Source: Candidatus Hebobacterum abditum (GTDB taxonomy: Bacteria; Armatimonadota; Hebobacteria; Hebobacterales; Hebobacteraceae). From it: a stretch of 48,652 nt of DNA. A model generated the notes under the pieces. That model was not told the DNA's origin. It did not search any database and was given only the letters and a program-made list of their open reading frames with translations. This document shows, piece by piece, positions 1 to 48,652 of the stretch (positions are counted from its first letter, which is position 1; the number at the start of each line of letters is the position of its first letter). Both the position numbers and the translations under genes were made by a program. Where the stretch lies: the NCBI GenBank assembly GCA_029821875.1, contig JALGXW010000028.1:1-48652 (forward strand), read 5' to 3'.

Positions 1-126
1 AGGCTCTTCAGCACCACCCGCGCCATGCGTATGCACTCCTGCCGCCGCGCCTCGCCCTCGGTGGGCGACTGGAAGCACGGAGAGGGCGCCGCGGACCTGC
101 TGAGCGTCTTCGAGAGGCGATTATAG
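1..126 (+). CDS. C-terminal end of an unidentified protein (partial)
   Basis: An open frame enters from the left edge and stops at TAG 124-126, giving the last 41 residues of a protein ending in DLLSVFERRL. Third codon positions are almost all G or C, as in the genuine genes nearby, which supports a coding call. I recognise no family from this short tail. The 137 bases up to the next gene hold nothing I can identify. Confidence 0.4.
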   Translation, partial: RLFSTTRAMRMHSCRRASPSVGDWKHGEGAADLLSVFERRL

Positions 127-263
127 CAGAGCCACCCGCCCCTGGCAAGCTGACGGCCGGTGTTGCCCAGACGCCTTCGCGTGGCAGGATGACGGCCATT
201 CCTGGAATGACACCAAGGGGGATGCAGAGGGGCGTGCCCGACTTGCTCCCGAGGTAGATCGGA

Positions 264-896
264 GTGTGGGAATACGTCATCGCGTTCGGGATCGGAATCC
301 AGGTGGTGGCCGGCATACTGGTGTTCGCCGTCGCCATGACGGTCCTGCTTGGCCGGTGGATCACGGCTGACGAGAGCGTGCTCGGCCTCGGGGTCCGGGG
401 GGCAATCTTGCTAGGCATTCTCGCTGTGGCCTTCACTCACTTCGGCACGATCTGGTACTGGCTGATCCTGCCCTTGGCGGCCTTCCCCTTGCTCGAGTTC
501 TCGTGCGGTGATGGTCTCGCGGCCGGCTGGCTCAATCACAAGCGCCAGAAGCGCCTGGCCGACGCCGCCGCAGCGGCCGCCGACCACGCCACCAATGCGG
601 TCAACCGGGTGCACCTGGCACGGTCTCTCCTCGAGACAGGGCAGATCGATGTCGGTCTGGCTGCGCTCGACGCGGCCGTCGCGATGGCGGACGAGGAGAG
701 CCGCGAGCTGCTGCAGGAGATGGCCGACGAGGCCAGACGCGACTTCGTGAAGCAGTGCCCGGCCTGTCGAGCGCCGAATCGAGTTGCCGCCAGAGTGTGC
801 GGTGCGTGCCTGCGCGCCCTGTGCGACGACCTCGTGAGCCGGGCCGTCGTGTGGGTCTCGCGCCCGGCACTCCGCCTCCTGCCGCGACCCAACTAG
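264..896 (+). CDS. Membrane protein with C-terminal zinc ribbon, unknown function
   Basis: A 210-residue protein starting at GTG, with GAGG nine bases upstream. Two hydrophobic stretches (about residues 4-30 and 45-75) should be membrane segments. A charged helical region follows (about 85-160), Ala/Glu/Asp-rich and reminiscent of one or two TPR-like helices. The C-terminus has two CxxC pairs (C165/C168 and C179/C182) spaced like a rubredoxin-type zinc ribbon. The layout, membrane anchor then soluble helical domain then zinc ribbon, is common in uncharacterised bacterial proteins, and I assign no function. It lies 138 bases upstream of zwf on the same strand, with nothing that proves co-transcription. 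Confidence 0.7.
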   Translation: MWEYVIAFGIGIQVVAGILVFAVAMTVLLGRWITADESVLGLGVRGAILLGILAVAFTHFGTIWYWLILPLAAFPLLEFSCGDGLAAGWLNHKRQKRLADAAAAAADHATNAVNRVHLARSLLETGQIDVGLAALDAAVAMADEESRELLQEMADEARRDFVKQCPACRAPNRVAARVCGACLRALCDDLVSRAVVWVSRPALRLLPRPN

Positions 897-1034
897 CCCG
901 CTCTCATCCAGGTGCGCCCCGGCGATGTAGCCTCGAGGAACCACTCGTCCGTGGCCAAGACAAGGGCGCGGTCGTCCCTCGCCGTAGTACCCCATTGACC
1001 GGCGGCCGTTGGCCACCGACTCGCGAGGAGAGCC

Positions 1035-2510
1035 ATGACCGAGACAAGGAGCGACGCTCACGTCGAGCCCCATCTCTTTGTGATCATCGGTGGTACGGGA
1101 GATCTGACCCAGCGGAAACTCATACCCGCGCTCTATCATCTCTCATCACAGGGATATCTGCACATCCGCTGCCGCGTGCTCGGGGTCGCCCGGCGGGGGG
1201 AGTTCGACGATGCAGGCTACCGGGAATGGGCGCGCAGGTCCCTGGCCGACTCGGGCGTCGCGGTCGATGAAGACGCCTATGCCTGGTGCTGCGATCGGCT
1301 GCACTTCCACCGGCTCGGCAAGGGGGAACCAGAGGACTACCAGAGCCTGGCCGAGCGAATCGCGTCGCTCGAGGAGGAGCACGGCCTGCCCGGCAACCGC
1401 GTCATCAATCTCGCCATTCCGCCGAACGCCTTCCCGTCAACCATCACTGGGCTGGCCGAGGCCGGTCTCGGCAGCGCCCCGGGGTGGACGCGCATTGTGG
1501 TCGAGAAGCCGTTTGGCAGTGACCTCAAGTCCGCCCAGGAGCTCAACCACCTTATCCATCAGCACTTCGAGGAATCGCAGATCTATAGGATCGATCACTA
1601 CCTCGGCAAAGACACGGTCCAGAACCTCCTTTCCTTCCGTTTCTCGAATGCGATCTTCGAGTCGCTGTGGAACCGCGACCGCGTCGAGAGCATCGAGATC
1701 ACCGTCGCAGAGGACCTCGGTATCGAGGGGCGCGGGGCCTTCTACGATAAGGTGGGCGCGCTCCGAGACATCGTCCAGAACCACCTTGTCCAACTGCTCT
1801 GCATCACCGCCATGGAACTACCTCCCGCGCTCGAAGCCAACTTCGTCCGAGACGAGAAGGCGAAGCTCCTCCGCTCGACCCCTCCCCTGGCCGCAGAGAA
1901 TGTTGTCTTCGGGCAGTACGCCGGCGGCTCGGCCGGAGGAAAGGATCTGACCGGCTACAGAGAGGAGGAGGGCATCCCCGAGGATTCCCGCACCGAGACC
2001 TTCGTGGCGATCAGGCTCCACATCGATAACTGGCGATGGCAGGGGGTGCCGTTCTATCTGCGTACGGGGAAGCGACTCCCCGTCCGCGCAACTCACATCG
2101 TCGTGAACTTCCGTTGCCCGGTCCTCACGTGCTTTGAGCCGTTCGCCTGCGATATCAGCTGCAATCGCATGGTCATCACCCTCCAGCCCGACGAGGGGTT
2201 CGACCTTTACTTCAATGTCAAAGTACCCCGCCAGCCCTTCCGCCTCGAGCACGAGCGCCTCCGCTTCCGCTACAAGGAGGCATTCGGCGATCTGCCCGAC
2301 GCCTACGAGGCGCTTCTCCTCGATGTCATGCGCGGAGAGCAGACCTTCTTCGTCCGCGCGGACGAAGTCGAACTGGCCTGGCGCATCTTCGACCCGCTGC
2401 TCAAGGAGCTGCCCCAGGTCCACTTCTACCCGGCCGGCACCTGGGGTCCTGAGGGAGCGAAGAAGCTCGTCTCGGAGGGGGAGTGGCATGGCCAGGCCCC
2501 CCAGACCTGA
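1035..2510 (+). CDS. zwf: Glucose-6-phosphate 1-dehydrogenase
   Basis: Oxidises glucose-6-phosphate to 6-phosphogluconolactone with NAD(P)+, the first step of the oxidative pentose phosphate pathway, in the cytoplasm. The 491-residue length is normal for the family. The N-terminal Rossmann motif reads GGTGDLTQRK (about residues 19-28). The substrate-binding signature RIDHYLGK is at 185-192, and the conserved DKVGALRDIVQNH stretch carries the likely catalytic base histidine. An ATG start follows a clear GAGGAG ribosome site. The last 23 bases overlap the start of a short frame that resembles the beginning of 6-phosphogluconolactonase, the enzyme of the next step. No second copy of that enzyme is visible in the window. 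Confidence 0.97.
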   Translation: MTETRSDAHVEPHLFVIIGGTGDLTQRKLIPALYHLSSQGYLHIRCRVLGVARRGEFDDAGYREWARRSLADSGVAVDEDAYAWCCDRLHFHRLGKGEPEDYQSLAERIASLEEEHGLPGNRVINLAIPPNAFPSTITGLAEAGLGSAPGWTRIVVEKPFGSDLKSAQELNHLIHQHFEESQIYRIDHYLGKDTVQNLLSFRFSNAIFESLWNRDRVESIEITVAEDLGIEGRGAFYDKVGALRDIVQNHLVQLLCITAMELPPALEANFVRDEKAKLLRSTPPLAAENVVFGQYAGGSAGGKDLTGYREEEGIPEDSRTETFVAIRLHIDNWRWQGVPFYLRTGKRLPVRATHIVVNFRCPVLTCFEPFACDISCNRMVITLQPDEGFDLYFNVKVPRQPFRLEHERLRFRYKEAFGDLPDAYEALLLDVMRGEQTFFVRADEVELAWRIFDPLLKELPQVHFYPAGTWGPEGAKKLVSEGEWHGQAPQT

Positions 2511-2655
2511 GGTCCGCGTCTATCCGGACCTGGCGGCGCTGAGCCGCTCACTGGCCGGCAAGGCAGATCGGGCGGCCGCGCCTGGGTCCGCGGCGAGGAC
2601 GCTGGACGGGAAGGTCGTGTGGTGGGTGGACGAAGCGGCCACGTCGCAAATCTAG
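2488..2655 (+). pseudogene. Truncated 6-phosphogluconolactonase-like N-terminus
   Basis: A 55-residue frame starts at ATG 2488 inside the end of zwf, behind a strong GGAGGGGGAG ribosome site, the usual geometry for a translationally coupled zwf-pgl pair. The first 30 or so residues (VRVYPDLAALSRSLAG) look like the N-terminus of 6-phosphogluconolactonase (Pgl/DevB, normally about 230-250 residues). The frame then runs into unrelated sequence and stops at TAG, so the catalytic part is absent. A widespread type of intergenic repeat begins 30 bases after the stop. Seen: start, ribosome site, short frame. Inferred: the pgl identity, which rests on a short stretch only. Confidence 0.45.
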
Positions 2656-2684
2656 TACCGGGCTCCGAGGTGGCCGGGCGCCTC

Positions 2685-2715
2685 CGTCATCCCGAGCGAA
2701 GCGAGGGATCTTGTC
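2685..2715. repeat. Dispersed intergenic repeat-like sequence
   Basis: The core GAGCGAAGCGAGGGATC is flanked by GTCATCC on the left and TTGTC on the right. It contains an overlapping tandem AGCGA. From memory this sequence type recurs between genes in many unrelated bacterial genomes and is often mistranslated as LASLGMT. Only one copy is present in this window, so dispersal cannot be shown here. Confidence 0.45.
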
Positions 2716-2805
2716 CCCACTGCCCCCTTACTTCCTGCGGGTGAGAACGGCGTTCCGCGCGGGGTGATAGCGAGCGTGGCCGGTACCCGATTGTGCGTAT
2801 TCGCA

Positions 2806-3159
2806 CTACAGGAGCTTCCGGAAGAACACCGCGGAGCTCTCATAGCCAAGGGCCGAGTAGAAGGCTGCGGCCCGTCGCGTCGCCAGGCCCACCAGTTTCG
2901 AGCCTCGCGATGCCGCCCAGTGCTCGAAGGCCTCGCGGCCGTTTGCGTAGAACGTGTAGTGATCGAACCCCAGGCAGTACCCGGCGACCGTTCCGCGCCA
3001 CTCCGCCACGGCCAGCCAGACGCTGTCATCGCCCAGCAGTTCGCTGAGCGACCGCTGGAAGGCATCACGAGCAGGCTTGAACGATATGGCAAACGCCTCC
3101 GCCAAGCCAAACAAGGCCTCTGCATCATCGATCGTCGCCCTTCGAATGACGGGATCCAT
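2806..3159 (-). CDS. GNAT acetyltransferase lacking motif A (probably inactive)
   Basis: A 117-residue frame with the start chosen at ATG 3157-3159, because an AGGA site lies just upstream and the protein then begins MDPVIRRATIDDAEAL, a typical GNAT N-terminus. The C-terminal part (LATRRAAAFYSALGYESSA) is the normal GNAT motif B region. Between them the sequence passes directly from YANG to REAFEHWA. The motif A segment, which carries the R/Q-x-x-G-x-G acetyl-CoA pyrophosphate loop and should lie there, is missing. The frame is intact, so this looks like an in-frame loss of roughly 20-25 codons. Members are usually about 140 residues or longer. It is probably catalytically dead or a recent relic. 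Confidence 0.7.
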   Translation of the reverse strand: MDPVIRRATIDDAEALFGLAEAFAISFKPARDAFQRSLSELLGDDSVWLAVAEWRGTVAGYCLGFDHYTFYANGREAFEHWAASRGSKLVGLATRRAAAFYSALGYESSAVFFRKLL

Positions 3160-3208
3160 GTTCCTGCCCTTTACGTCCGTTGGGCGGGAGGTCACCTCCC
3201 GGCCGTGC

Positions 3209-3349
3209 TTACGCCGCCGCCTTCTTCACCGCCTGGATGTTCTCGTCTTTCTCCTGCCGCCCGTTGCTCCGGAAGCCGGCGAGCCCGAAGCCGTGCTTCT
3301 CGGCCATGACGGCCGTTCCTCTCACCTGCTCAGCGGTCGGATTGCGGCG
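3209..3349 (-). pseudogene. C-terminal fragment of a second acyl-ACP-reductase-like gene
   Basis: These bases align without gaps to about 4201-4341, the 3' end of the neighbouring reductase gene, at a constant offset of 992 bases. The frame is the same and carries no stop. The fragment encodes AEKHGFGLAGFRS where the full gene encodes AEKHGFKLAGFRS, and it ends in KKAAA before TAA, two codons earlier than the full copy. It begins directly behind, and in frame with, the methyltransferase stop codon at 3362-3364. No start codon or ribosome site is needed to explain it, so I read it as the tail of a duplicated gene whose front was lost. Confidence 0.8.
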
Positions 3350-3361
3350 GCCAGCGGCCTC

Positions 3362-4141
3362 TCACTTCCTCGCCACGAAGACCATCCGCGAGGACGATTC
3401 GCTGAACGGGCCGCGCTCGTAGTCGCCGAACACCTCGACGTTCCCGAAGCCAGCCTCCGCGAGCAGGCCCCGCATCTGGCCTTCGGTCAACCACGTGTAG
3501 TCATCAACGAAGACGTAGCGCTTCTCGCTCTCGTCGGGAAGTTGCTCGACGTACGTATGCTCAACAATCACGCACTGCGCGTCCCTATCGATGGAGAGCT
3601 TCGTGCCCAGCTCCCACGTCAGCAGTCCGGTTGAGGGAGACACACTTCTTTCGATCTCCTGAGTCTCGCCGACCGTCTGGTTCGCCAGCCGCTCGGCCGG
3701 GATCAGATCGACTATGACTCCACCGCCAGGCTTGAGATGCCGGCTGATGCACGAGAGGCAGCTCGACCGCTGCTCGTTTGTGTGCAGATGCAGGAGAGAG
3801 GCGGCGGGGATGAAGGCCAGGCTCACGGTCTCGTCCAGTGCGAAGTCGCTCATGTCGGCCTCGATGAGCCTCACACGAGAGCGGACCTCTGCCGGCTCCT
3901 TGCTCAGCTTCTCCTGCGCAATCCGCAGCATCTCCGCCGAAAGGTCCAGACCGATGACCTCGAACCCCTCCCGCGCGAGCGGGATCGTTATCCGCCCGGT
4001 GCCGCAGGCAAGCTCCAGCACCGGCGAGCCGTGCTCGCGGGCCGCGTGGAGATAGAAAGGGATGTCTTCGGTGATCCCCTCATAGGTCCAATCGTAGAAA
4101 CGAGCGAAGTCGCGAGCTTGGTACGCCGTCTTGGGGTTCAC
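3362..4141 (-). CDS. Class I SAM-dependent methyltransferase
   Basis: A 259-residue protein. The start is GTG 4139-4141, preceded by a strong GAGGTGAGGGG site and giving MNPKTAYQARDFARFYDW. Longer upstream frames run into the next gene and look non-coding. Motif I of the SAM-binding Rossmann fold reads VLELACGTGR (about residues 37-46). It is followed by an acidic strand end (VIGLDLSAEML) and a later acidic motif (LIEADMSDF), matching small-molecule methyltransferases of the Methyltransf_25 type. The substrate is unknown. It sits between a complete acyl-ACP-reductase-like gene 54 bases upstream and a fragment of a second copy immediately downstream, so it has been caught in a rearranged duplication. 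Confidence 0.88.
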   Translation of the reverse strand: MNPKTAYQARDFARFYDWTYEGITEDIPFYLHAAREHGSPVLELACGTGRITIPLAREGFEVIGLDLSAEMLRIAQEKLSKEPAEVRSRVRLIEADMSDFALDETVSLAFIPAASLLHLHTNEQRSSCLSCISRHLKPGGGVIVDLIPAERLANQTVGETQEIERSVSPSTGLLTWELGTKLSIDRDAQCVIVEHTYVEQLPDESEKRYVFVDDYTWLTEGQMRGLLAEAGFGNVEVFGDYERGPFSESSSRMVFVARK

Positions 4142-4194
4142 GCGCCCCTCACCTCTTGGCGGCGGGATGCCAGCGGCCGCTCGAGCCAACAGCT

Positions 4195-5262
4195 CTAGCG
4201 TCGAGCTGCCGCCTTCCTCACCCCCTCGATGTACTCGTCCGTCACCTGTCTCTCGAAGCTCCGGAAGCCGGCAAGCTTGAAGCCGTGCTTCTCGGCCAGG
4301 GCAGCCATTTCTCTCACTCGGTCGATGCTGAGATCGCGGCCGAGGGAATAGCTCTCGTACCGCTCCTCGAGCGCGAGGATCATCGTCTCGGCCATACACG
4401 CATACGCGGTCTTGGGGGGGAAGCCGAAGTTGAAGCGGAAGTCCACGTCCCCGGGCACCTCCACCGCGCCGCCTTCGATGACGAGCACATCCGGCCGCTG
4501 CTTGGCGACCTGCTTCGACACATCGCGTGGCCGGGCGACATCGCAGACAACTGCCCCCGGCTTAAGGGCCTCCCCCGGCACGACGGTGTCCACCGCGCTC
4601 GTGACCGTGATGACGATGTCGGCCTCCCGCAGGCCGGACTGGGGATCGGTCGTTGCACTGATCTCAGCCTTACCGTCCACGCTCGCTGCCACCTCGGACA
4701 AGCGCGCCTCGTCCCGGCCGATCAAGGTAACGGCCCCCGCCTCATCAGCCATGATGCGAACACACACCTGCCCAATCGACCCGGTCGCCCCCATCACTGC
4801 CACCTTCGCCTGCGACACATCAGTTCCCATCAACGCGGCCGCCTGCTTCGCCCCCTCGACGGCCGTCCAGACCGTGTAGCTGTTGCCGGTCGTGACAGCG
4901 ATATCGACGCTCTTGTCGACCGTAATCCCCGCGTCGCCCACGACGGAGGTCATCGCCCCGAGTCCCACCACCTTCGCGCCCAAGTCCTGCGCCACACGGG
5001 CCGCCCGGGTGATCTTCTGCAGTACGACCTCCGCGGGGAGGTCGAGGAACTGCCGCGGTGTGAGCGGGCATCCCACAAACCACCCACGCGCGTCGGCGCC
5101 GGTCTTGCTTCGCACCCCCGTGATCTTGGATACGGGCTTCGGGGACACCCGCTTGAGAAGCTGCTCCAGCACGACCTCGGGCAGGATGCCCAGAACGGGA
5201 TACTTCCTCGCCGCGTCCTTCGCACTACTCACGGGGTGGATTATGAAGGCGAACTCACCCAT
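4195..5262 (-). CDS. Long-chain acyl-ACP reductase-like oxidoreductase
   Basis: A 355-residue protein whose layout follows cyanobacterial acyl-ACP reductase (AAR), which turns acyl-ACP into fatty aldehyde using NADPH. Matching points are an N-terminal domain with the stretch VVGLGAMTSVV (about 98-108), the segment TTGNSYTVW (124-132), a Rossmann glycine motif GATGSIG (158-164), and a C-terminal AYACMAETM with Cys289 at the position of the AAR catalytic cysteine (FACFAEAM in Synechococcus, from memory). The following SLGRDLSID parallels the AAR ending. Databases often label such proteins shikimate/quinate dehydrogenase-like. Fold and cysteine are seen in the sequence; aldehyde formation is inference. 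The ribosome site before ATG 5260-5262 is weak. A methyltransferase and a fragment of a second copy follow. Confidence 0.75.
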   Translation of the reverse strand: MGEFAFIIHPVSSAKDAARKYPVLGILPEVVLEQLLKRVSPKPVSKITGVRSKTGADARGWFVGCPLTPRQFLDLPAEVVLQKITRAARVAQDLGAKVVGLGAMTSVVGDAGITVDKSVDIAVTTGNSYTVWTAVEGAKQAAALMGTDVSQAKVAVMGATGSIGQVCVRIMADEAGAVTLIGRDEARLSEVAASVDGKAEISATTDPQSGLREADIVITVTSAVDTVVPGEALKPGAVVCDVARPRDVSKQVAKQRPDVLVIEGGAVEVPGDVDFRFNFGFPPKTAYACMAETMILALEERYESYSLGRDLSIDRVREMAALAEKHGFKLAGFRSFERQVTDEYIEGVRKAAARR

Positions 5263-5328
5263 GATCTCGCATACTCAGTCTGTTACTTCACCCGAGGCCA
5301 ACTGCTCCCGCCCACGTACCGCCTCCCA

Positions 5329-6462
5329 CTACCTCCCAAACAGTTCTGCCGCCCGGCTCATGCGCGGGATCACGTCGACCCCGAACGGACACCGCTCGGC
5401 GCAGGACCCGCACTCGGTGCACTCCGAGGCCTGTGCCGGCAGCGCCGCGTAAGCGGCGCGGAGATCGTCAGACATGCCCTGGTCCGCGATGGCGGCGAGC
5501 CGGAGAGCCTGGCCCACGTCGATTCCGACAGGACACGGAAGGCAGTGATTGCAGTACACGCAGCCGCCTTCGAGACGCCAGGCCGAACCGGCCAGCGCCT
5601 CGCCGAACTCCCTCTCTTCGCCGCTGGCGGAGAGGAAGGCGAGCACTGAGTCGAGCTCCCCCCGGTTCTTCACTCCTGGCACGACCGCAGAGACACCGGC
5701 CTGCGACAGAGCATAGCTCAACAGTCTGACCGGATTCAGGTCGCCCTTTTCGGACTCCGCGAGATGGAAGAGGCGCCCGCCCGCAAAGGGCTTCATGCCG
5801 ACGAGCCCGATGCCCTCCGCGGCGCAGGTCTGGAAGAGCCGCCTCCTCTCGACGTTGACTCCGCGCGGCCGCGCTCCGGCCTCCGCTTCGAGCTCCTCAA
5901 TATGGGAACGGCCAGGCAGCGCGTCGAACACGGGGTTGATCGGGAACATCAGGACATCGAAGTCTCCGCTCAGCACGGCCGCCTGCGCGACCGGCGCAAC
6001 GTGGGAGCTCAGCCCGATGAAGCGTGCCTTGCCTTGATCGCGGAGACTGCGGGCCAGAGCCAGCAGGCCGGCCTCGTCGGCCAGGCCCGTGTAGTCATCT
6101 TCCTTGTCCACCCACTGCACCATGAGGACGTCGGCATGATCGATGCCCAGCCGCGAGAGCATGTCTGCGAAGATGGCCTCGCACTCACTCGCGTCACGCG
6201 AGAGGCGGTACTGGCCATTCGATACAGCGGGGCCCAGGTGGAGCGTGAGAGTCACACGGTCTCGCAGCCCGGCCAGGGCCGCGCCCAGGTTGTCGAGGTA
6301 GTCGGGGTAGGCCCAGAGGATGTCGAAGTAGGTGACGCCGCCCTCCACCGCGCCGCGCACGACTTCGACCACCGTCTCCCGCGGCTGTCCGTGGAGGTAC
6401 TCGGTTCCGATGCCGATCTCGGCAACGGCGAGCCCCGTCCGCCCGAGCTTCCTTCGGTTCAT
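5329..6462 (-). CDS. Aldo/keto reductase fused to 4Fe-4S dicluster domain, altered active site
   Basis: A 377-residue protein with an AKR barrel (about 1-290) followed by two ferredoxin-type cysteine clusters: C301/C304/C307/C310 and C348/C351/C354/C358, the last ending CAERCP. Of the AKR tetrad, the Asp (D47, in YFDILWAYP) and Tyr (Y52) are present. The expected lysine position reads LHLG (about 73-78) and the expected histidine position reads VQWV (about 115-118), so Lys and His appear lost. The paralogue at 28781-29890 keeps all four. This copy may have a changed chemistry or mainly an electron-transfer role. The start is ATG 6460-6462 with a weak ribosome site. A 12-base palindrome lies just upstream. 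Confidence 0.88.
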   Translation of the reverse strand: MNRRKLGRTGLAVAEIGIGTEYLHGQPRETVVEVVRGAVEGGVTYFDILWAYPDYLDNLGAALAGLRDRVTLTLHLGPAVSNGQYRLSRDASECEAIFADMLSRLGIDHADVLMVQWVDKEDDYTGLADEAGLLALARSLRDQGKARFIGLSSHVAPVAQAAVLSGDFDVLMFPINPVFDALPGRSHIEELEAEAGARPRGVNVERRRLFQTCAAEGIGLVGMKPFAGGRLFHLAESEKGDLNPVRLLSYALSQAGVSAVVPGVKNRGELDSVLAFLSASGEEREFGEALAGSAWRLEGGCVYCNHCLPCPVGIDVGQALRLAAIADQGMSDDLRAAYAALPAQASECTECGSCAERCPFGVDVIPRMSRAAELFGR

Positions 6463-6474
6463 GTCCCCAACTCA

Positions 6475-6486
6475 ACTCGATCGAGT
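6475..6486. promoter_or_regulatory. 12-bp palindrome upstream of the AKR gene
   Basis: ACTCGATCGAGT is a perfect inverted repeat ending 13 bases before the AKR start codon on the minus strand. It could be an operator or a chance palindrome. No promoter elements can be placed around it with confidence. Confidence 0.2.
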
Positions 6487-6631
6487 AGACTCGCCTCTGA
6501 CAGGCAGGGCATGTCTGTGCCAGAGAGCGTCTCAGTCATTGCCACGAGCGGACCGCGCCTCATCGGCGGCAGGGGATCCCGCTCTCACCGCAACTCGGCG
6601 ATCTCGCAGTCCCTTGTCCCCGCGCCGGCTG

Positions 6632-6901
6632 CTACCTGCCTTCCCAGTGGGCTTCGCCCTCCTCCTCCATCTTCTCGAGCCGGGTGTAGTAATCCGGAAA
6701 CTCGTTGAGGTGGGCGAGGGCGATCTTGCCGGTCGTCAATGGATCGTCGTTGCTGACGTTCGTGTGCGGGTCAACCAGTCCGTGCTCGAGTTCGACATCC
6801 ATACCCATGCGGAACTGCTCGACATCGAACTTGCTCCAGTCGATGCCCAACTGCTCGCCAATCTGCTTCGCCTCTTCGGCCGTGAAGCTCTTCTTCGCCA
6901 T
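6632..6901 (-). CDS. DUF5661 family protein
   Basis: An 89-residue soluble protein beginning MAKKSFTAEEAKQIGEQLGI, with an excellent GGGGAGGAAG ribosome site before ATG 6899-6901. The motifs WSKFDVEQFRMGMDVELEHG and KIALAHLNEFPDYYTRL are the conserved core of the DUF5661 family as I remember it. These small proteins occur singly or fused in many bacteria and no biochemical role is known to me. The protein is acidic (ends EKMEEEGEAHWEGR), without membrane segments or cysteines. It stands alone between the AKR and URO-D genes with gaps of 127-169 bases, so it is probably its own unit. Confidence 0.85.
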   Translation of the reverse strand: MAKKSFTAEEAKQIGEQLGIDWSKFDVEQFRMGMDVELEHGLVDPHTNVSNDDPLTTGKIALAHLNEFPDYYTRLEKMEEEGEAHWEGR

Positions 6902-7029
6902 GGTGCTTCCTCCCCGAGTTGGCTTTGCTCGGTTCCTGAGGTAGTCTTCGGCAGAGAACTGAACGTTCCCTGCGCTGGAAGCGAGGAGCGCGTGGCCTCG
7001 GAGGCACTATGCAGGCCCGCAGGCCGCGC

Positions 7030-8121
7030 CTAGTCCGCCTTCCCGACGAGCTCCTTCCAGCGCCACACCATATACTGGTAGCTCTCCCAGGAGACGTCCG
7101 GCGGGATGCCGTGGTCCATGTGGGGGATGAAGCGGCCGAGGGCCAGGATCGGCCTCAGGCGTTCGATCTCCGCCTCCATCGCGGCCCTGTCTTTCGTCAT
7201 GGCTCGCTTGTCGATGTGGCCGAGCGCGTGCAGGTCCGGGTGAGTCTTCAGCAGGTACGGCACGTCGTTTCCGGCCTGCACCTCGTAGGGGAAGATGCCG
7301 TTGAGTCCCGCTTCGAGGAAGAGCGGGGTGAGCTGGTGCATGTGGCCGTCGCTGTCGACAAGCTTGATCGTCGCGCCCCGCTCGTCGGCGAGGCCCATGA
7401 GCTTCTGGTAGTAAGGCATCAGGAAACGCCTGAACATCGCGGGTGAGATGAGAGAGCCGTTCTTGCTCGCCATATCCTCCCAGGTGTAGATCGCGTCGAT
7501 CCTGATCTCGTCGAACAGTTGGGTGAGCAGCGCAGACCAGAGGTCACAGAGCGCGGTGTTGATGTCCTCGATCAGCTCCGGCTCCTGCGCCATGGCGATG
7601 AGGCACGCTTCCACGCCCATCATTGTGCGCGGACCGCTCAGAAAGCCATATGGGTAGAAGCCCACGCCTATCAGCCCCTCGGAATCCCGGAGTTCCCCGA
7701 CCCGCTTGTCCCAGTCCGCCGGGAATCGCTCAGGTGTGTCAGGGCTGAAGCGCCACTTGTGCTCCTCCCACGTCTTGCGGTCCTTGACGGGGTAGTCGAG
7801 CCACTCCGACATGCTGGTGCCGTCCTTGCGGGCCCGTTGGAGGACGCCCTGCTCGTCTCGGAAGACGATGTGCTCCTCGTCCTCGTCGAGCTGCTCCCGC
7901 TCGAAGCCCGGGCAGAGCCCGAAGTTCACCCCCGGGCCCGCCCCGCCGGAGTCGAAGCCGAACAGGGCGTACCAGTCGTCGTCGTTCTTCATCCCCTCCC
8001 GCTTCCACCGCCGGTGCGTCTCCTCCCACGGCCCCCACTGGCAGACGAAGGGAACGCGGTCCACTGGCTCGCCGGTGAAGAACGCTATCATCCGCTCGCG
8101 GTGCGTCATCGAATCAGACAT
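7030..8121 (-). CDS. Uroporphyrinogen decarboxylase (URO-D) superfamily protein
   Basis: A 363-residue TIM-barrel protein of the URO-D/cobalamin-methyltransferase superfamily. I start it at ATG 8119-8121 (MSDSMTHRERMIAFFTGEPVDRVP), the classic N-terminal pattern of the family; the frame is open a little further upstream. Further family marks are SGPRTMMGVEACL, YTWEDMASKNG and KLVDSDGHMHQL. Members of this branch are rarely true heme enzymes. In saccharolytic Planctomycetes, Armatimonadota and relatives many copies sit beside sugar genes with unknown roles. No other heme gene is near; the next gene downstream in the direction of transcription is DUF5661 and the next upstream is a GH2 glycosidase. 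A second paralogue lies at 16172-17242. Confidence 0.88.
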   Translation of the reverse strand: MSDSMTHRERMIAFFTGEPVDRVPFVCQWGPWEETHRRWKREGMKNDDDWYALFGFDSGGAGPGVNFGLCPGFEREQLDEDEEHIVFRDEQGVLQRARKDGTSMSEWLDYPVKDRKTWEEHKWRFSPDTPERFPADWDKRVGELRDSEGLIGVGFYPYGFLSGPRTMMGVEACLIAMAQEPELIEDINTALCDLWSALLTQLFDEIRIDAIYTWEDMASKNGSLISPAMFRRFLMPYYQKLMGLADERGATIKLVDSDGHMHQLTPLFLEAGLNGIFPYEVQAGNDVPYLLKTHPDLHALGHIDKRAMTKDRAAMEAEIERLRPILALGRFIPHMDHGIPPDVSWESYQYMVWRWKELVGKAD

Positions 8122-8217
8122 TACGCGCACCCCATCTCTTGCCCTCATTCCCCGTGGGCACTGGGCTTGTCGCGACCACGAACGCGCCGAAGCCTGGCGC
8201 TGTCAAGGCGCCCAGCG

Positions 8218-9945
8218 CTACCGGCCCTCCACCGCGGCCTCCTGCTCGTTGATGGCGCGGATGACGGCCGGGTCGAACTTCGGCTTGCGGTCATAGCTGT
8301 AAAGCCCGTTGACCTCTTGCTCGATGTCGTAGAGCTGCGTATAGCAGAACCCGCATATCTTCGGGTGGAGGAGGATCGCTTCCGTCAGGGCGCGGTAGCG
8401 GGCCAGGAACTCCTCCTCGGTCTTCGGCCGGTCGCCGTACCCCCAGGCCTTGTCATCCGTCTGTCCGGGGTTCCACCAGACGCCACCATACTCGCTCACG
8501 AAGTAGGGCTGGCCCCGGTGCGGTGCGTCGAATGCCGAGTTCCGGAATGGCTCGCCGTCCCCGGCGAAGGCGGCGAAGAGGGCGGCAAACTTCTCCGGGT
8601 CCTGCTCGTAGCTGTGGCAGTCGTCGACATCGGTGACCGCGTGGACATAGCCGCTGGTGTCGATGACCGGCCGCGTCGGGTCGAGCTGCTTCGTCGCCCA
8701 GTAGACGGCGGGCACAAGCGCCGGAGTAGGCTCGTGCCGGGTCTCGTTGAGTGGGCCCCAGCCCACCACCGATGGGTGGTTGAAGTCCCTCTGTACCACG
8801 GCGAGCCACTCCGGTAGGATGCTCGCCAGCGCGTCGGGCAGCGAGATGTCGAGGCCCCAGCTCGGGTATTCACCCCACACGAGATAGCCGAGGCGGTCGG
8901 CCCAGTAGAGGAAGCGCGGCTCGAACACCTTCTGATGGAGGCGGGCCCCGTTGAACCCCATCGCCTGGGAGAGGTCGATGTCGCGCCGCAGCGCGTCGTC
9001 GTCGGGCGCGGTGTAGATGCCATCGGGGTAGTAGCCCTGGTCGAGCACGAGCCGCTGAAAGAGGGGCCGGCCGTTGAGGAGGATCGCCGGTGACTCGAGG
9101 TCGATCTGCCGCATTCCGAAGTAGCTCTCGACGCGATCGACGAGGCTGTCGCCCGCCGTCAGGTGCAGCTCCAGGTCGTACAAGAAGGGATCATCCGGCG
9201 ACCACGCCCGCGCCTCACCCAGGTCGAGATCGAGCGCGGCCGCCCCGCCCTGCACGTCGGCCCCCACCTTGGCCACCTCCGCGCCCTCCGCGCGGGCGAC
9301 CGCGATCACGACGTGATCGGAGGCAGCGTCTGTCGTCTGAACCACGACCGAGAGGCGGCTACGCTGGACGTCGGGCAGGAACCGGGCGCGCTCCAGTCGG
9401 ACGGCCGGCGCCGCCTCCAGCCACACCGTCTGCCAGATGCCGGTGGTGCGGGTGTAGAGGCAGCCATAGGACTCGGGCCTCTCGGACTGCTTCCCGGACG
9501 GCTGGAGAGCGCTGCCAGTGTCATCGATGGCCCGCACGACGAGTTCGTTGTCGCCGTCGCGCAGGTGAGGCGTGATGTCGAACTCGAACGGGGAGTAGCC
9601 GCCGCGATGGGAGCCACCTAGGCGGCCGTTCACCCAGACCGTTGTCTCGTAGTCGACGGCGCCGAAGTGCAGCACGCGGCGGCCCTGCCACTCATCGGGC
9701 GGGCGGAAGGTGCGCCGATACCACACCGCGGGCATGAATTCGGTCTTGCCGAGGCCGGAGAGCCGCGACTCCGGAGCGAATGGCACCACAATGCGGCCGC
9801 TCAGCGGATGGCCGCAACACAACCCGCGGTCGAGCCCGGAGAGGTCACGGTCCTCTTCGAACTCCCACTCCCCGTTGAGGCTCAGCCAGTCGGGGCGCAC
9901 CCACTGTGGGCGCGGGTATTCCGGTCGCGGCAAGTCTCTACTCAT
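8218..9945 (-). CDS. Glycoside hydrolase family 2 (beta-galactosidase/glucuronidase type)
   Basis: A 575-residue protein, start taken at ATG 9943-9945 (MSRDLPRPEYPRPQW) with GAGG about nine bases upstream. The N-terminal jelly-roll sugar-binding domain (about 15-180: LSLNGEWEF, PLSGRIVVPFAPES, WYRRTF, VNGRLGG.HRGGYSPFE) leads to an Ig-like domain and a TIM barrel. The barrel has the acid/base Glu in GPLNETRHEP (E401) and the nucleophile Glu in FVSEYGG (E485). There is no signal peptide, so it should act on imported oligosaccharides or glycosides in the cytoplasm. Sugar specificity cannot be read from sequence. Its start overlaps the preceding gene's stop by eight bases, placing it in the dus/coaX gene string. 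Confidence 0.93.
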   Translation of the reverse strand: MSRDLPRPEYPRPQWVRPDWLSLNGEWEFEEDRDLSGLDRGLCCGHPLSGRIVVPFAPESRLSGLGKTEFMPAVWYRRTFRPPDEWQGRRVLHFGAVDYETTVWVNGRLGGSHRGGYSPFEFDITPHLRDGDNELVVRAIDDTGSALQPSGKQSERPESYGCLYTRTTGIWQTVWLEAAPAVRLERARFLPDVQRSRLSVVVQTTDAASDHVVIAVARAEGAEVAKVGADVQGGAAALDLDLGEARAWSPDDPFLYDLELHLTAGDSLVDRVESYFGMRQIDLESPAILLNGRPLFQRLVLDQGYYPDGIYTAPDDDALRRDIDLSQAMGFNGARLHQKVFEPRFLYWADRLGYLVWGEYPSWGLDISLPDALASILPEWLAVVQRDFNHPSVVGWGPLNETRHEPTPALVPAVYWATKQLDPTRPVIDTSGYVHAVTDVDDCHSYEQDPEKFAALFAAFAGDGEPFRNSAFDAPHRGQPYFVSEYGGVWWNPGQTDDKAWGYGDRPKTEEEFLARYRALTEAILLHPKICGFCYTQLYDIEQEVNGLYSYDRKPKFDPAVIRAINEQEAAVEGR

Positions 9946-10855
9946 GTCTCTGGTCCTCAAACTCGATGACGCCTGGCCGCCAGTTCACTTGCTCCGCCAA
10001 GCGGAGATAGTCGTCGTCGGCGAGTTCCTCTGGTCTCTTACCCGAGAGCGCCACGAGCACGCCTTCCATGACGTTCGCGCCGAAGCTCTCGCCCGAGATC
10101 GAGGGCGTCATCGTGATGAGCTTTGCCACCCCTCGCTTGCGAAGCTCATCAACGTCGGTGGCGCGTGTCGTGTTCGTCACGATCACCTTGCCGGTCAGTT
10201 CGGCAGGCATATAGCGACGGATGAACTGGAAGTCGCCCGCGATGATATCGGCAGACTCGAAGTACCGCGCGTGCTTGGTTTTCGTCGCCTCTTGCCGGTC
10301 GCCCGTTGGATAGAGCACCGACATGGGCAGCCGCCGGAGGACCGGTAACAGCATGGCGCCTAGAATGGCAACCTGTCTCAAGCTGGTAAGTGCCACCGGA
10401 ATGCCAACCGCGTAGATGAGATCGCCGAAGGCGACCTCAGCCCCGAGCTGTGGGAAGGTCTCGGCCATTCCGGGGCGGTCCACGGCCGACACGAGCAGGA
10501 CCCGCTTGCCTGAAACCTCGAGCGCGCCCTCGTCGACCAGCCGCCTCAGCAGCAGCGGCTCCAGCACCCGCTTTACCCCGCCGCCGTCCACAACCGGTGT
10601 CTCTTTGGCAGCGCCGGCCATTCGCGCCGCGTCCCGCAGCTCGTATCTCCGGCTGCCGGCCACGAGGTACCGGTTGACCCCGCCGAGACCGATCGCATCG
10701 ACCTTGCCGTCGCGTTCGGCGATCGCCTCCTCTGCCAGGTGCACGTTGCCGTCCGTGCCGATTCGTTCAAGGCGGAACGGCTCGCCCGCGAAGTCCATGT
10801 GGACCGAGCGGTTCCGCCGCGACGACCCGAGGCTGACGCTGACCACATGCTTCAT
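9938..10855 (-). CDS. Quinate 5-dehydrogenase-like protein, function uncertain
   Basis: A 305-residue protein starting at ATG 10853-10855 (MKHVVSVSLGSSRRNRSV), overlapping the dus stop as ATGA. The pattern LERIGTDGNV, VDAIGLGGVNRYLVAG and TPVVDGGGVKRVLE matches a family that databases label quinate 5-dehydrogenase, found mainly in Firmicutes and other anaerobes. The label is not backed by biochemistry known to me. Later segments (LVSAVDRPGMAE, GDLIYAVGIP, SADIIAGDFQFIRRYMP, VITNTT-like VIVTNTTRATDVD) suggest a Rossmann-like fold. It is tightly packed between dus and a GH2 glycosidase, so co-expression with both is likely. Confidence 0.75.
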   Translation of the reverse strand: MKHVVSVSLGSSRRNRSVHMDFAGEPFRLERIGTDGNVHLAEEAIAERDGKVDAIGLGGVNRYLVAGSRRYELRDAARMAGAAKETPVVDGGGVKRVLEPLLLRRLVDEGALEVSGKRVLLVSAVDRPGMAETFPQLGAEVAFGDLIYAVGIPVALTSLRQVAILGAMLLPVLRRLPMSVLYPTGDRQEATKTKHARYFESADIIAGDFQFIRRYMPAELTGKVIVTNTTRATDVDELRKRGVAKLITMTPSISGESFGANVMEGVLVALSGKRPEELADDDYLRLAEQVNWRPGVIEFEDQRHE

Positions 10856-11838
10856 CCGGGCCTCGCAGCCGCGCTGAGAGCGGCCTCCCGCGCCTCTCCG
10901 AGAATGGCGAACAGGTGGGCTTCCGCAGTGGCGTGATTGGCCTTCTCCCGGAGCGAGCGCGCCATGGGCATCCCCTTCAGGTACCAAGACACGTGCTTGC
11001 GCATCTCCCTGACGCCCCACTTGGGCCCGCGATCTGCGACGGCCAGTGAGACGTGGCGGGCCGCCAACTCAATCCGCTCCTCCACAGTCGGCGGCGGTGG
11101 GGTCGGCTCTCCGGCGAGGGCCGCTCCCGCTTCGCGGAAGATCCAAGGGTACCCGAGTGCTGCCTGGCCGATCATCACACCATCACAGCCGGTCACTTCC
11201 CTCATCCGCACCGCGTCGCTCGCGGAATTGACATCACCGCTCCCGACCACGCGAATTGCGACGGCCTCTCTCACACATCGGATGACGTCCCAGTCGGCCG
11301 CGCCGCGGAAGCGCTGTCCCACCCACCGCGGGTGCACTGAGACGGCGGCCGCGCCGGCCCGCTCGCAGCGGCTCGCCATCTCGACTGCGTCCGCGCCGCG
11401 GTCTCCCCAGCCGGTTCGCAGCTTCACCACCACCGGCACGCTCGTCGCCTCAACGCAGGCGCGGACAATCGCTTCCCCGCGCTCCGGATCGGCCATCAGC
11501 GCGGCCCCGGCCCGGCCCTTCAGCACCTTCGGCACAGAGCAGCCCATGTTGATGTCCACAAGATCGGCTCCATGCCGCTCGGCCTCTACCGCAGCCTGGG
11601 CGACGACGTCGGGCTCGGCGCCGAAGATCTGCGCGCAGACCGGATGCTCCTCGGCAAGGAAGCGCAGCAGATCGTCCGTCTTCTGGCTGCGGTGGCGGAG
11701 AGCGTTCGCGCTGATCAGCCCTGTCCACACCGCGCTCGCACCGAGCTCACGGCAGAGAAGCCGGAACGGCCGGTCGTTGATCCCGGACATGGGAGCGAGT
11801 GCGACCGGCGGGTGTAGGGTCAGATCACCGATTCGCAT
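10852..11838 (-). CDS. dus: tRNA-dihydrouridine synthase
   Basis: A flavoenzyme that reduces uridine to dihydrouridine in tRNA D-loops. The 328-residue length is normal. I start it at ATG 11836-11838 (MRIGDLTLHPPVALAPMSG), since the longer open frame lies inside coaX. Family signatures are APMSGINDRPFR (15-26), DINMGCSVPKV with the catalytic Cys100, VVVKLRTGW, VSVHPRWVGQRFRG and VVGSGDVNSASDA (flavin phosphate-binding region). The C-terminal helical RNA-binding domain is present. It overlaps coaX by 14 bases and the quinate-dehydrogenase-like gene by four, indicating one polycistronic transcript. Confidence 0.96.
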   Translation of the reverse strand: MRIGDLTLHPPVALAPMSGINDRPFRLLCRELGASAVWTGLISANALRHRSQKTDDLLRFLAEEHPVCAQIFGAEPDVVAQAAVEAERHGADLVDINMGCSVPKVLKGRAGAALMADPERGEAIVRACVEATSVPVVVKLRTGWGDRGADAVEMASRCERAGAAAVSVHPRWVGQRFRGAADWDVIRCVREAVAIRVVGSGDVNSASDAVRMREVTGCDGVMIGQAALGYPWIFREAGAALAGEPTPPPPTVEERIELAARHVSLAVADRGPKWGVREMRKHVSWYLKGMPMARSLREKANHATAEAHLFAILGEAREAALSAAARPG

Positions 11839-12601
11839 CGGACCTGCCGCGGTTGTGCTCCCAGATGGCTGCGACTCCCTCGAGGGTGAGTGTCGGCACG
11901 ACCTCGTGCTGCACTCGTAGATACGACGATAGAAGCTCGGCGTCGCCGCCGGTGACCACCAGGGGAGTATTCGGCCCAATGGCCTCGCGTATGCGTGAGG
12001 CCAGGCCATCAATGAGCGAGGCCGTCCCGTAGGCCGCCCCGACGCGGATGCACGCTTCCGTGTCCGCGCCAATCGGCCCGGCGGGGAGATCACGGGAGGC
12101 CTTGGGCAGCGCAGCAGTGCGTTCCGCGAGGGCCTGGAAGCCGCTTGCCATTCCTACCCAGATGGCCCCGCCGAGGTATTCGCAGTCGGGCGACACGGCG
12201 TCGACGACGACCGTCGTTCCCACGCTCGCCACGATGACGGGAACACCGCACCGTCGCGCCGCCCCGACGGCCGCCGCAAGTCGATCCGGCCCGAGCCGAC
12301 GAGGAGTCCGGTAACGATTGACGAGTGGGCTCGGCATGTCGCCCCGCACGATGAACGCGGGCCGGCTCTCTCGCTCACACCACTGCACCCAGTCGCTCGC
12401 TGCCTCCGGAACGACAGAGCAGAGCGCGACCTCGAACTCCCCCTCCTCGCCTGCGTCGGCCGCTGCAGTGACCTGGGACGCGAGGTCGCCCGGCTTCGCC
12501 ACCCCGCTGGTCGGGCCGACCGACAGACCGCGGACCGCTCCCCCCTCCCATACTCCCACCTTCGTCGTCGTGTTCCCGATGTCGACGACGAGGAGCGTCA
12601 C
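11825..12601 (-). CDS. coaX: Type III pantothenate kinase
   Basis: Phosphorylates pantothenate in the first step of coenzyme A synthesis. A 258-residue protein with the ASKHA phosphate-1 motif VVDIGNTTTKVG at the N-terminus, the conserved LGPDRLAAAVGA segment, VVDAVSPDCEYLGGAIWVG (catalytic Asp region) and VVTGGDAELL. The start is GTG 12599-12601, overlapping the upstream stop as GTGA. No upstream frame gives a better N-terminus. It sits between a small membrane protein and dus in an overlapping run. A plausible promoter for the whole run lies at 12914-12942. Confidence 0.96.
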   Translation of the reverse strand: MTLLVVDIGNTTTKVGVWEGGAVRGLSVGPTSGVAKPGDLASQVTAAADAGEEGEFEVALCSVVPEAASDWVQWCERESRPAFIVRGDMPSPLVNRYRTPRRLGPDRLAAAVGAARRCGVPVIVASVGTTVVVDAVSPDCEYLGGAIWVGMASGFQALAERTAALPKASRDLPAGPIGADTEACIRVGAAYGTASLIDGLASRIREAIGPNTPLVVTGGDAELLSSYLRVQHEVVPTLTLEGVAAIWEHNRGRSDANR

Positions 12602-12888
12602 TCCGCTGCCTTTGTCCGAGCGGTGGCAAAGAGCTCGAGGCCCTTGGACGTGAAGAGCGAGCTGACATAGGCCATCACGAAGAGGAATCCTATCTGCACG
12701 CCCGCGGCCGCAAGCGGACGTGCGAGTCCCTCGCTGCCTTTGCGGCTCGTGCTGAGCAAGGCCTCGGGAACCTGGAAGAAGGCCGTCACCGCAAGCCCGA
12801 ATACCGCAACCATCATCGCGAGCCCCACCGCGAATATGATCCCGCCGACCCATCGCCCAGGTCTATGTTGAGCGCCAGATTCAGTCAT
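12598..12888 (-). CDS. Small two-TM membrane protein, unknown function
   Basis: A 96-residue protein with a strong GGAGGTAG ribosome site before ATG 12886-12888. Two hydrophobic segments (about 14-38 and 60-80) separated by a charged loop (STSRKGSEGLARP) predict a hairpin in the membrane. No cysteines or recognisable family motifs. It is the first gene of the coaX-dus run, sharing four bases with coaX, and is about 20 bases from the predicted transcription start. Confidence 0.75.
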   Translation of the reverse strand: MTESGAQHRPGRWVGGIIFAVGLAMMVAVFGLAVTAFFQVPEALLSTSRKGSEGLARPLAAAGVQIGFLFVMAYVSSLFTSKGLELFATARTKAAE

Positions 12889-12913
12889 GGTCTACCTCCA
12901 CATAACGCAGTGG

Positions 12914-12942
12914 ATTGTAGCAAATCGTCCGAGCCGGAGCAA
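12914..12942 (-). promoter_or_regulatory. Sigma-70-type promoter of the coaX-dus run
   Basis: Reading on the minus strand: TTGCTC (12937-12942), 17 bases, TACAAT (12914-12919; five of six consensus bases). The expected start of transcription is near 12907, leaving a leader of about 20 bases that contains the GGAGG site of the first gene. The -35 box is weak (three of six). Confidence 0.55.
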
Positions 12943-12968
12943 TCGGCGGGCCGTCAACATCCCTAACA

Positions 12969-13199
12969 TCAGCCTGGCCGCTCAGACTGGTTGGGCGGGC
13001 GCTTCGGGCAGTTGGCCCCATGCTCCTGGATGTTGTCCTTGGTCACCACCGCATCGCAGTGTCGGCAGCACATCACGTCTCCGAACGACGTGCGTCCCTT
13101 GCGATAGATCTCCCGCGGGGAGAAGACGAGTCTCGCCACCCACCACAGGGCGGCTATGCCCGCGAGAACGACGAGTCCCAGGACGATCAGGTAGGTCAC
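12969..13199 (-). CDS. Small membrane-anchored C2HC zinc-finger-like protein
   Basis: A 76-residue protein starting at GTG 13197-13199 behind GGAGGGG. One hydrophobic segment at the N-terminus (about 2-24) is followed by a basic linker and a cysteine/histidine cluster: C45-x2-C48, H60-x3-C64. The spacing is that of a small C2HC zinc finger facing the cytoplasm. Its C-terminus is Pro/Arg-rich. I recognise no family. It lies upstream of the coaX-run promoter and downstream of a GH4 gene on the same strand with a 104-base gap, so its transcription unit is uncertain. Confidence 0.65.
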   Translation of the reverse strand: MTYLIVLGLVVLAGIAALWWVARLVFSPREIYRKGRTSFGDVMCCRHCDAVVTKDNIQEHGANCPKRPPNQSERPG

Positions 13200-13303
13200 G
13201 TGTCATCCCCTCCTCGGCGGGGTGCCCTGCCACGACGTCTGCCCTTGGTGAGAGTACGCAGATCAGAAGTGCCACTCCCGCCCAGCGGGCGCACGGGCAG
13301 TGT

Positions 13304-14596
13304 CTACACGAACTCGGGCAGGAACTCCTCTTGAAGCGAAAGCATCTCGTCCAGCAAACGCGTTGCTCCGGCCACACTGTTGACATTAGGATCCAGTAGC
13401 AGCGCCTGCAGCAGCAGCTTCCTGTCTCTCGTGCGGTAGGCCTCCGTGACCAGCGAGTTGATCGTGCACTGCGTGCGGAGCATCGCCGCGAAGGCCTCCG
13501 GCAGCGGACCCACCGAGAGGGGGTGAACGCCCTCCCCGTCCACCCGCGCCGGCACTTCCACCGCCGCCTCTCGCGGCAGGTTCTCAATGTAGCCCTCCGT
13601 GTTGAGGACATTCACCGCCGGCCGAACGTTGCCGGTGTTCAGCTCGATGTCGGTGACGATGGGCACCGTCAGCTCGCCGCTTGGTCCCAAGATATGCTCG
13701 TCCAGGCTGACCTCGCCGCTCGCATAGGCCTCCAGACTCGGCTGCCCCGGGCCGTCATCTTCGGAGACGGCCCTCGACTCACGGCCATAGAACCATTTCA
13801 CGCCGGTGAACTCAGAGCCATACGACAGATACTCGCCGATGTGACCGTCCGCGGGGAAGGTGAAGATGCCGAAGATCTGGGCTAACTTGGTGAACAGCGG
13901 CTCGGTCTCCTCTGACCGATCCGCTGCCGCCATCTGTACCAGCTCGGGAAGCCACTCCTTTCCGGTGGCGCGCTCCTTCACAGTCAGGACACAGTAGAAG
14001 TGGTTGATGCCTGCAGACACCACATCGAACTCATCGATGGGGCGCTGGAGGTAGTCGGAGATGGCTTCGAGAGCACCGAACACGCCGTGGCAGATGCCGA
14101 TCGCCTTCACCTCCGTCAGATGAAGGATGGCGTGGAGAACACGTGATTCGGGGTTGGTGAAGTTCAGCAAGAGGGCATCGGGACACAGCCGCTCGACATC
14201 GCGGCAGATGGGGAGGATCAGCTCGAAGCTGCGCAGGGCGTGGAAGAGCGCTCCCGGGCCGCCGTTCTCGCCAAGGCAGTGGCGGAACCCGTGCGCGAGG
14301 GGAACGCGGAAGTCCTGCTCCCACAGCTCCATGCGCTTGCGCGCCACCGCGGTGATCACGTAGTCCGCTCCGGGCAGCGCCTCTGTGCGGTCGGTCGTGC
14401 TGTGCAGGGCGATGTCGCTGCCCGTGTGCTGCTTGATGCGTTCGGCCAGCTTCGCCATCGTGCCCAGCGCACGCTCATCCACGTCGACGAGACTCAACTC
14501 GACACCACGGCCCCGCAGCTCGGCGGCCTGCATCAGATCGGCGATCTGTCCGAGCCCGAAGCTGTGGCTTCCTGCGCCAATGAGGACTATCTTCAT
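13304..14596 (-). CDS. Glycoside hydrolase family 4
   Basis: A 430-residue NAD+- and metal-dependent glycosidase. Family 4 works by oxidation at C3 and elimination rather than by two glutamates. The nucleotide-binding N-terminus reads KIVLIGAGSHSFGLGQ. The metal ligands are Cys169 in GICHGVFG and His199 in AGINHF. The NFTNPE segment (145-150) and HIGEYL are also typical. Length matches alpha-galacturonidase/alpha-glucosidase members; the substrate cannot be fixed from sequence. The start is ATG 14594-14596 with a GAGAAGGAGCAG-like ribosome site. A second GH4 gene starts 192 bases away on the other strand, so both share a divergent regulatory region in which I find no clear promoter. Confidence 0.93.
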   Translation of the reverse strand: MKIVLIGAGSHSFGLGQIADLMQAAELRGRGVELSLVDVDERALGTMAKLAERIKQHTGSDIALHSTTDRTEALPGADYVITAVARKRMELWEQDFRVPLAHGFRHCLGENGGPGALFHALRSFELILPICRDVERLCPDALLLNFTNPESRVLHAILHLTEVKAIGICHGVFGALEAISDYLQRPIDEFDVVSAGINHFYCVLTVKERATGKEWLPELVQMAAADRSEETEPLFTKLAQIFGIFTFPADGHIGEYLSYGSEFTGVKWFYGRESRAVSEDDGPGQPSLEAYASGEVSLDEHILGPSGELTVPIVTDIELNTGNVRPAVNVLNTEGYIENLPREAAVEVPARVDGEGVHPLSVGPLPEAFAAMLRTQCTINSLVTEAYRTRDRKLLLQALLLDPNVNSVAGATRLLDEMLSLQEEFLPEFV

Positions 14597-14788
14597 CTGC
14601 TGCTCCTTCTCGCGTCCGCCAGTGTCAGTGGTGTCCTATTCGTCATCCCACGCCTAGTTACTGCAGGAGGGTCGTTTTCGCGGGCACATGCGAGTCGCCC
14701 CGCGGGAGCGACCGACGGCCCGACAGGAGTTGCTTCGCCCGCTGCCGAAGCCCCGCCAGGTCACAACTCGGAGGAGGACCCACGGCAC

Positions 14789-16081
14789 ATGCCTGCGACA
14801 AAGATCGTCTTCATCGGTGGGGGGAGTTTTCACTGGGGGCCGGATATCATCCGGGACCTGATCGTGACGCCGGAACTGAGCGGCTCGACCCTCGTGCTTC
14901 ACGACCTGAATCACGAGGCCGCGGAGACCAACCGCGTGATCGCCGAGCTTCTCAGGGAGAGGGCGGGCGCCGATTTCACCATCGAGGTGACCGACGACCT
15001 CCGGGCGGCGCTCGATGGGGCCGGCTACGTCATCGTCGCCATCGCCACGGGTGGGTTGGAGGCCTGGCGGCTCGACATGGAGATCCCCGACAAGCACGGC
15101 GTGCGCCAGACCATCGCCGACACCGTCGGGCCCGGGGGGTGGAGCAGAGGCCTGCGGACCATCCCCGTCATGATCGACATCGCCCGCGATATGGAGCAGG
15201 TCTGCCCCGAGGCCTGGCTGCTCAACGTCACCAACCCGATGACGACGCTCACCCGCAGCGTGCACAAAGAGACCGGCATCCCCTGCATCGGCCTCTGCCA
15301 CGAGATGTTCCACTGCATGCATGAGCTCGCGCCGATGCTCGGCGCTGAGCCCGCGGAGGTACACTTCAAGGGGGCCGGCATCAACCACTGCGCGTGGATG
15401 CTGGAGATCAAGGTGCGCGGCGAGGACGGGCTGGAGCTGGTCCGCCGCTACTGGAAGGAGAACGGCTACCCGAAGGATACCGTTGGGCCGCTGCTGTTCG
15501 AGATCTTCGGCTACCTGCCGATCTGGCGCGGGCGGCACCTGTCGGAGTTCTTCCCTCACTTCCTGACGCCCGAGTCCGGATACGGCGAGAAGTACGGCTT
15601 CCTCGATCAAATGGTGACGGTCAAGGATCGCTACGCCTCCCGCAAGCGCGGCTATGAGCGCTGGCTGAAGATGCGGGAGGGCGAGCACCTGCCCGAGCTG
15701 AAGATCGGCGGCGAGCCGATCGCCCCGATCATCACCGCCCTCGAAGGAGGCGAGCCGATCACGGTGCCTGTGAACTGGCCCAACATCGGCCAGGTGGCGA
15801 ACTTCCCGCCTGACGTCGTCGTCGAGACGAAGGCCATAGTCGATCACCGCGGCGTCTCGCCTATCACGGCGGGGCCGCTGCCGCCGGGAATTCGCGCCGT
15901 CTTGAGCCCTCACATGGAGAACCAGGAACTCATCGTCGAGGCCGCAGTGACGGGGGACAAAGAGGTGGCGTTCCAGGCTCTGTTTAGCGACCCTCTCGTG
16001 AGGGACTTGGACAGTGCCCGCGCTATCTTCGAGGAGCTGCTCGCCGCGCATGCGGAGCATCTGCCGCAGTTCGGCGGCTGA
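14789..16081 (+). CDS. Glycoside hydrolase family 4, second paralogue
   Basis: A 430-residue protein. ATG 14789 follows GGAGGAGG; the frame is open much further upstream, but that part is antisense to the other GH4 gene and reads as noise. The Rossmann motif KIVFIGGGSFHWGPD, NVTNPMTTLTR, Cys170 in GLCHEMFH and His200 in AGINHCAW show the NAD+ site and metal site. A long aromatic segment (YGFLDQMVTVKDRYASRKRG) differs from the divergent paralogue, so the two probably cleave different glycosides. The next gene on the strand, 90 bases on, is a URO-D protein, and the two may be co-transcribed. Confidence 0.93.
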   Translation: MPATKIVFIGGGSFHWGPDIIRDLIVTPELSGSTLVLHDLNHEAAETNRVIAELLRERAGADFTIEVTDDLRAALDGAGYVIVAIATGGLEAWRLDMEIPDKHGVRQTIADTVGPGGWSRGLRTIPVMIDIARDMEQVCPEAWLLNVTNPMTTLTRSVHKETGIPCIGLCHEMFHCMHELAPMLGAEPAEVHFKGAGINHCAWMLEIKVRGEDGLELVRRYWKENGYPKDTVGPLLFEIFGYLPIWRGRHLSEFFPHFLTPESGYGEKYGFLDQMVTVKDRYASRKRGYERWLKMREGEHLPELKIGGEPIAPIITALEGGEPITVPVNWPNIGQVANFPPDVVVETKAIVDHRGVSPITAGPLPPGIRAVLSPHMENQELIVEAAVTGDKEVAFQALFSDPLVRDLDSARAIFEELLAAHAEHLPQFGG

Positions 16082-16171
16082 GCGAGGGACCGCCATGGCT
16101 GCCGACAGGGGAGGCGTCAATCGGCGCGGAACCCTCCGAGTGTCCTCAGAACACGAGAGATTGGCGCAGAT

Positions 16172-17242
16172 ATGACCATGTCACCCAGAGAACGCGTCCT
16201 CACCGCCCTGCGCCGGGAGCGGCCGGATCAGGTACCGAAGCACTTCGATCTCACGCCCGGGCTGATCGATGAGTTCCGGCGTCGGACGGGCGAGGAGGAC
16301 TATGCCGAGTACTTCCGGCTGGAGCCTCGGGGGGCAGGGATCTCCGGGACCTGCCAGCCGCGTGACTTCACGCCATATCTGGGCGATGTGCCGGAGGTCG
16401 ATCACCACGACGAGTGGGGCGTCGGGGCGGTCATGGCTGGCTTCCACCATTTCGAGCGCATGGTCCATCCCCTGCGCAATGCCAAGTCGCCCCGAGACAT
16501 CGCGAGCTACCCGTGGCCAGATGTGCTCGCGCCCTATCGCTGGCGCTCCGTCGGCGATGGTGTCGAGAGATGGCACAACCGAGGCTATGCCGTGTGCGGC
16601 AGTCCGCCGGGTGCCTGCGGCGGATCGCTGTATGAGACGTGCTGGTATCTGCGCGGGCAGGAGCAACTCCTCGTCGATCTCTACGAGAACCCGGACCTCG
16701 CCACCGCCCTGCTGGACACCGTCAATAACACAATGATCGAGGCGACTCGCCGCCTGGCCCACGCCGAGATCGACATACTTCGCCTCGGCGACGATGTAGG
16801 CTCACAGCGGGCGATGCTGATGAGTCCGGAGACGTGGCGAGAGTGGCTCAAGCCGAGGCTGCGCAACGTCATTGGCACGGCGAAGGCCGCCAAGCCGGAT
16901 ATGCTCGTCTTCTACCACAGCGACGGCAACATAGAGCCCATCATCCCGGATCTGATCGAGATCGGGCTCGACATCCTCAACCCCGTGCAACCCGAGTGCA
17001 TGGACCCGGCTGAGCTCAAGCGGGAGTACGGCCGCGACCTCGCATTCTGGGGCACGATCGGAACCCAGACCACGATGCCCTTCGGAGATGTCGAGGAAGT
17101 CCGTCGCGTGGTGAAGGAGCGGGTCGAGACGGTCGGCCCCGAGGGCCTTCTTCTCGCGCCGACTCACGTGCTGGAGCCCGACGTGCCCTGGGAGAACATC
17201 GTGGCGTTCGTGGAGGCGGTGGAGGAGTTCGGCACCGGGTAG
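16172..17242 (+). CDS. Uroporphyrinogen decarboxylase (URO-D) superfamily protein, second paralogue
   Basis: A 356-residue TIM-barrel protein beginning MTMSPRERVLTALRRERPDQVP, the characteristic N-terminus of this superfamily. Other marks are GSLYETCWYLRGQEQLLVDL, DILRLGDDVGSQRAMLMSPE, VFYHSDGNIEPIIPDLIEIG (HSDG is usual in the non-heme branch), LNPVQPECMD and FWGTIGTQTTMPFG. The similarity to catabolic methyltransferase-like members is greater than to HemE. Its neighbours are GH4 upstream and a MEDS-domain gene downstream; no tetrapyrrole gene is near. The role is unknown; a part in carbohydrate or methoxy-compound metabolism is inference from context. Confidence 0.88.
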   Translation: MTMSPRERVLTALRRERPDQVPKHFDLTPGLIDEFRRRTGEEDYAEYFRLEPRGAGISGTCQPRDFTPYLGDVPEVDHHDEWGVGAVMAGFHHFERMVHPLRNAKSPRDIASYPWPDVLAPYRWRSVGDGVERWHNRGYAVCGSPPGACGGSLYETCWYLRGQEQLLVDLYENPDLATALLDTVNNTMIEATRRLAHAEIDILRLGDDVGSQRAMLMSPETWREWLKPRLRNVIGTAKAAKPDMLVFYHSDGNIEPIIPDLIEIGLDILNPVQPECMDPAELKREYGRDLAFWGTIGTQTTMPFGDVEEVRRVVKERVETVGPEGLLLAPTHVLEPDVPWENIVAFVEAVEEFGTG

Positions 17243-17322
17243 GAGCCGCCAGCCGCATGTTGTGTGGGAGAGACATAGGCGAGCGCTTCCAGGGGGTAGG
17301 ATAGCGGCGGAGGGTACGCACC

Positions 17323-17943
17323 ATGACCGATCCCATGGCTTTCGGCCACGGCGATCTCCGCTTCTCCTGGGGAGACCATATCTGTACGATCTTCGAGAAC
17401 CGCGAGCAGCAGATGGCGGTCATGGTCCCGTTCATGGCGCATGGCCTGGCGGCAGGCCAGCGCTGTGTGTGGGCCTCGCCGGAAACGGCCGCAGACGAGT
17501 TCCGGCGGTCCCTCACGAGGGCGGGCGGAGATGTGCCGACACTGGAGGCATCCGGCCAACTCCTCATCATCCCGGACGTCGACTACTACCTCCATGACGG
17601 CATCTTCCAGCCAGAGCGCACACTGGCACTGGCGGCCACGCTCTACGAAGACAGCGTCCGCGAGGGCTACACTGGGATACGCGCGACAGGCGACGTCTCG
17701 TGGCTGGCGAGTGGCCCGGTGGATCTGGACTTGTGGGAAGGATATGAGCATCAGTTCACGGAGCACATGCGAGGGAAGCCGGTGGTCACGGTATGCCAGT
17801 ACGACCAGCGCAGGTTCTCCGGCGAATTCGTGGTGGCGGCGCTGCACACGCACCCGATCGTCATCCTTGGAGAGACCGTGTGCCAGAACCCGTTCCTGAC
17901 GTCGCCCCCGGAGGAGTTCGAAGAGCGCCGACAGGTGCATTGA
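17323..17943 (+). CDS. MEDS (DcmR-like sensory) domain protein
   Basis: A 206-residue protein made of a single MEDS domain, named for the sensory part of the dichloromethane regulator DcmR and methanogen signal proteins. Diagnostic segments are FSWGDHICTIFENREQQ at the N-terminus, the aromatic DVDYYLHDGIFQPERTL in the middle, IRATGDVSWLASG and VTVCQYDQRRFSGEFV near the end. The fold is RecA/KaiC-like without an intact Walker A motif. No kinase, HTH or other output domain is fused, so it must act through partners or may bind a small ligand. It follows the URO-D gene by 80 bases on the same strand. A GC-rich hairpin terminator lies behind it. Confidence 0.85.
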   Translation: MTDPMAFGHGDLRFSWGDHICTIFENREQQMAVMVPFMAHGLAAGQRCVWASPETAADEFRRSLTRAGGDVPTLEASGQLLIIPDVDYYLHDGIFQPERTLALAATLYEDSVREGYTGIRATGDVSWLASGPVDLDLWEGYEHQFTEHMRGKPVVTVCQYDQRRFSGEFVVAALHTHPIVILGETVCQNPFLTSPPEEFEERRQVH

Positions 17944-17984
17944 GAACATCCCCGCCTGGACCCGGCGGCCCGTAAGCTCCGTCG

Positions 17985-18021
17985 ATCGGCCGCCCGGCCG
18001 GCAGCAGGCCGGCTGGTCGAT
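17985..18021. terminator. Bidirectional hairpin terminator candidate
   Basis: Bases 17985-17999 can pair with 18007-18021 (15-bp stem, one mismatch, two G-T pairs, 7-base loop). It lies between the convergent MEDS gene and secreted-protein gene. No long T tract follows on either side, so it may act as a roadblock-type or Rho-assisted terminator. Confidence 0.5.
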
Positions 18022-18038
18022 GGGCGCAACCGGATCCG

Positions 18039-18905
18039 CTAGCCGAAGCCCATGAAGAGCATCACGAAGGCGCTCTTAACCGCCCTGGCGGCCTCGGGGA
18101 TGTCCTCGTATAGCCCCACCGCGACTATCTCGTCCAGCTCCGCCAGCGCGTGTGCCTCCAGCTGCATGCCCATCGAGTACCTGCGCATGTTTCCCCGCGG
18201 TGGGCGCTGCTTGGCCAGCCGGCGGTAGGCTTCGAGCAGCTTGGCCAGCTCTACCTCGAAGTCCTCGACGTTCTCCGGTGTCACACCTCCGTGCTCGGCA
18301 CCAATCGCCCACTTCACGACCGGCTCCATCACCACGTGATAGCGGGTGAGCTCGTCGCCGAACCACCGAAGGCCGTTCCGCTCCCGGATGCCCAACCAGA
18401 TCCAGCGCACTCGCTCGAGGGCCTCGTGGGATTCCTTCATCTGTCCGGCGTGAAGGTGCCATTCCGCTATGTGAAGATAGCCAGTGATTGTGGCCAGGTC
18501 GGACTGCCAGCGCTCGTCGTCTGCGAACTCGGGCGGGGGCGCCTTGTGGTAGCTGCTCAGCAGCTCGTACCACTGTTCACGGCAATTGGAGACCGGTCGT
18601 TTCGCACCCTCCTCCGTCCCGCCCGACGTCGCAAGAAGGGAGCGCTTGTAGGAGAGGTTCCACGTGAGATAGGATGCCTCAAACTCCGAGCGAGGGACGA
18701 CGGCCGCGGGCCCCCTTCTCCCAGCCATCCGCCCGCGCCGCCCCCGGGCCGGCCCCCTCCCCGGACCCCGGCGCCGGCCGTTGGCGCGAGCAACGCCCTG
18801 CCCCGGGCCGGCGGCCTCTGCTCGAGGCGCTGCCAGGACAAGCCCCGCCAGCACTCCCAGGCACGTCGCCGAGATGATCGCTCGGCGTCCCCAACTGACG
18901 AGCAC
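18039..18905 (-). CDS. Secreted Arg/Gly-rich N-terminal, helical C-terminal protein
   Basis: A 288-residue protein. I prefer GTG 18903-18905, because AAAGGGGAAG sits right upstream and the product then begins with a signal peptide (basic start, hydrophobic IISATCLGVLAGLVLAA, likely cleavage after AEA). A longer ATG frame starts at 18941. A low-complexity Arg/Gly/Pro stretch follows (about residues 32-68), then a mostly helical region with conserved-looking SYKRSLLATSGG, NCREQWYELL, WHLHAGQMKESHEALERVR and RYHVVMEPVVKWAIG. I recognise no family. The Arg/Gly tail may bind polyanions such as surface polysaccharide or nucleic acid; that is speculation. It ends convergent to the MEDS gene. Confidence 0.7.
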   Translation of the reverse strand: MLVSWGRRAIISATCLGVLAGLVLAAPRAEAAGPGQGVARANGRRRGPGRGPARGRRGRMAGRRGPAAVVPRSEFEASYLTWNLSYKRSLLATSGGTEEGAKRPVSNCREQWYELLSSYHKAPPPEFADDERWQSDLATITGYLHIAEWHLHAGQMKESHEALERVRWIWLGIRERNGLRWFGDELTRYHVVMEPVVKWAIGAEHGGVTPENVEDFEVELAKLLEAYRRLAKQRPPRGNMRRYSMGMQLEAHALAELDEIVAVGLYEDIPEAARAVKSAFVMLFMGFG

Positions 18906-19068
18906 TGCTTCCCCTTTCCGCCCTGCCGTGGGATCGGACACTGCCAGCCGTCACGGCCAGGCGCAGACGACGTTACAGACCTGACTTCGTAGGGAACGAG
19001 CGCGCCCCTTCCACGTCGGCGCGCCAAATGGGGAGATGTATGGGAACCGCGCAGGCCGTGCCAGCCGA

Positions 19069-19935
19069 CTAGCCCTTCATCCCGCTGAGCGCGATGCCGC
19101 GGGTGAAGTACCGCTGGCCGGCCAGGAAGATGAGGAGGACGGGAATGGTCACCACCACCGTCCCCGCCATGAGCAGGTCCCAGCTCGTCGTGTACTGGGT
19201 CTGGAAGACCTGAAGGCCGACCTGGAGGGTCTTCATGGAGTCTTTGCTCATGATGAGCAGCGGCCAGAGGAACTCATTCCAGGCGGCGGTGAAGGTGAAG
19301 ATCCCCAGCGTGGCCAAGGCCGGCTTGGACAGGGGAAGGATGATGCGCCAGTAGATGCCGGCCTCCGAGCAGCCGTCTATCCGGGCCGCGTCCTCCAGCT
19401 CCCGCGGCAGTGTCATGAAGAACTGCCGTAGTAGGAAGATGCCGAAGGCCCCGACGGCCATCGGCAGGACGAGGCCGGGGTAGCTGTTCAGCAGACCGTG
19501 GCCGCCGGCCCCGAGGATGTCGTTGCCGCCGACCAGCGGCCAGTGTCTCAGCATGATGAACACCGGCACCATCGTCACCTGGGCCGGGATCATCATTGTG
19601 CCCAGCACCAGAACGAAGAGCACATTCCGGCCGCGGAACTGCAGGCGAGCGAACGCATAGGCTGCCATCGAGCAGAAGAGAAGGTTGGAGACCGTAACGG
19701 CCCCCGCGTAGATGATCGTGTTGATGAAGTAGCGTCCGAAGGGGGCCGCCTGCATCGCCTCGCGGTAGTTGTCCCATCTCCACTCGCCCGGAATCCAGAC
19801 GGGCGGGAAGCGGAAGATCTCGGACTCGGGCTTGAGCGAAGTGGAGATCATCCACAGAAACGGCAGGATCATCGTGAACGCGCCCACCGCGAGCACGACA
19901 TGCAAGACCGATGGCTTGACGATTCTGCGCATCAT
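19069..19935 (-). CDS. Carbohydrate ABC transporter permease (MalG/UgpE type)
   Basis: A 288-residue inner-membrane permease with six predicted membrane segments. The EAA loop, which contacts the ATPase, reads ELEDAARIDGCSEAGIYWRI (about 191-210). The N-terminal ILPFLWMISTSLKPESEIF, NTIIYAGAVTV and the ending GIALSGMKG are characteristic of the MalG side of CUT1 sugar importers. Its ATG overlaps the stop of the first permease gene as ATGA, so the two are translationally coupled. No ATPase gene follows; a shared MsmX/UgpC-type ATPase elsewhere in the genome is the usual solution. Confidence 0.95.
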   Translation of the reverse strand: MMRRIVKPSVLHVVLAVGAFTMILPFLWMISTSLKPESEIFRFPPVWIPGEWRWDNYREAMQAAPFGRYFINTIIYAGAVTVSNLLFCSMAAYAFARLQFRGRNVLFVLVLGTMMIPAQVTMVPVFIMLRHWPLVGGNDILGAGGHGLLNSYPGLVLPMAVGAFGIFLLRQFFMTLPRELEDAARIDGCSEAGIYWRIILPLSKPALATLGIFTFTAAWNEFLWPLLIMSKDSMKTLQVGLQVFQTQYTTSWDLLMAGTVVVTIPVLLIFLAGQRYFTRGIALSGMKG

Positions 19936-20870
19936 ACGTACTCGACCTCGCCGCCGCGCAGGAGGCGGAGGTTAATCAGCGACATCACGAAGATGATGCC
20001 GAACAGCACGAACGCCATCGCCGAGGCATATCCCATCTTCATGAAGCTGAAGGCGTTCTGGAAGATCTGGTGCACGATCACCGTCGTCGCGTTGTTCGGC
20101 CCGCCGTTCGTCATCACATAGACCTGCGCGAAGACCTGAGAGGCGCCGATGACTGAAACCACGAGGATGAAGGCCGTCGTCGGCTTCAACAGTGGCCAGG
20201 TAATAGAGCGAAACCGCTGCCACGGCGTGGCGCCGTCGATGATCGCCGCCTCGTAGAGATGGTCCGGTATGCCCTGCAGGCCGGCGAGGTAGATCACCAT
20301 GTTGTAGCCGAGCCCGCGCCAGATCGACATGGCGATGATGGCGGGCATGGCCTGGCCGGGGTCGGCCAGCCAGGTCTGGGGAGCGATCAGGACCTCCCGC
20401 CCCGCGACGAAGCTCAGCCCGCGAGAGAGCAGCTCCAGCGCGTAGTTGAGCAGCCCGTAGTTGGGATCGTAGATCCACATCCACACCAGCGACACGGCCA
20501 CGAGACTCGTGACGACGGGAAGGTAGTAGGTCGTTCGATAGAGCGTCACTCCCCTGAGCCCGGCGTTCAGCAGCAGCGCGAGCCCTAGCGCGAGCGCCAT
20601 CCCGATCGGGATTGTCCCGATGGCATACTGGGCCGTGTTGCGTAGAGAGAGATAGAAGACACCGCGGTTGCCGATATCCTCGGCGATTCGGGCGTAGTTG
20701 TCCGCGCCGATCCACCTGGGCGAGTGGATGATGTCGTAGCGGCAGAACGACAGATAGAACGCCGCCACAACCGGGATCAGGACGAAGAGGAAGAACAGCG
20801 CCAGCCCGGGTGTGAGGAACACCGAGGCCGTGCGCACTTGGCTCTTCGCGATCGGGGTGGTTCGCCCCAT
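19932..20870 (-). CDS. Carbohydrate ABC transporter permease (MalF/UgpA type)
   Basis: A 312-residue membrane protein, partner of the downstream MalG-type permease. After a short cytoplasmic start come FLTPGLALFFLFVLIPVVAAFYLSF-like first membrane segment features, NTAQYAIGTIPIGMALALGLALLL, and the EAA loop LYEAAIIDGATPWQRFRSI (about 206-224). The ending VYVMTNGGPNNAT then a final membrane helix is standard for CUT1 systems. It lies 123 bases downstream of the solute-binding protein gene. Monosaccharide versus oligosaccharide preference cannot be told. Confidence 0.95.
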   Translation of the reverse strand: MGRTTPIAKSQVRTASVFLTPGLALFFLFVLIPVVAAFYLSFCRYDIIHSPRWIGADNYARIAEDIGNRGVFYLSLRNTAQYAIGTIPIGMALALGLALLLNAGLRGVTLYRTTYYLPVVTSLVAVSLVWMWIYDPNYGLLNYALELLSRGLSFVAGREVLIAPQTWLADPGQAMPAIIAMSIWRGLGYNMVIYLAGLQGIPDHLYEAAIIDGATPWQRFRSITWPLLKPTTAFILVVSVIGASQVFAQVYVMTNGGPNNATTVIVHQIFQNAFSFMKMGYASAMAFVLFGIIFVMSLINLRLLRGGEVEYV

Positions 20871-20993
20871 GCTCCCTGCTATCGCAACCCCGCGGCGACG
20901 GTCAGCAGCGCCGGTCGCCCCCTTTCTCTTGCTTTACCACGGCGGCGAGTCAGCACACTACAGCTACGGTCTCGGCACGATGTGCCGAGGCTT

Positions 20994-22271
20994 TCACTCG
21001 CTCCCGACCCGTTCGGCCAGCAAAGCGTCGAGTTCGCGGCTGTAGCCACGCAGGGCATCCTCCGGCGTCTTCGTTTGGTAGATCGCAGACTCCACGGCAC
21101 GTTGCAGGCCGGTTCGAATCTCGAACCACTCGGGAATGGCGGGGAGCGACCGGCCGTAGCGGTCCATCAGCGCGACGAACTCCTGGAGCTCCGGGTTCTG
21201 CTGCATGAACTCGGCCCCGGCCACCGCTGAGCGACGGGGTGGGATGAAGAACAGGGTCGCGTTGTAGGCCGCCAGGTTCGCCGGCTCCATGAGGAACGTC
21301 ATCAGCTTCCAGGCGAGCTCCTTGTGCTTGCTCTGGGGCGACATCGCCAGCCAGTCCGTGTAGACCGAGACGACCCTCCTCTTGCGGAGAGGCGTCGGTG
21401 CGATTCCGACCTTCGGCAGCAGCTCCGGCGCGTACTTCCTCACATTGTAGAGGCCGAACTGGTTGTTGATCTCCATCGCCGCCCGCTGGGAGGCGAAGAC
21501 TGGGATGGCGCCGCCCGCCTGCGGCATGCCGGCCGTCGGGCACACCTCGTACCTATGGTAGAGGTCGACGTAGAACTGAAGCGCCTCGGCCGCCTCGGGA
21601 CTATCGAGGAGCGACCGCGTGCCCTCGTCGTTGAAGATGCGGCCCCCGTTCTCCCACAGGAACTCCACGAATACCTGCCACGAGACCGCCACGTTCATGC
21701 CGGCCATCTCGAATACGGGGCCGCGCTTCACCGTCATCCGCCGCGCAGCCTCGGCCAGCTCCTCCCAGGTCTCGGGCGGATTGTCGAACCCGGCCGCTGA
21801 CAGCAGGTCTTTGCGATAGATAAGAACACGGGGCGCCGAGAGATAGGGGAGCCCGTACACTCTCCCTTGATAGACGCAGGTGTTCCACGAGGCCGGATAG
21901 TAGTCGTCGGCCTGTCCCCACTCGGCGATGTAGTCATCCAGGGGCGCGGCCATGCCGCGATAGGCAAGGCCGCCCACGTACTCGGCCCCGACCTGGAAGA
22001 CATCGGGTGCGACGCCTCCCGCGAAGCTGATGGTGAGCTTCTCGTCGAGGTGGGTCCAGGAGATGTACTGCGTGTTGACCTCCACACCGGGGTGGGCGGC
22101 TTCGAAGCGGGGCACGAGTTCCCCGTCGATCAGGTCACGCGTGTCCTGGTTGAAGTCGGCGATCCAGAGCTCGAGCTCGACGTGCTTCTCGCTCCCCGCG
22201 CATCCACACAGCACGAGCGCGACCAGGCCGAGCAGGAACCAGAGCAGCAGTTTTCCGGACCTATGAGACAA
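20994..22271 (-). CDS. Sugar ABC transporter solute-binding lipoprotein (family 1)
   Basis: A 425-residue extracytoplasmic binding protein. The N-terminus has a hydrophobic signal followed by LCGC (lipobox, Cys24), so it should be a lipoprotein. Family 1 features are a first strand VELELWIADFNQ, LVPRFEAAHPGVEV, GVAPDVFQVGAEYVGGLAYRG, YGLPYLSAPRVLIYRKDLL, PPETWEELAEAARRM and WKLMTFLMEPANLAAYN. The start is TTG 22269-22271, inside the last codons of the preceding methyltransferase-like gene (11-base overlap). No ATG is suitably placed. Tight coupling to the two membrane proteins upstream is therefore likely. Confidence 0.93.
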   Translation of the reverse strand: MSHRSGKLLLWFLLGLVALVLCGCAGSEKHVELELWIADFNQDTRDLIDGELVPRFEAAHPGVEVNTQYISWTHLDEKLTISFAGGVAPDVFQVGAEYVGGLAYRGMAAPLDDYIAEWGQADDYYPASWNTCVYQGRVYGLPYLSAPRVLIYRKDLLSAAGFDNPPETWEELAEAARRMTVKRGPVFEMAGMNVAVSWQVFVEFLWENGGRIFNDEGTRSLLDSPEAAEALQFYVDLYHRYEVCPTAGMPQAGGAIPVFASQRAAMEINNQFGLYNVRKYAPELLPKVGIAPTPLRKRRVVSVYTDWLAMSPQSKHKELAWKLMTFLMEPANLAAYNATLFFIPPRRSAVAGAEFMQQNPELQEFVALMDRYGRSLPAIPEWFEIRTGLQRAVESAIYQTKTPEDALRGYSRELDALLAERVGSE

Positions 22272-22800
22272 GATAGGGCTTCACGAACAGCAGTGCTGTG
22301 AGCGACGCGGTCACCACCACGTGATAGTGTTCGCGGTTCATCAGAACCAGAGACAACCGCCAGCGCCGCCCAGTCCCGCTTGCGGCGCGGCCGGGCAAGG
22401 GCACGATCAGCGGCACCGCGGCCGCGAACTGCGCGTGGGCGGCTCCGTAGGTGGTCCGCAGATGGCGCTCTTCTGAGAGCACCTGTCCCGCATAGAGAGC
22501 TGCAAACAGCGGAATGATCAGGACCCATCCCCAGATCACGTTCATCATGACGGCAAAGCCCACCGCCGCCACCGTGCTGCCCAGATAGAGAGGATGGCGG
22601 ACGAACCGATACGGTCCATCAGTGCACAGGTCGCCGCCCTTCTCCAGCATCCCCGCCGCCCACACCCGAACGACCATTCCCGCCAGGATGAGTGCGCTTC
22701 CGACCAGGTTCGTCGGGAATGCCGGCCGCGCCAGCACAAAGCCCACCACGGCGAGCACGAGATGGCCGTGGATTCGCCTGAGCTTACCGGCAAGCCTCAC
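22261..22800 (-). CDS. Isoprenylcysteine carboxyl methyltransferase-like membrane protein
   Basis: A 179-residue membrane protein with the ICMT/PEMT signature GPYRFVRHPLYLGSTV (about 63-78) and EERHLRTTYGAAHAQF (about 109-124), which form the SAM-binding pocket in this superfamily, plus four or so membrane helices. Bacterial members methylate lipids or small molecules or are uncharacterised; prenylated proteins are not expected. It lies 45 bases after a second member of the same superfamily and overlaps the start of the sugar-binding protein gene, an odd placement that suggests shared transcription. Confidence 0.85.
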   Translation of the reverse strand: MRLAGKLRRIHGHLVLAVVGFVLARPAFPTNLVGSALILAGMVVRVWAAGMLEKGGDLCTDGPYRFVRHPLYLGSTVAAVGFAVMMNVIWGWVLIIPLFAALYAGQVLSEERHLRTTYGAAHAQFAAAVPLIVPLPGRAASGTGRRWRLSLVLMNREHYHVVVTASLTALLFVKPYLVS

Positions 22801-22845
22801 TCACAACCCTTTCCGCGCCCGCGAAACCGGCGACGAGAGCCGAGA

Positions 22846-23463
22846 CTAGGAAGCACCCCAGAGCTTCCCCAGGGCCTCCAGCCGCAGCTTCAGCAGAATC
22901 AGGACCACGACGACGCCCGCCGCCACCCGCAGCTCGTGGTTCCGCCCCAGATCCGACCACGACCACCTCTCGTCCGATAGCTTCTGCCGCGGCGGCAGGG
23001 GAAGCCATCGTCTCACCTTGGCGCAGTACTCCCGATACTCCTCACCAAAGAGAGCGACCAGATGTCGCTCCTCGCCCAGCACTCGTGCCTGCGCGTAGAG
23101 CCAGAAGAAAGCGATGTAAGGCAAGACGATGAACCAGCGCCAGGTCAAGAGCGTCAGCCCCAGCCCCACGAAGAACCGACCCATGTACATCGGGTTGCGC
23201 AGCCACCCATATGGACCCGACTTCACCACTTGGATGTTCTTGCGGAGATGGGCCGCGGCCCAGAGCTGAAGAGACTCCCCGGCCAGCGCGACCGCCACGC
23301 CCGGCCACATCGGGCCCCGATCGGTGAACAGGAAGAGCACAGCCGCGGCCGGGATGGCGAGGAGGAACCGCAGCCGCGTTGCCATGCCCTGGACGCGCTC
23401 CACTAGGCCGGAGGTCAGAGCGCTTCGCGCTTCGGCGACGGGATCGGAGTTCTCGGTCGTCAT
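22846..23463 (-). CDS. Isoprenylcysteine carboxyl methyltransferase-like membrane protein
   Basis: A 205-residue membrane protein with the family signature SGPYGWLRNPMYMGRF and GEERHLVALFGEEYREYCAKVRRWLP, the SAM/headgroup site of the ICMT/PEMT superfamily. The canonical Arg-His-Pro is Arg-Asn-Pro here. A C-terminal hydrophobic helix follows. Two starts are possible. ATG 23461-23463 is only eight bases from a good -10 box, giving a leaderless mRNA. ATG 23383-23385 (MATRLRFLLAI) has a GGAG site and looks like a normal N-terminus for the family. I list the longer form. Confidence 0.82.
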   Translation of the reverse strand: MTTENSDPVAEARSALTSGLVERVQGMATRLRFLLAIPAAAVLFLFTDRGPMWPGVAVALAGESLQLWAAAHLRKNIQVVKSGPYGWLRNPMYMGRFFVGLGLTLLTWRWFIVLPYIAFFWLYAQARVLGEERHLVALFGEEYREYCAKVRRWLPLPPRQKLSDERWSWSDLGRNHELRVAAGVVVVLILLKLRLEALGKLWGAS

Positions 23464-23471
23464 CGCCGCCG

Positions 23472-23500
23472 ATGATAGCCGCGGCCACAGCCACTGTCAA
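23472..23500 (-). promoter_or_regulatory. Consensus-like sigma-70 promoter, possibly leaderless
   Basis: On the minus strand: TTGACA (23495-23500), 17 bases, TATCAT (23472-23477), matching 11 of 12 consensus bases. It should drive the two ICMT-like genes and perhaps the sugar ABC genes behind them. Transcription would begin at or one or two bases before ATG 23463. Confidence 0.6.
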
Positions 23501-23802
23501 CGTCAACGCGGCCCACAGATGACATCGAGGTGGTTCTCCAGGCCCAGGCAGCCTTGGTGGGAGGCTTCGCCTTGCACAGCGGCGAACCCACAGGCCACTC
23601 CCGGAGGGTTGTGCATGCCTGATAATGGCCCCACAAGCGAGCTCTCCTCGCGCTCACCCACGTGGCCGGAGCCGCCGCCTCCCAAGATGCGGCGCTGCCG
23701 GTCGGAGGCGCCGAGCCCCCATGACCACGTGGACTCGGGGCCGCGAACGGAACCGGCAGAGGCCGGTGGACGCCATGAGCCGGACTGGGATGGTCTACCG
23801 CG
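23501..23802. other. Intergenic region between divergent genes, no gene seen
   Basis: About 300 bases between the ICMT promoter and the Eis-like GNAT gene. Short frames exist on both strands, but their products are Pro/Ser/Arg-rich, without ribosome sites, and look like noise. I see no RNA fold, repeat or second promoter that I can support. Confidence 0.5.
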
Positions 23803-24939
23803 GTGAAGCGTAAGTCTCGAGGTGAGCGCCGCGAGGAGGGACCTCGCCTCGTCAGGCGGGAGGAGCTGGACGACCTGGGCGACCTGGTCGCGCTGTCCTT
23901 CGGCGGCGTCGTTCCTCGCCGCCGAGGCCGGCGCAATCGGTGGTGGCAGGGGCGAACCGGCAGCTATGTCATCGCCCGCGACGGGAAGCCTGTCTCACAC
24001 ATACGGGTCGTCTACAACGTTCTTTCACTCAACGGCTGTCGCCTCAAGATCGCCAGCATTGGCGGGGTATGCACTCATCCCGATTACCGCGGCCAGGGGA
24101 TTGCGAGCACGTTGCTCGATCACTGCGTCGAGGTCGCAGCCGATGCGGGAGCCAGCCTGCTCCTCATTTCGGGAGAGCGGGGTCTCTACCGTCGGGCGCT
24201 GGCGGCGGATGCCGGGCCCATCTACGAGGCGGAGGTGTCGCCGGACTCGGCATCTGTCGCGACTCCGGCGCCGTGTGCACGCCCGGCCCAGCCGGAAGAC
24301 TGGGCGGCCTGCGCCCGGCTCTATCAATCGGAGCCTGTTCGCTTCGTACGCTCGGCCGGGTTCTTCAGGCGGACGTTCTCCTGGCGGGCCGTCCGCGGCA
24401 CCTGGGTCATCGAGTGGGGAGGCGAGGTCACAGCCTACATGTTGCTCTCCCGCCCCTGGGGAACACCCGCCGATTACCCGCGCCGGCTGGTGGCGGAGTA
24501 CGCGGGATCCCGGGCGGCGCTTCTGGAGGGCCTGCCATCGCTGTTCGATGCAAGCGGCTTCGAGCAGATTACCCTCCGCGCGCCAGCGTGGGACCAGGAG
24601 CTGGCATATCTCCTCGATCGAGCGGGGTCGGCCCCCAAGCCGACGACTCTCCCGGACCACACCATTCGGCTGCTCGACCTGCCGCGCCTCATGCGGCGAC
24701 TTCGCTCCCATACGGCCGAGCGACTTTCGCGTGTCCACGTTCGAGGGCTCACCTTCGATCAGGAAGGCTCTCGCTGCATCTTCGGGTTCGGTGACGAGAA
24801 GCTCCAACTCGACCTGAGGAAGGGGGCCGCCCTGGTGCTCGGCGGGCCGGAGGCGCCGCCGGTGGATGGCGAGCTGGGCCGCGTCCTGGCCTTGCTGTTT
24901 CCAGTGCCGCTTCCGCTGCCGGGGCTGAACTACGTCTGA
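23803..24939 (+). CDS. Eis-like GNAT N-acetyltransferase
   Basis: A 378-residue protein starting at GTG 23803; the upstream frame is closed, and a later start is possible because the first 14 residues are very basic. The N-terminal GNAT domain has VRREELDDLGDLVALSFGG, the strand HIRVVYNVLSLNG, and an intact motif A ASIGGVCTHPDYRGQGIAS (about 83-101) for acetyl-CoA. A second, degenerate GNAT half and a C-terminal SCP2-like sterol-carrier-type region (LRKGAALVLGGPEAP, then a hydrophobic end) follow, the layout of Eis-type enzymes. The acceptor is unknown. A strong hairpin terminator lies 70 bases behind. Confidence 0.85.
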   Translation: MKRKSRGERREEGPRLVRREELDDLGDLVALSFGGVVPRRRGRRNRWWQGRTGSYVIARDGKPVSHIRVVYNVLSLNGCRLKIASIGGVCTHPDYRGQGIASTLLDHCVEVAADAGASLLLISGERGLYRRALAADAGPIYEAEVSPDSASVATPAPCARPAQPEDWAACARLYQSEPVRFVRSAGFFRRTFSWRAVRGTWVIEWGGEVTAYMLLSRPWGTPADYPRRLVAEYAGSRAALLEGLPSLFDASGFEQITLRAPAWDQELAYLLDRAGSAPKPTTLPDHTIRLLDLPRLMRRLRSHTAERLSRVHVRGLTFDQEGSRCIFGFGDEKLQLDLRKGAALVLGGPEAPPVDGELGRVLALLFPVPLPLPGLNYV

Positions 24940-25010
24940 GTGAGTCGCGGCTCTGCTCTCCAGAGGCTGTGCCGATCTGACACAGACCGGCAGCGAGGCC
25001 AGTAGAAGGG

Positions 25011-25035
25011 CCGGAGCGCCCGTTGGGCGCTCCGG
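25011..25035. terminator. Bidirectional hairpin terminator
   Basis: CCGGAGCGCCC, loop GTT, GGGCGCTCCGG: a perfect 11-bp GC-rich stem midway between the convergent Eis-like GNAT and pseudopilin genes. On the minus strand side it is preceded by TTTTGACAACAGTGA, not a T tract. Confidence 0.75.
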
Positions 25036-25074
25036 TCACTGTTGTCAAAACGAACTGACCCGTTTCGGGTGTCT

Positions 25075-26109
25075 CTAGTAGAGGATCCCCCACGCCGGGT
25101 CCGCCCCGCACGTTGACACTCTATAGATGTCCAGGATGCCGACCTCGCCATCCTTGTGCTTCGCCAGGAGTGTCTCAGAGTTGACCCACGCAGCATGGCC
25201 ATCCAAGTAACCGAGGTTCACGCCACCCAGGTGTCGCGTGCGGTTCTTCCTCAGCTCGGGATTGAGCAGGTAGGCGCCGTCACTGGGCGCCATGTTGTAC
25301 AGGCCGCAGTCGGCCGCCCACTCTGCGCAGCCCTCCCAGTCGCACCACGCCCAATCGCAGGAGGAGCAGACTAGAGCGCAGACTTCCGGGTAGGCTACGT
25401 TCGCCAGACAGCACGTCCCGCCTCCCGGGCCGCCCTTCGGAACAACGATCACGGCGTTCGCCGGATCGTCCACCTCGACCATCTTCAGATTATACTCGTG
25501 GCAGATATCTATGGACTGGGTAAACGCCTTGTGCGCGGTATCTCCGTAGCCCGCGTAAGGGATCCCGTACCTCCCTTGGGTAAAGGTGTCGGTAACATCG
25601 CCGCCCCAACCAGGTGGGTACGTGAACTGGCAGATCTCGAACTCGTAGTCGGCGATGGCTCCCCACTGGCCCTCGCGGGCCAACAGGTAGGTGAACCAGT
25701 CGGGCCCCGGGATGATCATGCGCGCCCCTCCATACATCCTCGCGCTGGGGCAGTTCCAGACGTCGCGGTTCTTGACGTACTCATCCAGAATCACCACATG
25801 CCGCAGGTAGGGATTGGCGTTCTCCTCGCACCAGCCCGGCCACTCCTCCTCGCCCTCCCCAGGGCACCTCTGGAAGAACTCAAGCACCTCAGGGCGCGTC
25901 TCGTCCGGCGGCATAGTGTCGTTGTTGTCCGCGAGATACATCTGCACGGCCAACGCGATATTCTTCACGTTCGACAGACAGACCGCCTTGCGGGCCGACT
26001 CGCGAGCCCGCGCAAAGACGGGGAAGACCATGGCAGCGAGGATCCCGATGATCGCTATCACTACCAGTAACTCAATCAGCGTGAATCCGCGTCTCTTCCC
26101 AAGCTTCAT
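25075..26109 (-). CDS. DUF1559-type pseudopilin-like protein with Cys/Trp-rich insert
   Basis: A 344-residue protein with a type IV pilin/type II secretion N-terminus: cleavage expected after Gly8 in KRRGFTLIELLVVIAIIG, then a long hydrophobic helix. The next part, FARARESARKAVCLSNVKN and MYLADNNDTMPP, and the H-X9-DG signature (H293 to D303-G304 in HLGGVNLGYLDGH), are hallmarks of proteins multiplied in Planctomycetes, Verrucomicrobia, Lentisphaerae and Armatimonadota. Residues 233-268 hold eight cysteines and several tryptophans (for example CSSCDWAWCDWEGC), an unusual insert. The ribosome site AAAGGAGG before ATG 26107-26109 is perfect. Likely displayed in the periplasm or on the surface. 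Confidence 0.93.
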   Translation of the reverse strand: MKLGKRRGFTLIELLVVIAIIGILAAMVFPVFARARESARKAVCLSNVKNIALAVQMYLADNNDTMPPDETRPEVLEFFQRCPGEGEEEWPGWCEENANPYLRHVVILDEYVKNRDVWNCPSARMYGGARMIIPGPDWFTYLLAREGQWGAIADYEFEICQFTYPPGWGGDVTDTFTQGRYGIPYAGYGDTAHKAFTQSIDICHEYNLKMVEVDDPANAVIVVPKGGPGGGTCCLANVAYPEVCALVCSSCDWAWCDWEGCAEWAADCGLYNMAPSDGAYLLNPELRKNRTRHLGGVNLGYLDGHAAWVNSETLLAKHKDGEVGILDIYRVSTCGADPAWGILY

Positions 26110-26704
26110 CTAGTCCCATCCTCCTTTCCTGAACGCACGTCTGCACTTCGCCAGGCAGACAAGGTGTTCGCTTCGGCTCAACTAGCTCGCCGCTCTGTCG
26201 CCCAGCGCGATGATCTCCTCACCTCCTTCCTGCGCGAGGGTACTCTCCGGAACTTTGCTGGTCCGGAGATGGTGCAGAACGGGGCTGCTGGGGAAAGCGG
26301 AACTCGGGAGCATCAAACAGAGGGATTGGACGTCGAGGAACAGGCGGGCCAGCACGGCTCACCGCAGAGGGGCAGAAATCAACACCCCCCGTGAGCACGC
26401 GAGTGCTGTCGTCTCGAGCCGCAGGAATCGCCCAGATAGCGGGCCTCCTTCACGTCCGCTCGGACAGCCACTACCTTGCCATTTAACCACACTCACCCAG
26501 GAAAAACAAGAGAACAGACATCTGGATCTGGAACTATGTGAACTGACGTCCGGCATCTATGGAGGATCATCCGGATATCCGCAAACACCGCAGCAGGCAA
26601 GGAGGTCCGACCGGCTGGATGCCGAAGCCACAGCCGATGCTGGCAAGAAGAGCTCTTGCCGGGTCGCCAGCAGCCGTGGATCACTCTTCGGGCGAGGGCC
26701 AGCT
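26110..26704. other. Long divergent intergenic region, no gene seen
   Basis: Nearly 600 bases between the pseudopilin ribosome site (26113-26122) and the DUF6785 gene. A plus-strand frame is open from 26210, but its product is Ser/Arg/Gln-rich without any family pattern, and the composition is less GC-rich than the genes, so I treat it as non-coding. An A-rich patch at about 26500-26525 is notable in such GC-rich DNA. No convincing promoter pair, riboswitch or repeat could be fixed by eye. Confidence 0.5.
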
Positions 26705-28675
26705 GTGGCTACCGGGACACCGCCTGATCAACCGTCGAACCGGATGAGTCCTGGCGCGCATGACTCGCGCGGGGCGCATGCCATCCGGGGCCGGACGCTG
26801 CTCCTCTTGCTCGTGCTCGTGCCCGCGAGTGTGTTCTTTGGCGTCTGGAACTGCTGGGTTGCTGGCGGCGCGGGTGCACTCGACTCCCTCATCGGTCCGG
26901 CCGTGGCAGGCCTGACGATTCTCGTAGCTCTCAACGCGGCCCTCCGGAAGTGGCGGCCGGCGTGGGCGCTCTCCCGGGCCGAGGTTATTGCCACCTACAC
27001 TGTGCTCATTGTCTCCATCGGCATCACCTGCAGCCCTTGGGACTGGTGCGCCTCCCTGACGACCGTCATTGCCTGGCCCATATGGAACGCGGGGCCGGAG
27101 AATCAATGGGAGCACCTGCTCTGGCCCAACCTCCCGACCTGGCTGATCGTCGCCAACCGGGACGCGCTGGAGGGGTTCTTCCTGGGAGATGCGACGCCTT
27201 ACCGGGCCGACATCCTGCGCGCCTGGGCGCGCCCGATCCTCTGGTGGACGGCCTGGACGGCAGCGCTCGCCTGGGTGTCCATGTGCCTCAACGTAATCGT
27301 CCGCCGGCGCTGGTCTCAGGAAGAGCAGCTTCCGTTCCCGATGACCATTCTCCCCCTCCAGATGACGGAGCCGACGGCCGCGCTCTTTCGGAGCTCCCTA
27401 TGGTGGGTCGGCCTCGTCCTGTCGGCCGCCATCGTTTTCCTCAACATGCTGTCTCGGCTGATCCCCGCCATGCCTGGGATTCCCACCGGCACCGACATCG
27501 GCGCGCACCTGAGCAACAACCCGCCTTGGGACGCGCTCCGCACTCCCTCCCTGAGCTGGGCTCCCTGGCAGATCGGCCTCTCCTACCTGATGCCTGTGGA
27601 TCTGGCCTTCTCGATGATCGTGTTCAATCTCTTCTGGCGGACCGAATACGTCGCCTCCCGCCTCCTGGGCTGGACAACCAGTGCCTGGTCCGGCTTCCCC
27701 TATGGCGACCAGCAGACCATCGGCGGCTACCTCGCCCTCATGGCCTCGGTGTTGTGGCTCGACCGGGGCTACCTGATCCAGGTGGCACGGAAGGCGTGTG
27801 GCCTGCGATCAGTCGCCGACGACAGCGAAGAGGCCTTCAGCTACCGGACGGCCGTGCTCGGCGCGGCGGTCGGTCTGGGCTTTCTCTGGTACTTCCTGGC
27901 GCGAGCCGGAATGACGGGCGGCGTGGCGTCCGGCTGGCTGTTGCTCTACTTCATCATGGCGATGGCGATAAGCCGGATACGCGCCCACCTGGGACCGCCC
28001 AACACCGAGCTCTACGGCGCAATGCCGCCCTACGCCCTCACCGAGTTCCCGGGGACGCGTGCCATCGGGTCGCGGGGCGTGGCCATGCTCTCCCTACTTC
28101 GACCGTACACCGGCGAGCAGCGGCCGAACCCCGCGCCGGCTCAGCTCGAAGCGCTCCGAATGGCCGAGCGCGCCCCGATCAACCCGACGCGCCTCGCCTG
28201 GGTTCTCGTAGCCGTCGTGCCCCTGACGATGCTGTGCTACTTCTGGGCGAGCTTGCACTTTGGCTATGACTTGGGCCTTGGGACCGCCCGCATCGACCGG
28301 GGCCTTGTCTTCGTCGCCAGGGAGGCGTCTTCTGAGGCCGACGCCCGGCTGCGCACCCCCGGCGGCCCGAACTGGGACGGAGTGCAGGCCGTCGGCGTCG
28401 GCTTCGGAGGAACAGTGCTCCTCATGGCCATCAAACTGCAGTTCCCCGCCTGGCCTCTCCATCCGGTGGCCTTCCCGCTCGCCTTCTGCTATCCCATCGA
28501 CTCAATGCTTCCCGCGATGGTGATCGCCTGGGGCGCGAAGGCTCTGCTGCTGCGCTACGGCGGCCTGCGCACCCACCGCCGCGCGCTGCCATTCTTCCTC
28601 GGCTTGATCGTTGGCAGCGCGACCATGGCCTTGATCCAGTCGCTCGTGTTTCGCGCCGTCGGTGTGTCGGGCTGA
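26705..28675 (+). CDS. DUF6785/DUF6784-type polytopic membrane protein
   Basis: A 656-residue protein with about ten to twelve membrane segments. I take GTG 26705 (GAGGG six bases upstream); ATG 26744 is the alternative, and the frame further upstream reads as noise. Early WALSRAEVIATYTVLIVSIG, TPENEWxxLL-like GPENQWEHLLWPNLPTW and DALEGFF are typical of a family of large membrane proteins labelled DUF6785, and the ending WPLHPVAFPLAFCYPID, LLLRYGGLRTHRRALPFFLG matches DUF6784. They are abundant in Planctomycetes-Armatimonadota genomes, often beside sugar genes. The similarity to oligopeptide-transporter folds is only suggestive; the substrate is unknown. An AKR gene follows on the same strand. 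Confidence 0.85.
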   Translation: MATGTPPDQPSNRMSPGAHDSRGAHAIRGRTLLLLLVLVPASVFFGVWNCWVAGGAGALDSLIGPAVAGLTILVALNAALRKWRPAWALSRAEVIATYTVLIVSIGITCSPWDWCASLTTVIAWPIWNAGPENQWEHLLWPNLPTWLIVANRDALEGFFLGDATPYRADILRAWARPILWWTAWTAALAWVSMCLNVIVRRRWSQEEQLPFPMTILPLQMTEPTAALFRSSLWWVGLVLSAAIVFLNMLSRLIPAMPGIPTGTDIGAHLSNNPPWDALRTPSLSWAPWQIGLSYLMPVDLAFSMIVFNLFWRTEYVASRLLGWTTSAWSGFPYGDQQTIGGYLALMASVLWLDRGYLIQVARKACGLRSVADDSEEAFSYRTAVLGAAVGLGFLWYFLARAGMTGGVASGWLLLYFIMAMAISRIRAHLGPPNTELYGAMPPYALTEFPGTRAIGSRGVAMLSLLRPYTGEQRPNPAPAQLEALRMAERAPINPTRLAWVLVAVVPLTMLCYFWASLHFGYDLGLGTARIDRGLVFVAREASSEADARLRTPGGPNWDGVQAVGVGFGGTVLLMAIKLQFPAWPLHPVAFPLAFCYPIDSMLPAMVIAWGAKALLLRYGGLRTHRRALPFFLGLIVGSATMALIQSLVFRAVGVSG

Positions 28676-28780
28676 CCGCGCCCGAGACCCTCGTCTCCCC
28701 GTCGGCACACAAGGGAACACGGGGCCCGCGCCTAAATGACCTCGCGAAGACACCGGGCGAGGAATCTGAGAGGAGATATC

Positions 28781-29890
28781 ATGTCGCAGAAGCTCGAGAA
28801 ACGCCGGCTCGGGAAGACAGAGCTGGAGGTCACCGTCTTCGGGTTCGGCTGCATCAAGTTCCCGCACATCTCCGCCGACCAGGCGGCGGCCGCGCTGGAT
28901 CATGCCATCGACCTCGGTGTGAACTTCATCGACACGGCGCGCGGCTACGGGGACAGCGAAGTCAAGATCGGCCCGGTGCTCAAGCGCCGGCGGGATGAGG
29001 TTTACATCGCCACCAAGACGCCCACCCGCAACGCGAAGGGCGCCATGCGCGATCTGGCGACGAGCCTGAAGAACCTGCAGACAGATTACCTCGACCTTTG
29101 GCAGGCGCACTGGGTATGCGACGAGAGCGTCTATGGCGAGGTGGTCAAGAGAGGCGGGGCGCTCGAGGCGCTCCAGCAGGCGAAGGAGCAGGGGAAGGTC
29201 CGGCACTACGGGATCACCATGCACCGAGACCACAATGCCGTCCGCCAGGCCATCCGAGACGACATCTGGGAGACCATCATGCTCGCCTGGAACCCGCTCG
29301 ACGAGGAGGGCATGGGTCCGGAGGCGATTCCGCTGGCGGCTGAACACGACATGGGCGTGATCATCATGAAGCCCCTGTCGGGCGGGGCGCTGGTGTCGCC
29401 GCCGGGAACGGAGAAGGTCGATGGCATGGATCCAGTGGTGGCGGGGACGCTGCGGGCAATCGCCGCCAACCCGAACGTCACGACGGTGATCCCCGGCATG
29501 ATCAGCGTGGAGCAGGTGGACGAGAACTTAAAGGCGGTCACGACCGCGGCGCAGTGGGGGGGCGAAGCTCGCAAGGAGCTGTTCGACCGGATTGCGGCGA
29601 TGAAGAAGGAGATGCGCTACGGCCAGCTCTGCCTTGGCTGCGGCTACTGCCTGCCGTGCGAGCAGGAGATCGAGATACCTCGCGTGTTCCGGGCGCTCTA
29701 CATGCACAACCAGTACCCGGAGGATCAGCGGCCCATGGGCAGGGAGCTTTACGACGATCTCGGAATGCCCGCTGACGCCTGCGCCGGCTGTGGCGAGTGC
29801 GTCACGCGATGCCCGGCCGGAATCGACATACCGGAGCGAATGAAGGAGGCGATCGCCGCCTTCGGCTCGCGTGCAGTGCCGGCAGAGTAG
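28781..29890 (+). CDS. Aldo/keto reductase fused to 4Fe-4S dicluster domain
   Basis: A 369-residue protein. ATG 28781 follows a textbook AGGAGATATC site. The AKR barrel keeps the full tetrad: D51 and Y56 in FIDTARGYGDSE, K79 in YIATKTP, H110 in LDLWQAHW. The C-terminal extension carries two iron-sulfur cysteine sets, C284/C287/C290/C293 and C334/C337/C340/C344, with the same spacing as in the paralogue at 5329-6462. The NAD(P)H-dependent carbonyl reductase could thus exchange electrons with ferredoxin-like partners. The physiological substrate is unknown; a sugar or keto-acid is plausible from its neighbours. A strong terminator closes the unit. Confidence 0.93.
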   Translation: MSQKLEKRRLGKTELEVTVFGFGCIKFPHISADQAAAALDHAIDLGVNFIDTARGYGDSEVKIGPVLKRRRDEVYIATKTPTRNAKGAMRDLATSLKNLQTDYLDLWQAHWVCDESVYGEVVKRGGALEALQQAKEQGKVRHYGITMHRDHNAVRQAIRDDIWETIMLAWNPLDEEGMGPEAIPLAAEHDMGVIIMKPLSGGALVSPPGTEKVDGMDPVVAGTLRAIAANPNVTTVIPGMISVEQVDENLKAVTTAAQWGGEARKELFDRIAAMKKEMRYGQLCLGCGYCLPCEQEIEIPRVFRALYMHNQYPEDQRPMGRELYDDLGMPADACAGCGECVTRCPAGIDIPERMKEAIAAFGSRAVPAE

Positions 29891-29913
29891 CCCCCACAGC
29901 AGGTGAGATGAGA

Positions 29914-29941
29914 CAAGGGGAGCCCAGTTGGGCTCCCCTTG
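29914..29941. terminator. Bidirectional intrinsic-type terminator
   Basis: CAAGGGGAGCCC, loop AGTT, GGGCTCCCCTTG: a perfect 12-bp stem between the convergent AKR gene and membrane-protein gene. It is followed by TTCGCGTTT on the plus strand, so it is only moderately T-rich. The symmetry suits termination from both sides. Confidence 0.85.
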
Positions 29942-29953
29942 TTCGCGTTTGAG

Positions 29954-31366
29954 CTAGGAGTCGCGCTGCCGGCTGAGCACGACCAGCAGTGCGGCCACGA
30001 CGATCACTAACGGGACGAGGCTGGCGAGCCCGTCTAACTCGAGCGGTTTCAGCATGCCGAGGTTCCCATGCTGCAGATTCCCCGCAGCGAACTCGCCCAG
30101 GATGCGCCCCAGTGGGTTGCCCAATTCCTCAGACACGAAGGGGCTCCGTGCCGTCACCGCGGCCAAGAATGCTATCGACACCACCGCCAGCGCTCTGAAC
30201 GCCAGCGGCCATCGCTGAGCGGCCGGCCCCGCGGCGATGATCAGCAGCGGGAGGGCGACGATCTGATAGCGGGGGCCGAACACGCTTCCCGTCGTCCAGT
30301 TCTCATAGCCGGAATGGATGAGGAGAACCGCGACATAGGCCGCGGCGATGGCGATCGCCTCCGACCGCCACTTGCGGCCGAGGAGGAGGACTCCGGGCAG
30401 CGCGAGCAAGAGCACCGGGCTGCCGTAGAAGAGACCCCGCCACGGGCCGACCGTGAGCTGATAGAGGGGGTAGAGCTGCGGCAGATGGATGCCGAACAGC
30501 CCGGCCGTGTGGCGGGCGCGGAAGCTCTCCTGCGCGTGATAGATGTGCGGGAACGTGAGCGGATTGCCGAAGCTCGCCCAGTTGGCGACGAGCTGGACCG
30601 AGAAGACCGCGAGCGCAACGCACGCGAGGGGGGCAATGCGACCGACCACTGAGCCAGTTGTTCCGCGCTGCCGCGCGGCGAGCGAGACGGTGTAGAGGCC
30701 GAGAATGGACGCGATGAAAAGGCCCATCACATCGGACATGGCCGCGAAGCCGAGGAGGACGCCCGCGACAAGTGCTCGGCGCGGGGACCATTCATCGCGC
30801 TGGCGCCACAGCAGGATGAAGGCGAGTCCGATCGCGACCGCGGCCAATTGGTGTCCGAAAAGCACGGTCGAGTACGGGAAGGCGAGCGTACCGAGGCCAT
30901 AGGCGAGCGCGAGCCACACGCGAAAGGCGGCCGACAGGCCGAGCTGTGCCAGGAACAGATAGAGGAGCGCGCCCAAGAGCGCCGATGGAAGAGCGTTCGC
31001 CACGACGTTGGTGAAGCGGAGAGCGTAGCCCACGGCGGGACGCTCGGGGAGGCCGGCCGCGCTGAGGACTTCGCGGGCCGCGCGGTATACCGGGGCCGCG
31101 AGCAGGCTCGGGCCGACGAGCTTATCGCTGTAGTAGTGCCCCTCGAAGCGCGCAGCATCGCCGCCGCCTGGTCGCAAGAAGGGATAGCTGTCGATGACGA
31201 GCGTGCCGTGCTCGGCGAGAGCGTAGATCTGGGCGAAGCGAGAGTCGACGTTCCAGTTGCCGCCGAGATAGAAGAAGTAGGAGTAGCAGAAGAGCAGCGC
31301 GAGGCCAATCAGCAAGGCCCGTCGACCCTCAACAGCAGTCTTCGCTTTGCCGTTCGTTCCCACCAT
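29954..31366 (-). CDS. Polytopic membrane protein, GT-C glycosyltransferase-like
   Basis: A 470-residue protein with about ten to twelve membrane segments. The first outer loop reads YFFYLGGNWNVDSRFAQIYA, then HGTLVIDSYP and HYYSDKLVGPSLLAAPVYRA. An acidic Asp in this loop and the DK...GPSLLAAP pattern resemble lipid-linked-sugar glycosyltransferases of the GT-C fold and their uncharacterised relatives. A YENWTTGSVFGPRYQIVALP segment near the end is also typical. A donor of polyprenyl-phosphate sugar and an extracytoplasmic acceptor are expected for the fold; neither is known here. The ATG start at 31366 has only a weak AGG site. The divergent gene starts 137 bases away. Confidence 0.78.
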   Translation of the reverse strand: MVGTNGKAKTAVEGRRALLIGLALLFCYSYFFYLGGNWNVDSRFAQIYALAEHGTLVIDSYPFLRPGGGDAARFEGHYYSDKLVGPSLLAAPVYRAAREVLSAAGLPERPAVGYALRFTNVVANALPSALLGALLYLFLAQLGLSAAFRVWLALAYGLGTLAFPYSTVLFGHQLAAVAIGLAFILLWRQRDEWSPRRALVAGVLLGFAAMSDVMGLFIASILGLYTVSLAARQRGTTGSVVGRIAPLACVALAVFSVQLVANWASFGNPLTFPHIYHAQESFRARHTAGLFGIHLPQLYPLYQLTVGPWRGLFYGSPVLLLALPGVLLLGRKWRSEAIAIAAAYVAVLLIHSGYENWTTGSVFGPRYQIVALPLLIIAAGPAAQRWPLAFRALAVVSIAFLAAVTARSPFVSEELGNPLGRILGEFAAGNLQHGNLGMLKPLELDGLASLVPLVIVVAALLVVLSRQRDS

Positions 31367-31503
31367 AGCCTGTGCGACATACTACGAGTGCGGCAGGCCG
31401 GAGTCAAGCAAGCCGCAGGGCTTCCCGGCCAGGGCAAAGAAGTACCGCGCCGTCCCGGCCTCGCGCCGGATGTCAGGAAACGCCGATGCCGAGGAGGCAG
31501 CCG

Positions 31504-33357
31504 ATGCCGAGGAAGCTGACCGCCCTGCTGCAGGAGCCCGTGCTGGACGAAGCGCCGAGCGAGCTGCAGTACGATGACATGCTCGAGGATCTCTCGGTCG
31601 AGGCGCTTCAGCGAAGGCCCCTCTATGGCTACCGCGGGAAGACAGCGCGGCAGGTGAGAGCACGAGTGCAAGAGGTCAGGCGGCTCGTGAGGCGATGCCT
31701 CCACCTCCCGGTCCGATCCGTGCCGGGCAAGCCACTCCGGGTTGCCGAGCGCAAGCCCGTCCAGTTCGAAGGCTTCTCGATTACGCCCGTCCTGATCGAG
31801 CGCTCGCGCGGATGGTTTGTGACGGCCCACCTCTACCTGCCGGACGGACTGGCGCAGCCGGCGCCCGCGGTCATGCACCTTCATGGGCACGCCTACGACG
31901 GGAAGTTCAACCAGAACTACATGCGGCTGTGCCGGGGCCTCGCCCGCCGGGGATTCGTGGTGCTGTTCGTTGACTTCCCCGAGGCCGGGGAGCGGAAGGG
32001 CACGGGCCATGCGCTCTGGTATCCGAACATGGCCGATCTGCCCCTCCAGAGGATCATGGTGGAGGACAACTCGGCCGCCTTTACCTATCTCGCCAGCCTC
32101 CCCTTCGTCGACGGGAAGCGCATCGGCGCCAGGGGGACCTCCGGCGGAGGGAACCAGACCGCCTTCTTCTCCGCCGCCGATGACCGAGTCGCAGCGGCCG
32201 CGCCCAGCAATGCGCCGACCATCATCGCAGAGCATGCGGCCTCGGGCTCTGGCGCCTACTGCCACTGCGAGGCGATTCCCGGCCTCGTCGGGGCCGGTGT
32301 CGAGTATCACGACCTGCTGGCGGCGATGGCGCCTAAGCCCGTGCGCGTCTTCGCCGGAATCCGGGACCCGTTGTTCCCCATCATCGGGGCGCGCCGGGCG
32401 GTGGCCGAGGCAGCCATCGCCTACCGCTCCCTCGGCGCGGGGGGTGGATGCAGCCTGGAGGAGCACTACTGCGAGCACGCCTGCCCGGCCGCGATGCGGG
32501 AGGGAACCTACCGGTTCTTCCAGGCTGCTCTCAAGATGCCGGGCGACACGCGGGGAACAGGCGGGGAAGGCGACGACATCGATACAAGCGATCCGCGCCT
32601 GCAGGCAATGCCGCGGCAACCCGCCAGATTCCTCACCATTCCGGACCTCTACCGCAGTGAACTGCGCGGCCTCCCCCATAAGCGTCCGAGCGCAGCGCGG
32701 CTTAATGGGCTTCTGGGCAGGCGATCCTCCGACTCCAAGCCCCGCGAGCTTGTCGCCGCGCCCGGCCAGCAATACCTGCGGGTGCTCCTGCGGATGGGCG
32801 ACGGCGGCCTGGTGCCCTTGGCGGTGAGGGCGGCCCGTCCCGGCCGGATCACGCTCGGAGTAGCCGACGGTGGTAAGCAAGAGACGCTCAAGCGCATTGC
32901 CTCTCGGCGCGGCCGAGTGGCTGCCTTCGACTGGCGGGGACAGGGCGAAACGGCCCCGCCGACACATGAATGGCAGCAGCGGGCCGCGCATTATCTCTCC
33001 TACTCCGGCCATGCCCTGGCGGGCGGCCGAGTGACCGATTTGATCGGCGCCTTCCGGTGGCTCACGCGAAAGGGCTTCGAAGTGGACAAGGTGCTCGCGT
33101 TCGGCGGCGAGGCCAGCCTCATCGCGCTCCTCGCCGCCTCCGTCGAGCTGGACTTCCCGAGCGTTGAACTGCACGGCCTGCCACGCACCTTCAAGGACGC
33201 GCCCGGCCTGATGGGCCAGGTCAGATACACCGCCTGGGTGCCGGGGCTGGCGAAGGTCACCGACATCCCTCAGCTTCTCCGTGGACTCGGCAGGCGGGCC
33301 GTCGTGCGCAAGTGGCTGAAGCCGGGTGCGGAGAAGGCGCGGGAGGGGTATACATAG
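31504..33357 (+). CDS. Alpha/beta hydrolase (acetyl xylan esterase-like), two-lobed
   Basis: A 617-residue protein starting at ATG 31504 behind GAGGAGG. The N-terminal half is a full alpha/beta hydrolase: oxyanion-type HLHGHAYDGK (125-134), nucleophile elbow GTSGGG with Ser213, Asp288 in AGIRDPLFP and His325 (or His321) in HYCEHACP. It resembles the large AXE1/abhydrolase_7 esterases encoded next to polysaccharide genes. The C-terminal half (about 345-617) repeats hydrolase-like features (FDWRGQGET, LAFGGEASLIALLAAS) but has no Ser elbow, so it looks like a degenerate second lobe. No signal peptide is visible. It stands upstream of the YfiH gene by 46 bases. Confidence 0.82.
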   Translation: MPRKLTALLQEPVLDEAPSELQYDDMLEDLSVEALQRRPLYGYRGKTARQVRARVQEVRRLVRRCLHLPVRSVPGKPLRVAERKPVQFEGFSITPVLIERSRGWFVTAHLYLPDGLAQPAPAVMHLHGHAYDGKFNQNYMRLCRGLARRGFVVLFVDFPEAGERKGTGHALWYPNMADLPLQRIMVEDNSAAFTYLASLPFVDGKRIGARGTSGGGNQTAFFSAADDRVAAAAPSNAPTIIAEHAASGSGAYCHCEAIPGLVGAGVEYHDLLAAMAPKPVRVFAGIRDPLFPIIGARRAVAEAAIAYRSLGAGGGCSLEEHYCEHACPAAMREGTYRFFQAALKMPGDTRGTGGEGDDIDTSDPRLQAMPRQPARFLTIPDLYRSELRGLPHKRPSAARLNGLLGRRSSDSKPRELVAAPGQQYLRVLLRMGDGGLVPLAVRAARPGRITLGVADGGKQETLKRIASRRGRVAAFDWRGQGETAPPTHEWQQRAAHYLSYSGHALAGGRVTDLIGAFRWLTRKGFEVDKVLAFGGEASLIALLAASVELDFPSVELHGLPRTFKDAPGLMGQVRYTAWVPGLAKVTDIPQLLRGLGRRAVVRKWLKPGAEKAREGYT

Positions 33358-33403
33358 CTCCCTTCCGAGGTCGACGCATACATTCCCAAACGCGAGCGGC
33401 CCC

Positions 33404-34207
33404 GTGATCGCCAGATCGCACGATTCGCTGGACTTGTGGCAGTTCGGACTTCTCGCCACGCACGACTCGGTGTGTCATGCCGTGACCGGCCGGCGCGGGG
33501 GCGTGAGCGAAGCGTCATACGCCGAACTGAACCTTGCCCTTCACGTTGGGGATGGGGCTCACCACGTCATCGAGAACCGCCGACGCGTCTGCGCGTCCCT
33601 CGGCCTCGACTTCCGGACGCTTACCTTTGCACAGCAAGTGCACGCGGACGCTGTGCGCGTGGTCACCCGGGACCAGGCCGGAGCCGGCCGCGAGCGGTTT
33701 GAGGACGGCATCCCGCAAGCCGACGGGCTCGTGGCCGCCGAGAGCGGTATCGCTCTGGCGGTCGTAGTGGCCGATTGTGTTCCGCTCATCTTCTATGATC
33801 CGACGAACCGGGTGATCGGTGCTGTCCACGCGGGCTGGCGGGGGACCGCCGCCGGCATCGCGGCCAAGATCGTGCGTTGTCTCGCGGAGGAGTTCGGAAC
33901 AGCCCCCGGCGATCTCGTGGTCGGCCTTGGCCCCGCCATCGGGTCCTGCTGCTACAGGGTCAGCGCTGAGGTCATTGAGGCCTTGAACCAGTCCGGCTAT
34001 CCCGCGCCTGTTGCTGAGAGGCGCGGGGAGAGCTGGTTCGCCGACCTAGCGGCGGCGAACCAGCAGCAGCTCGCGGCGGCGGGGCTGGCAGCTGACAAGA
34101 TCGAGCTATCCGGAATCTGCACGAGCTGCAATCACGACGAATTCTTCTCCGAGCGGAAGCTGGGCAGGCCGACCGGCCGATTCGCGGCCATCGTCGCGCT
34201 GAGGTAG
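33404..34207 (+). CDS. YfiH/LACC1 family purine nucleoside phosphorylase (formerly polyphenol oxidase)
   Basis: A 267-residue protein; GTG 33404 is the best start (the upstream frame overlaps the preceding gene). The zinc site of the family is complete: His80 in FAQQVHADAV, Cys125 in VVADCVPLIF and His142 in GAVHAGWRGT. The motifs GPAIGSCCY and SGICTSCNHDEFFSER are also present. Members act on adenosine, inosine and related nucleosides as phosphorylase/deaminase, or in cell-wall quality control in E. coli. The stop codon region GAGGTAG provides the ribosome site of the following LysE remnant, showing the two were once one unit. Confidence 0.92.
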   Translation: MIARSHDSLDLWQFGLLATHDSVCHAVTGRRGGVSEASYAELNLALHVGDGAHHVIENRRRVCASLGLDFRTLTFAQQVHADAVRVVTRDQAGAGRERFEDGIPQADGLVAAESGIALAVVVADCVPLIFYDPTNRVIGAVHAGWRGTAAGIAAKIVRCLAEEFGTAPGDLVVGLGPAIGSCCYRVSAEVIEALNQSGYPAPVAERRGESWFADLAAANQQQLAAAGLAADKIELSGICTSCNHDEFFSERKLGRPTGRFAAIVALR

Positions 34208-34212
34208 GGTCT

Positions 34213-34553
34213 TTGGAGACTGCGTTTCTGGCGAAGGGCCTCGTCGTTGGTCTCTCCATCGCGGCCCCGGTGGGGCCGATCGGCGTGCTCTGCGTTCGGC
34301 GGTCCCTGGCCTGGGGAAGGACGGCCGGATTGGTGAGCGGGATGGGAGCGGCCTCGGCCCGGACCGTCGGCTCGGCCGCGCTGCTGACGGGGGGGTATTC
34401 CTCGGATCGGCGCTGTGGTGGGTGATCCTGAGCGGGGTGGTCGGCGCCACCCGCTCGCGTCTTGGCCCGGTGTCCCTGGTGTGGGTGATCCGGCTCGCCG
34501 GCGCGGTGATCGCCGGGTTCGGAGTTGCCGCGTTGACTCGCCTGGCTGGCTAG
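34213..34553 (+). pseudogene. Decayed LysE-family amino-acid exporter
   Basis: Start TTG 34213 with GAGGTAGGGT upstream. The first frame gives FLAKGLVVGLSIAAPVGPIG, the hallmark N-terminus of LysE/RhtB exporters (normally about 200 residues), then ends early. A second frame, one base shifted, continues VFLGSALWWVILSGVV, VRLAG-like VIRLAGAVIAGFGVAALTRL and stops at 34551-34553, which is the normal LysE C-terminus. Together they cover only some 113 codons, so the central part is deleted. The frames change around a run of seven G (34389-34395). Exporter function is surely lost unless the shift is an assembly error, which would not restore the missing middle. Confidence 0.85.
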
Positions 34554-34626
34554 GGCCGGGTGAGCACTCGTCTTACCCTGAGCCGGACCAACCATGCAGA
34601 GCGGGAGCCTACCGTGCCACATGATT

Positions 34627-35205
34627 TCAGCCTGTCGACGGATGGCGGCCGTCGGCATCGGCGGCCAGTCGCTCCACCGTGTCCTGGAGAAGCGCGGCCG
34701 TGCGCTTGAGGTCGTAGTGCGCCTCCAGCAGCCTCTTCACGCCATCGGCGTGCCAGCTCAACAGCTTCAGCAGCATGATCACGCCTACCAGACACAGCAC
34801 GATAACGCCCGGGTCAGACATCGCCGACTCGAGCTCCGACCAAAGGCTGAGGATCAGCGCCACGGCCAGGCAGATCGCGAGGGCCGTCGAGATCATGCTC
34901 ACCGTGCCAAAGTACCGAATGCTGCGATTCAGTGCATCGGGCGCCCCAGACGAGCGCTTCGTCAGGAACACGGCACCGACGATGGCACCGGCGAAGACAG
35001 CAAGGACGACGATGGGCACGGCCCGTTCGTGAAACGGCGGCTCGTAGTCCGCGGGCGGCGGAGGCCCCGCCGGGTGTCCGTGCGCGACCCAGGCCCCGCT
35101 GGAGTCTCTGATCCACGTGTCCTCAGGCCCCCGAACCAGGAACAGCAAGAGCGCGAGCGCCCACACGATAAGAAAGACCCATCGAGCCACGTGCCAGAAC
35201 CTCAT
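34627..35205 (-). CDS. Four-TM membrane protein paired with an HTH gene
   Basis: A 192-residue protein starting at ATG 35203-35205 (GGGGAAGAG upstream), overlapping the HTH gene's stop as ATGA. Four hydrophobic segments: about residues 6-25, 62-82, 101-124 and 134-152. Between the first two lies a Pro-rich extracytoplasmic loop (AGPPPPADYEPPFHERA). The C-terminal 40 residues (HADGVKRLLEAHYDLKRTAALLQDTVERLAAD) form an amphipathic, probably coiled-coil cytoplasmic helix. No known family. Translational coupling to a small DNA-binding protein suggests a regulated pair. Confidence 0.72.
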   Translation of the reverse strand: MRFWHVARWVFLIVWALALLLFLVRGPEDTWIRDSSGAWVAHGHPAGPPPPADYEPPFHERAVPIVVLAVFAGAIVGAVFLTKRSSGAPDALNRSIRYFGTVSMISTALAICLAVALILSLWSELESAMSDPGVIVLCLVGVIMLLKLLSWHADGVKRLLEAHYDLKRTAALLQDTVERLAADADGRHPSTG

Positions 35206-35399
35206 CTCTTCCCCTTCTCCTTCCCGGGGTCCACCTTCTTGGACTCCAGCCAAGCATCCACATCCCGTTTGTCGAACTTGATGTTGCGAGCGGTCAAGCG
35301 AATGTACCGGGGGCAGTCGCCGGACTGGATGTACCGGTAGATGGTCCGCTTGCTCTCCCCCAAGTACTCGGCGAGTTCGTCCACAGACATCAGGTACAC
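35202..35399 (-). CDS. Small excisionase/MerR-type HTH DNA-binding protein
   Basis: A 65-residue protein. I choose GTG 35397-35399, which lies nine bases after a strong GGAGGT; an ATG four codons later and a TTG further upstream are alternatives. SVDELAEYLGESKRTIYRYI is a winged-helix HTH_17 motif, and DKRDVDAWLESKK is its usual C-terminal helix. A basic tail (KVDPGKEKGKR) follows. Such proteins are found as phage excisionases and as small regulators. No integrase or other phage gene is near, so a local regulator is more likely. It is first in a two-gene unit with the 4-TM protein. Confidence 0.85.
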   Translation of the reverse strand: MYLMSVDELAEYLGESKRTIYRYIQSGDCPRYIRLTARNIKFDKRDVDAWLESKKVDPGKEKGKR

Positions 35400-35441
35400 G
35401 TTCAGCCCACCTCCCCTTCCTGACAATTTACCTGCTGCAGT

Positions 35442-35478
35442 GACATTTCATGCCAATTATACCTCAAAAGAGACATTT
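35442..35478 (-). repeat. Paired 7-bp direct repeats, possible operator
   Basis: AAATGTC on the minus strand occurs at 35472-35478 and again at 35442-35448, exactly 30 bases apart (three helical turns). One copy overlaps the -35 box and the other covers the expected transcription start of the HTH gene. The arrangement would suit autoregulation by the small HTH protein. Confidence 0.4.
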
Positions 35479-35483
35479 GTCAA
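35456..35483 (-). promoter_or_regulatory. Perfect-consensus sigma-70 promoter of the HTH/4-TM pair
   Basis: On the minus strand TTGACA (35478-35483), 16 bases, TATAAT (35456-35461). All 12 hexamer bases match consensus. The start should fall near 35449, giving a leader of about 50 bases that contains GGAGGT. It is the strongest promoter visible in the window and lies in a rare AT-rich patch. Confidence 0.85.
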
Positions 35484-35517
35484 GAGCCAAAAGCCGGATC
35501 GGCCGGGGCGGAGAGCC

Positions 35518-35546
35518 TTGATCTTGGCATGGGCATGTGCTAAGCT
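35518..35546 (+). promoter_or_regulatory. Weak promoter candidate for the TIM-barrel gene
   Basis: TTGATC (35518-35523), 17 bases, TAAGCT (35541-35546). The -35 box has four of six consensus bases and the -10 box only three. It points toward the isomerase-like gene at 35608, divergent from the HTH promoter. Confidence 0.25.
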
Positions 35547-35607
35547 TCGCGGCGCGGGCGGCTGTGCCGCCTGCGTTTCCACGTATGGGAACCTGCGAGG
35601 AGGTCAC

Positions 35608-36447
35608 ATGTACCCTGCGCTGAGCCCGGGGATGATCGGAGCAGAACTGCCGTTCGAGGAGTGTGCACGGCTGGCCGCCGAGGTCGGCTTCAAGGGGATT
35701 GCGGTGGACTTGACGGCGGCCGCCGAGGACCCCGACGGCGTGCGGCGGGTGCTAGAGGTCAACAAGCTGGCCCCGGCCGCCTGGGGGCTCCCCGTCGAGT
35801 TCCGGAGGGATGATGACACGTTCCGTAAGGGGCTGTCGGGCCTGCCGGAGGTTGCCAAGACCGCGAAGGTGATAGGGGCCCTGCGCTACGCCACCTGGAT
35901 CCTGCCGTTCTCCGACGAGCGCCCGTTCGAGGAGAACTTCGACGTCCACAAGACCCGCCTGCGCGCCTGCGCCGAAGTGCTGGCCGAGCACGACTGCAGG
36001 CTCGGCCTGGAGTTCGTGGGCACAGGGACCATGAGAAAGGGACACGCTCACGAGTTCATCCACACACAGGACGGCATGCTCGAACTCTGTGAGGCGATCG
36101 GCACGGGGAACCTCGGGCTGCTGTTCGACTCATTCCACTGGTATACGTCTCACGGGACCAGGGACGACATCCACAAGCTGAGCGATGCCCTCGTCGTCGA
36201 CGTTCACATCAACGATGCCGCAGAGGGTAGAGGCCCCAACGAACAGATCGACAACGAGCGCCGCCTGCCCGGCGAGAGCGGCGTGATCGACCTCACGACC
36301 TTCCTCCAAGGCCTGCAGCAGATCGGCTACACCGGCCCCGTGACACCCGAGCCCTTCAGCCAGAGGCTACGTGAGATGCCGCCGGACGAGGCGGTGCGTA
36401 CAACCGCGAAGGCGCTGCTGAAGGTGTGGGAGCAGGCTGACCTCTAA
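35608..36447 (+). CDS. Sugar phosphate isomerase/epimerase-like TIM barrel (AP endonuclease family 2)
   Basis: A 279-residue protein. ATG 35608 follows GAGGAGGTCAC; longer frames run back into the promoter region. The fold is the xylose-isomerase-like barrel: PFEECARLAAEVGFKGIAVD at the start, LGLEFVGTGT with a metal-binding Glu, GLLFDSFHWY (Asp and His), VVDVHINDA (His/Asp) and TPEPFSQ (last Glu). This matches inosose dehydratase, hydroxypyruvate isomerase and ketose 3-epimerase relatives. The reaction is unknown; a role in sugar or inositol breakdown fits the glycosidase-rich context. It is convergent with the moeA fusion gene, 83 bases away. Confidence 0.87.
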   Translation: MYPALSPGMIGAELPFEECARLAAEVGFKGIAVDLTAAAEDPDGVRRVLEVNKLAPAAWGLPVEFRRDDDTFRKGLSGLPEVAKTAKVIGALRYATWILPFSDERPFEENFDVHKTRLRACAEVLAEHDCRLGLEFVGTGTMRKGHAHEFIHTQDGMLELCEAIGTGNLGLLFDSFHWYTSHGTRDDIHKLSDALVVDVHINDAAEGRGPNEQIDNERRLPGESGVIDLTTFLQGLQQIGYTGPVTPEPFSQRLREMPPDEAVRTTAKALLKVWEQADL

Positions 36448-36530
36448 CGCCTGGGGCCGTTGGGTTCACGCTTCGGCGTAGTCCCGGGCCGCTTCCCAAG
36501 GACACTGGCTCTCGCGCGGGCCGGACTGCC

Positions 36531-38483
36531 TCACGGCCGCTTCTGTACCGCGCCGGTCTCTCGCGAGTCGTAGCCGCCCAGGGCCGCCAGCTCTGCCCGG
36601 AATCGCTCGCCTTCCAGAGCGGCCTTCAAGGCGTGTCCGAGTCGAGATGTCCACGTCTCCGCCCGCATCGCGAGGTCGTATCGCTCCATAGCCAGAGGCA
36701 CGAAGTCCAGGGCCCGAGCGCGTGCCGCCGCGAGAATCCCCAGGCCGGCATCGGCCGACCCCGTCTCCACCATCGACGCGACTGCGAGGTGGGTGAACAC
36801 CTCTCGCCTGTAGCCATTGACCTGACCCGGGTCGATGCCACGCTTGGAGAGCTCGCTGTCCAGGAGCACCCGAGTTCCCGCCCCTCCCTGGCGGTTCACA
36901 AATGTCACGTCCGGGCGCGCCAGATCCTCCCAGGCTCGGATCTTCTTCGGGTTGCCGGGCGGGACGATGAAGCCCTGCTGGCGATGGGCGATGGTGACGA
37001 GCAGGACTTCCGCACCTTCGAAGAGCTGGCACACATAGGGCCAGTTGTACTCCTCGGTGTCGGGGTCGAGCAGGTGGGTGCCGGCCATATGGCAGAATCC
37101 CCGCTCCAGCGCCGCCAGCCCCGCCAAGCTGCCGACATGGGTCGAGGTCACGGTTAGGTCCGGGTCTGCAGATGGAATCTCGCTGGCAAGCAAGTCGAGC
37201 GCGACGTCGTGGCTGCCGGTGATCAGCACAGTGCTGCGGACCTCGTGCTCGGGCCGGAGCAGCTCGCACTCGGCCTCCGCTCCCCGTGGCAGCCCCTCGC
37301 TCAGCGCGGGGATGAGCAGCAGCCCGTCGGCCCGTGCCAGCGTGCGCACCAGGCCCGCACCCCGTGCGCACGGGATGGCCACCAGGCGTCCGCCGACTTC
37401 GCCCAGGTTCACGCGAATGAACTCCTCGCTGCCCGCGGGGGACGTGATCTTGCGGCTCACGATGGCGGCCACGCGCCGTCTCTGCGGCGCTGCCAGCCCA
37501 AGCATCCGACATATCGTCGGGACCACGAAGAGATCGCAGCACAGCATCGCCGACACCGGATAGCCGGGAAGCGCAATGACCGGCGTGCCTTTCACGACAC
37601 CCAGCGCGACTGGCTTCCCCGGCCGCATCGCCACCCCGTGCACGAGGACCTCGCCGGCCGTGCGGATCGCGCCCGCCGTGAAGTCCCGCTCCCCGGCCGA
37701 CGCGCCGGCCAGGGTGAGCACCAGATCGTACTGCTCGCACGCCTGCTCGATCGCTCGGCACAGCGCCTCGGGATCGTCGCCCACCGTCGGCCGGCGGACA
37801 GTTTTGGCTCCGACCTCCGTCAGGCGGGCCGCAAGCATCGGCGAGTTGAAGTCCGGGATCTGGCCGGGCTCCTTCGCCTCTCCCGGCGGGACTATCTCGG
37901 GTCCGGTGGGGATGATGGCCACCCGCGGCGACCGAACCACCTCGACTTCAAGGACGCCCGCGGCGAGCAGCGCCCCGATGTCCGGAGCGCGGAGGCGGTG
38001 GCGCGCAGGCACGACGACTTCGGTTGCGACGACGTCTTCGCCGATAGCGCGGGTGTGCTGCCACGGCGACGCGGCGGCCACGATCTCCAGCTCGCCTTCA
38101 CCCGTCTCCGCCACGTCTTCTATCATGATCACGGCATCCGCTTCCTCGGGAAGCGGATCGCCGGTGTTCACGTGCACCGCCTCCGCGCCGGGCTGCAGTC
38201 GCTTCGGCGACGTCCGCGACGCGCCTGCGGTGTCGGCCGCGCGCACGGCAATACCGTCCATCGCGGCCGCATGATAGTGGGGCGAGGAGGTGGCCGCAGA
38301 GACAGGCCGGGTGGTCACACGGTGAAGCGCGCTCTCGCTCCGGATCGTCTCGCTGTCGAGGACATTGCCGAGGTCGAGGCGCGTGCACGCCTCCTGCCAG
38401 ATCGCTCTCGCCTCACTGAGGGGGATGCTTCTGAGATAGATCTCGCGCCGCCCCTGTGGCTTCGCCTCGTCCTTCCCGGTCAT
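36531..38483 (-). CDS. MoeA molybdenum insertase fused to a PBP-like (COG1910) domain
   Basis: A 650-residue two-domain protein. Residues 1 to about 415 are MoeA: YHAAAMDGIAVRA, HVNTGDPLPEEADAVIMIED, VAIIPTGPEI, LTLAGASAGERDF, MRPGKPVALG and ALPGYPVSAML, covering the ligation of molybdate to adenylylated molybdopterin. Residues about 425-640 are a periplasmic-binding-protein-like domain (LITGSHDVALDLLASEI, THVGSLAGLAALERG, FVNRQGGAGTRVLLD, GYRREVFTHLAVASMVETG), without signal peptide, thought to bind a ligand such as molybdate in the cytoplasm. The SGG of normal MoeA reads AGASAG here. Its ATG overlaps the stop of the upstream moeA as TAATG, so the two are coupled. Confidence 0.93.
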   Translation of the reverse strand: MTGKDEAKPQGRREIYLRSIPLSEARAIWQEACTRLDLGNVLDSETIRSESALHRVTTRPVSAATSSPHYHAAAMDGIAVRAADTAGASRTSPKRLQPGAEAVHVNTGDPLPEEADAVIMIEDVAETGEGELEIVAAASPWQHTRAIGEDVVATEVVVPARHRLRAPDIGALLAAGVLEVEVVRSPRVAIIPTGPEIVPPGEAKEPGQIPDFNSPMLAARLTEVGAKTVRRPTVGDDPEALCRAIEQACEQYDLVLTLAGASAGERDFTAGAIRTAGEVLVHGVAMRPGKPVALGVVKGTPVIALPGYPVSAMLCCDLFVVPTICRMLGLAAPQRRRVAAIVSRKITSPAGSEEFIRVNLGEVGGRLVAIPCARGAGLVRTLARADGLLLIPALSEGLPRGAEAECELLRPEHEVRSTVLITGSHDVALDLLASEIPSADPDLTVTSTHVGSLAGLAALERGFCHMAGTHLLDPDTEEYNWPYVCQLFEGAEVLLVTIAHRQQGFIVPPGNPKKIRAWEDLARPDVTFVNRQGGAGTRVLLDSELSKRGIDPGQVNGYRREVFTHLAVASMVETGSADAGLGILAAARARALDFVPLAMERYDLAMRAETWTSRLGHALKAALEGERFRAELAALGGYDSRETGAVQKRP

Positions 38484-39727
38484 TACAGTGGCTCGACCTC
38501 GACGTCGTCACCGGCGTAGAGCCCCTCCGCCGCGGCCGGAACGCGCACCAGGCCGTTCGCCCGAACGAGAGTGGAGATCAGCGCGGATGGCCCCAGCAGT
38601 GGTGTTGCGGCATACCCGCCCTCCGTCTCCTCCAGCAGCACCGGCAGGAACTCCTCCCGGCCGGCCTGGGAGGCGAAGTTCCGCGTCAATGTCGCCTCGA
38701 CGGTCTCCTGAGCCCCTGCGCGCTCAGGGCACTCCGTTCGGAGAATCGGGGCGACCAGCTCCCGGAAGATGATCAGGCATGAAGTCGGGTGGCCCGGCAT
38801 GCCGAAGATAGGGACCTCTCCCACAAGCCCGATGATCACGGGCTTTCCCGGCTTCACGGCGAGTCCGTGGACGAGGACGCCCGGCTCGCCGAGGGAGTCG
38901 ATGATCTCGCGGATCACGTCTTCCACCCCAACCGACGTGCCGCCCGATACGAGCAGGAGATCGACGCCGGTGAGGCCCCGCGCCAAGGCCGACCGGATCG
39001 CGTCTGGCTCGTCTGTGACGATGCCCAGGTCGACTGGCTCGCCCGCGTGCGAGCGGACAGCCGCCTGGAGCGCCGGGCCGTTCATGTCCCGTATCCGGCC
39101 GGGAGGAGCGTCCTCGGTGTGGGGGACGAGTTCGGAGCCGGTGGAGAGCACGCCGACACGCGCCCGCCGCACCATCACCTCGGCGATGCCGAGTCCGGCC
39201 AGCGCCGACACATCTTGCGGCCGCAGGCGATGACCAGCGGACAGGATGATCTCCCCTTCCTTGACGTCGTCGCCACGCCGAACGACGTTCTCACCAGGAG
39301 CAACAGGCCGGAGAACCTCGGCCGTGTCCTCGCCCCAGGGCTGTGTGTGCTCGACCATCACGACCGCGTCGGCACCTGTGGGGAGCATGCCTCCGGTCGG
39401 GATGCCGGCAGTCTGTTGGTGAGATAGCGAGATCGTTGGCTCCTCCCCCATCACGACCTGCCCCACCAGCTTGAGGTAGGCGGGGAGCCCCTCGGAGGCG
39501 CCGAAGGTGTCCTCCGCTCGAACCGCGTAGCCATCCATGATCGAACGGTCGAAGGGCGGAAGATCGGTGGGGCAGATGACATCCTCGACTAGCGCGAGGC
39601 CGACGGCCTCCGAGATCGCCGTTGGCCGTCCGCTGAAGCGCCCTTCCCGCAGCCGCGCAGGCAGCGCCTCCCACAGGATGCGGCGGGCGTTTTCGAGGCT
39701 CTTCAGGTGGCGGAGCTCACGCGACAC
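38483..39727 (-). CDS. moeA: Molybdopterin molybdenumtransferase
   Basis: A 414-residue MoeA without extra domain. Signatures are PPFDRSIMDGYAVRAED, PTGGMLPTGADAVVMVEH, GVLSTGSELV, LLLVSGGTSVGVEDV, VKPGKPVIIGL and FGMPGHPTSCLI, all in the usual order, so the molybdate-insertion site is intact. The start is GTG 39725-39727, the first good one after the upstream stop, though its ribosome site is poor. It is coupled to the MoeA-PBP fusion behind it. Two MoeA proteins encoded together are often seen in organisms using both molybdenum and tungsten enzymes; which metal each serves here cannot be told. No mobA, moaA or molybdate ABC gene is in the window. Confidence 0.95.
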   Translation of the reverse strand: MSRELRHLKSLENARRILWEALPARLREGRFSGRPTAISEAVGLALVEDVICPTDLPPFDRSIMDGYAVRAEDTFGASEGLPAYLKLVGQVVMGEEPTISLSHQQTAGIPTGGMLPTGADAVVMVEHTQPWGEDTAEVLRPVAPGENVVRRGDDVKEGEIILSAGHRLRPQDVSALAGLGIAEVMVRRARVGVLSTGSELVPHTEDAPPGRIRDMNGPALQAAVRSHAGEPVDLGIVTDEPDAIRSALARGLTGVDLLLVSGGTSVGVEDVIREIIDSLGEPGVLVHGLAVKPGKPVIIGLVGEVPIFGMPGHPTSCLIIFRELVAPILRTECPERAGAQETVEATLTRNFASQAGREEFLPVLLEETEGGYAATPLLGPSALISTLVRANGLVRVPAAAEGLYAGDDVEVEPL

Positions 39728-39864
39728 CGGGAGTGCGCTCTCGCTGCGTAAGCGCTAGGAGTGCGTTCGACGGGGAATGCGGGCGGTCCTACGTGACGGG
39801 GAGCACAGAGCACCGGAATGAGATCGAGGTTGGACCTCGAGCCGCGCCGCGCGGGGTCACAGCA

Positions 39865-39938
39865 TGGTGGAGCCAGGCGGATTCGAACCGCCGATTCGTC
39901 CGTGCGAGGGACGCGTCTTCCCGCTTGACCATGGCCCC
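39865..39938 (-). tRNA. tRNA-Ala (anticodon CGC) with tRNA-Glu-like arms
   Basis: A 74-base cloverleaf with encoded CCA (39865-39867). The acceptor stem GGGGCCA/TGGCTCC includes G3-U70 and discriminator A73, the main alanine identity elements. The anticodon stem-loop CGTCC-CTCGCAC-GGACG gives anticodon CGC (codon GCG). The T arm is GGCGG-TTCGAAT-CCGCC. The D arm TGGTCAAGCGGGAAGAC has only a 3-bp stem and closely resembles that of Firmicutes-type tRNA-Glu, not the usual tRNA-Ala GCTC/GAGC stem. The anticodon loop also differs from Glu CTCTCAC by one base. It stands alone downstream of the rpoD region. Confidence 0.93.
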
Positions 39939-39994
39939 ACAAATGCGATTGCCCGTCCAGGACAACGGGCGTCAGGGCTGTTCAGCCACCTCAG

Positions 39995-40024
39995 ATCGTA
40001 CCAGAAGCTAAGCGGCAGCGTCAA
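39995..40024 (-). promoter_or_regulatory. Promoter of the tRNA-Ala gene
   Basis: On the minus strand TTGACG (40019-40024), 18 bases, TACGAT (39995-40000): five and four of six consensus bases. Transcription would begin near 39988, about 50 bases before the mature tRNA. Confidence 0.5.
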
Positions 40025-40073
40025 GCCAACGGCCGCTGCATCGCCAGAACAAGACGAGCATGCACAGCACAGG

Positions 40074-40607
40074 TCAGATAACGCTCTCGCCCCGGCGCGG
40101 CCTGATGCGCCTGGTCGGCTTCTTCGGGGGAGTGGCGCGGAGGAGCTCGATGCGCGAACCCTCCTCGGTCGGCCTCAGCGTAACCGTGCGCACCTCCTCC
40201 TCGCCCGAGACTACCAGCACATAGCGCTTACCCGACTCATCCTCTATTTCTTCTGCCTCCGGCTGGCCCGGAAGCTCGGAGGAGTAGTACTCGGCCACCT
40301 TCTCCCACGAATCGGCCGTGGTAAGCGACGCCGACGCGTACTGCACCACCGGCTCGCCCTCCTTCGTGGCGACGCTGTAGGCGAAGCTCTCCTGCATCTC
40401 CGAGGCCGGGTAGAACGGCAGCATCAGCTCGTCGGGCGAAGCCGAGTCGGAGTAGCTGACGACGACGGGGAAGCGCCCCAGCATCATCTCCTCGTCGCGG
40501 GAGGAGAGATACGGCGCCGCCACCGCGAGGTAGAGGAAACCCAGCAGCAGGCCGACTACTGCGACGATGAGTACTGCCCGGCCCGGGCGTGGTGCAGCCG
40601 TTCCCAT
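40074..40607 (-). CDS. Membrane-anchored extracytoplasmic protein, unknown function
   Basis: A 177-residue protein with an excellent GGGAGGGTTGAT site before ATG 40605-40607. One hydrophobic segment (about 11-33: AVLIVAVVGLLLGFLYLAVAA region) anchors an acidic soluble domain (about 35-160), which has alternating beta-strand patterns such as EPVVQYASASLTTADSWEKVAEYY and KRYVLVVSGEEEVRTVTLRP. Segment LTTADSWEKVAEYYSSELP recalls proteins that test a step function of volatile conditions in unrelated families, but I claim no homology. The tail is very basic (PPKKPTRRIRPRRGE). It follows rpoD by 31 bases and is probably co-transcribed with it. Confidence 0.75.
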   Translation of the reverse strand: MGTAAPRPGRAVLIVAVVGLLLGFLYLAVAAPYLSSRDEEMMLGRFPVVVSYSDSASPDELMLPFYPASEMQESFAYSVATKEGEPVVQYASASLTTADSWEKVAEYYSSELPGQPEAEEIEDESGKRYVLVVSGEEEVRTVTLRPTEEGSRIELLRATPPKKPTRRIRPRRGESVI

Positions 40608-40638
40608 ATCAACCCTCCCACCATGTAGACGATGAGGC

Positions 40639-42486
40639 TCAGTCGAGGTAGTCGCGCAGCTTGCGACTGCGGCTGGGGTGCTTGAGCTTCTTGAGCGCCT
40701 TCGCCTCGATCTGGCGGATGCGCTCTCGGGTCACCTTGAAGATGTGGCCGACTTCCTCCAGCGTCCGCTGGTAGCCGTCGTCGAGGCCGAAGCGGAGCTT
40801 CAGGACGTCCCTCTCGCGTTCGGTCAACGTGTCGAGCACATTCTCGAGCTGCTCGCGCAGCACGAGCGTCGAGGCCGCGTCGGCCGGCGAGACCGCGTCC
40901 TGATCCTCGATGAAGTCGCCGAGGTGCGAGTTCTCCTCTTCGCCGATCGGCGTCTCCAGCGACAGCGGCTCCGGCGCGATCCGGAAGATCTCGGTGACGC
41001 GTTGAACCGCCTTCTGCCGATCCTCTGCCGTCTCGAACGGCCCCTCCATCTCCTCCGCGATCTCCTCCCAGCTCGGCTCGCGTCCGAGCTGCTGGTGGAG
41101 CTGCCGTGAGATCTTCACGAGCTTGTTTATCGTCTCCACCATGTGAACGGGGATGCGGATCGTCCGGCCCTGATCTGCGATCGCTCGCGTGATCGCCTGG
41201 CGGATCCACCACGTGGCATAGGTCGAGAACTTGAACTTCTTGCGGTAGTCGAACTTCTCGACCGCGCGGATGAGCCCGATGTTCCCCTCCTGGATGAGGT
41301 CGAGAAAGGACATGCCCCGGCCACTGTACTTCTTCGCGATGCTCACGACGAGGCGGAGGTTCGCCTCGGTGAGTCGCTGCTTGGCGGCGCGGCCCTCGGC
41401 CAGCACCTCGTGCGCCCAATCCAGCGTGTCCCTGACCTTCGCAACCGGCGTGTCGGAAGCCCTGCCGATCTCGCCGAGGGTGGGCTCCCGCGGCGGCGTG
41501 CCGACTTGGCGCTTCGCCATGGTGAGGACCCTGAGATTCCGGCGAAGCTCGGCCGCTGATACTTCAAGGATGCCCGGCGCGTCGTAGCGCCCGACGGCGT
41601 CCTCGTCCTCTGGCGGCGGCGCCTCCTCTTCGCTGCGGGCCTCCGCCCGGAACTGCTCCCAGACGTTCCTGGCAAACAGATCGCGCGACACCCGACGAAG
41701 CTGGAGCCGACGCCGGTAGCGCCGGTACCGCTCGCCGCGCTCGCGCGACTCGCTCAGCGCGCGGTGGAGCTCCCCCTTGCCGATGCGCCGGCCATCCTCG
41801 TCCGGCGCGGCATAGTCGCGCAGCAGCAGCATCTGCTTGGTCTTCAGGTCCTCCAAGCAGTGCTGAAGATAGGACTGAACTTCCTTGTGCACGCGCTCCG
41901 GAGTGAGCTCGTCCTCTGTCATCCCACGGGACATCAGCCGCTTGATGATATGATCGATGATTCCTATCTCGTTCTTGAGGTCCTCGTCCGAGAAGCTCTC
42001 AATAGCGCGCACGATGTCCTGGAAGCGCGGCTCCCGGTCCAGGACATCCATGCTGTACTCCCAGACAGTTTGAAGCTTGGAGAGAATCGTGGCCCGCTCG
42101 AGCTGCTTCGCCAGCTCCACCTCCTCCTCGGGCGTCAGGAGCTGGACGCGCCCGATCTCGCGGAGGTACATTCTCACCGAATCATCGGGGGGGATGCCCT
42201 CGACCGCGGGAATCTCCTCCGGCGCGTAGGCGACGGCCGTGCGCGTGCTGGTTCGCCGCTCGCCCGCTGGGGCTTCGGAGCTGGGAGTATCTTGCGACTT
42301 CTCGACGACCTTGATCCCCTCATCCCCAACCATCTGGAGGATGTCGTCGAGCTGATCCGGGTCCACCTGGTCCTCATTCAGGGTGTCGTTGATGTCCTCA
42401 TACGTCAGGACGTTGCCCTGCTTACGCCCCTGCTCAAGGAGCTTCTGGACCTCTTCGGATTGCTTCAGGTCACGGCGTTCCCGCAT
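40639..42486 (-). CDS. rpoD: RNA polymerase primary sigma factor
   Basis: A 615-residue sigma-70. Region 1.1 is at the N-terminus ([20 protein letters not shown]). Region 1.2 begins with [20 protein letters not shown] at about residue 100. Regions 2.1-2.4 include [39 protein letters not shown] and [17 protein letters not shown]. Region 3 follows, and the region 4.2 helix-turn-helix is [20 protein letters not shown]. Between 1.2 and 2.1 lies a charged non-conserved region of roughly 220 residues, comparable in size to that of proteobacterial RpoD. The ribosome site before ATG 42484-42486 (GGTGGTGGAG) is very close to the start. It follows dnaG by 115 bases. Confidence 0.98.
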
Positions 42487-42601
42487 ACTCCACCACCACG
42501 TACTAGGCTTCTACACGCTCCCCCGTTGCGCCTGCTCCCCTTTGCGCACCGCGCGGGCAGCCGCGGCGCCGGCGACACCAAGCAGGCCCCTGTGTCTCTT
42601 C

Positions 42602-44428
42602 CTAGCCCCTTCCCACGATCCTCTGCCCGGCCAGCTCCGACCGGCGGCGGGTGACGTCCGCCAGCTCCTTCCGGATGGCCTCCCGCTCCTCGTCCGAGGC
42701 GGCCTCGCTCAGTCGCTCTCGCAGCGTCCGCTGCCGCCGGCCCAGCCTGGCCTCGACCAGGCGCCCGACGGTGCTGGCGAGGAACTCCTCCACCCGATCA
42801 TGCGGGACCTCCTCAAGCGCCAGTCGGGCCAGCAGGCCTTTGGCCGCGGCGTTGACCTCGCCGAGCACCGACTGAGGCGTGATGGCCTCCCCGCGTTCGC
42901 CCAGCCGGACAATGGCTTCGAAGACCTCCCTTTGCTCCGGCCCCGGGAAATCCTCTGCCCCCAACTCGGCGATGACCCGGTCGGCGTACTCGCCGTGCTG
43001 AAGAACACCGGCCAGCAGTGAGTCAGGGAGGCGACTGGCAGCCGGCTTGCCAGTGCTCCGCCTGTCTGCGGGAGCGACCTGCGGCGCGGCCGGCGCCGTT
43101 GCCCGAGCCGACCGCGGGGCCCTGGCGGCCTTTCGTGCAAGCTCCTCTCGCACCGCCGACTCCATGCTCCGAAGTCGGTCCGGCGATCCGGAGGCCGCCC
43201 GCCGCGCAAGCCATGTTACGTAGTGTTCCCGCTCGACCCCCCCCGGTACACGTGCGAGAACCGACACCGCGTCGCGCACCGCCTCCATCGTCTCGCGTTC
43301 GCCTCTTCCATCGGCTCGGGCCAGGACCCGACTCAGCTCCCACTCGATGATCGGAAGAGCGCCATCGACCAGCTCGCCGAAGGCGGGCGCGCCGCGGTCG
43401 CGGATCACATCGTCCGGGTCCTTACCCTCGGGCATGGTGATGACGCGCACCGCCAGCCCCGCCTGGGCGAACAGCTCTCGGCCTCTCAGCGCGGCCGCCA
43501 GTCCGGCCGAGTCCGAGTCGAAGGCGAGCACGAGCCGCTCGGTGCGCCGCCGCAGGAGGTCCACGTGCTGGCTCGTCAGCGCAGTGCCCATCGTGGCAAC
43601 GGTCTCCGCGAAGCCGGCCTCGTGGCAGGCGATTACATCCAGGTAGCCCTCCACCACGATGGCCCGCTCGGCCTCGGCGATGGCGGTTCGGGCGCGGTCG
43701 AACCCGTAGAGCACCTGGCCCTTCTGGAAGAGCGGCGTCTCAGGAGAGTTGAGGTACTTAGGCTGCTGATCCTCCGCAAGAGCGCGCCCGCCGAACGCGA
43801 CCGCACGGCCGCTCGCATCTCGAATGGGGAAGATCAGGCGGTTCCTGAACCGATCGTAGAACCCGCCGTCGTTCCTCTGAAGCACCAGCCCGGCGCGAGC
43901 CAGCTCCTTGCCCGCGAAGCCTCGGCTCCCGAGGGCCTTCAGCAGGCCGTCCCACGCATCCGGCGCGTAGCCGAGCCCGAAGCCCTCCATCGATTCCTCT
44001 GACACGCCGCGCCTCTTCAGGTAGGCCAGGGCGCGCTTGCCTGTGCCCTGCTTGAGCCCGGAAGCAAAGAACTGAGCGGCCTCCTCGTGCATCGAGAGCA
44101 GTCTGTCTCTGGCGCGGGTGCGGGCAGCGTCGGCCGGGGTCCTGGGCGGCAGCCCGAGCCGGCGGGCCAGCAGCTCGACAGCCTCCTGGAACGTCACCTT
44201 CTCCGTCAGCTCGACGAAGGAGAAGAGATCGCCGCCTGCCTTGCACCCGAAGCAATGCCACAGGCCCTTCTCCGGGTCCACGGTGAACGACGGGCTGCGC
44301 TCTTGATGGAAGGGGCACAGCCCCGACAGCCGCCGACCGGACTTACGCAGGCGCACGTGAGGAGAGATGATCTCGACGATATCTGCTCTGCGACGGATTT
44401 CCTCGAGGTCCCAGCCACCCCCAGACAA
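42602..44428 (-). CDS. dnaG: DNA primase
   Basis: Makes RNA primers for replication. A 608-residue protein with the three DnaG parts: an N-terminal CHC2 zinc-binding domain (C38, H41, C59, C62 in LCPFHQERSP and WHCFGCKAGG), the catalytic TOPRIM core (IVVEGYLDVIACHEAGF with the metal-binding Glu, LAFDSDSAGLAA, MPEGKDPDDVIRD), and a C-terminal helicase-interacting helical domain after a low-complexity Ala/Pro/Arg linker (about residues 425-465). The order dnaG-rpoD is the core of the macromolecular synthesis operon of many bacteria; rpsU is absent. A GAGGAGGTGAAC-type ribosome site lies shortly upstream of ATG 44426-44428. Confidence 0.98.
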   Translation of the reverse strand: MSGGGWDLEEIRRRADIVEIISPHVRLRKSGRRLSGLCPFHQERSPSFTVDPEKGLWHCFGCKAGGDLFSFVELTEKVTFQEAVELLARRLGLPPRTPADAARTRARDRLLSMHEEAAQFFASGLKQGTGKRALAYLKRRGVSEESMEGFGLGYAPDAWDGLLKALGSRGFAGKELARAGLVLQRNDGGFYDRFRNRLIFPIRDASGRAVAFGGRALAEDQQPKYLNSPETPLFQKGQVLYGFDRARTAIAEAERAIVVEGYLDVIACHEAGFAETVATMGTALTSQHVDLLRRRTERLVLAFDSDSAGLAAALRGRELFAQAGLAVRVITMPEGKDPDDVIRDRGAPAFGELVDGALPIIEWELSRVLARADGRGERETMEAVRDAVSVLARVPGGVEREHYVTWLARRAASGSPDRLRSMESAVREELARKAARAPRSARATAPAAPQVAPADRRSTGKPAASRLPDSLLAGVLQHGEYADRVIAELGAEDFPGPEQREVFEAIVRLGERGEAITPQSVLGEVNAAAKGLLARLALEEVPHDRVEEFLASTVGRLVEARLGRRQRTLRERLSEAASDEEREAIRKELADVTRRRSELAGQRIVGRG

Positions 44429-44546
44429 GCCCGTTCACCTCCTCGCGGCTCAATTCGTCCGCCGCAGCCCCATCACCTGCGTAGCGTGAGGGCGACATTA
44501 GCTCGCCTCCGTCTGGGGTACCATAGACTGGGAGCGGGGGCAGCCG

Positions 44547-44574
44547 ATAATAGCGGAGCGGCCTATCGGCGCAA
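44547..44574 (-). promoter_or_regulatory. Weak promoter candidate upstream of dnaG
   Basis: On the minus strand TTGCGC (44569-44574), 16 bases, TATTAT (44547-44552). The -10 box is good (five of six), the -35 poor. It lies about 120 bases before dnaG in a 267-base gap after nfo, where no gene is seen. Confidence 0.35.
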
Positions 44575-44695
44575 CGTCAGCGGTCCTCTTCACAGCGCCC
44601 CTGTTTCCCGATGACCTCGTTGGTTGCTATGGCTGCTTGGGCGAGCCCACGCCGATGTCGCCAACTTCAGGAGAGAGCGCGCACACTCTCCCTCG

Positions 44696-45559
44696 CTACC
44701 TCCTGCCACGCGGAACACCTCTGCGCTGAAGGCGCTTGATCCGCCTCAGGTTCCGCCGATCATCGCCGGGGCGCTCGATGGGTGTCTCGAGAACGGCGCA
44801 GCGGCCGCGCAGTTCCCGGCGGCGAAGCAGGGAGCGGAAGCCGACATCGCCGATGGTGCCGCGGCCGATGTGCTGGTGATGGTCGACATGCGAGCCGGCC
44901 GGGCCCCGGCAGTCGTTCATGTGCACGAGCTGCAACCGAGAGAGGGGCACGGCAGCGCCGACGGCCCGCAGCACCCGGCCCACTCGCCTCGGCCCGTCGA
45001 GGCGGTGCCCGGCGGCATGGGCGTGGCACGTATCGAAGCAGAGGCCGACGCGTTCGTCGCCGTCCAGAAGATCGAGAAGGGCCGCGAACTCCCCCCACTG
45101 CGCGCCCATCTCCGTGCCCCGCCCGGCCGAGTTCTCCAGCAGAAGCTCCACCTCCGGCGGCCCGCCGGAGAGCAGCGATCGGACCGCCGAAGCGACCGTC
45201 CTGAGGCCGCGGTTCATCCCCGCCCCCATGTGATGCCCGAAGTGGAAGACGACGAACCGCCCGCCCAGGAGCGCTGCCCGCACCATGTCGTCGGCCACGC
45301 TCCGCAGCGACTGCTCTCGCAGGGCCCTATCGGGCGAGGCCAGGTTGACGAGATAGCACGAGTGGATGACGATGGGCGAGATGTCGTGGGCAGCGAGTGT
45401 ATCGCGGAATCCTTCGACCTCCGCCGTCGCGTAGCTGCGGCCGCGCCAACCGCGAGCGTTTCTCACGAAGACCTGAACACACTCACAGCCGAGGGCCCGT
45501 GCCCGCCGAGCGGCCTTCACCAGACCGTCGGCAACAGGAACGTGTACCCCCACCCGCAC
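44696..45559 (-). CDS. nfo: Endonuclease IV (AP endonuclease)
   Basis: Cuts DNA 5' to abasic sites in base excision repair. The 287-residue length is normal. All zinc ligands known from E. coli Nfo can be placed: His in VIHSCYLVNLASP, His in VFHFGHHMG, Glu in LLENSAGRG, Asp and His in CFDTCHAHAAG, His in LVHMNDCRGP, Asp and His in HVDHHQHIGRG, Glu in VLETP. The start is GTG 45557-45559 with GGGAAGGGG upstream. The last 20 residues are strongly basic. It lies 21 bases after rfaE1 and two genes after nth, another base-excision enzyme, so repair genes are grouped. Confidence 0.96.
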   Translation of the reverse strand: MRVGVHVPVADGLVKAARRARALGCECVQVFVRNARGWRGRSYATAEVEGFRDTLAAHDISPIVIHSCYLVNLASPDRALREQSLRSVADDMVRAALLGGRFVVFHFGHHMGAGMNRGLRTVASAVRSLLSGGPPEVELLLENSAGRGTEMGAQWGEFAALLDLLDGDERVGLCFDTCHAHAAGHRLDGPRRVGRVLRAVGAAVPLSRLQLVHMNDCRGPAGSHVDHHQHIGRGTIGDVGFRSLLRRRELRGRCAVLETPIERPGDDRRNLRRIKRLQRRGVPRGRR

Positions 45560-45580
45560 CGGCCGCCCCTTCCCCGGTCC

Positions 45581-46636
45581 TCAGCGGCCCCGGCCGAGCC
45601 AGTCCAGGATTTCCTGGGAGGATGGGTTGTGGACCCCCACGAACCGGGACACCACTCCGCCCGCAGCGTTGGCGATCTCCGCCGCTTCGATGTAGCCTCC
45701 GTCGGCTGCCAGCGCGAGCGCAGAAGCGGCGCTGGCGGCATCCCCGCAACCAGTCGCATCGCCCACATCTCCGGACCCCGTTGCCGCGGGCACGTGTGCG
45801 ACTTCGTCGCCCGGGCCGAACACCGCGATGCCCCTGTCACCTCGCGTGATGAATACGGCTTCCGCCTCCAGCCGCTCCCGAAGTGCTCGACCCGCCCCTA
45901 GCACGTCGGGGGGCACCGACGGCCCGTCCTGCTCGCCGCCCATTTCGTCGGGCGTGCCCGCGGCGGCGTTGGCCGGGGGGCCGACCGCCTGAAGTGCCTC
46001 GGATTCATTCGGGCTGACGAGCGACGCGCCCCGGAACAGATCGATGTTACGCGGCTTCGGGTCGGCGCAGAACGGGATGCCGGCGCTGCGGGCAGCAGAG
46101 ATGAGATCGGGCGGCAGCGATTCCTCCGAGAGCACACCTTTGGCATAGTCCGCGACCAAGACTACATCGGCGTCCTCGATGGCGGCGCGGATCGACTCTC
46201 TCAGGCGATCGCGAATCTCACTCTCAATGGGACCATCGTATTCGGTGTCTATCCTGAGCAATTGCTGCCTGCTGGCGATGATCCTCAGCTTGTGCGTCGT
46301 CGGCCGCGACGGATCCGTGATGACACAGGAGACGTCTGCACCCCGGCCGTCGAGGTCGCTCAACAATCGCCGGCCGAAATCATCATCTCCCGTCACGCCC
46401 ACCACTCGAACCGACGCGCCGAGCCCGAGCAATATCGCGGCCACGTTGCCCGCCCCGCCCGGCTTCTCCGCTCGCGCCTCAGGCGTGAGGGGCATGGTGA
46501 CGACCGGAATCGGCGCCTCCGGCGAGATGCGCTTCACGCCACCGAAGACCCATTCGTCCATCATCAGGTCGCCGACGAGCAGCACTCGGCGGCCCTGGGC
46601 CTTCTCCAGCAGTTCCCTGGCGCGCTCCACTCTCAC
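45581..46636 (-). CDS. rfaE1: D-glycero-beta-D-manno-heptose-7-phosphate kinase
   Basis: A PfkB/ribokinase-family kinase of 351 residues that phosphorylates heptose-7-phosphate at C1 on the way to ADP-heptose, a lipopolysaccharide or surface-glycan precursor. Evidence is the N-terminal VLLVGDLMMDEWVFGGVKRI and RISPEAPIPVV, which is diagnostic for RfaE1/HldE1, then EKPGGAGNVAAIL, ADYAKGVLS and the anion-hole/catalytic region DATGCGDAASA (Asp kept; usual GAGD is GCGD). A Gly/Pro-rich insert (about 212-238) is not typical. The nucleotidyltransferase domain of the fused HldE is absent. Start GTG overlaps the nth stop as GTGA. Confidence 0.9.
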   Translation of the reverse strand: MRVERARELLEKAQGRRVLLVGDLMMDEWVFGGVKRISPEAPIPVVTMPLTPEARAEKPGGAGNVAAILLGLGASVRVVGVTGDDDFGRRLLSDLDGRGADVSCVITDPSRPTTHKLRIIASRQQLLRIDTEYDGPIESEIRDRLRESIRAAIEDADVVLVADYAKGVLSEESLPPDLISAARSAGIPFCADPKPRNIDLFRGASLVSPNESEALQAVGPPANAAAGTPDEMGGEQDGPSVPPDVLGAGRALRERLEAEAVFITRGDRGIAVFGPGDEVAHVPAATGSGDVGDATGCGDAASAASALALAADGGYIEAAEIANAAGGVVSRFVGVHNPSSQEILDWLGRGR

Positions 46637-47388
46637 TTGGGCGTCCTCGCGGGCCCTGTCGAGGCCCCGACGCCGACCCGCGGACAGAGGTCGGATAGTG
46701 GACAGATCTCACACCGCGGCCGCCGCGCGCTGCAGATGTCCCGGCCATGTCGCACCAGACCCAGGTGAAGTGCCAGCATATCTCCGGCACTCCACTTATC
46801 CTTCCTCTCCGGGCCAGCGGAGTTGAGCATGGCCTCGAACACCTCGTGGGCGCGCTCCATCGTCGTCTTGGGCGGGAGCAGCCCGAGCCGCTTCGACACC
46901 CTCAGCACGTGCGTGTCTACGGGAAGGGTCGGCTTCCCGAGCGAGAATAGCAGCACGCAGGCAGCAGTCTTCGGTCCCACCCCGGGAAGGCCGGTGAGGT
47001 AGTCTCGCGCCTCCGGCACCGGCATTCGCCGCAGGAACGACAGGTCGAGTTCGCCGCGCTCCCGCTCGATCTCTCTCAGTATCTGCTTGATGCGCCTGGA
47101 CTTGATCTCGCCGAGGCCGCCGGATCGAATAGCAGTCGCGATGCGGCCGGGCCGCGCCGCCAGCACACCATCCCATGTCGGGAATCGCTCCTTCAGCCGC
47201 TCGAAGGCGCGGTGGGAGTTGACGTCGGTGGTGTTCTGCGAAAGCACTGTGCCGATCAGGCTGTCGAGCGGATCGCCACCGCGAGCATGGGAGGGCCGGC
47301 CGTAGGTTCTGTTCAGCTGGCGCAGAATGAGCGGCAGCCGAGCCTGCGCCGGGCTTGCCGCGAGGCTAGCGGATGATCGACTGCTCAC
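46633..47388 (-). CDS. nth: Endonuclease III-like DNA glycosylase/AP lyase
   Basis: Removes oxidised pyrimidines and cuts abasic sites. I take GTG 47386-47388 (eight bases after GGTGGG); GTG 47394 is also possible, and the longer open frame is antisense noise inside purA. That gives 251 residues overlapping purA by 23 bases. Core features are LIGTVLSQNTTDVN, the helix-hairpin-helix LPGVGPKTAACVLLF with the catalytic Lys, the catalytic Asp in VDTHVLRVSKRLGL, and a C-terminal 4Fe-4S cluster with spacing C-x6-C-x2-C-x5-C (CSARRPRC, CEIC, CPLSDLC). Confidence 0.95.
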   Translation of the reverse strand: MSSRSSASLAASPAQARLPLILRQLNRTYGRPSHARGGDPLDSLIGTVLSQNTTDVNSHRAFERLKERFPTWDGVLAARPGRIATAIRSGGLGEIKSRRIKQILREIERERGELDLSFLRRMPVPEARDYLTGLPGVGPKTAACVLLFSLGKPTLPVDTHVLRVSKRLGLLPPKTTMERAHEVFEAMLNSAGPERKDKWSAGDMLALHLGLVRHGRDICSARRPRCEICPLSDLCPRVGVGASTGPARTPK

Positions 47389-48637
47389 GCTCACGGCCCA
47401 CCAGCACGTATGTAACCGGCGCCCCGGCCAACTCGCCAATCCGGTCGACGTAGCGCCGCGCGTTCTCCGGCAGATCGGAGAAGCTCTTTGCCTGAGACGT
47501 ATCGCTCTTCCATCCTGGCAGCGTCTCGTAGACTGGCTCACAGCGGTCCAGTTCGGTGACCTGGTTGGGGAACGAAGGCACTTCCTTGCCGTCACACGTG
47601 TAGCCCACGCAGACCGGGATCTGGTCGAACTGGTCGAGCACGTCGAGGTGCGTGATCCCCAGTTCCTCAATGCCGTTCAGCCGCACCGACTTGCGGACGA
47701 CCATCGCGTCGAACCATCCGATCCCCCGCGCCCGGCCGGTGGTGCTGCCGAACTCGCCTCCGGGCTCCCGCATCTGCTCGGCGGTGGCCTCATCCACCGC
47801 CGTAGGAAACGGCCCCGCGCCGACCCGCGAGGTGTAGGCCTTGGCCGCGCCGATGATCCGGTCGATCAGCTTCGGCGGTATGCCCGCGCCGGCCGTCACC
47901 TCGCCGGAGAGCGGGTTCGAGCTGGTCACATAGGGATAGGTGCCCCAGTCGATGTCCAGCAAGGTGCCGTGTGCGCCCTCGAAGAGCACGCGCTGGCCGC
48001 TGTCGAGCGCCTCGCGCACCAGAAGCGACGTGTCGCAGACGGCGTCCGCGAAGTGATCATGCAGCGTCACCAGGTCATGGTAGGTCCGGTCAGGGTCAAC
48101 GCCCCGAGCATTGTATATCTTCTTCAGCAGCAGGTTCTTGTAGTCCACCGCGTCGTGCAGCCTATCGGTCAGCGTTTCGCGATCTCTCAGGTCGCCCACT
48201 CTCAGCCCGCGCCGGGCCACTTTGTCCTCATAGGCCGGCCCGATCCCCCGGAGCGTCGTGCCTATGGCCCGCTTGCCGCGGCGCTTCTCCTCCTGCTCCT
48301 CGATCAGCTTGTGGTACGGCAGGATCAGGTGCGCGTTCTCGCTGATTCTGATATTGCCCCTGACCTCAATGCCGCGAGACGACAGCTCCTCTTCTTCCTG
48401 CAGGAGAACGTCGAGGTCGATGACCATTCCCGCGCCGAGCAGGGAGAGCTTGCCTCGCAAGATGCCGATGGGGATGAGATGGACGGCGAATTTCTCTTCG
48501 CCGATCCACACCGTGTGGCCCGCGTTGTTCCCGCCCTGGTAGCGGACAACCATGTCTGAGTCTGCGGCCAGCATATCGACGAGGCGGCCTTTGCCCTCAT
48601 CTCCCCACTGGCTGCCGACGACAACTGTTGCTGGCAT
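47366..48637 (-). CDS. purA: Adenylosuccinate synthetase
   Basis: Joins IMP and aspartate with GTP to give adenylosuccinate, the committed step to AMP. Complete at 423 residues. ATG 48635-48637 follows GGGGAGG. Signatures are VVVGSQWGDEGKGRLVD (P-loop and catalytic Asp), GGNNAGHTVW (catalytic His), TTLRGIGPAYEDKVARRG-like GTTLRGIGPAYEDKV, FEGAHGTLLDIDWGTYPYVT, GAGPFPTA and the C-terminal VGREREQSI. The family tip FEGAQG reads FEGAHG here. It is first in an overlapping string with nth and rfaE1; its promoter must lie outside the window. Confidence 0.98.
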   Translation of the reverse strand: MPATVVVGSQWGDEGKGRLVDMLAADSDMVVRYQGGNNAGHTVWIGEEKFAVHLIPIGILRGKLSLLGAGMVIDLDVLLQEEEELSSRGIEVRGNIRISENAHLILPYHKLIEEQEEKRRGKRAIGTTLRGIGPAYEDKVARRGLRVGDLRDRETLTDRLHDAVDYKNLLLKKIYNARGVDPDRTYHDLVTLHDHFADAVCDTSLLVREALDSGQRVLFEGAHGTLLDIDWGTYPYVTSSNPLSGEVTAGAGIPPKLIDRIIGAAKAYTSRVGAGPFPTAVDEATAEQMREPGGEFGSTTGRARGIGWFDAMVVRKSVRLNGIEELGITHLDVLDQFDQIPVCVGYTCDGKEVPSFPNQVTELDRCEPVYETLPGWKSDTSQAKSFSDLPENARRYVDRIGELAGAPVTYVLVGREREQSIIR

Positions 48638-48652
48638 GTCTGGCCTCCCCTG

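Follow-up and report, generated by a model that had tools for sequence, protein, structure and literature searches.

Cyanobacterial acyl-ACP reductase (AAR; TIGR04058; PDB 6JZQ/6JZU/6JZY) has been described in SeAAR to form a cysteine thioester and then, with NADPH, an aldehyde (PMC7089970). AAR-type reductase domains are also present in two enzymes of secondary metabolism: PigE (prodigiosin; NF053554), whose N-terminal thioester-reductase domain is proposed to reduce a thioester ahead of transamination (PMC8341465), and TamH of tambjamine YP1, which in vitro converts acyl-ACP to a C12 aldehyde and then to the C12 amine (PMC9594044). With these two enzymes, the framing of this aldehyde route as cyanobacterial only, adopted in a preliminary description of the DNA studied here, has become outdated. 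With regard to lipids, N-glyceroyl alkylamine phospholipids are known from Thermus, Deinococcus and Moorella, and no pathway has been assigned for the alkylamine lipids of Thermus. No report connecting AAR-type reductases with Deinococcus or with alkylamine lipids was found in the literature searched, most subscription journals lying outside it.

Here we analyze an AAR-like gene located in a stretch of 48,652 nucleotides of Candidatus Hebobacterum abditum, phylum Armatimonadota (assembly GCA_029821875.1, contig JALGXW010000028.1, positions 1 to 48,652; hereafter, the window). On balance, we lean towards its product being an NADPH-dependent acyl-ACP reductase that supplies a fatty aldehyde to a class III aminotransferase, yielding an alkylamine for membrane lipids, perhaps of the N-glyceroyl alkylamine type.

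Identity and conservation of the AAR-like protein

The gene is on the minus strand, a detail that the preliminary description does not give; it and the residues of its product to which we refer are:

4195..5262, minus strand: AAR-like gene, intact ORF of 355 aa, AAR-fold acyl-thioester reductase
AAR-like protein, residues: Cys289, nucleophile; GATGSIG loop, 158-164; NADPH-phosphate arginines, R183/R187/R309

A phmmer search returned two strong relatives of solved structure and no others, namely PigE (4ppm, E 4.7e-34) and cyanobacterial AAR (6jzq, E 3.1e-25, spanning residues 39-329). The same two families headed the NCBIfam results, both below their cut-offs: the PigE model NF053554 came first with 215 bits (cut-off 850) over residues 4-351, corresponding only to its reductase part, and the cyanobacterial AAR equivalog TIGR04058 second with 122.1 bits (cut-off 449.7). 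Judged by NCBIfam score, the predicted protein is nearer to the thioester-reductase domain of PigE than to AAR. An AlphaFold model based on 59 sequences (pLDDT 90.7) had the AAR crystal structures 6jzy/6jzq as its top full-length Foldseek matches (E 4.6e-24, 353 columns, TM 0.77-0.78), with the TAD domain from the carmabin pathway coming next. Alignment with SeAAR placed 158-GATGSIG-164 opposite 162-GATGDIG-168, Cys289 opposite Cys294, and R183/R187/R309 opposite R189/R193/R314. Cys289 is kept in all 51 Armatimonadota rows that cover the position and in 58 of the 59 aligned rows from several phyla, the lone exception (L161) belonging to a genome with an aminotransferase-reductase fusion. R183 is invariant (59/59), and the positions of R187 and R309 are mostly occupied by R or K. 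From the alignment to 6JZY, Cys289 would be positioned at the nicotinamide C4.

Both the likeness to AAR over the whole length and the correspondence of glycine motif and cysteine claimed in the preliminary description are thus upheld, the former by sequence as well as by the structural comparison that had been suggested there as a check. The family tree proposed alongside it also agreed, since the AAR-like protein was not placed in any clade with a different proven reaction and grouped apart from the PigE clade; in the first AAR tree SeAAR and PigE were on very long branches, and their positions in it were not used. The central claim, that an AAR-type reductase possessing the catalytic cysteine exists beyond the cyanobacteria, in an Armatimonadota genome, stands. 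Judging from its sequence, the protein would be a real, well-conserved enzyme of this type, and apparently an active one. What separates it from cyanobacterial AAR, besides the sub-cut-off score, is an identity of 29% and the alteration of most of the SeAAR residues for binding of the aldehyde-deformylating oxygenase (ADO), with R73 replaced by P76, R79 by Q82 and Y247 by R244, and only K80 kept. These proteins are a new subfamily of a known kind of enzyme, in a pathway setting that has not been described.

Distribution in Armatimonadota and other phyla

The image of the gene as an isolated oddity was not borne out. AAR-like matches were found in 59 of 61 Armatimonadota genomes (42 of the 43 of high quality), usually as a single copy, although the match in one of the 59 (G006) is weak and to a dehydrogenase-like region. 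One scan of GTDB contigs, done with an alignment (A2) in which an outlying member was placed first and which reached other phyla, yielded at least 567 relatives in Bacillota, Chloroflexota, Actinobacteriota and others, with more than 500 in phyla other than Armatimonadota. The best 80 of these include Thermoanaerobacter, Moorella, Carboxydothermus, relatives of Desulfotomaculum, Tepidanaerobacter and Negativicutes, as well as Anaerolineae, Actinobacteria MAGs, Sumerlaeota and Armatimonadota. The gene belongs to the core gene set of Armatimonadota and is common in Clostridia.

The absence of a nearby ADO gene, already pointed out in the preliminary description, extends to the phylum: PF11266 was detected in none of the 61 Armatimonadota genomes and was positive in the S. 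elongatus control, and an alkane route via ADO was rejected for this reason. It is probable that AAR-type formation of fatty aldehydes occurs widely outside cyanobacteria and is linked with membrane lipids, not with alkanes.

Fusions with aminotransferase and acyltransferase domains

In 21 of 149 Bacillota genomes drawn around Moorella, the reductase domain was found as the C-terminal part of proteins of 866-1080 aa, with an insertion after approximately residue 185; the N-terminal part corresponded to Aminotran_3 in the three examples checked with Pfam. One further genome carries a fusion in the order of PigE. The aminotransferase-reductase (TA-TR) order of the 21 is that described for TamH, which differs in being NADH-specific, in its C12 chain length and in belonging to secondary metabolism. 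PigE, in spite of being the best NCBIfam match with the same proposed reductase chemistry, has the TR-TA order and is encoded in secondary-metabolite clusters, and in the tree the aminotransferase-reductase fusions fall inside the standalone group, apart from PigE. At one of these loci (L173) the gene order is HTH protein, partner and aminotransferase-reductase, so that the fusion adjoins the same partner genes as the standalone reductase (see below).

No standalone copy was seen in 16 of the 21 genomes with an aminotransferase-reductase fusion, and the copy present in the remaining five is damaged: four lack the cysteine (C289S in L161/G077, Trp in G091, G176 and G208) and one has a broken glycine loop (G224). 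Where a genome has no TA-AAR fusion, every standalone copy checked (ten of ten) is intact, including that of G195, which has the PigE-order fusion. Damaged copies in fusion genomes are to be expected if the fusion has taken over from the standalone enzyme, and this suggests that the product of the standalone enzyme also goes to transamination.

A different fusion, in which the reductase domain follows the glycerol-3-phosphate acyltransferase PlsY (PF02660/TIGR00023), was found in six Armatimonadota genomes and one Bacillota genome, the PlsY part being shown by Pfam (PF02660) for L032, L037 and L185. The fusion is the sole PlsY detected in each of the seven genomes, and points to a use of the reductase product in membrane lipids. 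In the genome of the window PlsY is separate from the reductase and present in two copies. Of the unstudied aldehyde, wax or ether-lipid route envisaged in the preliminary description, the use in lipids is supported by the PlsY fusion, and the aminotransferase fusions make an amine a more likely destination of the aldehyde than a wax or an ether lipid.

Elsewhere in the genome of the window a protein is encoded that matches the fused aminotransferase domain over nearly its full length (C64:186132-187262, minus strand, 42%), and the same is true of most relatives. In a set of Bacillota and other genomes, full-length matches to this domain were present in 20 of 24 AAR-positive versus 3 of 20 AAR-negative genomes (Fisher p 1e-5, which is optimistic given that the genomes sampled are not phylogenetically independent). 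The standalone aminotransferase scored best as a putrescine aminotransferase (485 bits, cut-off 612), with PigE second among distinct functions (410 bits), and in the genome of the window it may have another job. No conserved lipid cluster was seen around the candidate aminotransferase in the neighbourhoods of 27 genomes, and the aminotransferase tree gives no clear answer as to a sister relationship between the Armatimonadota copy and the fused domain.

A candidate route to alkylamine lipids

In the route that we favor, an acyl chain would be taken from its carrier (acyl-ACP or CoA) by Cys289 as a thioester, and a hydride from NADPH would release the fatty aldehyde from the acyl-enzyme. The class III aminotransferase, separate in the organism of the window and fused in many Bacillota, would then convert the aldehyde to a long-chain alkylamine, to be built into membrane lipids. 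The aldehyde-forming reductase step, as predicted from the comparisons above, is well supported, acyl-ACP being the presumable substrate in view of the homology with AAR and TamH. The amine branch is moderately supported, with the logic of the fusions indicating an amine as the next product. As end-product class, N-glyceroyl alkylamine phospho(glyco)lipids are the most likely, on the basis of co-distribution with no more than a handful of literature reports.

Among these, Moorella thermoacetica makes N-glyceroyl alkylamines (PMC13274423, Table 1) and carries the AAR-like cluster (L163). In a search of control genomes with TIGR04058, sub-cut-off matches were obtained in Thermus composti and Deinobacterium chartae, two members of Deinococcota, from which this lipid is known, together with the expected match in Synechococcus and one in the archaeon M. 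jannaschii; E. coli, B. subtilis and five other bacteria gave none. The coincidence of lipid and genes in Moorella and the matches in T. composti and D. chartae hint at a link of the system to N-glyceroyl alkylamine lipids. T. wiegelii (L096) has the genes as well, yet appears with iso-diabolic acid alone in the table of PMC13274423, in a column that is no test for alkylamines. A broader proposal, which we put forward tentatively, is that the reductase, its Q5DH-like partner (see below) and the class III aminotransferase might constitute the missing alkylamine route of N-glyceroyl alkylamine phospholipids, one that Armatimonadota would share with Deinococcota and many Clostridia, and that nearly all Armatimonadota might make such lipids. 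The AAR-like gene is a concrete candidate for the first committed step, and from its distribution alkylamine lipids would be expected throughout a phylum of which few members are in culture.

Gene neighbourhood and alternative functions

Over 80 loci, the conserved gene order is (birA, bioY) coaX - dusB - HTH protein - partner - AAR-like - greA - lysS, with names assigned from sequence and that of coaX by Pfam (Pan_kinase, homologue L064); in Armatimonadota the order is similar but lacks the HTH gene. The genes of the window next to the AAR-like gene are:

5329..9960, minus strand: genus-specific block separating AAR-like gene and partner, outside the conserved system, made up of the four genes that follow
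5329-6462, minus strand: aldo/keto reductase with a C-terminal 4Fe-4S dicluster domain
6632-6901, minus strand: DUF5661 protein
7030-8148, minus strand: URO-D family protein
8218-9960, minus strand: glycoside-hydrolase-like protein
9938..10855, minus strand: partner protein, 305 aa (Q5DH-like, a label only)
10852..12093, minus strand: dusB-like tRNA-dihydrouridine synthase, cluster member, named from sequence
11825..12853, minus strand: coaX, type III pantothenate kinase; start uncertain, the listed ORF overlapping dusB

Among the neighbourhoods fetched, the block is common only to a genome of the same genus (G001), and the gap between reductase and partner is 4.7 kb in both. The aldo/keto reductase could be the next enzyme if the aldehyde were destined for a fatty alcohol or for wax, ether or plasmalogen-type lipids: it is encoded 66 bp upstream of the AAR-like gene on the same strand and belongs to a reductase superfamily, and the PlsY fusion would fit any use in membrane lipids. 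However, in the neighbourhoods fetched it is a neighbour in this genus only, while the AAR-like reductase is a core gene of the phylum, and as a conserved partner it was rejected. The recurrent fusion partner, moreover, is an aminotransferase and no alcohol- or ether-forming enzyme, and bacterial plasmalogens and alkyl ethers arise by ester reduction (PlsA/Ger, PMC13274423), for which a free aldehyde is unneeded. An alcohol, wax or ether destination is thus unlikely in our opinion.

The Q5DH-like partner belongs to no Pfam or NCBIfam family, and searches for it returned no convincing solved relative by sequence and no plasmid matches. Its predicted fold (pLDDT 92.9) is of a two-domain Rossmann type, whose highest TM among solved structures is that of AAR (0.45-0.49), a distant likeness only. 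The motifs SxSxGSS, GGID, VDGxGxKxTLE and GDF are strongly conserved in the family. In 27 of 50 Armatimonadota genomes the AAR-like gene has the partner gene immediately upstream, 6-309 bp away, and in the cross-phylum set this arrangement holds for 42 of 75 loci; adjacent or not, the partner gene is present in 58 of 61 Armatimonadota genomes and in 18 of 20 genomes of the other loci. In Bacillota it was found in 15 of 16 AAR-positive versus 5 of 20 AAR-negative genomes (p 4e-5, uncorrected for relatedness). Neither this partner nor the cluster has been described for cyanobacterial AAR in the literature searched. The HTH protein (about 170-200 aa, N-terminal HTH; e.g. L110:1171-1782) is encoded upstream of the partner in Bacillota, at 39 of the 80 loci, and is a possible regulator of the cluster. 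The dusB-like gene is probably not part of the lipid function.

The constancy of the partner and the presence of the HTH protein at these loci would also fit a copy in the operon that acts chiefly as a structural or regulatory partner of both, sensing the state of acyl-ACP or NADPH, with catalysis being secondary. Also in line with such a role, Cys-less copies are kept in the canonical cluster of several Bacillota, and in three genomes (G086, G106 and G203) no other copy was found; these three suggest an extra, non-catalytic role, and the proposed alkylamine function does not explain them. Nevertheless, the catalytic residues are nearly invariant elsewhere and about half of the Cys-less copies seen co-exist with a fusion that supplies an intact active site, which makes a chiefly structural or regulatory role improbable. 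The diverged, Cys-less AAR-like proteins encoded in this cluster in some Bacillota (L175:2645-3757, L186:4964-6043, L187:2803-3816, L188:3307-4392, L189:5088-6149) may be pseudoenzymes that have acquired a separate role.

It is very hard to see in the AAR-like protein an enzyme for small polar substrates of the kind of shikimate/quinate dehydrogenase or glutamyl-tRNA reductase, because the matches in this direction (Shikimate_DH with 47.7 bits and OCD_Mu_crystall with 26.9 bits, the only ones above cut-off in Pfam, and weak hemA and aroE matches in NCBIfam, AroE model TIGR00507 giving 17.3 bits against a cut-off of 200.2 over residues 134-243 only) span just the nucleotide-binding domain, whereas those to AAR and PigE span most or all of the length including the acyl cysteine and the full-length fold is that of AAR; AroE and GluTR identities were rejected on these partial and low-scoring matches.

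In the genome of the window, a second Q5DH-like copy lies about 2.2 kb from a lipid-type cluster (L250:8695-18024; G000:C97, about 124.7-134 kb) with genes for an MGDG-synthase-like glycosyltransferase, the second PlsY, an NTP transferase, a radical SAM/SPASM protein, a CDP-alcohol phosphatidyltransferase and a phosphoesterase. Within the window, what is left of a second AAR-like copy was located beyond a methyltransferase gene:

3212..3349, minus strand: remnant of a second AAR-like copy, 46 residues with 57% identity to residues 308-353, stop at its end

A similar AAR-like remnant is present in another genome (G002, C1:482495-482635), where a homologue of this methyltransferase is again encoded nearby.
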